Of a stretch of DNA of 64,000 nucleotides, positions 1 through 64,000 are shown in pieces. How positions within the stretch are numbered: the stretch's first letter is position 1; every line of letters starts with the position of its first letter. A program made the translations under genes and the position numbers. The notes beneath the pieces are model-generated. The model saw nothing but the letters and a program-made list of their open reading frames with translations. It ran no database searches and had not been told where the DNA came from. The DNA is taken from the NCBI GenBank assembly GCA_013115145.1, contig JAAPAO010000106.1:1-64000 (forward strand). The letters are read 5' to 3'. This stretch comes from Perkinsus chesapeaki. Its lineage: Eukaryota; Perkinsozoa; Perkinsida; Perkinsidae.

Positions 1-347
1 CACAAGTGAACAATCGATCAAATGGGCGAGCGAGATATTGTCTGCGCAGATACACTATTAGTCACAGTATTAATACAATGTACAGGCGACATAGCAATTT
101 TGCTTGCACTCCTCTAATAGAGCAGAGTAGTCACCAGCCTGATCCAAGTTGAGCCCAACTTTCAGCGGAGGCAGCTGGGGGCGCGATCATTGGGCTGATC
201 AGTCCTGGTATGGTCGGTACTTCAAGGGCAAGAGAGGAAGCAACGGGTCGTTAGTGTACATGTTAGTGGGTGTGTTTCAGTCTATCGAGTTGTGTTGTTG
301 TTGTGTTCTAGTAGGGTAGTCTTGCTTAGAAGAGGCTAGTATCACAG
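1..347. other. Non-coding leader region
   Basis: No supported gene is seen here. The stretch ends in a CAG immediately before the ATG of the first gene, so an acceptor for cis or trans splicing could lie close to the start codon. This is only a possibility; no spliced-leader gene is visible. Confidence 0.3.
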
Positions 348-2966
348 ATGCCTTACTCTTCTCTGTCGTCTATAATATCAAGAAGGAGCCCCTATAAGGC
401 TAAACAGGCTTCCTATGCATTAAGTGATAGGATTAGAAAAGCACAGACTATCGATCAATTGGTGAGAATACTACGCACTTTGAAGGTAGGGACCTTTGCG
501 ACTGATTCATTCTGATGAGGTGGCAGGCAAGTGCCATAGAAACTGGAAGTGATATGCATGATTTAATGAGTACTCAGAATAGATTGGATTGGCTGAGCAA
601 AGCGGCTATCTTCGGTGGATGGCGATATGGCTATGATAGAGTACCAGAAGAGATAAAGAGTAAGCACCAATACGAGGGCGCATCAACCTTTCATCAGCTC
701 AGATATTTGAACCACTTCAACCAGATGACTTGTCTTTATCACAATTAAATCAATATCTTACTACCGTCATAAAACTTGATATTATCTCATATGCCCCCCG
801 ACCCTCTTCAATGGCTATTCGTTCTGCACTACATGAAGACCATGTTGACTTATCTGAATTGGCAATACTTATGAAAGCATCTGTTAAAGCTGATATCGAC
901 ACACGACCAGCACTCCAAGTTGCCAATGCCATCTTATCATCAGAGAAGTTGCCATCGGAGCCAGAGTAAGCAGCACCACTACCGAGCATATAGTCATCTG
1001 GTGTTGTAGGTTAATCCGTTCCTTTAGTTCACTCGCCTGGGTGGCAGCCCACATAGGGATGAATGATGGTGATTGTGTAACGCCATCAATGATCCTTTCA
1101 CGCATTGTTGAAATACTTATCCCCATGCTGTCTACTCCTGGAACTATTATCACCTTCACTGATGCATCGGAGCTACTGTGGTCATTTGCTAGATCATCTA
1201 CTTCGGACACACCAGAAGCACTGCATAGACTTGTTGAAGCCATTGAGATGTCACTCCTTTCTAGACCCTTGGATGGTACTGTTCGAGAGTACAGTACCAT
1301 CATGTGGTCCCTAGCAAGGCTTAATACTATCAACGATCTGTTTCGCCTGTGCGAAACTTCCCTTGTGAACTTTGGAGAGCTTCCTCCAGCCACCATTGCG
1401 ACGACTTGCTCCGCTCTTGCCAAGGCTCGGCGATTACCACCTCCTAAACAACTATGGCCACCTAAATCGTTCGATGGCATGACAGTGGAACACCTCGGTA
1501 CAGTTGTTAAAGCATCAGCTACTCTTGGTTGGGATGCTACTATACAGGCAGCAGTTGAGAGTGTTATAGAATCAGCTGATTCGTTCGAGGAGTTTATCGA
1601 TCTTCTTCTCGCTTTGAGTGCGGTACCAGCAGCACAGGATGTCTTCAACGTCTCCCTTGATAAATTGCTTCCATCAACCTTCCATCCACTACCATCTTCC
1701 ACTGGGGTTGCCCTTGTAACTTTACTTAGTCGTTCTACCAAGGAAGTCCACCAGCGAAGGGTTTACGAAGCCTGTGAATTAATTAGACTTGGTAGATTGT
1801 CTTGTAACGATTGTTGTACATTGGTATCTGCAATGGCAAAGTCTGGCCTTTATGATGGCAGAATAGTTGATGGTGTTCGTAAACAGATTGAGAATCGTCT
1901 TCTCCCGCAGCTCCTTCCTTACCATAAAGCCAACCTTATGAAGGCATATGCCATTTTACAGCCATCAGTGGTATGTGACTTTTGGGATGCAATCGGTAGT
2001 TCTCGTGACTTGCGTGACGCAAGAATAGTTGCCGCAGTGTGTTGGGCATTGGGCAACCGTTCCTTGCCTACAGCTGATAAATTAGGAGTCCTCCTCCCAG
2101 CTGCAAGTCAATCATTGGAGCGACTGGATGGTATAGAATTGGCCAATGTCGCTAGAGCCTTCGCTAAGCACAAGGTGAAGGATCATGCCCTAGTGAAGGC
2201 AATGGTAGATTCCTTATTGGCTTGTCCTCCTCGGTTGGATGATCGTGCTCGATGCTCGTTACTTTGGTCATTAAGAAGATTAGGTGGTCTCAGTGAAGGT
2301 GTTATTGGACGTATTATTGATGATATGGGAAGTATTAGAGATCTTGCTCCACAAGACTTAACAGCTATTGCCAATGCAACTGATGGTATGGTGTGCGGCA
2401 ACGATAAGGTTGATGAAATAAAACAAGTAATGGAAGAATTATTGGATCAGTTGGCAACGGCAATCAAGACTGGTGACATCTCGCAAGTCGAAAAATGCGA
2501 GGTTGGTAACGTTGGACCAGCATTTGTTCGTACCTTACTGGACAAGTTAAAGATACCCTACGAAGTTACCACTGGAAGAAAAGTGCCTCATCATCACATA
2601 GGCGTTGTCAATACAAACGTCAAATTAACTGTGTCTGAGCTGACCAACACACTCACAGGTGCCAATTCAACGATGTGTTTCGGGAGTGGCTCCGAGTCTT
2701 GCAGACCCAGAGCATATGAAGATGAGATAGACTCTCCTTCTAAAAGTTTTGGAGGTCATGACAGATCCCACCATGGTGAGCTGAAGGCGCTTCGATATCT
2801 TGTCGCGGTCGTTGGTGGTGAAACCTTTGAACGATTGAGCGGTGAAGTTGTAATTGAGATCGACAGTCAACATCCATGTGTATCATGCATCGCGGCCATC
2901 TGGAGGACCTCTAATATCCTCTGCCCAGATGTTACTATCAAACTCAAGTTTCCGTTAATTGCTTAG
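348..2966 (+). CDS. Helical-repeat protein with C-terminal cytidine-deaminase-like domain
   Basis: Four exons (348-485, 527-659, 698-965, 1010-2966) join in frame to 831 aa; the introns are 41, 38 and 44 nt with GT..AG ends. The first ~35 residues are rich in Ser, Arg and Lys with no acidic residue in the first 25, resembling a mitochondrial presequence. Residues ~100-650 are Leu/Ala-rich paired helices with recurring patterns such as LANVARAF, SLLWSLRRL and IMWSLARL, similar to the FASTK/RAP/HPR or OPR helical RNA-binding repeats common in alveolate organelle proteins. The last ~120 residues carry HGE (H768, E770) followed by PCVSC (P802, C803, C806), the zinc-binding H-x-E...PC-x2-C signature of the cytidine deaminase superfamily. 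No RAP domain is seen at the C terminus. Inferred role: organelle RNA editing or base modification. The gene model is well supported; the substrate is unknown. Confidence 0.8.
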
Positions 2967-3720
2967 TTTCCGTTATTGTGCGGTTCTTGCGTTTTATCAA
3001 GTTAAGCTTGCAAGTTATCGGATTGCATTATGAAACTGTATTATCGCGTGGTATTAGGAGACAATATGACATGTCCCTGCAGAATTATTGTGCCAGGATG
3101 AGATATATAACAGTTGATTTAATATACCTTACCAGTCAACAGCTACCTGAATGAGTGCCGTGCAGCAATATTGCTGGAGGCACAGTCGCTGGATGTTGAT
3201 ATGTGACCAAGTTGCCACATCCCAATTCTACTAAATAATGTAGTTTACCCCATGCACAAGAATTTGAGTAAACGAGCGTTGTTCTTTTGAACCCAGCGTC
3301 GTTTGCCTACAAACCCTCGGTATTGTTAACTAAAGTATCGTTTATACTAAACATACGACATTGATCGTGATCCATATTACCAGCATAATAGTCGCCAAGT
3401 GATAATTCTTCCACAGATTTAATTACCAATACCAGATTCAATTATAGGTGTTGAGAAATATAAGAACAGCTCTTTCGACGCTCAATTGTTCAAAAATCCG
3501 TTTTCACTAAAAACTCAACAAAAGAAGGATAAATAATTACTGTGGACGCGTTGTCATCGTTCAATAGTAGTTTTAATGCAACAATAGCACTTTTCATCCT
3601 AATCCAGCATAAAAGTAGGTAGTAGCAGCAATACTTCGTAACAGTCATAGTACAATGAAGAGACGTCACCAGTCTATCTCTGGTGACATGACGCTCCATT
3701 GATCAGATTGACACATGCAT
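2967..3720. other. Intergenic region between convergent genes
   Basis: About 750 bases lie between two 3' ends. The stretch is AT-rich with frequent stops on both strands. I see no supported gene. Confidence 0.5.
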
Positions 3721-4939
3721 TTAGAAGCATTTACGATGAACAATAGTCGGTCCAGACTCATCATACTCCTGCTTGGAAATCCACATCTGTTGGAATGTAG
3801 ACAAAGAGGACAAGATAGAGCCTCCAATCCAGACCGAATACTTACGTTCTGGTGGAGCTACAACCTTAATCTTCATAGTAGAAGGTGCCAAAGCAGTGAG
3901 CTCTTTAGTCATCCTTTCACCGATACCATTGAACATAGTAGTGCCTCCAGATAGTACAACATTGGCATATAGATCCTTTCTGATATCAACATCACATTTC
4001 ATGATAGATTGGAATGTGGTATCATGAATGCCACTTGCTTCCTTTCCAATGAAGTTAGGTTGGAATAGCACTTCCGGGCAACGGAAGCGTTCATTACCAA
4101 CAGTGATAATATTGCCATCGGGCAACTCGTACGTTTTTTCCTTCTCACTGCTCTCAGCAGCAGCCTTCATCTCAGTGTCGAAGTCGAGGGCGACATAGGA
4201 CAGTTTCTCCTTAATATCACGCACAATCTCGCGCTCAGCGGTTGTGGTGAATGTGTAGCCACGCTCGGTCAAAATCTTCATCATGAATTCAGTTAGATCA
4301 CGACCAGCAAGATCCAACCTCTGAATAGCATGAGGAAGAGCATAACCCTCATAGATAGGGACAGTGTGACTAACACCATCACCAGAATCCATAACAATAC
4401 CAGTAGTTCTTCCCGAGGCGTACAAAGAGAGGACAGCCTGAATCTGGACATACATGGCAGGAACATTGAAAGTCTCGAACATGAGCTGAGTCATACGCTC
4501 ACGGTTAGCCTTGGGATTCAGAGGGGCCTCGGTCAACAGAACCTGAAAAGGAAACACTTGCAGAATATTAAGATATCGCAGACAACTCACCGGATGTTCC
4601 TCGGGAGAAACACGAAGTTCATTGTAAAAGGTATGATGCCAAATCTTCTCCATATCATCCCAGTTGGTAACAATACCATGCTCGATCGGGTATTTCAATG
4701 TGAGGATACCACGCTTAGACTGAGCCTCATCACCAACATAAGAATCCTTCTGGTCCATTCCAACCATAATGCCAGGCCTGAAAAAACAAGTGACATCAAC
4801 GAGATGGAGTATCTTACATCTTAGGTCGACCAACGATTGAAGGGAAGACGCTACGAGGAGCATCATCACCAGCAAAGCCGGCCTTGCACATACCACTGCC
4901 GTTATCGATGACCAAAGCGGTAATTTCCTCGTCAGCCAT
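3721..4939 (-). CDS. ACT1: Actin
   Basis: Three exons (4818-4939, 4591-4777, 3721-4542 on the minus strand) give 376 aa, the standard actin length. The introns are 40 and 48 nt with GT-AG ends. The protein starts [21 protein letters not shown] and ends PTIVHRKCF, with the ATP-binding DNGSG and DSGDGVSHT segments and the LSGGTTMF motif intact. Intron 1 splits the Met codon of RPKM/PGI and intron 2 falls at EEHP/VLL, close to intron positions expected in protist actins. It forms the actin cytoskeleton, which drives motility and division. Sequence conservation makes this call essentially certain. The start codon follows directly from the conserved N terminus. Confidence 0.98.
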
Positions 4940-6820
4940 GGTGGTTAATTCGGTTAGTGAGAGGACAGGGGAAGCTGAAATAGACGAGATAATTACTTAG
5001 ATACAGACAGATATCATATCAATAAGCGCTCTATTAACGGCATCATCACTATTTAATAAGACAAAGCATCTACCGAAGATGATGAGCTTGATGAGCGGGG
5101 ATCTTAAATGTGTACGTTGAAACGGCGGTAAAGCAATGCAAGTGCGCAAGATTCGCTGTTGAATGTGGCGCTCGCCCGCTTGCCCAAAAGACGTAAATGA
5201 TCGGGTTATGCAGGGTTGATGCAGCATCGGTAATCTATTCGTCAAGAACTTGATGTCCTGTACGATAAAGCGCTCGCCGATTTACTGCAGGAATAACAAG
5301 AAGCTATTATTTCCCCTTTTAACAAGAGAAGTACATGATTCATGAAGTAACTATCGGTATCGTACGCGTATTTTAACGGCCGCTCACTGTAATTGCTATC
5401 AATACAGCTCCATGTCTATAAATGGCAACCACTTGCACCGTATTTAATAACATAACTACTCTGTACTTAATAACTATACATGTCCCACTTGTAGGACATC
5501 TTATCCCCACTGATCTTCTAACTTGGTGATGGGGGTACTATGAAGTATCCCCAAACCACTTAAAGGCATCTATGCTCTAGTTATAATCCTACTAACCGAT
5601 TCCGGATGAAATGTTCATCACACTTTAAACTTCGAACCTACTTCGTAAGTCGCAGTGCTCGTGTGATGAGATGTTACTGGCACCCGAGCCATTTGTTACC
5701 TAACTTGTGCTCGATGGGGATATGATTGAAAATGATGACTGGTATACGATATCACCACGGCAATATAACGATTAAGTAAAAAATGGATCGGTTTTGCTAT
5801 AGCGTGAAACAATAAGAATTTTCAATAATACAATTCATGCAACTTCATATCGTTAAATAACGTAATGATAGCGCTGCATTCTAGAATATATGATAATGCT
5901 TCTTTGGTAGGGAGTGCACTGCAGCTTGAAATATTTAATCTAGGGATCGAGAGCCAGCAATAAAGTTCCACTAATAGTGTTGTGCTAGCATGACCAATAA
6001 GCATAGCAGATCTACATTCTGCGTCATTGATATACTCTTCTTTGTGGAGAACTCAACATTTATGCTTCTCCTAACCAACATATATATCATATTCCACTAC
6101 GGGCATCCCCAATTGCCAGAATGTTTATGCTCAAGGCACAACAACTCTATCATGAGGTGCGAAAGAGTGTAGCCCATTACTGGCACATATCAAGTTCAGT
6201 GCCATCACAGAAGGCCGCCGGCTTGAGGGCAACAACTCCCTTCGCCGAGTTAAATTCCCCCCATAAAATCTGCCGCCAACAAGTTGAATAATTGTTATCA
6301 TTCCCACACTGAGCAAAGTGGGCATCAGTTGTGAATGAAAGATGTCAGGTTAGAACAATTCTCCATCTCTGGCGTGTCACAAAGAAAAGTACGAGACGTG
6401 ATTAAACGAAAAATCTGTCGATTACACGGTTAACCCTTGGCATGGCAAGATACCATTTGCGTAATCAAGTGAGAGCCCTGCCTATCATATATCATTCGAA
6501 CAACTCCAGTCGAATCTTTACCGAAGGAGCAGAATTATACTCTATACCTTTTCAACGTCTATTTGGAGTAAAGTTCCATCGATTTGGACTGGTGAACGAA
6601 ATCGATGACAGTACATCACATGCTCTAGGCACATCTACTCTGTTATTTGAGGAGATGCTTCCGCATGCTTAATCATCGTTATTACTACTAAAAGTAGATT
6701 TAATCCGGTATATTATTGTGCTCCTATAATGAGTAGCTCAACAATTAATTATACGGCAACATTAACATTCATACATCTGGTACTATCAACAATGCCTCAC
6801 GTGAACATACAACATCATTA
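4940..6820. other. Long gene-poor region upstream of actin
   Basis: About 1.9 kb without a supported gene. It should contain the actin promoter at its left end. Short open frames exist near 5.0-5.2 kb and 6.4-6.7 kb, but they lack recognisable motifs or consistent splice context. The right part may hold decayed copies of the secreted family that follows, but I could not show this. Confidence 0.4.
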
Positions 6821-7652
6821 TTAAGAAGTGTCATTTATAGACTCTTCGTATATCTGACAGATTTTTTGAATGATATCATCACAGAAGGACATGGGCATGG
6901 GAGAAACGATGGCGTTTTCCTCCATAAACTTTGTCGCCAATGAATAGAATAACTGCGGGCATCTCAGTCCAAAGGCGTTGTTGTGGAAGTCCCTCAAACG
7001 GTCTTCAATTCTGAAATCATGCTCACCCGGGCGCGAAATGATTACAAAATCGGCCTCATCTTTGGAACTGAGGAGAATGAAATTGTCAAAGCTACTGGGT
7101 AAAAACAAATGGTAAAACAACTTACACAGTGTAATCTCGACATGATAAATCAGCAGTCCTAAACACGATTGGATTCCCTTTGTCTATGTATTTGTATTCA
7201 TTGTAAAGAATCCCAGCTCCTCCCGAACTAGGGAGATAGCAGGATGTCTTCGATACCTTCGTAGGGAGGCCAAAGTCCGAATCATTATACGACTCCTCGA
7301 ATGTTGTGCATTGCCGCTCCTAATACAAGTTGCTGCAACGCACTCAACCGCTTCGACTTGCTACTTTAGTTAGCCTCAGCTTTGATGGTGGTGAAGAGAG
7401 GGATTCTCGAGCCGATGGTCTCTTCCCCAACAAAGATACCCGATTAACAATTGGTGATTGGCTTGCTGTCGGTCTTGTTCTTCTATCGTGACTGGATATA
7501 CCCGATGGCTTGAGAACCTCACGCTCCTTCACAGCTGCTATATCATCAGCATCTACTTCCATTTCATTATCTCTATCAGCAGTAGCTTTAATACAGTCTG
7601 GGAGATATATGGTGAGATATATGATATATGGGATAATGAAAGACGGTGACAT
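6821..7652 (-). CDS. Small secreted protein, tandem family member A
   Basis: Three exons (7365-7652, 7126-7319, 6821-7067) join in frame to 242 aa. Exon 1 encodes a signal peptide (MSPSFIIPYIIYLTIYLPDC) and a charged linker with MEVD and LLGKRPS motifs. Exon 2 carries a Cys (RQCTT), then SCYLPSS, and ends LSCRDYTV. Exon 3 carries the family signature: LRDFHNNAF, then FCDDIIQKICQIYEE near the C terminus. The intron phases (0, then 2) match the other family members at 8-11 kb and 18-20 kb. No known domain was recognised. Inferred role: secreted or surface/vacuolar protein of a lineage-specific expanded family; function unknown. The reading frame is intact. Confidence 0.72.
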
Positions 7653-8060
7653 TATGATGGATGAAAGGTCTTACAACTGTTATCGATCCTCGACCACACG
7701 CCATCAACTGATCCTAGGCATCAGCCCTTCGCGACTCTCCGGTAGCTCCAAGCCTGCCGGCTATCATCAGCAACTGCAATATCTCTCTTCGTTGCCAGTA
7801 CGATCGATTAACAAAGTATAAAGTAAACATTAAGAATAACAACGACATTAAGAATTGTTGTGAAAACATTGAACGCGGATTGATCATAAGGATCTACCTA
7901 AGACCGTTGTAAGGACAAAAAAGGTTTTGTTTAAACCGCGACAAATGGTCTGACAAATACGATCAGCCGTTACAAGCTATCATTGTAGAACTAAAAAAAG
8001 TGTTTTTCGGAACAACATAACTTCATCATTGACATCTGTACAGCCAGATTGAGAGCATCA

Positions 8061-9000
8061 TCAATCCACGTCGTCACCGAGAAGACCATCGTCTTGCTCT
8101 TCATAAGCACCATACGAGCCACTACTCGTATCAAAGGCGTATCTTCTGCTAGCGTTGTCATAGATGTGACATATCTTGGTGATTATCTCGTCGCACAAAC
8201 CTATTGGCGCAGAAACAATGGAACCCGTCACCTGAGTGAATCGTCCGATGAGATGTTGGAACTTCTCTTGGCATGTCATAGAGAAGGCTGCAACGTGGAA
8301 GTCTTTTAAGGGATCATCCGTTTCGATGTAACCGTCCGTAGCAGCATTGAAAGCGGTGAGACTCTGCCCGCTACTGAAAAGAAGGAATAAGTTTCATCGA
8401 TTATACGCGGTTACGCACTACTGCTATGCATATCAACGATACTTACGCAATATAATTATAATCCCCACATGCAACGACAACTGCCAATCATCATAGTTGT
8501 CGTTAACATGGTAAACGAGGTGCATATTAAGCGAGTTAGGGAGATAGCAGCGGGTGGGACGGATTATTGATCCATGCCGGGTTATTTGAGAGGTTGCTTC
8601 TACAGCTCTGCATTCGTTGTTCTAAAAGGAGTTGAGAGTGAAGCTACTGTTTTGTTGTGCTCGTATGTCTCACCTCTGTACTTGATCTCATGGCCTTCAA
8701 CTCCGTGAAAAGTCCGGGCAACTTTGACTGTAGTGAAGAAGGTGATGATAGAGTTGATGGTCTTTTCCCCAATAGTGACATTCGTTCATTGGCTGCTCGT
8801 GAATAATGTCCCATTGTTGTTACCATACGGTCGGCGCCGCGTTTGCCCCATGGTTTAAGAATTCTACGCCCCTTCACAGGACTGGGCGTAATATCCTCAT
8901 CTACTTCCATTTCATTGTCACTATTAACAGTAACTTTAATACAGTATGGGAGGCGTAAGGTTAGATATATGATATATGGGATAATGGCAGACGGTGACAT
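8061..9000 (-). pseudogene. Secreted family member B with a frameshift in exon 2
   Basis: Exon 1 (8674-9000) begins MSPSAIIPYIIYLTLRLPYC and continues with MEVD, ILKPWGKR and LLGKRPS, closely matching members A and C. Exon 2 (about 8453-8631) contains NECRAV and RCYLPNS in one frame, but the conserved end, VVVACGDYNYIA before the donor, lies in another frame; one net base is gained or lost between about 8470 and 8510. Exon 3 (8061 to about 8375) is intact: DPLKDFHVAAF, MTCQEKF, LCDEIITKICHIYDNA. The gene is therefore broken in this sequence, by true decay or by a sequencing indel. No function beyond secretion can be inferred. Confidence 0.6.
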
Positions 9001-10053
9001 TATCGACAGAAATAACAAAAGAAGATCGTATAATTTGCCTTTATGGAAGCAGCCACATTGGCTATTCAATTAAATGATTAACGGATGAATGAAGATTTGG
9101 ACTGATAATACCAGTCTAATCGCCTGAGGAAGATGCGTGGAAAGTTTTAGTCGCAACTTTTCGAGCATTCCTTGGTATCGTCCAAGTTATCAAGATTCAT
9201 GCTCCTACGGAAGTTGGTCACGCACGAAATGGCCGCATTTCATCGCACTGAGCCATAATGGCTCAGCCATTTGGAAGGTCTGCGTCTCTCGGTCTACATG
9301 GATTCTCTATAGACTGACAGATCTATGACTCTCTATTAGAGAAGCACATTTAACTTGTACGCTTGCCTCTAAGGACATTTTTCAGGGTGAAGATTAGCGG
9401 TAGTCAACAGGATGAGTCTGAGTTCTGCTACCAGCTCACGATTGGTTTCATTATCCTTCGAGACGTATAAGAATGAGATGAGGGTAGGTGATCAAAAGAC
9501 AAATCATTATTCCTAAAATATTGGATTTGAGATCATCATTACGATTTGCATGGGACCATCATAATACAACCGGCTGTGACGTAAGACAAGACCTTCATGG
9601 CGCATGAAGCCCGTGGCATTGTGCAATGCAATGACCAAATCACTATCAATGCTAAAGATATCGGATATGATGGAATAATGGAGCCTTATAAGATATTGCA
9701 GGAGGTATGGAGCTAAAGAGTGATGATACTTGGAAAAGATGTTCTTACTTTTCAAAACTAACACGAGAGTGTCATGGTTATCTCTGCGCTTGCAACACCT
9801 AAAGTGTTGGTTCCGAATGGAACCCTTTGAGGTATAGTAATCAAGTCCCAAAGGTTAGCTTTGCAACCTCATTGGGAGCGACAGCGACTGATAACGAATG
9901 TTACAGTCTCTTTCTAGTATAATATATGTATCGTACTGATAATCTCATGATAACAATATACAACTCAACATTTATAATTCGGATAACAACACTCTTATCA
10001 TGCTCACCGTTAACATCCACGTCATAAATCATCTTTCATTAAGGATGCAAACA
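9001..10053 (-). other. Spacer with a possible decayed family copy
   Basis: Around 9230-9260 (minus strand) there is CAGTGCGATGAAATGCGG, which resembles the LCDEI-coding part of exon 3 in members B and C. It is out of frame with its surroundings. I take it as a possible remnant of a further tandem copy. Nothing else in this kilobase is supported. Confidence 0.3.
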
Positions 10054-10836
10054 TCATTCATACAAATCTTCCTCGTACATATTGCACATTTTCCGGACTA
10101 TTTCATCACATTGGCTCATTGGCGCAAGTCCTTCGTCTGTGTGAACGTTCTGACCAAATACTGGAATTTCTCCTGGCAAGTCATCGGGAAGACTATGGCA
10201 TTAAAATGCCCCAAAGGGTCAGCTGTGACAACAGACGGGTAGTTGGTGAAGGATACGGTTGATCCGTCACTGCGAACTTGACAATCTATGCCTGTCAGTG
10301 GCAAGGATACCAACACTTACGCATAATAAGAATCTCCCCCACATGCAACGGCAACTGTTGGCTTCTCATTCTGACTACTGTAGTAAGTAATGAACTTACT
10401 ATTGTCAGAACTAGGGAGATCGCAGTATGTTGTATCTCCGTGTTTTACTTCAGTCATTCGGCATATATTTTTCTAACACAAATTTCGAGTTCTACTTTTC
10501 TGACTCCTTCGAAAATGTAATACCGCTCCTTACCTCTGCATTTGACCTCATATCACGTAAATCCGAGAACATCCTAGGAAACTTCGTCTCAGTAATCGAC
10601 GAAGTCGGCGATGATCTCTTCCCCAAGATTGACTTTCCTTTTCCAGCTGATGGATGACGTACACCCTTTTTGGCATGTATTTGCGAGCACTTACCTAATG
10701 GTTTGACAATCCTAGGTCTCCTCGCAAGACTATGCGAAATATCATCATCTACTTCCATTGCCTCATCACTCCTAACTGGTCCAGCAGCTTTAACACAGTA
10801 AGAAAGTAGTATGGTTAGATATATAATATATTTCAT
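10054..10836 (-). pseudogene. Secreted family member C with a frameshift in exon 3
   Basis: Exon 1 (10534-10836) encodes MKYIIYLTILLSYCVKAAG, MEVDDD and SILGKRSS. Exon 2 (10321-10472) encodes NICRMTE, TYCDLPSS and VAVACGGDSYYA. Exon 3 begins DGSTVSF and reaches DPLGHFNAIVF and MTCQEKFQYLV, then meets a TGA at 10116-10118. The expected C-terminal signature, QCDEIVRKMCNMYEED, follows at about 10110-10060 in another frame. Relative to member B, several codons are also missing at this point, so a deletion that broke the frame is the simplest reading. The signal peptide and splice sites remain intact, so inactivation would be recent, or the indel could be a sequence error. Confidence 0.6.
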
Positions 10837-11173
10837 ATAGAGAATAAGAATGGGGGGTTACATCCAATGAAACTAAAGCCAATGGAGGGTAACCTATCAC
10901 CTTCCACCATCAGCGGAGGGATACCACCGTTGCGTGAGTGAGTTTATCGGTCAACGCCGAGAACACCTCAGACGAGTGCGGCCTTTATGGAGCCAATCGT
11001 ATTCAAAGGGGATGTATATAGTTTAGGCAATGCTGGGTAAAACCACTCATGAGTTGGGTCATGTAGCGCCAGGCATCCGGCATTTCACTCAAACATTAAA
11101 GGCATCCTCATTTAACACAAGAGACCACGAAGATAATAGAGTTTCGTTTGTTGCAAACCGTCTACGTGTCGAA
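10837..11173. other. Intergenic, nothing supported
   Basis: No gene, repeat or RNA was recognised between the family member and the tRNA. Confidence 0.4.
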
Positions 11174-11174
11174 A

Positions 11175-11246
11175 GCCTTCTGCCGGAGTCGAACCGACGA
11201 CCTCCCGCTTACTAAGCGGGTGCTCTACCAACTAAGCTAAGAAGGC
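11175..11246 (-). tRNA. tRNA-Thr(AGT)
   Basis: A 72-nt cloverleaf is read on the minus strand. The acceptor stem GCCTTCT/AGAAGGC is perfect. The D arm contains TAGTTGGTAGAGC. The anticodon stem CCCGC/GCGGG closes the loop TTAGTAA, giving anticodon AGT. The T arm is GTCGG-TTCGACT-CCGGC. A and B box promoter sequences are therefore present. No intron. It is followed by a short T run on the transcribed strand, suitable for Pol III termination. Confidence 0.95.
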
Positions 11247-11405
11247 TGGAAAAGCCTTTTTGGAAAAGTAGTTCGTCAAATTTACCCGAATAGACAATCT
11301 TGCAGGCTTGTCTTCTCTTGAGCTTTCCTCAATATTATGTCACATGGGATTCGGTCCTCTTCCTACTGTCCATTCTATTAGGGTTGTTGTTACATTCACA
11401 CAGCC

Positions 11406-14400
11406 ATGGCTACAATTGGTAATGAATCTCTCCTTCTCCAGCGGGAGTCTGGTATGCTACGCCCTCATAGAGTTATTGGTGTAGTATGTGGCCCACAAAG
11501 GGCATCAGTAACTAAGGTTGGATCACAAACCTTTATTACTGCTGTTACACACAAGTCGTGGCAGGTAAACCGGGTATTATTAAGCATTAGAAGTATTGGA
11601 AATCCGATTAGGTTTATGATACAGAAAGTCTCGATATAAGATATATTCAACCAATAAGAGAGGAGACTGTAAGTTGTATAACATCCATTGGTGACACTAC
11701 AATAGCTGGTTACGGTAATGGAAAGATAGCTGTATGGCATAAGATGATACCTATTGTAACGATGACTAAGGATGGACATAGAGGCACTGTTGAGTAGTAT
11801 AGGGTAGAGGGCAATACGGTTAATAACAATAATGATTTCGTCCGCTATTACGGTTTTAACCTCCTCTGGACATCCTCCTTTTATAGGTCATTATTCCTAC
11901 TTGGTAGTACATTCCTACTAAGTGTAGGAGCTAACGGTAATGAAGTATTATTATGGACACTACCATCATCATTGACCAAACCCGGTGGTGAAATTGATGG
12001 TCCTATTAGACTTAATATTGGTTTTGAGCTCACAGCAGCTACACACATACCTACATATCTTAACAAGATGCTAATAGCTGGTCGAGGGGGCGAACTTGAG
12101 CTTCGGAATTTGAAGACTCGTCGAAAAATACACACTTTTGGGTGTCTGTCTAATGACTCTGCTATAACAGCATTATCACCCTCGCCAGCTCTCGATGTTG
12201 CTGCTATAGGCTTCCAAAGCGGCCGTATATGCCTTATAAACTGCAGGACTGATGAGCTGTTATTTACCCTATCAACAACTGAGAGTAGGGCATCTGGCTC
12301 TATCACTGGTCTTACTTTCCGTACTGATAATGGCGATCATAATGGGGTACTGATATCGAGTACATCTGACGGTGATGTATTTATATGGGACTTGACCGAG
12401 AAGCTACTACACAGCTCTATAAAGCATGCTCATGATGGTAGTATAACAACTTTAACAGCTTTATCTGGCGAACCGCTTGTTGTTACTACTGGAGTTGATA
12501 ACACTATGTGTGTGTGGATATTTGATAAACCTGATGGTAGTCTAAGGTTGTTACGTCAACGTAAAGGAGCTAGTGAGCCTATTAAACACATTGAGATGTA
12601 TGGTAATGATCCTACTAATAATGCCGAATCAAATGATTTACTTATTACCTCTGGTAGTAGGGTTGGTAAAATAAGTCTCATTCAGCAGAAACAGAATAAG
12701 ATATGGAGTATGTCGAATATATCGAAAGCAACAGCAGGTCTAGGATCCAGGATGAAGTGGAGAAGGCCGACTGATGGTAATGGTGAGCTGGGCGAAATCG
12801 TGTCAATAGCTGGTACAAGAATACGCCAATATGACTGGCCGAATGTTATCACTGCTAATAAGGGATCTACCAACGCTACTGTGTGGAGTGGATATCAACA
12901 GGCATTAGTAAATCGTCAATTAGATGTACCAGATAATAAATCACAAGTTGTTAAAGTGGCTGTCAGCCCTTGTGGTAACTTTGCCTGTGTTGGGCTTAAG
13001 AATGGTGAAGTCCATCGATTTAACCTACAGAGCTGTCTTTATAGGGGATTGGTAACAAAGCATGAGAATGCTGGTGAGGTAGCGATCTTGGAGTTCTTAT
13101 CATCGACTAGTATATTATCGGCATCATCGACCTCACGTGACCTACGTATTACTACATTCGGATCTGGTATGAAATCGACACCTAAGTTGAGAAGTATATC
13201 TTTGCCGGAAGGAAACGGTACAATACAGTGTGCTGCTGTCAATGGGCCACTTGTAGCAGTTGCTCTGAATAAAGGGGAAGGAGTATTGGTCGTGGATATG
13301 GATTCGGGTAGGGTCGTGAGACGTATGGATGAGCTTAAGGGTGGTGTTACTGCTATGGGATGGTCACATAGTGGACAGCTGCTTACTGTTGCCGATTCTG
13401 ATGCAAAAATGGTAATATATGATCTACCAACAGCAAGTGTAGTTGATAGAGTCATATTTACTTCACCTGTTATGGCGCTATGCTGGAGTAATGGTGATGC
13501 ATTCCTTATCACTAGTCACCCACACACGGCGAAGTACGGTGCAATGCATATATGGACTAATACCAAACTATTAGGACATGATTCGGATAATAATAACGGC
13601 ATGCTTACAGTCCCTAAGGTGTATGTACCAATAGATGAGCCTATAAGGGAGGGGGATGAGGAAGACCGTGCTGATGATGATGATAATGTTCAGGAGGAGC
13701 CCTCAGCAGTCCTTAATAAAGCTGTATCGTACACCCCACAGAGTAGAGGAGCAATAACACTATCGAATGTACCGAGAACAAGTTGGCAATATGCCCTTCG
13801 ACTTGATGAGATTAAAGAACGTAATAAGCCTGTCGCAGCACCTAAGAAGCCAGAGAGTGCTCCTTTTTTCCTGCCGACTGTGTATGATGGCTCAAAGCCT
13901 TTATTCGCGCCATTGCAAGCATCTAAGGGTGAAGGAGACGAGAAGGAAGAGCCTGAAAAGAAACGGATGAAGTTTGATGATAGTGTTGATTTTGACTCAA
14001 CTCTGGACTCGGAGTTTGAAAGGGATATTGCTGCGAGGGACTGGGAGGCTGCTATGGAGTATCTTAAAAAGCAAACAGCAAGTGGACTTCATTTGTGTAT
14101 AAGTGAAATAAGAGATGATAACTTACGGTACGCTGTAGAGTACTTTGAAGCCATGGCGTCTACAGGGAAGGATTATGATCTAGTGCAGGTGATGGAGGAA
14201 TAAAGCATTCAATGGTTAACTGATTGATCATCTTCAGGTGCAGCTGTCTCTGTTCCTTAAGTTCCATGCTGAGACATTGCTAGAATCAACTGATGAGGAG
14301 CTACGAAACGCTGTTAAGCAGCTTAGTAATAGATTGACAAGCAACTTCAAGGTAAGATGATAATTATAATAGTATATAGTTATATTGTTATTCAGGGGTT

Positions 14401-14479
14401 CGATAAGGATTGCAGTAGACTGGAATGCCTGGTACGGTTGTTATCAGGGACACAGATGGTAGCTATGGCTGGACAATAA
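11406..14479 (+). CDS. UTP21: UTP21/WDR36, WD40 protein of the SSU processome
   Basis: Five exons (11406-11564, 11612-11793, 11887-14188, 14238-14351, 14396-14479) give 946 aa, close to yeast Utp21 and human WDR36. The body consists of WD-type repeats forming two beta-propellers (for example DGDVFIWDL, NTMCVWIF, GKIAVWHK). The C-terminal Utp21 domain is recognisable: PFFLPTVYDGS, a DSTLDSEFERD stretch, then WEAAMEYLKK, LRYAVEYFEAM and VQLSLFLKFHAETLL. UTP21 acts with the U3 snoRNP in nucleolar 18S rRNA processing. Introns are 47, 93, 49 and 44 nt. The frame is continuous across all junctions. Family assignment rests on the C-terminal domain and on length; confidence is high. Confidence 0.92.
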
Positions 14480-14590
14480 CACTGTTATACTACTACAACA
14501 ACAACGTCAATAACGTATTACTTATTTCCTTTACCATTTAATTGATATGTTGAGTTCAGTTTATATTAATAATAGTATTATCTGGGAGAT

Positions 14591-17500
14591 ATGTCGGAGG
14601 GTCGACCACATTCGAGAGGGTTTAATACGACCGGTGGAGGTTTACGGCAAGCCCCGCCACCGCAGGTAGGTAGCAGTCCGGGGGAAAGGAGAGGGAGCCG
14701 TTCAACAACAAGACTGAGTAATGACTGGGTTGTTGATTGATCATTCTGGTTAATAATAGGTGATATGTACTCTACTGGTGGCTCATCATCTAGTGGTAGA
14801 CCAGGCAGTCAAAGGGGGAGTACACCGTCACGTGGTAGTATAATACAACAACACCTACCAGGTAAATATGTACCATATATTCTTTCGCCCTCAAGGGCAC
14901 TGATTTTGGTAGTAAAGAAAATGACTTCCGCAGATAAGGACATCATTATTAGTGAAATTGTTAAAGATTTCTGAAATGTATGGATTCACTTGAACTTTGT
15001 CTAGGCTCACGCTCTGGGCTGGCCACTGGTTACTTGGGAGGAGTGGCGATGATGCCTCCTATGGTAAAGTGATGATAGACAGCGGCGGCTGCAGTAGGTG
15101 GGGAGTTGTTGTTGTGTATCAGGGACATGTAAAAGTAGTAGACAGACCAGTAACACAACAAGGCCTATCGGCAGCGGGGTCGATGGCAACTGGTGGGGGT
15201 ATAAGGCCTGGGACTGGTAGACAAGTACTGGATAAAAACTATTATAAAGCACAATTAAGAAACAAAATGTAAAAAATAATAAAGTTGATATTACTGATGT
15301 TTTTCACGGTAGCAATGAACTGACTTTGGAGATAACAAGATTTAACACCGAAATGGGACATATCGCCAAGGAGGCACAGTCTTATAAGCAATACGAGAAA
15401 CGTTATCACTCCCTACTAGCAGAGGTAATGATCAATACTACTACTATAAGGCATAGGATATATAGGTTAAAGCGCTAGAAGGGGACCTTGCTGATTATAA
15501 CTTGGCGTTGGATAAACAAAGGGTTAAAGTTAGACCGGAAGAGGTGGAGAGGCAGTAAGAGTTATATTACAGTATCTTAATTACTATGGTGAAGGTATAT
15601 CGATATTAAACAGAGGAATGCATTCGCTAGAGAACAGATTGATAATATCTTTCTTGAAAAGAAAGAGTGTGAGGAGGGTATAGCTCGACTGGAGTATGAA
15701 CTGAATGTAAACAACAACAGACAGAATAAGTCTAGTACCAAAGGGTTAATAGGAAAATCAAAAACATATTGAAGAGCAGTTGACAAGGTTAACAGATAAA
15801 CAAAAAGAGGAATATAGGAAGCTTATGGAGGAGCAGGACAAGATAAAGTATCAAGTCGTCATATATTATTGTCATGCATGATTGCATCAGTAACGCGAGT
15901 CATGAACTAGAGTCCACAATGGGACCAATGAGACAGAGGTAAATGTCATACACCTAAAGAGATAACAGTTATTAAAACAGACTTGCAACAACTACTGAAA
16001 GGCTCCATATGGACCCATCGAGACGCCGAATGTTGGCTCTTTCTAAAGCCAGAGGTGACGGCAATAATACCAGATTAGTAACAATTATATGATAATAGAC
16101 GAACTGTTTGAACGTAAACAAGAGCTTACTGAGGAGTTAGAAAAGATAAGCCTGCCTCTGCCGAAACAGCGGGAGATGCTTATAGAGAAGATTAAGGAGG
16201 AGAATAGTGAAATGGTGCCGCCGATGGCTAATATTCGGTCAATGCCACTTCTTGCATGCTGATAGGTTGAATTAGAAAGGAAATATGAGGAAATGAAAGA
16301 AGCATTAGAACGTTTCCGACGAAACGCTGCGGAGATTTCGGCAGAGTTGAACAAAGGTGTAGGAGATAGCTCACAGTCGGAAGGGGATGAGCAACAACAA
16401 AAGTAAACAGATCTGAATGATAAGTTATGGCAACGGCCTTGAAAGGTATAAATTGCTGTTTGCGAAAGATGCCGAGATGACCACGTTCCTTGGGGAATTC
16501 CCGAAACTGAAAGAAGAAGAATCAAGAAAGATAAGAGACCTCCAGAGCAGCATCAGACAGCTGACTCAACGAATTCATCAAGTCATAAAATAATGAACTT
16601 AGTAGTTTAATTCAAACTACCAGGCCCTTGGTAAAGCAAAGGAATTACCGACTCGGGCCAGATTTGAGGAGATGCAGAGCGATCTCAGTTTCAAAGATCG
16701 ACAGGTTACTGGTGACCTGGAGAGGGAAAAATGTTGACGTTAATAGGTTGAGGCGAGTGAGGCAACTGGGCAAAGGCTCGAAGTTGAACTACAACAGAGG
16801 AGGCAAGAGTTGGATAAAATATCGGACTTGGAGCATAAGGTATGTCAACAGTTAGAATGAGATTGACGTTATACGAGCCAGGTGGAAGAGGAAATCGCAC
16901 AAGCTGAGGAGTCAATGCAAACTTATCAAGATGAAATCGATAATAGATTCTCGTGCATTGATGAGCTACGCGAAGCTAGATTAAGGTAAGTCATGCACAA
17001 GTTGGCATGAGAAGTGTGTTGTGTAAGGGATATGGAGATATTAGCCGAACGAAGGCAAAAGCTGGAACGATCACTCCCAGCTTTGAGGGATACGGTGAGA
17101 CCTGATCCAGCTGATGGTGAACAAAGCAACGAATAGGTGGCGTCGCTACAACTGAAAATGGATGCTAAAAAACAGACGTTGCATGACAACTCAAATCATG
17201 CGGCTTTGGTTCATTTGGAGAACAAATTGAAACATCTAGAGCAGACAAATTATCAACTGGAGAGCTCCATACAGGTAAAGCGGAAGGTCACAAAAAAAGT
17301 TGAAAAAAAGTAACACGGAAAAAGGTCTCGAGTCTTCCAGTGTAACTTGACGACAAGTGAAACATTGAAATATAATAGACTGGCCGAACGGAAATAGTGC
17401 ATGGTAGCCGTTCTATATGCACCATATACTGTAGTTTTCTATAATTAACCTACTTACGGGAATTCGGTTAAAGTCGGGAATGTGTCTCTACCCTTGCTTT

Positions 17501-17694
17501 GTGGCATCGTGCCAGGTGAAACTTATGGAGTCGGATTACCAAGATGAGAATACAGAAGCATTAGAGATTGTTAATAAAATCAACGAGGTTGCTAAAAAGC
17601 AAGTGAGCTAGGCATTTCGTTTCCTATGTCTCGATGTCCCATGTTACCTATCGTATAGGCTCATATATCTATGCCAGTTGGTCGGGCCATGTGA
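14591..17694 (+). CDS. IFT74: IFT74, intraflagellar transport B complex coiled-coil protein
   Basis: Many short exons. The N-terminal part is Gly/Ser/Arg-rich, as in IFT74, followed by the diagnostic segment DRPVTQQGL, then IRPGTGRQVLDKNYYKAQLR. After it come coiled-coil exons including ITRFNTEMGHIAKEA, LEGDLADYNLALDKQRV and NIFLEKKECEEGIARLEYEL, all at the expected order for this family. The C-terminal exon reads MESDYQDENTEALEIVNK. The stop is TGA at 17692-17694 if a last intron (GTGAGC...TATAG) is used, or TAG at 17609-17611 if not. IFT74 pairs with IFT81 to carry tubulin into growing flagella. I placed only the span; at least a dozen introns are present and not every boundary was fixed. 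Confidence 0.88.
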
Positions 17695-18012
17695 AACCCT
17701 GTCAATCTAATCATTACAGCAATACAATGCTTGTTGAGTTAGTTTTGATGAGGAAGTGTGGGGGCATATTGTGACACCAAGTTTGCCGAATAAAACAATT
17801 ACTGTTATTAACGTTTAAGAGGTAAATGGTAGTTGATCGCGGACCAGTAGAGGTCATGTGCAAGGGCAATCCAAGGAGAACTAAATATCGAGATAATTAC
17901 TTCATTGACGATACTGTTGTGCTTCACTCGTCAACGCGATACCTCTTTAAGACATACAAATAACATTAACATCACCTTTATGCAACTTCGCCGTTGGACA
18001 ATGCAAAATGTA
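17695..18012. other. Intergenic, nothing supported
   Basis: About 320 bases between convergent 3' ends. No gene or repeat recognised. Confidence 0.4.
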
Positions 18013-18694
18013 TTATGTGGTAAGATTAACTCCTGCGGTAGCTTGCTCATATATAGAACAGAATTCATCAGCAATTTCCTTGCAGAGACTTGAGGGCCCC
18101 TCATCAACAGCAGCTCCCTCTTTCTTGAGGATCTCAGTTTGTATATTCCTGAATGTGACGGGAAACTCAGTCTCATCAAAGGCTCTCTTGTTGAAGTCTT
18201 TTAAGGGATCATCAATCTTAACGTCATACGATTCACCTTGATGTTCGATCTCTACAATACCATCGATTGTACTGAAAATGATGATCAAACAGTCATGACC
18301 TTTACACCACCGAACCGCACTCACACGGTGTAGTTCTTCCGTGGGCATAGAACAGTCAGTGCTTGTACCCGTTCATCATCTGTGACCTCCAGACTATATC
18401 CCAGACCGGTGAGCTCACCAGAATGTACATAACAATATCTAGACTCTCCCTCTCTCTCATCAATGGGCGTGCATTTTCCCTCCTGAGAGAACAGCGTTAC
18501 GGCTGCATTGATTGAGAATGAATGACCATAAGTCCAGTTTAACACACGCTGATTCATACCCCCTCCTCCGAATCGGATTCGGATTCCGATTCGGGTATTG
18601 TCTCGAGCCGAGGCTGCAGCAGCTTACTATAACCATCAACAGGAATCGTTGATGAAATGAATAGGGCGAACCAAAGAGCGATGAGGCGAGGCAT
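18013..18694 (-). CDS. Small secreted protein, family member D
   Basis: Three exons (18560-18694, 18325-18482, 18013-18271) give 183 aa in frame, with introns of 77 and 53 nt. The protein starts with a clear signal peptide (MPRLIALWFALFISSTIPVDG), followed by an acidic Ser/Glu run (SESESDSEEG). Exon 2 has a Cys (GKCTPID), then RYCYVHSGELTGLGYS, and ends LTVLCP...YTV. Exon 3 has VEIEHQGESYDVKIDDPLKD, a conserved F..AF, and LCKEIADEFCSIYEQA. It shares intron phases and the DPLKDF and C-x-EI-x3-C-x-IY signatures with members A-C and is closest to member E. Likely secreted; function unknown. The frame is intact. Confidence 0.78.
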
Positions 18695-19449
18695 TATTCT
18701 ATTGAGGAGAGCTGACGGCTAGCCATCATTACTAGGATGTCATACAAATCACCGTTGTTTGTGAATGTGCCCCATATGAGCTATAACATAGATAAACCAA
18801 CTTGGTTGGTTGGCGCCGTTGGCTTAACCAACGCTCCTTACCAAACAAGGATACTCACAATGATAAGAACGCCGCAAAGATGAGTAGGAACTTACAGTTG
18901 CTCGTTTTCGCGCGTTGAGATAGGAGGCAAGACAGCGAGATTCAGACCGATCTGGAATTTACCTAGCGCACGAAAATAAAGGTAGATAAGCAGCCAGATA
19001 CTACTTACCACAACTTGGGACTTAATTGCTGAAATTGTGGTCCCCTGCTCTTTCGGGAGACCAGAAGTTATTAATTGCTCGGACAATTCGTCACCTCCAT
19101 TGATCAACTCATAAGCGCTACTTTATTGACAGTCTATCAGTAATTTTATGAGTCATAGAATGATATCAATCTATCTGAGGATTTTTACAGCGCATCAAAT
19201 GGTCTTGCCGAGAACGTTCCTTGATTCCACTAAATGTTTATTGAGCAGGCCAATTCGGACCCGCAATGTGCAAATGCGTCTTGCATTGTCTTTGAGCAGT
19301 AGCTAGGTTTTAGTATGTCTTCATGTTGAATGGTAAATTAAGGGGGTAACCAAAATGAACTACTTTTCAACACAATCCTTTCATTTGAACGACATCAACA
19401 ACCAGGCAATCACCGTTAGTAGTCACTGTAAATACCAGCCGTTACTCAT
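18695..19449. other. Spacer with one family-like fragment
   Basis: The minus strand at about 18892-18970 encodes NLAVLPPISTRENEQL, which resembles a segment (LADLLPIRTLENRQL) found at about 20215-20270 upstream of member E. This looks like duplicated flanking DNA or an untranslated/alternative 5' exon. Nothing else is supported. Confidence 0.35.
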
Positions 19450-20130
19450 TCAGCTATACCTTAATTGACTAGTCGTAAATCCTTCAGTAGCTTGGTTGTA
19501 AATAGAGCATAGCTTATTCATAATCTCTTCGCAAAGACGCATAGGCCCAGAACTAACGCTTACGCCCTTCCCGAGTATCATGGTTTGTAAGGCTTTGAAT
19601 GTATCGACACATCGGCTCTCGAAAGCCTGTTTGTGGAAGTCCTTCAGGGGATCTTCAATTTTGACTTCATACGCCTCGCCTCGGTACTCTATCTCTTCGA
19701 TACCAACAACAGTGCTGAGATGGACAACCAAAATACTTAGAGACACAACGAATAACAACGAATAAGACAGACACCGGTGCTGCTGCTTAAAGCTATCGAT
19801 GACTTTCTCGGTCAGTTAACTTACATTGTGAAGACTATCTCTGGACACAATATGTGTAACACATCTAACTTCTCCGAGATCATCCTAGTATAGCCGAGAC
19901 CGAGCATGCCAAAGGACTGGATGTAACAGTAGCGTTCATCACCTTCTTGTGTTCCCCAAGGCTCACATACTTCTTTCTGATTACAAAGAATCCATATTCC
20001 TTGAAGGAGCGTAAAAGGAACCATTACATACCGTTTCAGTGTGCCTCCTTTTTAACCGTCTTCCGGAGCCTCCTGCATAAGTAACCAAGTACATTACGAG
20101 GAGCAAGCTAGGATTCGCGAAGACTGCCAT
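19450..20130 (-). CDS. Small secreted protein, family member E
   Basis: Three exons (20032-20130, 19825-19976, 19450-19714) give 171 aa in frame; introns are 55 and 110 nt. Exon 1 encodes a signal peptide (MAVFANPSLLLVMYLVTYAGG) and a basic stretch (RRLKRRH). Exon 2 has VCEPWG, ERYCYIQSFGMLGLGYT and ILCPE. Exon 3 has IEYRGEAYEVKIEDPLKDFH, then LCEEIMNKLCSIYNQATEG. Two introns occur at the same phases (0 and 2) as in members A and D. Paralogous to member D, with an intact frame. Function unknown; secretion is inferred from the signal peptide. Confidence 0.78.
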
Positions 20131-20784
20131 TATTCGAATAACACTTCTCGGCGAAAAGTTTTTCCAGTCATCTGTATCGAATACCAAGCAGCAATTAATA
20201 AGAGCATTCCGCGTGGAAAGCTTCAATTGCCGATTTTCGAGCGTTCGGATAGGCAGCAAGTCGGCGAGATGTTCCTTAGGGAAAATTGACGCACGAAGAA
20301 GATAGAGAGCTGACAGAATCGGCAATTCGTCACAGTTCACATCCACGCCGGTTGCAGACTCGATGGGTTCCTCTTTACAGAAATATCCGATCCAAAGCTT
20401 CATCCGCACTCGAAGCCGAATAATTGCTCAACATACGGGCCTCGTCAAGAACGAAACTCCTCAAAAATGGTTCTCAAAACTGTTCAAGTCGTACACGCAG
20501 ACGCTCATGAGAATGTTCACTCGTAACACTTGAGGTAAGCCAGCAAACTGGTTATTCGTGGACCGACCACTGACGGGGAAAGTCGTCACAGCGCTAGTTA
20601 GTATTTACGACTTAAGACTCGGAACTGCGAATGGGTTTAGAATCTGTACGCAATCCAAGATTTATGTTTCAACGAAATAACTTATCAAACTGACATCTTG
20701 ATTGTTGTAGGGTCATTTCGATAGAGCAGCATAAACAACTTGCAGCTCAATGCATGCTACTCTTCGGAGCTAGTCTTAGATGCT
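20131..20784. other. Spacer upstream of member E
   Basis: Contains the LADLLPIRTLENRQL-like coding fragment (minus strand, about 20215-20270) shared with the region upstream of member D, and otherwise nothing supported. Confidence 0.3.
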
Positions 20785-21134
20785 CTATGAACTGGTGGCT
20801 TCTAGGTCTTGAAACTCGATGCCACAATCATCAGTATCCGGCGACTGACAAATAGATACCTCACACGAGCACTTTGTCCCGAATGCACAACCGAACCTGC
20901 CCCCGCAGAGCCAGTTGTGAAACTCCTCACACACACGGTAGGCACCCTGCCCGCAGGGACAGTCGGTATCTTGTAGACACCTTCTTTGGTAACGAGCTGC
21001 ACGAGCAAGCACACAACGAAGAGTACACGAGAGAACCTGTGATGAAAATATATTAAGCTGTAGAAATCAAACAGAGAAAACCGAAATTACGGAGCTCAGA
21101 TCCCGAGCTTCGGATACCACAACGCATACCTCAT
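20785..21134 (-). CDS. Small cysteine-rich secreted protein (frame uncertain)
   Basis: A minus-strand frame from about 20975 to 20785 encodes a Cys-rich domain: CLQDTDCPCGQGAYRVC, then WLCGGRFGCAFGTKCSC, ending VSICQSPDTDDCG, ten Cys in about 55 residues. Upstream, an ATGAG joined across a 92-nt intron (21037-21129, ends GT..AG) to 21036 would give a signal peptide, MRFSRVLFVVCLLVQLV, but in a different frame from the Cys-rich part. Either a small unrecognised intron or an indel separates them. Cysteine-rich secreted proteins are often disulfide-stabilised; I do not recognise the family and assign no function. Confidence 0.45.
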
Positions 21135-21819
21135 ATTCCCGCGAGATATTCCTATATGGTAGATCTGGCTTGACACGATGCTCCTCGCTTTGTCGGATGT
21201 AAATAGATCAATAAACTGGATGGAGAAGTCCTTCTCAGAACTTTCCCAGCTGAGCGCCATTCCGTGGAAGGTCTACCAGACTTGTAGATCTCTTCAGTTG
21301 GACTTCGGTAATAGTTGTCCTTCGCTGGATCAAGCCTCCTCCGATCAACATAGAGCTTACAACATTGATTATAGTTGACGAGTTATTCGATTACATTTCT
21401 ATGACTAACTTAGTCAGACTGAGTTGTGCTATGCAGAGTGTGTCAAGCGTGGCCTTTGTATAAAGTGCTGATATGGCTCAAGGAACCACTCTGTTACTAC
21501 AGATGGAGCGGTAGAATGTCTCTGCATCGTGTGCATTCACCAGTTTTTCAACCTGGCTCCAACCTTTTTCAATTCGTCGGCCTCTCACGCTGGGTCAAGC
21601 AAGTACTACAGAGTTACCACTACTGCAGCCAACCGAAACTCAGGCTACTTCGAAACTGTATTTTCGAGTCTCATGAACACTGTGTTCGTTTACCATACGA
21701 TCATCGGTGATTATAATTGTTACCACCATTTGCAATATAGTACGAAGCAGTCGCTTCTGTGGGCAACGTGAATCTTAGTTAACTCTGATGGTTGACTTGC
21801 ATAACGCAATAGTTTTAGA
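21135..21819. other. Region without a confident gene
   Basis: Open stretches exist on the plus strand around 21.5-21.7 kb (for example NRNSGYFETVFSS), but no consistent splice structure or motif could be established. Confidence 0.3.
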
Positions 21820-22835
21820 TCAAATGAACTTATCCGTCCGATAAGTTATTCCACACAAAAGAGTGACAGGAGTAATTGATGTATAATCCATTCTCAAATC
21901 GTTGTCTAATGGCTTCATCTCATCTTGCAATCTACCCACCATTTTGTGAAACTTATCAAAATGATACCTGTGATGTAGTTGGTCATTCTATCGCTTAACA
22001 CCTACAATGCTTTTCCAGTGTCATTCATAATGTCTCTTGCTATCCCTTTAATATCGGTATGGCCTATAGTCGACTTTTCACCATCTAACTAAAACAGCAT
22101 CACAGTCTAGCTTTTGCTGGCACCCACAACCCTACCACCGCATTGAGCGCCATACTTGTTTGGAATCCTTGATGGATTGCTGGGAGCACCGCCTAGAACA
22201 TGATAGACTATCATTATCAAAATATAATCATATGGTCTAACACTTTAGGGACCCTCATTGCCTCTTCAAAGTGATGTTTCATCTCTGCGCGAATATTCGG
22301 CAAAAGTTGCTGTCGGAGATGTGCCTCATGATGGAGATATCTAATAATAGTAAATCTATTCTTCCGTGAATATGTTGTCTACTCCTCCAGCCGTTTGAGC
22401 TCTGGTGGCGGTTCCCTAAACACCGAACACTAAAGCATATCATTAACAAGATTTCTGCAGCACTTGAAGTATTTCTCGTTCAATTGCCGTATCGCCTTGG
22501 CTACATCCGATGGCACCTCATCTCGTTTAAGCGCCTAATTAGACTTACTATACCATCTACATGCTCACCAATACCCCAAAGTGATCCAGCTTTCTTAATT
22601 CGCTCATTTTGCCTTCGTTAGAGTTGACCTCTTTACTATGTACATGTGCTAATAATGATGGTGGCAAAATGTATGATCCAATCCATTGCTCTATGTTATG
22701 CAGCGATGTCGTTAAGTGTGTTGGAAATAGGTTCATCCAACTAGGAATACAGTTGCTGTTATATCCCTGTGTACGGGTGCTCGTCGAACAAAATGACAAA
22801 GAACAATCTAAAAGTGTCATAACATAACTTATCAT
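21820..22835 (-). CDS. Multi-exon protein of unknown function
   Basis: Consecutive minus-strand exons can be read: one with WMNLFPTHLTTSLHNIEQWI and MSELRKLDHFGVL; a 36-nt intron at a phase-0 junction; ALKRDEVPSDVAKAIRQLNE; then RQQLLPNIRAEMKHHFEEAM; GEKSTIGHTDIKGIARDIMN; and FDKFHKMVGRLQDEMKPLDN before a TGA at 21820-21822. The C-terminal half is predicted helical and charged. The start was not fixed; it may lie upstream of 22835. I do not recognise the family. Confidence 0.42.
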
Positions 22836-23514
22836 GATGATACATTAAATGCTAACAGTAGAACGTATTGTCTATCTTCATGTAGCTCGATACTTCCTAT
22901 ACCGCTCTCTCTGAGAATGTATAAAGAACAGCGGAGTAGGGAACAACAATAGGTATACCTCATCAAAAAATAATTGAGACATTGACCAGATCAACATACC
23001 AATCTGCGCCGCAGTCAATATCATCTGACGCGAATTCATGTGACACACGCCTGGTTTGACACGCACCACAGACGTTGATATCAGTTTAATAAGAAAGTGT
23101 GATGCTGTGGGTTCTATGGAAACCTGTCAAAATTGTGCAATAGTGTGTCAGTCGGTGAGGCTCACTGCAGAGTCATCCGGTGTTGAGAACCCTATCGGTG
23201 GAAGCCCTATAGAAGGTGGTGATTCACTGACATTCCTCGGAGTCTAATTATATATTATTTCAAAGCCAATTAGCAGTATTACTGTCGTAGAGTCATCACC
23301 GATGACTAGTATTATAAGCGATGACAGGTATTTTAAACCATTCACGTATGTCAACATAAGTTATATTCTACTAACATTATTGACTGTAACTCAATGACAT
23401 GCAACCAGCAGCAGCAGTACAACAATAAGAACATCATGAATGGTCATTGTTGTTTATGATGATAATGGTGAGAATATTAACTTTGGTGATTAATGATATA
23501 AACTCTATTTACTA
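22836..23514. other. Spacer, possible 5' exons of the gene to its left
   Basis: A minus-strand stretch at about 22970-23040 (IGMLIWSMSQLFFDE followed by a GTATAC donor) may belong to the 5' part of the preceding gene. Nothing else is supported. Confidence 0.25.
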
Positions 23515-26074
23515 AAATCAATAGAAGTCGACATTCGCAGGGCCTTCGCAAGAGATGGCAAAGACTTCTGTACTCTGACATAAAACAAGGATCGTTGAAA
23601 TGTTAGTGTCATCATCTAACCTTCTCAATCGTTCCTGTCTGTGGAACTTATCTACACTATAACCAGCTGGACCCGGTGAATCCTCCACTGGTGGTATGAA
23701 GGAAGGCTCTCTACCATTCTTTACATAATCTCTAACACTAACCATTTAATCAACTTACAATCTGCTGACTCACCTGACAATCCGAGTACCATGATCTAAT
23801 TGCAATGACGACGTCTTCGATGCGATGTCGTAACTGTTGATGATGAATCCAATCTTTCTCTCTTGCATATCTCTTACGTTCCAGGGCCTGGCGCAAACTT
23901 CCGTGCAGCTTGTTCTTGGTCCAAATAAGTAGTCTTAGACCCTTTACCCATCGACACCTAGCGACCCATAAAAGCACTAGAGTGGTAAATTATGCAACTT
24001 TACTTTGACATCATCCCACAGGCCAGATCCAGAGGGAAGGACTTTAGGATCATACGCTCCCGGTGGTGGTATCGATTTAGCCTTCATCAATTCAAAGTCT
24101 GTAGCTCCTGGTATTAAAAGCTTAGGCTTAGATCGTGCTATTTTAGGGGCTGGGTTCTCATTGATACCTACACAAAAGAACACATGTTTGGGGAAAATAC
24201 GGTATGAAAATCTTACTATTCATGTGATGACTATAATCGGCCGGGCCAGGCATTATCTGCCTTATATTCATAGGCTTCCCTTTAACACATTCCTGTTGCT
24301 GGAGAAGCATCTAAATAAAATACCCTACCCGGGGTTCGAACCAGGACCGCTTGCACCTTTCGTTGTGCCATAACCAGATCCTTGGTGGATAACATCGTTG
24401 CTATCTTCTCCTCTTTATCATCTATCTGTTTACCAATCAGATCCCTTCGGTATCGATCCACTCGTTGAACTAAAACGCACCAGGAGGTCCCAGGTTCGAA
24501 CCCCGGTGACGGTATCTTACGTTCTTCTCTCTTTTCCTTAGCATCAATAATCTTAAAATGAGCTATCTTATGCTTCAAAGAACTATAGGAGTTCATAGCC
24601 TCATCACTTAAACAGTATATAACTCACTGGTGCGCTAATTCTGCCTCCTTTTTCTTTTCTACGGTATATACTTTATTATCAAACTTTTGCAGTATCATTT
24701 GACCCTGTAGTGCCCTCTCAACCTCCAGCTCGGCAATCTTGTTGCTCATTGCAATCCTGAACCATCAACAAGATACTTCTTGAAGCTGTATTGTTTAAAA
24801 ATCGACAGAAATGTATTCTTTACATTTTCCGAATAATCGTATGGAAAATAGGTTTGTGAGAACGCGCGTGTTGGTAGGGTCATCTGATGATGATGCCCCG
24901 CCTGATCGCCTACCGTTTCTTCTCCCATTCCTCGCTCTTCTCCGAACTTGTAATATTTTGCTGCATCTGCCACTCCTTCAATCTTTGTTCTTCCAGCAAC
25001 TGATGTGCTGTGACATCAGCCTGTCGTGCCATATAATCCTATTATTATTAATACCATACAGTAGTAAAATATCTCTTTAAGTAGCCTACCGCTTCTAGTG
25101 CATCTAATCTACTTCGATTCTCCTCCATCTTATTATCAGTAACCTCCTTAACTTGCTGTCCTTTAGCCTCTACTTGTTTCTGCGCTACAGCGACCCTCTC
25201 CCTTCGATACCTACAACCAGCGATGCCTTTATATCACTTTTCAAGAGGACAAATAACAACAGCAAGATAGAAGAGTTCAAACTTATCACAAAGTGAAGTT
25301 GTTCAAGTAACGTTCACCGACCTCATAAAGTCACCATCGGAATCGCCGAAAAGTTCGCGCTGCTGAAAAATGACTCACAAAAGGACATTGTGAGACTATA
25401 TAATTCCATACCACACTTTCTCCTAATCATCACTAACTTACTTCTCTCTCAATTGCAATTGCCCTTCCCTTTCAATCTGCTCTCTATTCTCCCTCTCAAC
25501 CGATATATGATACCTGTTCATAATATCCTAACAGTAGACATCATCAACGCCACCTACCTGGCCTGATTCTTAAGGTCCTTCTCTAACTTCGCAGCTTCTT
25601 TAGCAATCAGGCTCTCAATCATTTGTAGATTCTGCATTCCCTTACTCGCATGCGCCGAACTCGCTATTGGTGACTGCTCCCTCATTATTGCCTAAACCAA
25701 CCAGTTGAGCAAATAACTCCTCAATCTCCCTACCGCTCTCTCGGCAAGAACTCGACTAATTCTTCCTTGCCTCTTAGTTTCATAATGATTAAACCGCAAT
25801 CGCTGAAGCTCAATAGAGTCTCCGGGAATGTAGAATCTAACTAGTGTATCCCATCCATCCACATTTTCATGTTTACTCTTGAAACTGTCGAGCCTTGAGA
25901 TTGTCTGGACTCACGCCGGTGCGCTTCAGGGCCTCTTGTGTACCTATCCACCGTGAAGTAAAAAGGGTTTATCCTACTACACAATGTATGATTACGTGGT
26001 GTGATGGGTAGATCTTGTAGTGCATCGTTTGCTCCATCATCATCCCCTTCATCCTCTCGATGTCGTTTAGTCAT
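23515..26074 (-). CDS. Coiled-coil protein with sperm-tail PG-rich (SHIPPO) repeats
   Basis: More than twelve exons. It starts MTKRHREDEGDDDG; then TQEALKRTGVSPDNLKARQ and FYIPGDSIELQRLRFNHYE; then long charged coiled-coil exons (RRERVAVAQKQVEAKGQQVK, DYMARQADVTAHQLLEEQ, AMSNKIAELEVERALQGQ). The C-terminal third carries PG-rich repeats typical of STPG/ODF3-type proteins: MPGPADY, PPPGAYDP, APGPGTYD and SPGPAGY. It ends LPSLAKALRMSTSIDFSK. Introns are very small (34-51 nt). Two of them, 24311-24356 and 24470-24520, contain the tRNA T-arm-like core described under findings. SHIPPO-repeat proteins associate with axonemal or other stable microtubules, so a flagellar or cytoskeletal role is inferred. 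Confidence 0.72.
24311..24356 (-). repeat. T-arm-like intron, copy 1
   Basis: A 46-nt intron between exons coding MAQRK and MLLQQQEC. It begins GTGCAAGC and ends TTATTTAG. Inside are GGTCCTGGTTCGAACCCC, then GGGTATTTT. The exon frame is preserved only if it is removed. See finding on intron family. Confidence 0.8.
24470..24520 (-). repeat. T-arm-like intron, copy 2, inverted orientation
   Basis: A 51-nt intron in the same gene, beginning GTAAGATACC and ending GCGTTTTAG. On the opposite (plus) strand it reads GGTCCCAGGTTCGAACCCC, then GGTATCTTAC, which matches copy 1 in the reverse orientation. Confidence 0.7.
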
Positions 26075-26233
26075 TTCTCTGATATTCGCGCTTTCGTGTG
26101 ACAATACCCTTTTATGACAAACACAACAACTGACAGGAAAATAAGAAAAATCAAACCACAAAAAATGTACTTCGCAAAAATAAGGAATTATCTCAATAAT
26201 TAGTAACCAAGATAACACTTGAATTCATTATTA

Positions 26234-28339
26234 TTATGCACCTCGTGATGACAGGACAGCATTAGTTGGATCACCGCCTTGCAGGAACACCAGATTCTGA
26301 GGTGGCGGGGCCATACCGGGAGGGACCACATGTCTGAAACTGCACCTAAAACATCAACAGCGATGATAATAATAATGCAGCAGCAGCAGCCACGTATCAC
26401 CTATCACCGTAGTGACATTGACCTCGAAGCCAGTGGCGACATATCTTAGATACCCCACCAACATCACTTCGTAACCTTTTATAAGCCGGACCGGTCTGGG
26501 ACTAAAACACATTGGGGGTAGTTTTACGCACGCTGAAGAATTCAAAATAGGCATCATGAAACGGTTGATCGATTTAGTGACATGCTTTCAATTCTCGTTG
26601 AAGCGCTCGAAATTTTACGTCGCAACAGTCGCCAATATTGAGAGCAAAATCCAACTAAATACGGCTAAGTCGATCTCATTGCGTCGGGCCGTATTATAAT
26701 CCGCTCGCTTTTGTCGGAAACACGAGCGTTTGTAAATCGTAATATTAACTTGCTTACCGCGTCAAAGCCATGAGGCTGGTTCTCAGGAAGTCTCGGGTCC
26801 ACTGCTCTCGGCTCATTATCATCATCATCACCATCCGCCTCGTCCTCCGAGACTTCGCCAAATGCACCACCGTCACTAGGCCTCTTTTTGCCGTTCACTA
26901 ACAGGTTCTGGGCGGCATAGAGCTCCTAAGGACAGTCTGATAGGAAATGACACCAAGTCGCGGTCTACATGTAACTTATCCTCTAGTGACTCTTGAGTCG
27001 ATCCTTCAACCATTATCATCTGTATTGCCGGTATCTACCTCCATAATGTAGATTATCCATTAATATTAACAATACTGGTATTCCTCTCTGTGAACACCAG
27101 ACACCATAATCCTCGTAGACACCCTTCATCAAGTGTTCTACCATCTCGCACGTCCGTCTATACGATACCTACACCTTAGCCATACCACTCCTCCGCCAAC
27201 TTAGCCTACCTCATCATTGCTAGACACGCATAGATGCAATGGTTCATCAGATTCCTTTTGTTCTGGACCCTCTCGATAGTTACCTGCCATCAACAGCATG
27301 GTCCCTCGTCATCATATCACATCCGACCTACTTCTCCTTCCTCTAAGCCTTAACTTCGCGGCAGTTTTATTATGTATCTCTTTCATGTGCTCACCATTTG
27401 GTCCAATAATCCGCCCCACTATAGGGAAATCTTTATGCATTCGTTCAGCACCGATAACAAACCTATCAAACCATATAAATCCCCACCAAGCACCACTCAC
27501 CCTCACCTAGCGCACCATCTTCCTCCAGCACTCATAGCAGTAACGCCGTCAGTGTCCATACCAAGGCCGCAGCTTCCTGGGCCATCACCCCCTACCGAAA
27601 ACGATACAATATTATACGCATATCCCCACCCACCTTCACGCTGTAAGCTAGCAGCCGCTGCGGTTTCGAGGAGATTCTGAACCAGTAAGAATCTCCTGCC
27701 GGCCTTTACTGCAGTGTACTACTCTGAGCTCTTTCTCAACGTCCGCACTGAACCGTTTGAGGCGAACAACGCAGGTGTCTCCCTCTAACTTTAGCACCAT
27801 TCCTAATAATAATATATCAAGATGATAATAATGCTCCTAACCATCCAAGTGATGTTGACATTCTTGAGCATCACCGTTCTCCTGAAACTCTATCAGAGCT
27901 ACATCCGGCGCTGATACAGAGTCGAGGAGCTGCACGGTTTTCAATGGGCCGTATCTGTCGATGAGGTTATAGGTAAAATAAGGGGGACTTACTTGACGAA
28001 AGTGGACCAGAGATCATTCTCGGAGAAGGCAAAGTCATTACGCACACCCTCCAGCATCAATACCAATGCAAATGATGACAAATCACCTACGATGATGATG
28101 ATCTGACGGAAATTTGGTACGAATTATTACCAGCTTGGGAAACATTATTCTGGTATGTTAAAAATGGATTTACCTTGTCCTTATGTCTTGTGTATTGAGT
28201 CGATTCTATTTAATAATAATTAACAGCCTTACTTCATATTATTACTTCCACCACGAGGGTCCAATGGTGATGATGACGAGGAGGAGGAGGGGGCGATGCC
28301 GGTGGCGGGGGGCACTGGGTGGTCAACAACAGTCATCAT
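26234..28339 (-). CDS. RRM-KH-CCCH zinc finger RNA-binding protein
   Basis: Starts near 28339 (MMTVVDHPVPPATG, then a Ser run). An RRM-like domain is spread over two exons: LEGVRNDFAFSENDLWSTF, LIDRYGPLKTVQLL, ALIEFQE and QHHLDGMVLKLEGD. A KH domain follows: FPIVGRIIGPNGEHMKEIH with the GPNG loop, continuing REGPEQKESDEPLHLCVS and CEMVEHLMKGVYEDYG. After an acidic linker (SEDEADGDDDDNEP), the C terminus has CRHWLRGQC...C-x3-H, a C-x7-C-x5-C-x3-H zinc finger split by an intron between YGD and CSFRH. It ends VLSSRGA with TAA at 26234-26236. Inferred role: mRNA processing or stability. The internal N-terminal exon between 28130 and 28240 is not resolved. Confidence 0.72.
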
Positions 28340-28423
28340 AAAACAATCTATAATACTATATTATTATAAATAACACAACAGCAAGATTTTACTATAATAA
28401 TTAACCATGACGTCATCTATTTT

Positions 28424-29023
28424 TTAATCTAAAAATTGCGCCAGCCACTTGAAGCCTTCCGCATACCCCATCCTCTTGACCACCGAACACATAAATACCT
28501 CGACCGGGCGGATTCCAGATTCCTGGGCGCTCTGAGCGGCTCCTGACTTCACTTCCCTACCAAACGTGGTGTGAGAATGCAACCCCAAAGATTGTCTAAA
28601 TTCCTCTTCACCAGCGGCATTTCTGATGTCGATCTTATTGCCCAGGACTACTATAGGAACCGCCGATAGCTCCTGACTCTCCATGAGGTGCCTCAGCTCT
28701 TCAGCTGCCTCGGGAAATCTTGTACGGTCCGCCGCATCGACCAGAAACACGATACCATCAACAGTGGCAAAATAATCTCTCCAAATCCTGCGGGCGGTTT
28801 CATGACCACCCAAATCGAAGGTTCTAAAGCGTATCTTTCCAATTAATAATTCTTCAGAGTGCGGGTGTAGTGTAGGGACATGAGTAGCGACCTTATCATC
28901 CTTCAACATGTGCAATAAAGTTGTTTTGCCAGCATTGTCCAACCCCAGAAATAATATCTTTGCATTCTTACGAGACAGGCCAAGATAGCCTAACACGTCC
29001 CAGATCCAATTTACTAGGAACAT
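28424..29023 (-). CDS. SAR1: SAR1-type small GTPase (COPII)
   Basis: A single 199-aa exon. The N terminus [16 protein letters not shown] is the amphipathic helix typical of SAR1 rather than ARF, with no N-terminal Gly for myristoylation. G motifs: GLDNAGKTT (27-35), a Thr in switch I (PTLHP), [16 protein letters not shown] and a C-terminal [15 protein letters not shown] segment characteristic of SAR1. It controls COPII vesicle budding from the ER. It is intronless, unlike most neighbours. The call is very secure. Confidence 0.97.
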
Positions 29024-29415
29024 TTAGCGAGATTAATAAAAAGCTAATCAACAATAATAAATAACAGCAACAGCAACAACGACGACGATCAATTTGAATT
29101 CCAAAAGTGCACGAAAAGTTTTCATGCACTTTCCAGACATAAGAGGATGATTCCATATTAATTATGATCCCGGCAATAGTGATGGGAATATAAGAGTAAT
29201 AAGGTAGCAGACCGGAGAGAAGGGCACGGTTTGCCGAGCATTACACAACATTAATTTCGGTCAGTTTAGTAAATTCAGTAGGATTTTCGTAATAGAAAAT
29301 GACCGTTGGTGCGCCTTTTAGGCGACTTTGAGGTCAGATAGTAATATATCTTCTTCAGCAACATGATCGGTGAATAATTCAGCTCTCATTTGTTGTTGTT
29401 AACTACCTTATCAAA
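29024..29415. other. Divergent intergenic region
   Basis: Nearly 400 bases between the divergent starts of SAR1 and ISY1; it presumably holds both promoters. No canonical TATA element or RNA gene was recognised. Confidence 0.4.
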
Positions 29416-30877
29416 ATGGCACGCTCGGAGGAGAAGGCTATGCATCTGTTAAATCGATGGGTCGATCAACAAAGGAAAATTGAAAGTGGTACCTTATTTC
29501 GGCGACCAGCGAGCTCGAACAGGCCAAGGTATTACAGGCTGTTAAATAAATACTATATGACAATAGGTATGCCTCCGATTGCACTTCCCTGAAGGACTGT
29601 GTATATTGGAGGCAAACTTTGGTTCGAGATATCTCCAGGAACATTTCTGATATACAGAATGCGTCATTAGGAGAGCAGAAAATAAGGGATATTAATGACA
29701 CGATCAACAGATTGTTACGAACTAAGTAATAATCTATAATAGGTAGTGCTTGACTGTGTTGTAGAAAGCATTGGGAGGATCAAATAAGAGCTTTGGGAGG
29801 GCCAGATTACACCGCGATGAGAGCTGGAGCGGGAGATGCTGGTGAAGGTGCTGAAATTATTGGAGGAAGTAATGTCAAGTGAACATTGGTCTGATGGTAG
29901 TAGTTGTTATTAGATGGTTACAAGTACTTCGGAGCTGCTAAGGACTTACCGGGAGTAAGAGAACTGTTCAAGAATCAAAGGGCGATGCGGGCAGCTGAGG
30001 AGGCGGAAAGGAAAAAGAGGAAGACTAGGAAGGAGCTGTAATATAGTGGAGGGGGTTGGCAGCCGCAGCAGCAGCTCTTGCGGTCGAAAACATGCTTAGG
30101 TGGATTAGGAAATGAAAATTGACAAAGGTCGGAGTGGACTTTTCGTTGAGTCCAGAGAACTTCACGAGTCGATTGGTGTAGTTGGACTAGTATGCCGACG
30201 TTGATTTAGAGTTATTTAACAATAGGAAGATATAGGCCGACTTATCTTATGATATATCAACCTCGATACCATCTGAAAGGATTAAAGTCGGCTCATTAAT
30301 AGAGGGTTGTCTCAGATGACTTGTTGATAGGTACCAAGATATTGAACCAGACTACTTTGGCTGGCGAGCTGATGATGACGAGGTTCAGGTATGGTCTATT
30401 AAACACTTAAATCTACTCTGAATCAGTTACTCGAGGAATCTCAACGAGAGCTAGAGTTGCAGCTGGAGGCAGAGGAGGAGTAATTATATAATAATATTAT
30501 CATATTACCGTACCGTTTAGGTATCGTCGAACACACAGTGTTAGTCCTCACAAAAGGGCTCGAGCTTCCTCAAGTGGGAGTGCTGGGAGCGCTACTAGTG
30601 CGACACATGGAGGAGGGCAGCCGTCATCGCCAAGCCGCAGACAAACGACTGTTGCATCGACTAACAAATCGTGCGTACTAGTAATTATGTGTCGCGCAGT
30701 TTGGTATTCAGGTTCGTCGCGGTGCCTTCCGAGGGGGAGATTGATAAACTGATACTTGCCAAAAAGAAAAAGTTGTTGATGGAGCAATATGTTAGTGATA
30801 AAGATAAGGAACAGCAGAAGGAGACCGAGGCGATGCTGATGCCGGATGAGACTAGTAAAGCCCCAAGGGGTAGATAG
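29416..30877 (+). CDS. ISY1: ISY1-like pre-mRNA splicing factor
   Basis: Begins MARSEEKAMHLLNRWVDQQR, matching the conserved ISY1 start. Further conserved blocks follow in separate exons: KDCVYWRQTLVRDISRNI, IQNASLGEQKIRDINDTINR, HWEDQIRALGGPDY, YKYFGAAKDLPGVRELF and a Lys/Arg-rich stretch (ERKKRKTRKEL). The middle exon is Ser/Arg-rich (KRARASSSGSAGSATS). The final exon reads VPSEGEIDKLILAKKKKLLM and ends ETSKAPRGR, in agreement with the C terminus of the family. ISY1 is an NTC/spliceosome component that acts around the first catalytic step. Introns are mostly about 40 nt. Confidence 0.92.
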
Positions 30878-31420
30878 GAAATGTGTTTTCGAAAGTTCAT
30901 ACGTTAGTTATATTTCTAAAGGGACATGCTGTTGTGTTATCAAGTTGGTGATAATATACAAGACGATAAATATAGGTATGGCTATATAATAGTATCGGCA
31001 ATAATCTTGAGAGTCATCGAACATCTGGCAACTTCGGTGTTAGTTCGGCGCCCAGGATTTCAACAGTACTGCTAGTGTCGGGTGCTTAGCGGTCGATGTG
31101 GACGAATGTGGCTTGATTAAACTCTCCTTCCTACTTTAACGTTTTATTGCGCTGAGTTCAGAAAGCCAAATGACTTGGAAAAGGTGCAAGATTGAGTGCA
31201 TTCGCTCAAGGTTGACGATATGCGACCGAAATGGTGTACATCGGTACAAGGCATTGCTGAAACACATGTTGAAGGATTGTTGAGTTGATAGTTGATGATG
31301 GTATAAGAGGGCCTGCACGAAAGTATCTGCCCCGGTATGTGATAAAGTCATGTAATTGAAAGCTGGACCTACTAAACTGCGCTGAGGGAACGGGAGGTCC
31401 TCATTGAGACTGTAATCAAC
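30878..31420. other. Spacer before the minisatellite
   Basis: About 540 bases with no supported gene. Open minus-strand stretches near 31.1-31.4 kb show no motif. Confidence 0.35.
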
Positions 31421-31816
31421 TGGCATCTACGGTACCGAACTGCTGCTGTAGTGGCATCTACGGTATCGAACTGCTGCTGTAGTGGCATCTGCGGTATCGA
31501 ACTGCTGCTGTAGTGGCATCTACGGTATCGAACTGCTGCTGTAGTGGCATCTACGGTATCAAACTGCTGCTGTAGTGGCATCTACGGTATCGAACTGCTG
31601 CTGTAGTGGCATCTACGGTACCGAACTGCTGCTGTAGTGGCATCTACGGTACCAAACTGCTGCTGTAGTGGCATCTACGGTACCGAACTGCTCTAGTGGC
31701 ATCTACGGTACCGAACTGCTGCTGTAGTGGCATCTACGGTGCCGAACTGCTGCTGTAGTGGCATCTACGGTGCCGAACTGCTGCTGTAGTGGCATCTACG
31801 GTATCAACTTGTCACC
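31421..31816. repeat. 31-bp tandem repeat (minisatellite), about 13 copies
   Basis: The unit is TGGCATCTACGGTAYCGAAC followed by TGCTGCTGTAG, 31 bp. About twelve full copies run head to tail from 31421, and the last, at about 31790, is partial. The unit at 31669 lacks 3 bp. Variation is limited to a few positions (TAT/TAC/TGC and CGA/CAA). Because 31 is not a multiple of 3, it shifts frame each copy and is not a conserved coding repeat. No spacers, so not CRISPR. Confidence 0.95.
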
Positions 31817-32173
31817 GTTGTTATATATTGTACGTTACATTATACTATTAGTGAACTCAACAATGGTTGAGCAACAAAAAGTTCAGTGCTGCAGTTGAGC
31901 CGTTTGTAACTTTTGAAAATTCACAGTAAAAGGTTAAGGTAACATAGACTTTAGTACAAATGACAACATACCAATGAAGCTCATTGAGTGTAGATGTATC
32001 CAGATTTGCTTAGTAATCAAAAGCTGAAATGGAATTGTGAGACGGGATAGTAGAGGAGCATAGTGATCATCATCATGGCATCCTGGCACTTCCTTAGTTA
32101 AGCTACATGTGCGAATTGAAGTAGCCGGGAGCATGGTGTGGATAAATGAAAGATACCTAACTTGCAGTAAATA
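31817..32173. other. Spacer after the minisatellite
   Basis: Nothing supported; the 3' flank of the aspartic protease. Confidence 0.35.
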
Positions 32174-33322
32174 CTATAGTTTAGCTTTTGCATATCCAAT
32201 AGATCTACCATTTGAGGGGAAGTGGTAATACCTCCCAAAGAAGGCAGGCATACCAAACACAATAGCTTTATCGTCATCATCGAGATTTAAGCGTAAATAA
32301 CACTCACCTTCATGTTCCCAGACCAAGGCTTGAGGGGACACTTCAAGCAGGAATTTCTCGCCTTTAAGACCTTCCACAGTGAACGTCAGTGGCGGTACAT
32401 TGCCAGTGTCTGAGCAAGAGATAACCAACTCGGACTCTACTTGTTGAATTGAGAACTTCTCCTTCCCAGCTGCTTGTAGGTAACCAAGCACTTGGGACTT
32501 CCACTTTTTATTAATAAAGATATGTGAGCTTCCCGTATCGAAAACGGCAGGATAAGTCATATTGATGACATACTTGGGATCGCCGACCCCGACTCGGAGA
32601 CTATGCAGCTGTACAAATTGCTCATCTTTGTTAACAATTTTGAAGAGCTTCAATGGTCCTGCTCGTTTTGATGGATCCTCACCCCCGAGAATGATTTCAC
32701 CGGATGCGAAGTCTTCTTCATTGAAATACACAGTGAAAGATTCATATTCTATAACGTTCTTAGTGGCCAATTGCTGGACTAGAGATTGGTAAGCTTTCGG
32801 CTCTGCATCTGCAGCAGGCTTTAAGCCCAGTGACGCCCAGATATTCCACGGGTTGCCATTGAAGCGGGCCACCAGACCGAAGTCTATCTCCCCGGCCGAT
32901 TGTGCACGACCAAAGTCGAAAGTGCCACTGTGAAGGAAGACTGAAACGCACGCGTGGTCTTCGAACCAAAAGTCCTTCGTTGGGCCTCCCTGGCAAGATG
33001 GTTCACATTCAAAGCAACCGAAAATAATATCAACGCACTTTTGGTGAGGATCTTCGAACCAATCCTTCCACACAAGAGAAAGGACTGGTGTTCCGGTGTC
33101 GACCAGAAGCCTCACGTCTTGACCATCAACCTTTAACTTAGCCAAGGGTAATGGGTATACATCATGGAGATCAGTTAACGCTGATGAAATGCTTACCTTG
33201 ATCAACTGGACGGAGCTTACAAGTGTGAGCGTGACAAGGAATCCGAGCAACATCGACATTATCACAAATGTTTTAGACAATGTGCAGTGCCATACGGTGA
33301 TAATGTGACCGTGACATGACAC
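32174..33322 (-). CDS. Pepsin-like aspartic protease (A1 family)
   Basis: A single exon of 382 aa, or about 361 aa if the start is the Met at residue 22, which heads a good signal peptide (MSMLLGFLVTLTLVSSVQL). The first catalytic motif is LLVDTGT (D75), the second FDTGSSHIF (D262). DTGT in place of DTGS is tolerated in A1 enzymes. Other A1 features: GEIILGGEDPSK and the C-terminal FGMPAFFGRYYHFP. Length and two-lobed arrangement fit the family. Cys pairs (CVDIIFGCFEC, CEPSC) follow the first lobe. Likely secreted or vacuolar proteolysis; a specific substrate cannot be inferred. Confidence 0.9.
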   Translation of the reverse strand: MSCHGHIITVWHCTLSKTFVIMSMLLGFLVTLTLVSSVQLIKVSISSALTDLHDVYPLPLAKLKVDGQDVRLLVDTGTPVLSLVWKDWFEDPHQKCVDIIFGCFECEPSCQGGPTKDFWFEDHACVSVFLHSGTFDFGRAQSAGEIDFGLVARFNGNPWNIWASLGLKPAADAEPKAYQSLVQQLATKNVIEYESFTVYFNEEDFASGEIILGGEDPSKRAGPLKLFKIVNKDEQFVQLHSLRVGVGDPKYVINMTYPAVFDTGSSHIFINKKWKSQVLGYLQAAGKEKFSIQQVESELVISCSDTGNVPPLTFTVEGLKGEKFLLEVSPQALVWEHEGECYLRLNLDDDDKAIVFGMPAFFGRYYHFPSNGRSIGYAKAKL

Positions 33323-33951
33323 TACTTAGGTCACGGATTTTACACGATTCGATTATCAAACGCATGAAACGCAGAATCCAAACGATGATGACTAGCAAAT
33401 CACCAACAGAATGTTACGGGCTTTGTTCCTTACCGATAGGACTGGACCCTTTGTTAGATGGCTTAACTCAATTGTGGGTGTCTTAGTAGCAGGTACCGAA
33501 TATCATCTTGGCATTTACTGAGTTGTCGGTGTCTCTCACACACACTGGATCGTACTATTAGCCATCAATATCCTTGCTGAGTGGTAGAAGGGCATGACAT
33601 TGTCTCTCTACTTTGAGCCAACGGTGACTGACAAGGTACCCTTATTAGAATCAGCACTTAGAGTTACTGAAAAGCTAACCTAATGTGTATAGTGTAGCCA
33701 CCAGACATTTACGCGACAGGCGTGTAGGCTGTGCCACTATATGATACTTAACAAACCAAAATAACGTGATTTATCATTATTAGAAACATAAGTAAGTGAG
33801 ATAAGAATTTATTGAATTACAATAAAGCTGTTATTGCATTCCGCAGTAGTAATAGAGAGTCTGTAAGGTGATCCATACGGTGCAATCAACGCCATCATTC
33901 CGGTCACTTGACACTTTTGCTGTTGAGTACATATATAGCAGCAGCCGCGCA
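33323..33951. other. Intergenic, nothing supported
   Basis: About 630 bases with multiple stops in all frames and no recognised element. Confidence 0.4.
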
Positions 33952-35433
33952 CTACTCGTCTTTAGCAGCAATAACATTATATGCTATGAAACCAACAGCA
34001 GTAAGGACGGCACCTAGCAGGAGACGGTTGAATGGAGGAATGAGCAAGAGAGAGATGGTTACCGGCCCATGCGCCTGAAGACAGTCTTAGACCTTTAACA
34101 AGCATATCGAAGATCAGAGCTGTCGGGACACAGAGGATCGTACCTAGTTCGAGGGAAGGACTATAAAAATGCAAGACAGCCGATATGGCGACTTACCCAT
34201 AGTAACCCAAAGTGGGGACAGCGACACAAGGCCAATGCACATAGCAATATTAAATGCCCAATCGGCAAGGGTTACACATAACATAGCTAGTATATCACTT
34301 TGAGAATAGTCACTGAGATAATAGAGTATAAAATGGTAATAATAGATAGGTAGACGTACGGTAGATTATTATGATATGCTCCTATGCATAGAGTGAATAT
34401 AAGAAAGATGCAGGCTGGTACAGCACGGAGACCAAGTAGGAGTAGGATATCCTCCACTTGACATTTGATAGAATCGGAATCTGGAAGAACAAACTGTTCT
34501 GTTGAGTTATTTAGTTGTCACCTTTATCAGCAATGTTAGTATTAGATATTTGTGAACATACTGGTGATGCCCATTTAGCATAAAGGATATCGAAGATACC
34601 ATATAATAGCGTAGCTACAGATACCTCGACACATGAAGTAATGCTGTTAGTTATACCATCAGACTCTTTTGTATCTAATCATTGATATTGATACTTCACA
34701 AAACTAGGGTGGACTACCGGACGATGACATCACCACTATTCCGAACACCGCTACCACTATGCAAACCAACTTGGGTATATACGCAGGTGTTGCCCCGTCC
34801 TGACACAGTCGGCATGTGGAAAGTAACCAAGTCGCCCACTTACTATAAATAAATCTAAAAAGAATACCACAAGAGGAGTCGTTTGATATATTATAGTATT
34901 AAGTGCTACGGACATGCCTTTAAGGGACATATACCAGAACCATATCTGAACCAGCCACATCGTACCTAAAGCACAGTGAGCAAGAGGAGGGGAAAGTGTA
35001 GAGGTGATCCAACCTAATATTAGCATAATATTATTGAGATGCAGTATTGATTGTTTATTGGGGAGTCCGAGTCCACGACTTCTCCTCATTATCGTCCATG
35101 GTATTAACAGTAATATATAGGATGTACAGGATACTCCAGCAAATACAGCTGGGAAATGGGTCAAGTTGGGAAATGCCTGACATAAAGTACAATACTTTAC
35201 AATACACATACACTCTCACCTGTGTAGTCTCACCCATGAGAACCCAACTGCAAACAAGAACGACTTCAATTGTTACTGTAAAGATAACTCCATGCACCTT
35301 TCTCGACGACCCTCTTGACTGCGTATTAAGGGTATCTTAGGAGACTAGTATGGTGAAGAGTTACTCTTGTATTGTTACCGATAGTGTAATCTCCAGCAAG
35401 GAGAGGGATATCCTTTGAATACTGTGTTGTCAT
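33952..35433 (-). CDS. SLC35F-like drug/metabolite transporter superfamily protein
   Basis: Multi-exon membrane protein. Segments in order: a first membrane span GVIFTVTIEVVLVCSWVLMG, then FPNLTHFPAVFAGVSCTSY, WLVQIWFWYMSLKGMSVALN, NTIIYQTTPLVVFFLDLFI, YIPKLVCIVVAVFGIVVMSS, then VEVSVATLLYGIFDILYAKW, LADWAFNIAMCIGLVSLSP and LTAVGFIAYNVIAAKDE at the C terminus. This order and the NTIIYQTTPLVVF motif resemble SLC35F5-type members of the EamA/DMT fold. About ten membrane helices. The start (35433, MTTQYSKDIPLLAG) depends on an unresolved first intron. Substrate unknown. Confidence 0.68.
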
Positions 35434-35693
35434 GATAAACGATGTAAACTGCAACACTTTGTGATCAGGGAGAGGGTTGAAATCGTTGAGGATATTGACA
35501 TTGCTGGCAAGCCTTCCGTGCTCAAAGCATCCTTCTCTTTAATACGTTTTCTCTCTACATTTCGTCGTAGGTGTTTATGCTCACGTTCGTGTCACTATCG
35601 GTAATGACCATTAATAGGTTCGCATGAATACTTTAATGATGTCGGAGGGTACTCGGCACGCAAAACCGTAACAATACAGGAAAACTGATTGGT

Positions 35694-36725
35694 TTATGCT
35701 TCCATACAGGATGCTATCGCGTCAACCATTTTAGGGAGATCATCTTCATCGAGGAAATTATGATGTGCCTCGATGGTGCGAACTTGACCATGACCTTCCG
35801 GCATCTGATCCATGAACAACTTTTGTACTTTTTCTCTCAATTGCGGGTTAGTGTATTTATCAATAGTAGGATGTATAATAAATGCTCCTTGAAGCTTTAC
35901 TAAGGGCTCAACGCTTGGCTCAATAGGCATATCTTTCAGCTCCCATGCTAGCATTCTTTCAATATTACGCAGGAATTTACCGTGGCAGATCTCCCTACCA
36001 GCATCACGCATTGGAACGGATGAGGGAACGAGGGCAAGAATACCACTTAGTATGGGACGGAACCATGACAGAACGGACAAGGTGGGACGGGTACCATAGC
36101 GAAGGCGATTGTAGTTTGAGAATCTACAAATTGTCGGAGCAAGTAGACCAACTTCGAACTTAACCGTGGGGAAATTGTGACGTATCTTACCGATAAAATT
36201 AAGCAATATAAAAGCACCGATAGAATGACCTAGTAACAGAACTCTTTCATGTTTGGTTGGGTCAATTCTTCTAGACAACAGACGAACATGATGATCGACT
36301 TGCTGCTGTAGAGTGTCGAAAACCCTCTCACTTGTCTGGGAGTGACCGGCATGACCTTCCACCAGGACTTCTGCCCCAGGGAACTTGCCTACCAATAGCA
36401 TGGCGAACTCGCGATATAAAGATACGACCGCTGGATTACCCGGAATAACAACAATCAATAAACCAGTATAAGGAGCTTCCTTGGACTTATGCATATCTTT
36501 ATCGGCTAACCAAAAAGAGTCAGAATTCACGTGACTAGTGACACGCCGTCGGACCAAATGACGAACCTTGCCCTTGGTGATACCATTACCCTTCTGAACC
36601 TTGGTACAGGACTCAACAGACAGATCAGAGGCAGTTGTCGTAGCAGCAGATGAAGTATCACTTCTACGACTCTTAACGGTAGCCGTCATCATAAAGGGAA
36701 CTAAGAATAGCTGAAAGAGGAACAC
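35694..36725 (-). CDS. LDAH: LDAH-like lipid droplet-associated hydrolase (alpha/beta hydrolase)
   Basis: A single exon of up to 343 aa. The family (DUF2305) hallmarks are present: IPGNPAVVSLYREFA (94-108), the nucleophile elbow GHSIGAF with Ser168, then LLAPTI, and a C-terminal EAHHNFLDEDD that supplies the catalytic His. The N-terminal 80 residues are Ser/Thr- and basic-rich and vary in this family; the Met at 12 is an alternative start. Eukaryotic relatives sit on lipid droplets and act on sterol or acyl esters. Confidence in the family is high; the precise activity is inferred. Confidence 0.88.
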   Translation of the reverse strand: MFLFQLFLVPFMMTATVKSRRSDTSSAATTTASDLSVESCTKVQKGNGITKGKVRHLVRRRVTSHVNSDSFWLADKDMHKSKEAPYTGLLIVVIPGNPAVVSLYREFAMLLVGKFPGAEVLVEGHAGHSQTSERVFDTLQQQVDHHVRLLSRRIDPTKHERVLLLGHSIGAFILLNFIGKIRHNFPTVKFEVGLLAPTICRFSNYNRLRYGTRPTLSVLSWFRPILSGILALVPSSVPMRDAGREICHGKFLRNIERMLAWELKDMPIEPSVEPLVKLQGAFIIHPTIDKYTNPQLREKVQKLFMDQMPEGHGQVRTIEAHHNFLDEDDLPKMVDAIASCMEA

Positions 36726-36739
36726 TACAACCCACCACT

Positions 36740-36820
36740 GAGTGTTTGTCCGAGCGGTTAAGGGGTCAGGCTCAACATCCTACGGGCAGCGCTCGCGTAG
36801 GTTCGATCCTCGCAGGACTT
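36740..36820 (+). tRNA. tRNA-Leu(CAA), imperfect anticodon stem
   Basis: An 81-nt type II tRNA candidate. The acceptor GAGTGTT pairs with AGGACTT allowing wobble and one mismatch. The D arm TCCGAGCGGTTAAGGGG is canonical for Leu/Ser. Loop CTCAACA gives anticodon CAA. A variable arm GGGCAGCGCTC and T loop TTCGATC are present. The anticodon stem (TCAGG/TCCTA) has two mismatches, so a decayed or tRNA-derived copy is possible. Confidence 0.55.
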
Positions 36821-37049
36821 ATATACCGCAGAAGAACTCAAAGACTTGTAGAGGGTTGAAGAATGGATAACATTTAATAAAGTTGCCAATAAAAAGTCAA
36901 ACATGCTGAGGTAACATCATCACTACTCTTCAAAAACTGGATCATACTCCCCCAGAGGAGCGCGTGCCTGACAATACAGGATAACGCACCACAAGGAAAG
37001 TGACAGATATACGATTTGACATTCTCTATCATGGCCAACTGAATCCTAG

Positions 37050-39017
37050 ACGAACCGAGAAGGCATAATGATCTCAGACGGTGGAGTTTTTGGACCCATT
37101 CCGAAGCCCCATTAAATGCCTTTTATGATTCAATGCATTAACTCTCATCCGAGCTCGACGACGACGACACTCTGCCCTACCTTCCCCATATCTCGTGTTA
37201 TATTCTTTTGATGAGCTTCTAATGTACCTCCACCTATCTCCAATAACTTGGCATCCCGCCATAGTCTTTCAACTACATATTCCCCAACATAACCGTATCC
37301 ACCGAGACACTAATAATCATCAACACTCTCCATGTCACCTCCTTCACCCTCACCTGTATAGCTCTATCAGCTACATCCTTCGCCATACTTGTTGCAAATA
37401 GTTTCACGCCATCTGAATCCGATCTCGACCCACTAGCTGTATCCAACCTCAACTGCCCAGCAACAGCATACCTAACCCATCCAACCTAAACCGCCTAGAA
37501 CCCCCGAAACCCCTACACATATGCCCGCGCTGCTGCCCACTGGGCGTAGGAGTCTGCAAAATGCCTTTGAATTTGGCCAAAGTCTGCCAAGGGCTTTCCA
37601 AAGGACTTTCTTTCATGTGCGTAGGCCAACATAGCATCCAGACACCTTTATAAATAAGCTCTACCACCTCCATTGCTAGTAGGCAAAACTACTACCTGCG
37701 CGCTATACCCAAACTCATAGCCGCCAAGGTAACTCTTTCAATCTCTAAATTACGCATCATTGGCACCAATCCTTTACCTGATAAGACCAACTTAGCAATC
37801 TAATCACCACTAACGATGCCACCTAAATCACCGACAAGATTCTCTTTGGGAATCTTAACTCCATCAAAAACAAGCTCAGCAGTGCTAGATGCTCTCATAC
37901 CGCACTTATCAGTGATTTTCTGCCCCACTTTAAATCCTACAACACAACGATCATACAAACACTCTGACAATCTAACCTTCCATCCCCTTCTCCACTATGA
38001 ACAATGACAGCCCTTCTGGCGCCTTGGCATATACCTACCCAGGATGCATGCTGTTAATCACTTAATTGTTATCTTCACTAAACAACAGTCACCAAGTTGA
38101 ACCCCTTCCGCTTCGGTATCAATACACCCATTTGTTATCCACATTTTGCTACCATTTAACCTTATAAAAATACCCCATGCGAGGATCGAACCAGGGACCT
38201 TTCGAATACCAACCTCCATCCATCCCCATCTGGAGTAGCCTTCGTCGTCATTGCCATAACATCCGTACCGCATCCTGGCTCACTCATGCCCATACTGCCA
38301 ATAATTTTCCCAGATATAGCCGACGGCAGTAGCCTACAGAGCCTGCCTCCATTCATAGTTATATCACCTTTACCTTTCTTTTTGCTCCTCTGATCCGTTG
38401 TGATATAAATTATTAACAAACAGCATAGAGTGTGCCAGATAGCTCAAGCATAAGCCTGGATCAGAATACGACAGCTCCTGACAATACCGTCAATTGGTTC
38501 GTATACGTGCTCCTCGCCAGAATACTGTCCTCCTAACCTCGGCTCCAACTCAGTCTACAATCCCTTTTCTCTCTCTTCTATATAAAATTAACTCTTCACC
38601 ACCCGGAAAATTATCCGAAATTTTCCCAGTGACTTTGAAATTATTAACCCTACTACTTCATGCGCTATAACAGCAGCAACAGCATCCATACCACTACCAC
38701 CGTACTCCTCCGATACACAGATGCCATATAAACCTATGATAAGGGAATCATCTGACAGCTTGCGTCAGATAAGCGTCCCTCTCGTACCGAGATCTCCTAG
38801 CTCTCTAAGTAGAGGTAAGTTACACTTCTCCAGGCGATCGTGATGAAGAGCTTGTGGTTCAACCTAGGGAAATATAGCTCCCCAAAATATAGGGAAATAT
38901 CACTTTATTAGCCACGAAGGATCTTAACATATTTCTCAAAGCACTGTGGTCTGAGGTAGGTGTAAGGAGCTTATGTAGCAGCCCAGAGGTGGTGGTACGG
39001 ACTACTTTTGATGACAT
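37050..39017 (-). CDS. Isovaleryl-CoA-type acyl-CoA dehydrogenase
   Basis: Many short exons. The start MSSKVVRTTTSGLLHKLLTP has no early acidic residues, consistent with a mitochondrial presequence. ACAD blocks in order: VEPQALHHDRLEK, ICVSEEYGGSGMDAVAA, SGKIIGSMGMSEPGCGTDVM, RLNGSKMWITNG, GLSLFIVEKGMEG, ITDKCGMRASSTAELVFDGV, MMRNLEIERVTLAAMSLG, YAHERKSFGKPLADFGQIQ and CLGGYGYVGEYVVERLWRDA. Glu in LEIER aligns with the catalytic Glu of isovaleryl-CoA dehydrogenase, while the usual C-terminal YEG(T) Glu is replaced (EIGGGT), as in that subfamily. Acts in mitochondrial Leu degradation. The intron at 38161-38213 is a T-arm-like copy. The 3' end is approximate. Confidence 0.82.
38161..38213 (-). 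repeat. T-arm-like intron, copy 3
   Basis: A 53-nt intron within the dehydrogenase, exactly splitting the Arg codon of GWRLNGSK. It begins GTTGGTATTCG and contains GGTCCCTGGTTCGATCC, then GGGGTATTTTTA, ending TATAAG. It matches copy 1 over most of its length. Confidence 0.85.
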
Positions 39018-39099
39018 AACAGTGGAAAAGCTAAATAAATTAATAATAACTACTAACACAACCGACTTCATCATTATCTTCATTATCATTATCAATTGT

Positions 39100-41302
39100 G
39101 ACCGTTAACCATGACCATCGTGCCCATCCTTCATCCACTTCTACTGCCTTGTCTCTGCTCTGTCTACCCTCCCTATCATCCATCTCAGGTAGCAAAGAGC
39201 CCCAGGAACTGCCTATCTAGACTGGTACTAAATGGCACCTGTATATCCTGTCCATCCTGCCCCCTAACTGTTGTCGATGTTGACCATTGCATAACTTGAC
39301 CACCATTAGCACTACAACTAACCGGTCTAGTGCCCCCACCACCATTCCCTCTCGTACTCCCCCTACACCTGGTCTGTGGTCTACCATCTGTCACCTATAT
39401 CACGAAAATATACTATCCCCTGCCATTCCAGTCATTACATCACTCCTAGCCTGCCTTCCTGACCTACTCCTAGTCCCTCTACTACCAGTACTGGTATCTG
39501 GTCTACTTTGTTGTTGGATATCATTTATCTATAATAAGCACGATAACATTCATCACTGCTCCTCCTCTACCTACCGCAGCTCTATCAGCCGATGGTATCC
39601 TAGTCTGCCTCCTCCTATTCGCTGTCGACATCACAGGCGGCGGCCTCTGTTGGCTTGATCCATCCTACAACCAACCGTCATCCACTCCTTCAATCACATA
39701 CCAACCTGTTCCCGTCTAGATGATGACCGTCCTTGAGTTGATCGATTCGATAATCTCAAGGGTATTGTCAACGGTTCTACACCGTTACGAGTTGTTACTG
39801 ATAATGGTACCGTCTCCCCGCAAGAAGAGGATGAAGCTGATGGCGGAGAGAACTCGTTCTCCTGATAATTAAAGATAAAAATACCCCTACCAGGGATCGA
39901 ACTCACGTCAGCACAGAAGTTAGGGGGCGGTATTTCCTCCCCTCCTCCCTGACCATGCTGCCAAGGGAACTGATCCCAATGTGAGCTATAGTCCCCTTCA
40001 GTGGATGATGATAACGGTTGCTGCTGTCTTAAACCATTCTCATCTGGTTCCTCCACCAATAGACCTACAACAGATAATACTCAACCACTACGGGTGGCCT
40101 TAACCTAATACTATTGGTTGGTTTCACTGCATTAGTCGGCTGTGACCTCCTATTACTTTGTTGCTGCCCTCCTCCTCCTCCAGTATCTACTACTTCATTA
40201 TCCCCCTTATCGCCCTCTATAGGACCTACCTCTTTGGCTCCTAGATCTCCTATTCCAACTAGAAGGCCGCTTTACAGTAGATGTAGTGGTAGAGGTAAAG
40301 TCTTCGATTAAAATACCATCATCATCACCCTCATCATCAGATATGTACGCACCAACGGTACTACTACCATCATCACCTATCCAACATGAATCTCCATCAA
40401 CCCTCTGCACCTCCCTACCTCCACCATGTGCTCTAACCTGCTGCTCCCCACCCGGCCGGCATCTTCTCGACCTTGGTGCTGCCCACGAGCCCTAAGATAC
40501 TTCATCACAATAAGTAATAAATGTATTATTACCCCTGTAACCATTTGACCATTGATATGTGCCAATAGTGCAGGATTGCTCCTCCTTGCCGAGCCCCCTC
40601 TCCTACTAGGTGGTCTCTTGGCTAGGGTAGCGACCGATTCTGTTGTCAATGGTCCCGGCTTCCTTTCCCTTTCAAATGCATCAGTAACCCTTTGTATGGT
40701 AAATAACTGAGGTAATACTATCCCACTTTGCCCTATATATTCTCCTACCCCAGCAGCTGTACCATTTTTTCTCGACGGCGGTCTCTTCACCGGTCTCTTA
40801 TCTATATCATCATCCACCACCACCGAAGAAGCATCGTCAGCATTATCATTAATTCCTTTACAACTACTAGATGCTATTAATAGACCACCCATACCCCATT
40901 CGTTATTCGAGTGATGATGACGACCTGCATTTATTAATTATTCTGACACCTCTAGCTGTCCTCCTTACCACCATCCTTCTTTAATTGTTGCATTGACCTT
41001 AACATTTGAGCCCCTTGTTGTGCTACTAAATTAGCCCTATCAATAACCCCATTAGCTCCACCATCCTTGGCCATAGTTCCTTTACGAGCCATCTTAACAG
41101 GCTTTGCCATATTACCACCAGCACTCCCCCTGGAGGCAGGTGGCCTACAGGAAGTACCTAAGTCAACCTAAAGATACGCCTCCTGTTTAGGGTAATACCC
41201 TGCCCTCCTCTAGTGCTGGTTTGCCTGGTCTCTGGTGATGATGTAGCTGGACGACGATACTGTCGAAGATCGTTGCTAATAGGTGATATAGTAGGCATTG
41301 TA
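39100..41302 (-). CDS. Low-complexity, Ser/Arg-rich protein of unknown function
   Basis: Probable gene starting at about 41302 (MPTISPISNDLRQYRRPATS). Exons continue with MAKPVKMARKGTMAKDGG, NLVAQQGAQMLRSMQQLKKD, ASSVVVDDDIDKRPVKRPPS, AKRPPSRRGGSARRSN, SDDEGDDDGILIEDFTST, KRPSSWNRRSRSQRGRS and FSPPSASSSSCGETVPL. The repeated KRPPSR motif and RS stretches suggest an intrinsically disordered nuclear or RNA-associated protein. The intron at 39862-39906 is a T-arm-like copy. Downstream exons (39.1-39.7 kb) are uncertain. No domain recognised. Confidence 0.45.
39862..39906 (-). repeat. T-arm-like intron, copy 4
   Basis: A 45-nt candidate intron between FCAD and ENEFSPP codons. It begins GTGAGTTCGATCCC, contains GGTAGGGGTATTTTTA and ends TTATCAG. 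Its length is a multiple of 3, so the frame is open either way; assignment as an intron rests on the splice sites and on similarity to copies 1 and 3. Confidence 0.65.
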
Positions 41303-41348
41303 ATAAAGCTCAATGATCGCAGCACGACAATTAAAATGGTCAATTACA

Positions 41349-41364
41349 GCGGAGCGAAGCGATT
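41349..41364 (+). repeat. GCGGAGCGAAGCGATT motif, copy 1
   Basis: A 16-bp motif 55 bases upstream of the SPX-RING start codon, followed by a T-rich stretch. The same 16 bases occur at 60958-60973, 47 bases upstream of another start codon. A shorter related form, GCGGAGCGTAGC, is at 57725-57736. Confidence 0.5.
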
Positions 41365-41418
41365 CACGAATACACATTTTGTTTTTCCGTTCTTCATCCG
41401 ACATAGAATTGATTATCA

Positions 41419-43500
41419 ATGAAGTTTGGCAAGAATATATCAGTACAACAAGAGCAGCGACCAGACCTGCATTATCTACAGTACCACTTGGATGCACGCG
41501 TATCAACCTCGAAAATATCTTCAGGTACAAGCCCCTTAAAAAGGTTCTTAAACGGTCATTGCGAAGTGGTAACGATGGTGACCAAGCTGGAGCATTCGAG
41601 CGGGCTCTAGAGGAAGAGGTAAAAGGGAATAGGAGAAGGGGCTTTGTATTGCTTTCTATAGATTGATGAGGTCAATAAATCCTTTAGTGAGCATGCACAG
41701 GAGATACAGGATCAGATAACAGTACTGAGCTCAGAAGGATCTAGTAAGGATCAACCTAAGATACTCAACCACATGCTTATTAACCTTAGCGGAATCTTCT
41801 GCATCCGATAGACTACGAGCATTGATGGGTTTAAGTCGGGCAGTTGATGAATTAAGAAAGTTCGCCGTGTGGAACGCCGTCGGTGTCGTAAAGATACTGA
41901 AGAAAAGGAATAAGCTCCAGTAGGTTAACACCATTAGATTCCATAATACCTATGAATAGGTCAAAGCTGATGGAGAAAAATGGTCCTGGGGAATTGAAGG
42001 ACCCAACTCAGGTCGATGAGGAAAGGGCACGATGGTTGAGACGCCAGACGTTCTTCACCGGCACTGATTTTGCTGAACTACAGGTCAGTGAGGGCTGGTT
42101 ATTAAAGTAAATATACTACATTGATTACTAAGTCGATGGCTAACTACGTCAAATTCGGCCCTCGGAAATTTCGTGACGACACGGCTCAATCAGGGCAGCT
42201 TTGAAGTTTTTTAGCAAAGCCCGAGTTAATGGCCGCACCCGGGTGGAGAAATCCATATTAGAGGTAGCCCAGCAGTAGCAGCGGCCTCCACTTTCAGGCG
42301 TCTATAGAGTCCCTATCGAACGCCCTTTGCCGTGAAAGGCTACACGAGCTCGGCCCTGAGAAGTTACCGTCTCAGCTAGTCCTCGCTGAGGATGACGACT
42401 GTCCGGTCGGAATGTTCAGGGATGAACGATGTCCAATCTGCCTGGAGAAGTGCAGTGATGTTGTGGAGCTGTCGACATGTGAACATAAATTTTGCTGGAA
42501 ATGTTTCGTCCTCGGCCCCATCGCCTTCGCTCCTGGCGAGTACCGTTTTGATCGGTGTCCGATTTGCCGAAGAGAACAGCCACTGGATCCCACTGTTAAT
42601 TTTAAGACCGATACCAACTCCAACTCGACGACTAATATGCTGCTCCGAATGGCCAAATACGTGGATGTAGATGACTCCAACGAGCCTGCTGATGATAAAG
42701 AATCTTCCGGAAAAGAGGACGGCTCCGTTGCAGCAGTTCACCAGCCCAGCACAAGTTCCTTTTTCTCGACTTTGCCGCCATCAACTGGGCATAAGTCTCC
42801 CGAGTCCGGTATGTCATCCGAAAAGAGCTCTCAGCAAAACGCCGCGTGGACGGGTAACGCCGGAGAAGGCATGTATAGTCAGTTTTGCTCCTTGTGTTGC
42901 GAGCCATTACTTCTGGACGCTGTGGTGACGACTCCATGCAAGCATCACTTCCACAGACACTGTCTTCAGCGGCAGACAACAACTACATGCCCCCTGTGTG
43001 GAGCCAAAGACCTCCCTCTAGAGCTCTTTATGCCGAGACATATGCAAGCACAAGTTAGGGCTTTGGGGAGCTGGAAAGTATGTTCCTGTGAATGTCAAAG
43101 TGAGGATATTCTTCCTGACGGGCCTTGTTGCCAATGTTACGGTTGGCGTCTTCACTCACCACCTCCGAGCAACCTCTACACCGTTAATGGCCCGGTCACT
43201 AGCTATCTCCATCTGTTACCAAAATCAGCATGGTCTAAAGTCAGTCCAATGCACACTTACGGTAATGGTATCTTTCCGTCTGATTTTGTTGGTGATAATG
43301 ATTATGATGACGAGTCCAGTAGTGACTCTAGTAGTAGCTATTGTGACTCAGTGTGCGGTATGGATGACCATAATGCCTACTTCGCATCCTGTGGACCGTT
43401 GCCGTCGTTCAATAAAGATCTTGCGGAAATCACCGCTAGTGTTCATCGCCGCAGAGACCTGGCTGAGGAGGAATTTATGCACTCTGGTGTCCCTCATTAA
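41419..43500 (+). CDS. SPX domain protein with two RING fingers (candidate E3 ubiquitin ligase)
   Basis: Starts MKFGKNISVQQEQRPDLHYL; a 43-nt intron restores QYKPLKKVLKRSL, the N-terminal SPX signature. Further SPX parts are AFERALEEE, IDEVNKSFSEHAQEIQDQI and FAVWNAVGVVKILKKRNK, the inositol-polyphosphate-binding Lys helix. The last exon, to 43500, encodes RING 1 (RCPICLEKCSDVVEL, CEHKFCWKCF, RCPICRRE), a Ser-rich linker, RING 2 (FCSLCCEPLLLD, CKHHFHRHCL, CPLCGAKD) and a Cys-rich tail. SPX-RING proteins such as plant NLA are E3 ligases for phosphate transporters, so a phosphate-homeostasis role is inferred. Exon joins between 42.1 and 42.3 kb are not resolved. Confidence 0.78.
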
Positions 43501-43650
43501 CAACCCTGGTTAACGTAGTTACTATAAAACTCACTTTGTAAGATAATCTCATCGGTGCCTAGATTATAAATATTGTATACTTAACCATTCTTGGTCTCCG
43601 AGTTCAACAATATGCCCTATCACCAATTAGACTGTTATTTTACATTAGTG

Positions 43651-44875
43651 ATGACTGATACTATCGCCACTTCAAACAGCACTTCCTGTTCATCGGTGCT
43701 TCGACGGGACAAGTCCGGCTTCAGTCCTGCTGGGACCTGGAAACCAACTGCCGAGTAAGATTGATATAATATCACTAACTTACATCATACGCAGGTTCAG
43801 AAAGCGTGCTGGATGTGTAGTTTTCAATCAAGCTGGTAAGTAGCTATTGCATATCTTTATTATGCAACTTATTAGGTGATTCCGTTTTACTTGTCAACTC
43901 ACGTCGACATGGTGCCTTAACACATACCATACCGAGTGGTAAAGTAGAAGGATTTGATCAGACTCTAGAAGCTGCAGCGGTACGAGAGACCCTTGAAGAG
44001 GTAGTCTTGAGCAATAATAAAGCTCCCGCCGCCACCGCCGCCGGAGCTCGACCCAAGGCATCTCAAGGCATGAAGATATATTTTTGTGTATCGGTATTAT
44101 GCGTTTATCATTTCTTTTTGCATATGGCTGAAAAAGCATACCGAAACTCCATCGTCCAAGCAGGCAATACAATCCCGCTTGTGCACGGTTAGTTTTTGTG
44201 GGATTCTCCCCCCCTTAGTTTTCTCCTTAACCCCTTCTCTTATTTTTATATTACATACCGACCATCGAACTGATCATTGTTAGTCTTATACTATCCAAAA
44301 ATCATCACGCAAGAGTTCACAGACACTTCATGTGCCGCCAGAATATTCGAAATAATTAAACTCTCTTTTGTTGCTCAAAATGCTCAATTGTATCTCCACA
44401 TTAAGACAGCTTTTTCCTTTCCGAGGAACATAGACTCCTTGTTGGAAGACCCAGCAGATTGTAGTTGTTGTTTCTTCTTCTTTCAGGCCGGAGTAATGTG
44501 TACCGTTATGGGTGACCTTGGATGGTTTAGATCACATGACAAGAGCGGCAGCCCTAAAGCTACTAGAGTCTTTTATGGCCGCTGTGAAAAGATACTCGAT
44601 AATTGGCGAGAAGTACGCTATTACATCCAATGTCATTCACCTTTTATTTTAGGAGCGTTTTAGAGACCGTCTGTGGTGTACTATTCCGGAAGCCATGGCT
44701 CTATTGGGCAGTGATCGACCTTTATATCAGATGGCTATTAGCATGGCCCATGATGTAGATGGTAGTTGTTATTAATGTCATTTATCTACTGTTATAGGTT
44801 TACATCCACACACCGATGGAGCTATTGGATTTGCCTAACAACGCTTCCTCTAGTACGACTGATTCTCAGAATTAG
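43651..44875 (+). CDS. Nudix hydrolase
   Basis: Starts MTDTIATSNSTSCSSVLRRD. After short introns: FRKRAGCVVFNQ, DSVLLVNSRRHGALTHTIPS, and the Nudix box in GKVEGFDQTLEAAAVRETLE E (one residue longer than the classic GX5EX7REUXEE spacing). A Pro/Ala-rich insert follows (APAATAAGARPKAS), then GVMCTVMGDLGWF, RVFYGRCEKILDNW, ERFRDRLWCTIPEAMALL and a last exon MELLDLPNNASSS ending at 44875. The layout resembles diphosphoinositol polyphosphate/diadenosine phosphohydrolases. The substrate is inferred only at family level. The long intron region 44.07-44.48 kb was not fully resolved. Confidence 0.72.
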
Positions 44876-45520
44876 TTACCAACAACGACGAGGTCGCCGC
44901 CGTGCCACCTTGATTTCGTATTTCATCGAGACTACCATTCGTCCATGTCGTCGACCTTCCATTTAATTGCCTAATTCTAGAGTTAATTCTCATCATCGCT
45001 TGGCGCTTATCATCATTATCGAACCAACATAATCCAGCATCGCCGTAATCACCCGTAAAGAACCGCCGTAGTCATCAATCCTTATACCATCATACCCTTT
45101 TGTTTATTAGTCTTCTTCTTCCTCCTCCGGTGGTGGTGGTGTCGATGGTATGAGATATAGCGCTATAATGATAGCTAGTATCGATTGTGTTGTCCTGACG
45201 ACGACCACTCACAGAGTTCTGAAGGGTCATTACTTCTACTAAGTGGCCGTTTGTGTCTAAACTTATCGTACTGTTTGTTTGGTAAGTTTCATTTATTAGT
45301 ATAATAATACGCAGTGACTGTTGCTGTATTATAGTTCATCTCATATTATCCATCGTATCTCGTTCATCATCGTCAATCTCCTATAAACTGCTTAAACCAA
45401 TCATAACGATCGTCATCGTTATTATGGCTTGGATGTGTGTCCTGGTATCCGTCCTGCACCTCTACATTGTCATACTTAGTATTCACCACCCACAGTTACT
45501 CAATTTCCTATCACTGCACC
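44850..45520 (-). CDS. Unknown gene overlapping the Nudix 3' end tail to tail
   Basis: Minus-strand exons: YQDTHPSHNNDDDRYDWFKQ near 45.4 kb; RHKRPLSRSNDPSELCEW near 45.2 kb; and a last exon FTGDYGDAGLCWFDNDDKRQ, AMMRINSRIRQLNGR, SLLVTNSENQSY with TAG at 44850-44852. The stop lies inside the last coding exon of the convergent Nudix gene (26-base overlap). The start is unknown. I do not recognise the family. Confidence 0.38.
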
Positions 45521-45554
45521 TTTTTGTTAAACTAAAGTCAATTAATCAGTAATG

Positions 45555-47798
45555 CTATAATTTGCTATAAGGACCGCGGCCTTGGATCAACTTATTCGCG
45601 ACAGTTCGTAACAAACGGTCAACCTCTGGCTGCTTTACGTAAACCTCAGCGATCTTGATTAATTCATCTAGACTAGTATCATCAGCCTCGTCCAGTTCCA
45701 CGGGTCTCGGAAGGTCTGGTTGCAGTCTATAATAGACCTCTGTATCTAATATGTCCGCTAGTATATGAGATGTTACTTCAGTTGAGGTTGCACTGTATAC
45801 CATTGCCAGAAGATCTCTGGTGATCGAATATAAACCTGCTTTGGCAGTGTAAGTAGCACCAAGCTTCTCAATAGGGACTCTACCAGTACCAATGCTTAAT
45901 AGACAATCGACACTTCTATTAGGGAAGATTCTAGCAGCCTCATGGAGAGCAAGGTGAGCAGGGTTATTAGCAACAAGAGCACCATCTTGGATCACTCTGC
46001 CGTCTTCGAGGACAACAGGAGCAAAATAAACCGGAGCTGCGGTGGTGGCACGAGCACACTGATAGATAGGCAGATTGCGGTCACCTTGATACCGGCTGCT
46101 GTTAGACTCGGGGTAGTTGTAATTGCGAAATAGAAAAGGTTCCGGTGGTGACACAGTTGTTAAGGCTGTCACCACAGCTACCTTTGTTGAACTACCACAC
46201 AGTGCAGTTGTATCCAACATAGATAGTTCACCGTAAATCTGACGGAGATAACGACTCATCGCACGACTGTCATGCTTTTCCCCTTTAAAGAAGATTCGTA
46301 ATAGCTTTTCAAGTGAGCCTAGGGTGCCTCCTTTTGAGAACGCAGCCACACTTATATCTCTGGCAACTGCCGAGCTGGTGTCCAATGGTAAATTAAGACA
46401 CCCAATACCAAGCGCCACAAGCCCTCCAGCACTTGTACCAACAATCAGATCGAAATATTGGCTTATACGTTGACTTGGAAGGTATTTACCTAGAGCTTTG
46501 AGGATCGCTAATGTTAGCAGAGATCGGCTGCCCCCGCCGTCCAGGGCTAATATACGAATACCTCTATCTTGGTTAGATGGAGCAGAAGGAGGAGGAGGTG
46601 GTCTGGTATATCCAACAGCACGCTTGAACCATGAGCCCAATGAAGATAGAAAACCATATGTGTTGTTGTTGTCAACTTCATCGATTGCAGTTGGTGTTAA
46701 AGTCGATAACAGTTGTAACCTCCTCAGCAACAACCCTTGCAAAGGCCCTCCTCCACTGCTAATAACGGTATGTCTGATGATAGGGTATACATCAGCCACG
46801 GCATTGATATAAGACAGCTCCTCCAATGAGCCAGCTCCAGTTAGGGTTGAAGGCAGCGCGTCGAAAGGAATCAGAGGCACCAACGCTGTCGCCAATGCTG
46901 CGCAGCTATCCTTCACAGCTCGGAATAACCGCAAGGCATCGAAGTAACTGAGGCGACATCCTTCTCCACCAGGAGAGGGTAGTAGATCTTCTACACCAAG
47001 TAGAGGGCTTCGGACACCGTGAGCTGCAAGGATTCGGGAGAGGCGTACGAACTGGGGAAGGACCGCCATAGACCCACGTGGTAGTGATGATAAAACGACA
47101 GCACGAGCGATGGTGTCGCCTCCTATCGCCAAGCTGATGAGGATATCGAAATCTACTTGGTCTATTCGACCGTTGGTTTGTACAATGATACAGAGGCATT
47201 GATCCACCAAGACTGATGTAAGGGATGACGGAGGGAGAAGTCGACGTAGCTCATGAACGGTTAACCAAGGATCACCGAGTCGAAGACTGTAGTATGCCCT
47301 TATGGTACTGATGATAGGGGACGGCTCCGGCCAAGTGCATTGCGACAACATATCCACCAGGATGGAACTGATCTTTGGTAGCCAATGGTCGATATCGATT
47401 CCTGCCAGGAGTGAATGCCTCAGCAACACAAGTGCATCCTCAGGCGTTGGTTCTAGTGCATAAAGCACAATACGTCCGACACATAGTCGACGAAGGAGCG
47501 GTATGGCCTCGGATGGTGACACCATAGTAGCAAGGGCGGCACTTAGGAAAGATACTTCGGAAAGTACTTTATCATGTGGCAGATGAGGGATGAGAGTAGG
47601 CCAGTGAAATGCATGAAGCAATGTTGGCATAAAAAAACTAAACAATCGAGGCTTGCCATGGTCTTTATTGTACACACCGGAAACCCGAAACCCAAAAACC
47701 CGGAACTGCGTACCATCACTAATGGCATAATTTCTACTACGAAGGTCCATAGGGTTGGGAGATCGTGATATGATGTATACTGGTAAGAATGTTTCCAT
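45555..47798 (-). CDS. Patatin-like phospholipase (iPLA2 type)
   Basis: An intronless frame that opens at 47861 (768 aa); the Met at 47798 (METFLPVYII) is a likely start. Numbering on the 768-aa frame: residues ~80-400 are a helical, Leu-rich domain; a Pro-rich linker (PPPPPSAPS) precedes the patatin domain. This has the oxyanion loop DGGGSRS (441-447), the Ser-Asp dyad Ser in GTSAGG (Ser477) and Asp in DGALVANNPA (Asp626). CLLSIGTGR follows, as in other family members. It should hydrolyse phospholipid acyl esters. Similar to calcium-independent PLA2/PNPLA8-type enzymes. The downstream LIQGRGPYSKL is the C terminus. Confidence 0.9.
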   Translation of the reverse strand: METFLPVYIISRSPNPMDLRSRNYAISDGTQFRVFGFRVSGVYNKDHGKPRLFSFFMPTLLHAFHWPTLIPHLPHDKVLSEVSFLSAALATMVSPSEAIPLLRRLCVGRIVLYALEPTPEDALVLLRHSLLAGIDIDHWLPKISSILVDMLSQCTWPEPSPIISTIRAYYSLRLGDPWLTVHELRRLLPPSSLTSVLVDQCLCIIVQTNGRIDQVDFDILISLAIGGDTIARAVVLSSLPRGSMAVLPQFVRLSRILAAHGVRSPLLGVEDLLPSPGGEGCRLSYFDALRLFRAVKDSCAALATALVPLIPFDALPSTLTGAGSLEELSYINAVADVYPIIRHTVISSGGGPLQGLLLRRLQLLSTLTPTAIDEVDNNNTYGFLSSLGSWFKRAVGYTRPPPPPSAPSNQDRGIRILALDGGGSRSLLTLAILKALGKYLPSQRISQYFDLIVGTSAGGLVALGIGCLNLPLDTSSAVARDISVAAFSKGGTLGSLEKLLRIFFKGEKHDSRAMSRYLRQIYGELSMLDTTALCGSSTKVAVVTALTTVSPPEPFLFRNYNYPESNSSRYQGDRNLPIYQCARATTAAPVYFAPVVLEDGRVIQDGALVANNPAHLALHEAARIFPNRSVDCLLSIGTGRVPIEKLGATYTAKAGLYSITRDLLAMVYSATSTEVTSHILADILDTEVYYRLQPDLPRPVELDEADDTSLDELIKIAEVYVKQPEVDRLLRTVANKLIQGRGPYSKL

Positions 47799-47852
47799 TA
47801 GATATATTACTACTCTATGAACTGTGAAAATGATTATGCATAATAATATATA

Positions 47853-47945
47853 AAGGTACATAATAATAGGTATAAAATAGGTATATAATAATAGGCATAT
47901 AATAGGTATATAAAGGTATAAATATATAATACATAATAATATTTT
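47853..47945. repeat. AT-rich short direct repeats
   Basis: Degenerate copies of AGGTATATAATA/ATAATAGG repeat over about 90 bases just upstream of the phospholipase gene. Low-complexity; probably a slippage-prone promoter-side tract. Confidence 0.6.
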
Positions 47946-48202
47946 TGGTTCATATTATGGTAAGTCAATGAGCTACCTTATTGATCACCAACTGGGCCAC
48001 AGAAATGTGTATCTGGTAGAACTGGAGTAACAAAGAAGACTATCAAACTCATCATACCGATATACTGCAGGCAGGGTTAGTAGAAAAATTACTAATATTA
48101 TCTTAAGACGTGTCACACTAAACTACCTGGAAGTGCTCGCGCCCGGATGATGACTATCAACTCAATTGAACGAGACAAGAGAAACTATTATTAATGGTGA
48201 TG

Positions 48203-48466
48203 TTACTCCGCAGTGCCCATAAGGTTGAAGTCGAATATATCTCTACTAGGATCGTGCAGATGGTCATCAAGGTCGTAGAGGTCGACGTATCGTAGTGAAG
48301 ATATCATATCAATCACTTCATCACCTAGCATGAATCATGATTTAACAAAAGTGTGGTATGACTTACCAGCCCCTTCCGGTGGCACGGCAGCACAGTCGGA
48401 TGAATCTTTTTTCAAGCCCTCAGATGAGTAACCAACTAGGGTAACCTTCTTGGATCGAACTGGCAT
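48203..48466 (-). CDS. Small conserved-looking acidic protein, 73 aa
   Basis: Two exons (48367-48466, 48203-48324) separated by a 42-nt GT-AG intron join in frame. The protein begins MPVRSKKVTLVGYSSEGLKK, contains DEVIDMISSLRYVDLYDLDD and ends IFDFNLMGTAE. The basic N terminus and acidic C terminus are clear. No family recognised. The gene model is supported by start, splice sites, phase and stop all fitting. Confidence 0.6.
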
Positions 48467-50104
48467 CTAAACAAAGATCCCAAAATAATATTTTTTCGCT
48501 CAAGTTTTGTGAGTTGAAATTTTCAAACGTGACAGTAAACAGTAAATCGATCAACCGTTTCATGACTAACTATTGATATCTCGGCACGCGGAACCTGTAT
48601 TAGCTGCGTCCAGTTGATAAGGAATATCACTACTTTCGAGAAGGGAGTGTTATGACTCCGCACAGCTTGCAGTATACCGAATAGTCTAACTCAGAATTCC
48701 TGAGCGTCGAGCATACTATCTGATTTTCAACGTCAAGAACGGAAAAACGGTATAATTTTGATTAATACTTCGAATTTAAAACTGTCATGGGTTTGTGCAG
48801 AAGACTCCAGGATTCTATCCACCACTGGGAAAGGCTTCTAAGTTCAAACGCTTTCCTCTAGCACCATTTGAGAGTCTACGAGGTTGAAGCTCGAATCAGT
48901 GAACCAAAAAGATATCCCCACTTACACAGTATACAATAACCGCGCCATATTTCCCGAGAGCACTAGCCATCTGACGCACTGCTGCAGTAGGCTTAGATGA
49001 CGAGGTGTAACTGATCACTAGTAACCAAGTGAAAGTATTATATTACTACATAGCCAGAATCTTAAGGCTCCCCTTCTTATCACAGTACGTCTGAACCAGG
49101 GACAACCCCAGCTTCATAACAGGGGTCCCAATTACACCACAGTGAAATAAAGGCACTGCCTCGGTTATTTGATCTGGTAATAATAAATACTATAATAATA
49201 ACGTAAATAATACTACCTTCTGAAGGCCCCAATAACAAACCAACGACTTCATCCTGCTCGTGCCTGAATATACAGTACTCATCTCTCAACTTCCTATATA
49301 ATACGGCGCGGCCCCCGGCGGATGACGAAGGCTTCCCGTATTTCACTATGTGTAACCAAAAGTGGGTTGAATACATACAACTTGGTTCGATAATAACAAC
49401 AATGAGCCGTAGACTGTTCCAATATAAAACTAGTAGTAGTAGTTAAAGAAAATATGTGTAATCACGGACGACATATAATCTTGCCTGCTTGCCAGGGAAT
49501 GGTTACAAAAAATACAAAATTCATATCTTGATGAAAATAGGTGTGAATATCACCAATGACAGCGATCCTGCCGATTCTTTCGTTCAACATTAATTCCCTT
49601 TTTCTACCCGACAGTCCATTAGTCGATCCTTGAAAGTAGAGACAACTGTGAGCACTGTGTGTAATAGTATACCACCATTTACCCCTCCCGCCCCTAATAT
49701 ATTACTTAACAGCATGCAGCTGTGGCTTAGCGTAGGCCTCTAGACTAAAGGTCTGCTTAGTTGGTGACATATAACAATAGTTAAAACTGTTTTATTAATA
49801 GAAGTCAGTGATGATGTAATGTCGATGTGTTGTAGAAATGACAAACAAATCCAGGTTGGAAAGAGTCAGAGAAGCAAGGTGCAAATACTACCGCAGACCG
49901 CTATTATATGTTTTATTGGTTTTTAGTAATTTATATACCATAATCAGTGATACTACGATTACTAGTAAAAAGTTACTTGTAAAAATTCTTCATATTTGTT
50001 TACTATTAAGAGTATCCCTATTTATAACCACTTCAACTCAATAACTCGACCCTCCTGGTGATAGTAACAGAAATGCCATTGTATACAGTTTGTTATCATT
50101 AGTA
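48467..50104. other. Long gene-poor region
   Basis: About 1.6 kb with a tRNA-like fragment (49084-49146) and otherwise no supported gene. An open plus-strand stretch at 49.8-50.0 kb is AT-rich and without motifs. Confidence 0.4.
49084..49146 (-). other. tRNA-like fragment
   Basis: On the minus strand: TGGTGTAATTGGGACCCC (D-arm/A-box-like), a possible anticodon arm CCCC..GGGG, and CCTGGTTCAGAC (weak B-box). The acceptor stem does not pair. Most likely a decayed tRNA or tRNA-derived element. Confidence 0.35.
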
Positions 50105-51337
50105 TTAATCACTCTGTCGAAATTGAGGTAGCGCTGTCGAGCCCATATCTTTCAAGTCCTTCGTGAACTGGTCGAATATACTTGCATTCAGGGCCTATAA
50201 ACGAAGACAACCAGCTATAAATCAACACTGTTAATAATCAACTTTGCCGATACAGAGAATCCCATGGCACTACTTCCGAAAGTAAAACTCATGAGTATGA
50301 TATAGCAGATATCAAACAGAAGCTATAGAAAAGGGTTTATATAAATATAATTAAGTGACATCAATAATTATTAATATAATATCCAAAAAACATTATCGAC
50401 TAGACCACAATATCATATTAATTCGAAGTACAGAACTTCTATTGCCACGCATGTGGGAGCATATACAAGCAACGGTGATATCGGTTATGTAACTAGTATT
50501 GAGGATGACCGAGCCGAAGTACAGTAGTAAGAAAATAGTAATGTTCCCGGTGAAGTTCGGTGAAGGTATATCCTATCACACTGGGACACCTTCGTTAAAG
50601 AGACAGATATATATTTTAGTAACAAAAAGCAGTTACTGGTATTATACTGTAATAAAAAAAACATACACTAGTGACAAATTAATATTAATGATTACGAACA
50701 GGAATAATAGTTATAATTATTAGAACTATCCCAATCTGAGTTCCCATTATTAGGCACTCCTCGCCCTCCCTTTATTACCTCACTCCACCATTTTTTACCG
50801 TCTTTCATTTCTGGGGCAAAGTATCCAGGTCCACTGATGGGAGAGGAGTACCAAAGCTGATGAAGATATTGTGAAACTATTCAAAACAGCAATCACATTA
50901 CAAGCTTGCTGGCGTCATGCTTGTTAATAACAAAAGTCTGACCGTCGTCTGTTTCTACCTCCAACACTCCACCGTCGTGGAGATCTACGCCCGATATCTT
51001 TGATCCTAAAGTTCATTATAAAACACAACCTACGGCGATTTTAATACCGTCTTTTTCACAGGCCTGGTCAACAGCATCAAAAAGAGTATCCAATACTCCA
51101 TCAGCCCGGGAATCATACTCATCACCGTCCATCTCGATGGCATCTGAGGGTGTCACCTAATTGAACATGATTGGAGGAAAGAGCGGTATGACTTACCGAG
51201 CCATGATGCATTTCTGTAGAGAAGAATCTACCTGCCGTTGTTGCTGTTGCTCTTGAAGCTACTGTTGTGAATGCCCCTCTGGCAAGAATTCTGGAGCAGC
51301 TCCTGGCGGCAGACTGGCGAACGAGGCTTGCGAACAT
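50105..51337 (-). CDS. FXN: Frataxin
   Basis: The N terminus MFASLVRQSAARSCSRILAR followed by RATATTAGRFFSTE is a textbook mitochondrial presequence. Mature parts: DSRADGVLDTLFDAVDQACE (helix 1, acidic), LHDGGVLEVETDDGQTFVIN (strands 1-3), QLWYSSPISGPGYF (the conserved frataxin WxSSPxSGP motif), then KDGKKWW, and a last exon ASIFDQFTKDLKDM. Frataxin regulates iron-sulfur cluster assembly in mitochondria. The last intron (50195-50778) is 584 nt, more than ten times the local norm, yet the phase fits (0/0) and splice ends are GT..AG. Confidence 0.88.
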
Positions 51338-51597
51338 TTAAGAGGATAAATTAATAAAAACACTCCACCATTAACAATTTTGCCGTTATTAGTTATAACT
51401 AGGCAACTTAGATTAAAAATTTTTCAATCCAAATCGATCATCAGTGATTTTGAAACTCAGGTGCACTGGATTGATGCTTCGCTTTTAAGCCTGAAGTTCA
51501 AACGGTGTAGACAGACTCTGCCCACTAAAAACAAAATACAATTTCCAGATCAGAAATTTTGAGAATGTTGAAGTATAATGTTTGTCATTAAAAAGTC

Positions 51598-53175
51598 TCA
51601 TGACGCAGCTGCTCCGCTTTCTTGGTCCAATATAGGAGCGTACAGGGTTAATCTCCTACGACTCCGCCACGCCTCCACAGCTGATACCGCTCTCTTCCCC
51701 AAGCCTCTAAAACTTAACAATATGACCATGGTAACATAAGTACAGCATAGGATAGGCAGTAGGTCCCCTATTATAGTATATATAGTCCCAGAGCCACCAA
51801 GCTGTACTTCACCAACTAGAGCATTTTCAAGGGCCTCTGTGCTTTGGAAATGTGCCACTACCTTCCCTTTGCCGTCTACTATGGCCGAGTCCCATGCCCC
51901 GTCTGCTTTAACAATTGGTATATTATTCTCGATCGCTCTAAGAACACTCACACCATAATGATTACGCATGGCACTCCAGTCATTCGACGGATTTAGTATA
52001 ATCGATGCCCCCAGAGCAGCGAGTTCTCTAGCTGTAGCAGTAAAGTCCATATCGTAACAGATAAGAGTTCCGGCTTTTCCTATAGTGCCAGACACAGGGA
52101 CATCTGAAGTGATAGAGCCCATAGATGAGGGCAGATGAAATAGAGGATAACCGTATTTAGCAGAGCTCTTCTCTCCTGCAACCCAGAAAGGATACTGCTT
52201 ACCATAAACACTAATAACTTGACCTTCGTTATTTATAGTGATAGCTAGATTTTGTTGAGGGTAAACAGTAGCTCCTAATGTTAGGAAAATACCTAATCGT
52301 TCAACCACAGGAGATATCTGTTTGTCTATATAAAGATGGAGACTAGATTGATCAGAGAAGCCACTAAGCCATGCCTCGGGCCATACTACTATCTTGGCTC
52401 TACCATCTCCAGCGGCCCATTCGGTCAGGTTTAGCATGCGCTCCACGCTACCGTTGCAGGGCAGGCGACCACCCACATGGATGATCTCCGATCGGCCTCC
52501 ACAAGCGTTAGGTAGGAGAGCTCCAGGTGTGATAGTGGCAACTGTGATGGCTTCTCGACCGACGTTATGGTCTACTGAGAATAATAATATGCTTACCACA
52601 ACCCAGACGGTAAGGTCAAACGCTGCCCTAGTTATGTACTTGTAATTTTTAGATGATACAAATGACGCTATAGAAGCGTTGGTGTACATTACCATGAGCT
52701 CAAGGCCAAAGACACCGAAGATTGATATTGGCTGGAGTAAAGCAGGCGCTACATATAGAGGAGTGCACAGGAGCTCGAAAGTACCCAAAGGGCCACTGAG
52801 GCCATACCACATAGCTGTCCACAGAATAGAGCAACGGAGAGGCTCTGATTTGGTATTAGGTTGAGCGAAGACCAGCTTATCTATTATCACTAATATAGAC
52901 CATAAACCTGCTATAACTATTCCAAGACATAGACCTATTAAAAGAGGGAAGCCTTGGATTGAGCATCTTATCATAGCTGTTACCGGAAAAACTATAAGTA
53001 CTGTTATAGGGGCCTTGTCTTGAGCAACAAGTAGGGGTACTAGAGCTATAAAGCACAAAGGCCAGAGCTCAATTATAGTACTAGTAGTCGGTAAATGGAC
53101 AGATCTACAGTTATCTAATATAGCAGTCGACAATCCTAATAGTAACAATCTCCATGGTGGGAATTGAAGCCTCAT
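51598..53175 (-). CDS. Apolipoprotein N-acyltransferase (Lnt)-like membrane enzyme
   Basis: A single 525-aa exon. The N-terminal ~200 residues contain about six to seven membrane segments (for example LCFIALVPLLV, LLIGLCLGIVIAGLWSILVI). A nitrilase-fold domain follows with the full catalytic set: VVWPEAW (Glu267), YGKQYPF (Lys326) and LICYDMDF (Cys373), then NPSNDW. A C-terminal membrane segment (LLPILCCTYVTMVILLSF) ends the protein. This is the architecture of bacterial Lnt, which acylates lipoproteins. In a eukaryote the acceptor is unknown. Absence of introns, unusual here, fits acquisition by transfer or reverse transcription. Confidence 0.88.
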   Translation of the reverse strand: MRLQFPPWRLLLLGLSTAILDNCRSVHLPTTSTIIELWPLCFIALVPLLVAQDKAPITVLIVFPVTAMIRCSIQGFPLLIGLCLGIVIAGLWSILVIIDKLVFAQPNTKSEPLRCSILWTAMWYGLSGPLGTFELLCTPLYVAPALLQPISIFGVFGLELMVMYTNASIASFVSSKNYKYITRAAFDLTVWVVVSILLFSVDHNVGREAITVATITPGALLPNACGGRSEIIHVGGRLPCNGSVERMLNLTEWAAGDGRAKIVVWPEAWLSGFSDQSSLHLYIDKQISPVVERLGIFLTLGATVYPQQNLAITINNEGQVISVYGKQYPFWVAGEKSSAKYGYPLFHLPSSMGSITSDVPVSGTIGKAGTLICYDMDFTATARELAALGASIILNPSNDWSAMRNHYGVSVLRAIENNIPIVKADGAWDSAIVDGKGKVVAHFQSTEALENALVGEVQLGGSGTIYTIIGDLLPILCCTYVTMVILLSFRGLGKRAVSAVEAWRSRRRLTLYAPILDQESGAAAS

Positions 53176-53269
53176 AAGATAATAACCTGGAGGACATCAA
53201 TTCATCTAAGAACCGACGAAGCCAGTACAACATGATAAGATACGCTGAGGCAAGCGAAAAAGTTTGCAA

Positions 53270-53342
53270 ACTGTCCAGCCCGAGATTCGAACTCGGAGCC
53301 TAGGGCACGAAAGTCGGCCGCTCTACCGCTACGCCAAACCGA
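53270..53342 (-). other. tRNA-like sequence with a broken anticodon arm
   Basis: On the minus strand: acceptor GTTTGGC pairs with GCTGGAC (with wobble), a D-arm/A-box GCGTAGCGGTAGAGC, and a perfect T arm CCGAG-TTCGAAT-CTCGG. The anticodon region CGACTTTCGTGCCC does not form a proper stem. Probably a pseudo-tRNA or tRNA-derived element; a real gene is not excluded. Confidence 0.5.
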
Positions 53343-53385
53343 CGGAAATTCCGAAACTTATTTTTTCGGAGGCCGTTTGTTAGCC

Positions 53386-54115
53386 CACTTTCGAATTCAA
53401 TAACTTGCATGATTCAAGAGAATGTGTTCCACATAGAGATGCCCATATAGTCATCTGGTTATACTCAAAAGGAGACGATATGAGAAGGTGAGACGAAGCC
53501 AAGACATGAATAGCCAAAAAATTGACACCCGCGGCCGTACTACTTGATAAATTAGGGCTGCCGGGGGTGTCAAATTCTGAGTCAACATTTTTGACCGTCA
53601 AAAATGTTGACTCAAAATTTGATTTATTGGTTGCAAGTTTCATCCCGGGCAATTAGTTGATGACTTTAGTGTGATAGTGGAGGATACCCCATATAGAAGG
53701 AATTGGTATTAATAGAGTACGCACGATACTCAAGATACTGCATGTTCATTATTTTTCGGAGTGCATTTTTAACACAATTCCATCACACACTAGCGATGTC
53801 CTGTTGTATATACTGTTACTAGGCAGCCATCCCATGGTCGCTTGGAGCTTGAAGAGGCTGAAGGATTGAAATTGTAAAGTCTTGAATCATTCGAGAGAAT
53901 GTGCCTCGCATAGAGATCTCCGTGTGATCGACTGACTCCTTACAAAGTCGCCAACGTAACATATTATTCGCCAATTGTAGTAGGAAGGTCATCAGTGATG
54001 AAATTCTGACATATCTGAACAATCCACTTGAAGCCTCGTGACAGACTGGCACGGATCGTCGCGACTATCATACACTAGCGCTGTCCTGTTGTTGTATATA
54101 TTGTTACTAGGCAAT
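53386..54115. repeat. Degenerate duplicated segment
   Basis: Two related blocks upstream of the RNR gene. One pair: GAGAATGTGTTCCACATAGA (near 53419) and GAGAATGTGCCTCGCATAGA (near 53896). Another pair: CACTAGCGATGTCCTGTTGT (near 53789) and CACTAGCGCTGTCCTGTTGT (near 54072), both followed by ...TGTTACTAGGCA. The coding frames of the two copies differ and contain stops, so they are decayed. Confidence 0.55.
53571..53621. repeat. 51-bp near-perfect palindrome
   Basis: The arm 53571-53595 (CAAATTCTGAGTCAACATTT, then TTGAC) and the arm 53597-53621 are reverse complements with one mismatch and a 1-base centre. A second, shorter inverted pair flanks it on the left (TTGACACCC at 53522 with GGGTGTCAA at 53565). 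Confidence 0.95.
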
Positions 54116-54136
54116 TGCCGTATAGTCTCCTCTGTA

Positions 54137-55718
54137 ATGTCGGTAAGCTCAGTCAGTGACGGCATAAGCTGCCCACCAGAGATGAGCTTGAGTGAGAAGA
54201 TGAAGGCTCTAGAGCCCCAAGAAGACCTCCTTAAACCTAATCCACATAGATATGTCCTCTTCCCGGTTCATTATGATGCTATATGGAAAATGTAGGCTTA
54301 TATTAACAAGTATCTTTCGCTATCCCTTATTCAGGTATAAGCAGCACGAAGCTTCGTTCTGGACAGCTGAGGAGATAGATTTGGGTCAGGATCTTAGGGA
54401 TTGGGACAACCTCAGTGACAAGGAGCAGCACTTCATCAAGAATGTAAGCACTTCTCATAGCAGAGTTCTCAGCAACTACTTGAGCAGGTGTTGGCATTTT
54501 TCGCGGCAAGTGACGGTATTGTTATGGAGAACCTAGCTTCCAAGTTCTCCTGTGAAGTACAGATACCCGAGGCCAGGGCATTTTACGGCTTCCAGACGGG
54601 GATGGAGACCATACATTCTGAGACGTAAGATAATTCCTGTTTAGTACTGCTACTACCTATCTCCCGACAGTTCTCAAAGATGCTACTACTACCTCCTCAG
54701 TTACTCGTTACTCATCGACACCTTTATTGATGATGCTCAAGAGAAGGAGCGTATCTTCGAGGCTATCGAGACGATCCCCTCGGTGCAACATAAAGCTGAG
54801 TGGGCTCTAGCCTGGATCAATGACGACAACTGTTTTGCTGAGAGACTGGTAAGGGATAACCACAACAGTGCTGTGCTGTAATGGCGTCCTCTTTAGGTGG
54901 CCTATGCATGTGTCGAAGGTATCCTATTTTCTGGATCGTTCTGTGCGTTGTTTTGGCTTAAGAAGCGAGGACTTATGCCTGGTTTGACATTCTCAAATGA
55001 GCAGATATCTCGTGATGAAGGTAAGCTACCTTGGTGATGTACATTGTCAATGAAATGCCATGGGTAGGAGTGAAGTTTTTCAGAAGTATGCATTAATATA
55101 TCATCATCATTCGGTTAATAACATATCTATTACTATATTACCATCAATAACATATCTATTACTACCGTTATTCCCTCTGATTAGGTCTTCATACCGACTT
55201 CAGCTGTCTATTATATAATATGTTAAAGTATACTAGACTACCTGAGGATCGAGTACATGATATTGTTAGAGTAAGCACACACACCACCAAAAAGAGTATC
55301 TTATGAAAATTCTTCAGAGTGCGGTTACCGTCGAAAGGGAGTTCATCACCGATTCCCTCCCCGTCGGTTTAATCGGTATGAATTCTGACCTTATGTGCCG
55401 CTACATTGAATTTGTTGCAGATAGATTGTTAGTGGTAATAATATTAATAATACCGTATTTCCGTCAAATCATCGTCAGGCGCTGGGGTACAATAAGACGT
55501 ACTTCAGCACTAATCCATTTGATTGGATGTCAATGATATCCATGCAAGGGAAGACTAACTTCTTCGAGAAAAGAGTTGGTAAGGGCATTTTCATACCAGC
55601 TTTCTGCCAACTCTTATCAGGGGAATACCAGAAGCACGGCGTGATGGCGTCAGTTGCGGCCTCCGGCGGTGATTCCTCGGAAAACGGCGCCGAGTTCTCG
55701 TTGGATGAAGATTTCTAA
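54137..55718 (+). CDS. RRM2: Ribonucleotide reductase small subunit R2 (class Ia)
   Basis: Nine exons (54137-54291, 54335-54443, 54488-54624, 54701-54848, 54897-55020, 55185-55270, 55318-55431, 55479-55578, 55621-55718) give 356 aa. Typical R2 blocks: [34 protein letters not shown] (Asp ligand), [20 protein letters not shown] (Glu and His ligands and the radical Tyr), [40 protein letters not shown] (Glu and His ligands) and [20 protein letters not shown]. The C terminus FSLDEDF is the R1-binding tail. The third intron uses the acceptor at 54700, which restores HSETYSLLID. Provides dNTPs for DNA synthesis. The start is the Met at 54137. Confidence 0.96.
55117..55170 (+). repeat. Direct repeat in RNR intron 5
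   Basis: AATAACATATCTATTACTA occurs twice, 29 bases apart, inside the 164-nt fifth intron. It accounts for part of the larger intron size. Confidence 0.8.
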
Positions 55719-56120
55719 ACCTTACCGTAATTGGTATGAAGCTTAGTAATGGTCAGTAGGACCACTGGTACATTCCTTGGCTGTGAGTATCTTATTATTG
55801 TTGTTGTCATTGAACCACGTTATCAGATTTCTTATTGAAAGTGGTATTGTGTGAATAGTGCAGACTGGCAAGTGTAATATGGATTCCAACACAAAGAAGA
55901 ACAAATGAGCTTATCACTGCTGAAGTGTCATCAATGTTGATGCACTTTATTGATCGCAAGTATATCCCATAATAGTGATAATCTTACTACTAATCTTCAA
56001 TTATAAATATATCACATTCTCAGCAACTTACGTTTTCTGAGGATTTGGGATATATATAACATATCTCGCCGTTCTGACCATCTGATCACTTAATCCAATT
56101 CATAGACTCAATTCTTTGCA
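55719..56120. other. Intergenic, nothing supported
   Basis: About 400 AT-rich bases following the RNR gene; presumably the promoter of the next plus-strand gene. Confidence 0.4.
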
Positions 56121-58716
56121 ATGTCCTCCTCTTTAATTAATGAAGTAGATGAAAACGTTGAAGTAAATAATACTCTGTATCGTCTCTGTACCAAACCAAT
56201 CTTCAGTCCCTTCAACGTTTAAAGCTTCACGCAGCAGCAACCTGTAGTGAAGATATTTCAGACGAACTAGCCCAGGCCTTTTGGAAGTAGGGCGCTTGCC
56301 GTTTACTAATTTGGCTTATGATTTTCAAATTTCAAGTTGGTCGTCAACCTGTGCGATAGAAACTTTTCATAAAGCTTCATAAACTGAGTAGTAGTTGTGG
56401 TAGGTTGGTGCTAGAAGGCTCAGCTTGCATCTCCTACCTGAGGAGGATCTGCGTGGATCGTCAAAGTCGATTAAGTGACGAATCCTCATGGGAAACGGAG
56501 AGCTCATTTACATCCTCCACGGAGCAGGATGGTTAGAGAGGGAACCGATTGAGTAGATGGCAGTGTTGTAGGTGACTTTATACCGTGGCTCGATGACACA
56601 CCGTCGGTCAGTAGACAACCGATTTATAGTGGAAATAGCGGAATGCAACCCCAGGTAAGGTTATGGTATTACGGAAAATATTTTCCTTGAAATGTTCAAT
56701 AATTTGACAAATAAGTTAATTAAATATATCATCCCATTTCCAGTCGCAACTGCATCCCACAGCACGACAGAATCCATCCTCATCCTCATCATCATCGCCA
56801 TCAGTCTCACCGCAGTCATCACAATCTTCGTTTGAATCCGGTAGCCATCATCTGCTCTGGCACCGTTTTAACTATTTATTTTAGTGTCATCATCCACGCT
56901 AATGATAGAAGGGGCGAACCGACCACCCGCAGATAAAGAACCAGCTGAACTGGTCGGATATGATAGACTCTTCAACTTCCTATTTCATTCTGAATCTCAG
57001 GGTAGACCGTCTCTTGATGAGCCGATTGCTGTAACACAGCCACTGCAGCCATCTGATGTTGCCCTGCCAACAATGGCCCTTACAGTGGGCGATCCCGGTA
57101 AGTGAGTCATATCCCACTTAGTAGTAATTTTTACTATGATAAAAAATACTGTAAAATATCTCCTTAGTAATCATAGAACATTCCCGTCGTGAGTCATCTG
57201 ATGACGGCTTGAAAATTATAATATTGAATAAAACAGGATATTGCTGTGAAGGAATTAGAAGTAGAATAATATACCTTATAATAGACGAGCAAGTTAATAG
57301 TCCAATGCCGCCAAATCACGGGAATCTAAGTTCAATCGGATCAATCTCGGATCAACCTTGGATATGCGATGGTGATGTTGAAAACGGTGATCGCAAAAAA
57401 TGATATATGTTGGAATCTCAGTCTAAGTCTTAGCGATTTAATACTGTCGGTGTTCTATAGATAATATAATGTCAGCAGGTGGAGGCTCATGTGCTGCAAC
57501 AATAGCATCATTGAGCGACTTTCCTCCAGAACTGAAGATTAATGGGAAAGAAGAGCTACTACCGAGACCACAGGCATATCAGGACACTGCGTGGATGAAG
57601 TTCGCCGCCAGTAAGGGTTCACGAGCAACATTATTTATTATTATATTTAGATAACGATCAAGAGCAAGATAAGACAGAACGTGTACCCAGGGTAAGAGGA
57701 GTTACTTTTTTAGTGGCTGTCGTCGCGGAGCGTAGCAAAATGCTGCTATTACTTGTTGTTCATGCGTGCGTCTGTAATCGGCCTTCCGTAGCTTTAAGTT
57801 AAAGGTACGGAAGGTCATTAATCGTCACGCCTTGAGCCTCTAAGTATAGGGATACTAGGAATGATAGGAGAACCCCGGTAACATTAGATCCTACTAGTTT
57901 GCGAGTGAAAACGTTTTTTTCTTGCCAAAATGATGGGCATGGGATTCGAACCCGCGACCGCCTTGCGTTTCGTATCGAACTGCAAAGCATCCAGAATTTC
58001 ACCGCGAACGCTCGGGCGGTTTTTGTATATTATTAACTCGTCGTAATTAGAACCGGAACCCCGGGACAAAATATGATATTTTTCCATTATTTTTTCAACT
58101 CGGCGCCGAGTTTGAGAATCAGTTGCATTTTATTAATTGTAATGTAATTATTCCGTAAAGTGGTTCACGTGAAGTAGATCAAGATTCGCTTTTAATTTGT
58201 CATAGGCGGTCCCACCTCAGGTGAGTGGCCGGCCCTCCAGTGACAGTAGCGGTAAACATCCACCCAGTAGTAAGTCTCCGTTGACTTTCTGTTATCAAGA
58301 TCTATAAGTCCGATATTATATTAATTATACTATATTGAACATACCGGTTCATCGGCGACTTTCATTTTCATATCATATTTCCGAATGAAGGCGTTAGAGT
58401 ACTATCTCGTCTTATCAACTCTCTCGATCCGAAATACGCTAGATCTACATCAAAACTGTCTCTTCCTGCTGCATGCCGGCCCATCTGTCCCCTTCTAGGG
58501 CCAACTGCATCTCGACGGAGCAGTTCTCAGATGACGCCGATCCGCTGCCAAGAACCACTGTTCACGGTGGGGAAATTTGGCATGACAGGCTGGATGGTAT
58601 TGTTATTATTAGGATGATGATGATGAGATGACAGACTTTGTGGTGCCTCAGTTGGATGAAGAGTTAGATGATGATGGTGAGTGGACAGCTGGGGGCAATC
58701 TATCTTCGTAGAAGTA
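56121..58716 (+). CDS. Ser-rich, acidic multi-exon protein of unknown function
   Basis: Starts MSSSLINEVDENVE. Exons that join in frame: SLQRLKLHAAATCSEDISDE, LVLEGSACISYLRRICVDRQ, DFIPWLDDTPSVSRQP, SQLHPTARQNPSSSSSSSPS, MIEGANRPPADKEPAELVGY with RLFNFLFHSESQ, VIIEHSRRESSDD, MPPNHGNLSSIGSISD, LSDFPPELKINGKEELLPRP, and a late acidic exon MTDFVVPQLDEELDDDG near 58.6 kb. The introns between are about 40-120 nt, but one gap (57.71-58.2 kb) is longer and contains a hairpin and a T-arm-like sequence. The protein looks disordered; it may continue into the next entry. Function unknown. Confidence 0.45.
57780..57816. repeat. Hairpin, 11-bp stem
   Basis: GGCCTTCCGTA (57780-57790) and TACGGAAGGTC (57806-57816) are inverted with one mismatch around a 15-base loop, inside a presumed intron. 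Confidence 0.7.
57925..57962 (-). repeat. T-arm-like sequence
   Basis: On the minus strand: GGTCGCGGGTTCGAATCCC, then CATCATTTTGGCAAG. It shares GGTCGCGGGTTCGA with the sequence at 59462-59525. No matching acceptor or D arm was seen. Confidence 0.5.
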
Positions 58717-59042
58717 TCTTACCTGTACGAAACTAACGCGGTGAAGATATAAAGCAAACTCTTTGCCTGGACCGGAAGGATTCATCAAATACTGGGACTA
58801 ACATTTCTCAACGGAGACAGTTACGGTGTCGTCGGCATCTCTTCACGAAATCGATTTTTGCGGTTCAAGTCGATCTGAAATTCTCGGATCCGCCGAAGAA
58901 AATCCCGCGGAATTTCGGCGTAAGAGTTTTTTTTCGCTCTCTGTATCGCCTCCGCCCGATTCGGCATTCCTAAACTTTTTCGGGATTTTTAATAATTTCT
59001 AAAGTAGGGTTTCTATATATCTCTATCGGTAGCTTTACTGTG

Positions 59043-60819
59043 ATGAATTTTTCGACTGATATTATGTTGACAGATGCCTCCTCCTCTTCATCGTGTGGAG
59101 GCGTGAATCAGACTAGCGACTCTGAAGAGGATGATGAAGATTATGAACCAACAGCTCCTGTGAGAGATAGCTCATCATCATCGGAAGGGAGCAGTGCGGA
59201 GGATAGTGTTAATCATCAAAATACGCCAGTAAGCTTGACCAAAATATTACTCGATCATGCGGTGGCTACGTGGTGGAAGGAATACCCGAAAGTCGTTTTG
59301 ATTTAGCATTTCAAATGACAACCTTTGAAAGTCCACATCACACCTTCCGCAGTTTCGGACTCATGTCGAAGCGTTCTAACGCAGCTTTGCACATGCGTGC
59401 AGCTCCTCGAGAGATAATAATATACAGATCGTAAACGAGGGAAAGTGTATTGCGGTGAGGGCTTAGGGTGAGAATAGAAGGCGGACCCGGGGATCGAACC
59501 CGCGACCACGGTGACGAAGACTCACAACGTATTAGTGTATCCTACTTCAGTTAACGAGATCCGAAAAACGTCGGCGGAAGGCCGGGTATAAAAAACAAAC
59601 ATCACCACCGAAACGGAGGGGTAGGGGGTTCACCTTACCACGGTATCATTCAAGTGCTAGGTCATGACGCGCCCCGGCCACGGCTATCCCTGGTGGACCA
59701 GGGGATCATCATTGATAGTTTCAACACTGAGCTTGGGGACATCTACGCTGTGGAGGTCAAACCAGCGGCAAAAACTCCCCGCTATATCAGGTGGTTTGAT
59801 CGGAAATCATCGGATCCGGACTTGGCCGGACCGGCGATTGCTGAGATGAAGAGAGTGAGGAGAACGTTCCAGAATTGCGCTCATTTTTCTCCAGGCTGAG
59901 ATGCCATTGCACCGGAAGATATTTTTCCTGCTCGAACAGAGGCTTCCTGATAGAGAGCTTCCCCAGGCACCTTTGGACTTGCTGGCGGCAGCGTTCGGAC
60001 GGGCGAAGCTCGGCGACTTGGAGGTAGGGATGGTGGTTTGTTATTATCAATCATGATTCAGAGTGATGCTGTCATTGCTTGGATCGCAACACAGGACCCA
60101 GCTAAGATGACTCACCGCGTTTGTGCCGCGGCAGTGATCGGTTGCGGTGGACGGCGGAGCCCCGGACACTCGCCGAACTTCATCATCCGGCTTTTCACAA
60201 CATCTCGGGATGTGTCCTTCGGACGAAGAAAAGTGAGTGGCAGGCTGTTGCATGTGTTGGTCAATTGAAACTTGTAAAATCGAGCCAGCGGCGAATTATG
60301 TAAGTAACTTCGGACGTATTTTGTGGCGCGTGACGCTTGAGGTTGGTGTATGATAATGATGGTACTGCTAGGAAATCCTCAGTGTCATTGGCGCAATGGT
60401 TAAAATGGATGTCACTTATCAGATGATTCAATAGTAAAGAAACTCAGCTACGTAATACTTCCTTTGTTTAATACAACTTTACTGGGTTCCAGACAAGCTC
60501 CTAGGATTTGCCTTCGCATGATGAAGGACATATTTCATCTGATCAGGTTAGAGTCCGCGGCAATGGTTGGGGAAAGCTCCTACTACAGGAGATAGAGCAC
60601 CATCTAGTGGCAGCTCGTAACTGCCCATACCTCCTAGTTGAGAGCGTTGCCGAAGCCTGGGGGTGTGTAACCCATCTGTCCTCCACCTTCAGATGAGTCA
60701 GGTTCTGGTCGCACCTCGGTTTCGAACTGAAGAGCTCCAGAACCACGGCGACATCCTCGAGCGACACAGAGGGGTGCGAGTTTGATACCATGCGGATAGG
60801 TGTCTACGCCCAGACTCTC
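59043..60819 (+). CDS. Multi-exon protein with GNAT-like C-terminal motif
   Basis: Exons: SDSEEDDEDYEPTAPVRD with Ser runs near 59.1 kb; DIYAVEVKPAAKTPRYIRWF and AGPAIAEMKRVRRTF near 59.75 kb; MPLHRKIFFLLEQRLPDREL, LDLLAAAFGRAKLGDLE; then QVRVRGNGWGKLLLQEIEHH, which fits GNAT motif A (R-G-x-G-x-G). After LLVESVAEAWGC, a short intron leads to MSQVLVAPRFRTEELQNHGD and a TGA at about 60817. Whether this belongs to the same gene as the previous entry is unclear. Acetyltransferase activity is a suggestion from one motif only. Confidence 0.4.
59462..59525 (-). repeat. T-arm-like intron-like sequence
   Basis: On the minus strand, 64 nt starting GTGAGTCTTCG and ending CACCCTAAG, containing GGTCGCGGGTTCGATCCCC. 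It has the form of an intron, but no coding exons on this strand could be assigned. Confidence 0.45.
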
Positions 60820-60957
60820 ATCGGCGCCAAGCCAGTCAGATCGTTTCGACGGGTATGACAAAGCTGGCCTTCCCCTTGCAATGATATTGTCCATTATCTT
60901 TCCACCAAGTCCTCCTTGAATTCGAGGGCGAGCGATGATAACTCTGCGCTGATGAGG

Positions 60958-60973
60958 GCGGAGCGAAGCGATT
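60958..60973 (+). repeat. GCGGAGCGAAGCGATT motif, copy 2
   Basis: Identical to 41349-41364. It lies 47 bases upstream of the CCCH/AlkB start and is followed by a T-rich run, as at copy 1. Confidence 0.5.
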
Positions 60974-61019
60974 TTTGTTTTACATTTTTGTGGGGGTGCG
61001 CAGTTACTATTGATCGTTG

Positions 61020-62305
61020 ATGACTAATTCAAGCGGTGCTGCTCTATTGAACCTTCTGAATGGCGGGGTATCATCCTCATCGACTAACAAACCGACAGAT
61101 GATGGTGAGATCGCTAACCACCATTGCAGTGTAATAGTTCGTGTCAGGTAAGCATCTTTTGGCCCTTCTTAAAGGTGGTGGCTGCTCTAAAACCGCCTGG
61201 GAGCAGGCCTCGGCAACAACGACATCATCTTCGTCCGAGTCTACTATGTCCCCAATTCTGGACAAGTTGTTTAATAACACCACCCACGAAGAGTAAGCTT
61301 TTCTAGGTTCAATCTTTAAATAATTCTCTTTAGTGAACATGACTGCAGCTACAAACGGTTCCTGTGTTGGTATTGGGAGCATGATCTACCATGCGTCCAC
61401 GGCGACAGCTGCAGATTCGCTCATGGCTTCGGTGATATGGGACCAAGTCAAGTTGATGGTGCGTTGGTGACAATAGACGGCTCTGACTTCCCCGCGAGAA
61501 CCATGATTAAGTAAAAGAGCGGTATGAGATTCCAAGCAGTCGTGTGATAGGTTCCCTTTGCCGGGCTGTGATGTTCGCTATCAAAGCGGGGTCTTTTCTA
61601 AAGAGGAAAGCGAGCTATTTCTGTCAATGTTAATAAGTGAAAAGTATGTATCCTGGAATAGGGTCGGATATGGCAGAGATGTGGTGCAGTTCTCCAGTCC
61701 AAAGGGGATGAAGTAATATAATAATATAAAAAGTTATTCTGACACCTCTAGCTGTTAATAGGTATAGTTTCTCTGATGAGGATTATATAGCAGATGCGTT
61801 CCCGCCATTTGTTCTTGGAATAATGCATCGGGTGAAGAGTATTATAGAGTAACTCCAAATCCATCTCCACCTTATCTTAGCCTGTCCAATTTAGGCCAAT
61901 ATATGGTGAAGATAAAGTACAGTTCAATTACTGCGTGGCTAATGTTTATCGGTCCGGTAAAGCAGGTAAGTTAGATGGTATCAGTCTTTCTCAAAAAGCT
62001 CTTTGTAGGCGTTACCTATCACAGCGATAATGAACCGGAGCTTCGGCCAGACTGCCCGATTGCTTGTGTCAGTTTCGGAGCGGAAAGGATATTTTCATTG
62101 AAGGCGATGGGAGCAAAGTAATATGGTTGGAAGTATGGGTGGCTTTGAAAGGAGCGGTAGGTCGGAGACAGCATATCATGTCCGCCTGGAGGATGGAAGC
62201 GTTGTGATTATGGCTGGTGATACGCAGAAGAATTATCTTCATCAAATCACCAAGGAGGATCATATCTCTTCACACTATCCGAGGGTGTCGCTGACATTTA
62301 GGTAG
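61020..62305 (+). CDS. CCCH zinc finger-AlkB dioxygenase (probable fusion)
   Basis: Starts MTNSSGAALLNLLNGGVSSS. Later exons: SKTAWEQASATTTSSSSEST, and a CCCH finger in YKRFLCWYWEHDLPC...C-x3-H (C-x8-C-x5-C-x3-H). The AlkB part follows within about 20 bases of a TAA (61512-61514) that is bypassed if an intron from 61466 or nearby is spliced: PLPGCDVRYQSGVFSKEESE, FNYCVANVYRSGKAG, YHSDNEPELRPDCPIACVSF (HxD iron ligands), FGAERIFSLK, VVIMAGDTQKNYLHQI (distal His) and PRVSLTFR (2OG-binding Arg). This is the ALKBH2/3-type core. It would demethylate alkylated bases in DNA or RNA. If the intron is not used, these are two adjacent genes. Confidence 0.7.
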
Positions 62306-63016
62306 TAATAAGGCGGTGATTCAGCTTTGGAGGGTCGGGGGGGGGGCTAGTTTGTTCGGATAGGCGACAGTTGTGTGAATTGATAGAGCAGAATCGGATC
62401 AACTATACGGTTTGGTAGAATAATAGGAGTAATACTAGATATATTATAAAGCCATACAGTAGTACTGAGCTGAGTAATAATGTATAGTGTTGCTGAAGAA
62501 TCGGATGAATCGGTGATGGATTTGGCGTGTTCTGAAAAGTATACATTCCTCTTAATTTCACGGCTTCGTGTCGAAACCCTCCTTATTTATTCCATCTTTG
62601 CATTTTTTTCGAATTTGCCTAGTTGGGAATGTTATCTACTATAACTATTATTAATTAACATCATTAATGATCATAATATATTGTTTACTACTGATAAAGC
62701 TATTATATTAATAATGCATACCACTGGGGTCATTTTAATAACTTGTCTCGAGTACAAGACGGTGAAGTAGAGAGGTTTTGAGTGATTGATAGTAGAGGAG
62801 GATTGTTGTTGTTGATATAATAATATGCTTATTTAGGGTACATCACACGGGAAAGAAGGATAAGCTATGATGTAGCTACTGGTCAATAGCCTTCTCGATT
62901 GGAATTGTTGTTGCATTAATATTACCACAGTTGTGTGGTTGTTGGCTTGCTTTATTTACGAATGACACATTTTTGTTGAAGTCGAAGTAATAGGGAGGAT
63001 AGCACGCAAAAGACCG
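62306..63016. other. Intergenic, AT-rich
   Basis: About 700 bases with a G run near 62337-62346 and no convincing gene. A short open frame at 62480 (MYSVAEESDESVMDLACSEK) is not otherwise supported. Confidence 0.35.
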
Positions 63017-64000
63017 ATGTTGAGTTATAGTTTTCACGTGGGTTCGATCCGCAGCAGGGGCATTTTTAAAATGTACAGGCCTAAAGGACGTGTTATGATG
63101 ACTAAGGTGACGGGGCCTCGGGAAGATAATGCTGCTGATGGTGGAGGGTCATCATCACCACCTGGGAAGGGTAAAGGAAATAATAGGGAGGGCAAGACAG
63201 CAGAGAGAAAGGAGGACTTGATGGTAGTATGGGAAGGGGGAGAGAGAAGTCCATGACCGGTGGTTATGGTGCTGACTGAATTCATACATTCAAGTAGGGT
63301 GGCATGGGATGATATAACAATATAAAAGCCACGACAAGGATTGGTCTCTTTTCAATTGAATGGAATCGAATCGTTTACATCCTTACTATTATTTTTATAC
63401 TTTCAAAATAATAGAACTGGAACTAGTTGTTATTCATAACCAGCAACAAGTAAGTGATTGGAAGCGATATAACTGATTAGGCAGATAGAGTCTATTAGGT
63501 GTTGTTTCATAGGCTTATACGGATTTGTTACTCATTGTGTGATGATCGAAAAACTAAAGGTATAGTGGTATACTATAGAAGTGTTGATGAGATACGAGAA
63601 GGTGAATGTTGAATAGATTGTTGCCGTTGGTAGGCAGTTGAATAAACGTTGTTATAGTCTTCATCTAGAATAGGTTTGATAGCTTTTAAAAGAATAGTGG
63701 AGTGGCACCTATAAATTGATAAAATGATAAGGGGTATTGGTATGTTTTTATGATACCATGTAGGTTAATAAAGAAAGCACGCCACCACCTGGAAAGGGTA
63801 ATAGAAGGGGAGGAGGTAAAGGAAGGAAAGGAAATGATTACGATAATAATAGTAGCAAGCCACGTGGAGGAAAAGGGTAATAAAGGCTGAGGGGCGGCAA
63901 GATGTCTTAATTGAGGCTGCTGCTGCTGGTTGGGGAAGCTGTTCCGAAAGTATACTTGTTAAATATATGTCTCCTGGCTTAGCTCCTGATGAACTGTGTC
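63017..64000 (+). CDS. Gly/Lys-rich protein, 5' part only (runs off the window)
   Basis: Exons encode MMTKVTGPREDNAADGGGSS, PPGKGKGNNREGKTAERK; then KESTPPPGKGNRRGGGKGR, KGNDYDNNSSKPRGGKG; and near the end DVLIEAAAAGWGSCSESILV and YMSPGLAPDEL, open to the edge. The repeated PPGKG motif in two exons suggests a basic, disordered N terminus such as in RNA-binding proteins. The 41-nt segment 63038-63078 upstream has intron form and the T-arm-like core. Family not recognised; the gene is truncated by the window. Confidence 0.4.
63038..63078 (+). repeat. T-arm-like intron, copy 5
   Basis: 41 nt, starting GTGGGTTCGATCC, containing CAGGGGCATTTTTA and ending TGTACAG. It matches copies 3 and 4 in order and spacing. 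It lies in the 5' region of the last gene; its exon frames were not proved. Confidence 0.6.

Follow-up and report, generated by a model that had tools for sequence, protein, structure and literature searches.

On the plus strand of the window (the whole 64,000-nucleotide stretch analyzed here), the nuclear genome of the shellfish parasite Perkinsus chesapeaki carries a gene of four exons that runs from an ATG at position 348 to a TAG at position 2966 and encodes a protein of 831 amino acids (Table 1). The introns occupy positions 486-526, 660-697, and 966-1009 (41, 38, and 44 bases), and when junction ranges near the three frame breaks were scanned, a single GT-AG combination left the frame open from the ATG to the TAG. 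The exon 4 protein is 100% identical to FOL47_000378, and the public model of the gene, P0001, has 683 amino acids and starts at an internal methionine. The N terminus of the 831-residue spliced model recurs in a Perkinsus olseni protein, P0003. A first-pass annotation had described this N terminus as rich in R and S, and it is indeed basic and serine-rich: the first 46 residues contain 10 K/R against 2 D/E, and the first 26 contain 4 K/R and 0 D/E. On this composition, it is a possible candidate for mitochondrial targeting.

The window also holds an actin gene, convergent with the four-exon gene and about 750 bases downstream of it, and further open reading frames given in Table 1.

Table 1. 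Positions of genes, exons, domains, and motifs in the window
Feature	Position	Strand	Basis or remark
Exon 1 (start codon; basic, Ser-rich N terminus)	348..485	+	only open GT-AG model; N terminus as in P. olseni P0003
Exon 2	527..659	+	open GT-AG model; match to P0003
Exon 3	698..965	+	open GT-AG model; match to P0003
Exon 4 (most of array and entire deaminase-like domain, one unbroken frame)	1010..2966	+	open frame of 690 codons
Predicted alpha-solenoid (residues about 205-667), HPR/OPR/RAP class	1083..2471	+	about 12 helix pairs, our own pairing
Deaminase-like domain (residues about 683-831)	2517..2963	+	model pTM 0.70; Foldseek deaminase rows
H768-G-E770, putative zinc/proton-shuttle motif	2772..2780	+	within FGGHDRSHHGELKALR, identical in three proteins
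P802-C803-V-S-C806, putative zinc motif	2874..2888	+	kept in P0002
Actin gene	3721-4896	-	PF00022, E 2.8e-121
Utp21/WDR36 open frame	11972-14203		
Aspartyl protease open frame	32174-33322		
Lipid-droplet-type hydrolase open frame	35694-36725		
RING-finger protein open frame	42412-43500		
Patatin-like phospholipase open frame	45555-47861		
Carbon-nitrogen hydrolase open frame	51598-53175		

Repeat array and C-terminal domain

The structure model of P0001 is helical through residue 545, with helix pairs at intervals of 34 to 38 residues through most of the array. The trypanosome protein RESC6 was both the top fold match and the top PDB sequence match of the array, and Toxoplasma and algal mitoribosome chains are among its structural neighbors. 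As modeled, the array is an HPR/OPR-type alpha-solenoid. This agrees with the first-pass annotation, which had seen about 550 residues of paired helices of the FASTK/RAP/HPR or OPR class and expected an alpha-solenoid there. PPR repeats gave no Pfam match at E values up to 10 in the exon 4 protein, P0002, or P0003. The RAP domain is absent from the gene, with no RAP Pfam match in the proteins and none of the 16 genomic PF08373 matches falling in it. Eight of those 16 regions were taken for comparison; the one on contig C595 lacked a frame of 150 amino acids and was dropped, and five of the seven frames left scored above their reported shuffles in hmmsearch, which reported 116 to 154 of the 200 shuffles made per frame. 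Four RAP-domain open frames also form a tandem cluster on one strand, spanning about 9 kb (L043, G000:C46:80500-90499). Weak Pfam matches to K-cyclin (0.01), HEAT_2 (0.048), and F-box-like (0.044) were below their cutoffs and were set aside.

The HGE...PCVSC signature that had been claimed for the C terminus is exact to the residue: with HGE from residue 768 and PCVSC from residue 802, the numbering H768, E770, C803, and C806 is correct. An AlphaFold model of the C-terminal domain (181 residues, pTM of 0.70, mean pLDDT of 67.4), built from four aligned sequences and of low confidence at 59-63 and 91-116, has the order strands, a helix starting at HGE, a strand, a helix starting at PCVSC, and a last strand. 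Among the 50 Foldseek matches listed, 49 were APOBEC, AID, or cytidine deaminase, with a best E value of 0.05, no TM-score above 0.40, and rmsd values of about 5 to 14. VIA, a second pass over the Foldseek list, had deaminases in all 50 of its matches listed, many structure-match rows being the same few APOBECs repeated. The VIA scores were each modest and without a sequence link to any clade (DddB at 6.9 tied with APOBEC3H at 6.7, then PPR-DYW at 5.7 and DddA at 5.2), and the superpositions had rmsd values of 2.6 to 4.5 across about 90 to 103 residues.

No deaminase profile matched in Pfam or NCBIfam at E values up to 10, and the C-terminal profile, searched against PDB sequences, gave only three matches (E values of 0.68 to 1), which we took as chance. 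In the search for a prokaryotic or viral origin, none of 2391 candidates, of lengths that exclude full-length relatives, matched profile A2 at E values up to 1, and pattern stretches in genome contigs (35) and in viral contigs (46) were not confirmed. Because the model of this sequence orphan retrieved a single superfamily and places HxE and PCxxC on the elements expected of it, the domain is, as modeled, of deaminase-type fold; a cytidine deaminase fold had been expected for this region, and the model indeed has strands and retrieved almost exclusively deaminases among the matches listed. We regard it as quite improbable that the region is really a zinc domain with a different fold, mistaken for a deaminase through a shallow model: the few aligned sequences, mean pLDDT, low-confidence stretches, low TM-scores, and lack of a sequence-level match would fit it, whereas the pTM, the near uniformity of the listed structure matches, and the position of the two motifs, each on its own helix and in the order expected, argue against it. 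The helix-to-strand spacing in the domain resembles that of known DddA/DddB-type and AID/APOBEC families, and in the model it weakly suggests C over A as the substrate base.

Conservation in Perkinsus

A search of Perkinsus for orthologs had been suggested, and P0002 and the P. olseni protein P0003 were found; relatives of the query matched at 54% identity over 89% (one record) and at 52% over 94% of the query (P. olseni). P0001, P0002, and P0003 have 241 of 528 columns identical, and the best 30-column window, with 27 identical columns, is the HGE region (P0001 601-630), a value equalled by none of 20,000 column shuffles. The longest run identical in the three proteins, 16 residues (FGGHDRSHHGELKALR), holds HGE. 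Identity between the window protein and P0002 was 202/392 for the array, 40/75 for the opening part of the C-terminal domain, 42/51 for the loop plus HGE helix, and 28/42 for the remainder. Because the HGE region is the best-conserved part, this peak fits, at the sequence level, an enzyme whose active site is constrained. Loss of H768, E770, C803, or C806 in orthologs, which had been named as contrary evidence, was not seen: HxE is retained in both orthologs and PCxxC in P0002, the only one in which CxxC is comparable, P0003 being a partial protein that stops short of PCVSC.

An artifact or chimera was ruled out because P0002, and P0003 up to its truncated end, carry the fusion as well. Within its own genome, the C-terminal domain had one match at E values up to 10, the gene itself. 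A paralog, FOL47_008899 (P0004; L003 5731-7398, which is G000:C551:19730-21397), has the array in common at 29 to 31% identity (29% over 520 residues), and its contig stops before any C-terminal domain could appear.

Candidate RNA targets and alternatives

We consider it reasonably likely that the gene encodes a nuclear-encoded HPR/OPR solenoid RNA-binder with a C-terminal zinc deaminase acting on one base of the bound RNA. Computed support comes from the gene, the solenoid class, the deaminase-type fold, the intact conserved active-site motif, and the one-exon fusion, and we infer catalysis, a mitochondrial location, and RNA as the substrate. A mitochondrial RNA deaminase is suggested because the neighbors of the array act on mitochondrial RNA. 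In this reading, one specific RNA would be held by the solenoid, with the mitochondrion as the likeliest site, and one of its bases would then be deaminated by the zinc deaminase domain, C to U being more probable than A to I. The cob and cox1 messages are not the target; Perkinsus cob and cox1 cDNAs are described as agreeing with the genes (PMC3101222), and Gornik et al. describe Perkinsus mitochondrial transcripts without editing (PMC9550989). Because these messages are published as unedited, tRNAs and rRNA fragments remain, and the best candidates would be imported tRNA-Trp (C34 to U, which would let it decode UGA as Trp) or rRNA fragments of the mitochondrion. The earlier proposal of an independent base-editing route in alveolate organelles is partly supported: solenoid class, deaminase-type fold, motif, and fusion hold, but mitochondrial mRNAs, the obvious substrate, are published as unedited.

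By published accounts, Perkinsus mitochondria read UGA as Trp, have mtDNA that encodes no tRNAs, have fragmented rRNA, and require frameshifting at AGG and CCC. Kinetoplastids are described as using a mitochondrial cytidine deaminase to turn C into U in the anticodon of the tRNA-Trp that they import, which lets UGA be read. Two arm patterns with up to three mismatches gave 4 and 22 matches in the P. chesapeaki assembly, none with TCA; the 22 tRNA-like matches, from an arm search that permitted TCA, were 18 Trp-type CCA and 4 GCA. Divergent tRNAs, or genes absent from the 35.4-Mb assembly, may escape this search. ARAGORN, run at 26 loci around arm-pattern hits, called Trp(CCA) 16 times (some overlapping) and Arg(CCG) 7 times, with no call at 3. 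The sole TCA tRNAs called were tRNA-Sec, at three of six loci scanned (L094, L095, and L096). An exact pattern of 35 places had 27 matches against 39 for its reversed control, with five anticodon-stem pairs in none and four in one, and 63 of 3361 candidates were scored in the tRNA family search. A four-pair anticodon stem is reported to let CCA read UGA (PMC13092985), a route inapplicable to the tRNA-Trp inspected because its stem has five pairs. The nuclear tRNA-Trp genes fall into two sequence classes, both CCA (C323, C30, and C622 versus C129, C556, and others; L063 and L048), and one of these may be the one that mitochondria import.

P. marinus and P. olseni are reported to have TCA suppressor-like tRNAs. 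These tRNAs, the presence of the protein in P. olseni also, and a possibly incomplete assembly weaken the tRNA-Trp editing reading. We hold as tentative, and on balance doubtful, the more specific proposal that Perkinsus, independently of plants, built an RNA editor from an HPR/OPR solenoid with a deaminase where the RAP domain would be, and that in P. chesapeaki this editor changes the anticodon of the tRNA-Trp imported into the mitochondrion from CCA to UCA, or acts on rRNA fragments, as a step in decoding the recoded mitochondrial genome of a lineage regarded as free of mitochondrial editing.

Editing directed at rRNA fragments of the mitochondrion (A to I or C to U) instead of tRNA appears, on our analysis, to be the main alternative to tRNA editing; taken as a variant whose odds overlap those of the best explanation, it is unlikely. 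Array neighbors are located in mitoribosomes, and rRNA of the Toxoplasma gondii mitoribosome is described as showing A-to-G differences from the genome, with uncharacterized editing machinery as one option; however, those authors also permit mitochondrial genome heterogeneity as the cause (PMC11742926), and the accounts cited here report no such differences for Perkinsus. It is also unlikely that the protein is non-catalytic and serves the mitoribosome, as a subunit or an assembly factor binding short rRNA fragments, the deaminase fold being a zinc-stabilized RNA-binding module. The mitoribosome chains among the array's neighbors, the five RAP proteins described in the T. gondii mitoribosome (PMC11742926), and the fragmented Perkinsus rRNA are consistent with such a role, but four intact catalytic/zinc residues and a best-conserved HGE region would exceed the needs of a scaffold. 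A DNA deaminase on mitochondrial or foreign DNA, used as in DddA or APOBEC, is very improbable, since the array is of an RNA-binding class and an organellar DNA mutator would presumably be costly.

Relation to known editing systems

An RNA deaminase of the kind preferred here shares with plant PPR-DYW editors the logic of an RNA-reading solenoid plus a C-terminal deaminase. The likeness to these editors drawn in the first-pass annotation holds for that pairing; PPR repeats, the DYW domain, and the terminal DYW are absent. Unlike the plant proteins and the DYW proteins of protists and diplonemids, the Perkinsus repeats are of HPR/OPR/RAP type and not PPR by Pfam; DYW_deaminase (PF14432) had no match in the proteins and none in the genome, and the protein ends in PLIA without the DYW tripeptide. 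The Perkinsus fusion was probably assembled independently of PPR-DYW editors. Two dinoflagellate PPR genes with DYW-like domains are posed as an open question in a review (PMC12787238), and these candidates are PPR proteins, unlike the HPR/OPR-type array of Perkinsus.

With the HPR/OPR/RAP proteins (FASTK, apicomplexan HPR, Chlamydomonas OPR, and RESC6), the Perkinsus protein has in common the alpha-solenoid class and a C-terminal accessory domain, but the deaminase-like domain replaces in position the restriction-endonuclease-like RAP domain, which the RAP survey finds in only a fraction of HPR/OPR proteins. The RNA code of HPR/OPR/RAP repeats is described as uncharacterized (PMC12691811). 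The domain shares the deaminase fold, HxE, and PCxxC with DddA/DddB-type bacterial deaminases and AID/APOBEC, whereas it lacks detectable sequence similarity to them, sits in a eukaryotic RNA-binding protein, and stops just past the strand following the PCxxC helix. The trypanosome mitochondrial tRNA-Trp cytidine deaminase TbmCDAT is described as performing the reaction that we put forward as a candidate; we know of no repeat array in it.

We found no report of an HPR/OPR solenoid-deaminase fusion among the literature matches listed, though the 2011 deaminase survey of Iyer et al. may mention one; the RAP survey, which counts 19 P. marinus RAP proteins, does not use the word "deaminase" in its main text. 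Our analysis suggests more than one origin for the pairing of an RNA-reading solenoid with a deaminase, the HPR/OPR/RAP repeats being the source here. It provides a concrete gene in a lineage with UGA recoding, AGG and CCC frameshifts, no mtDNA tRNAs, and no mRNA editing, and a lead on how UGA may be decoded as Trp in Perkinsus mitochondria.
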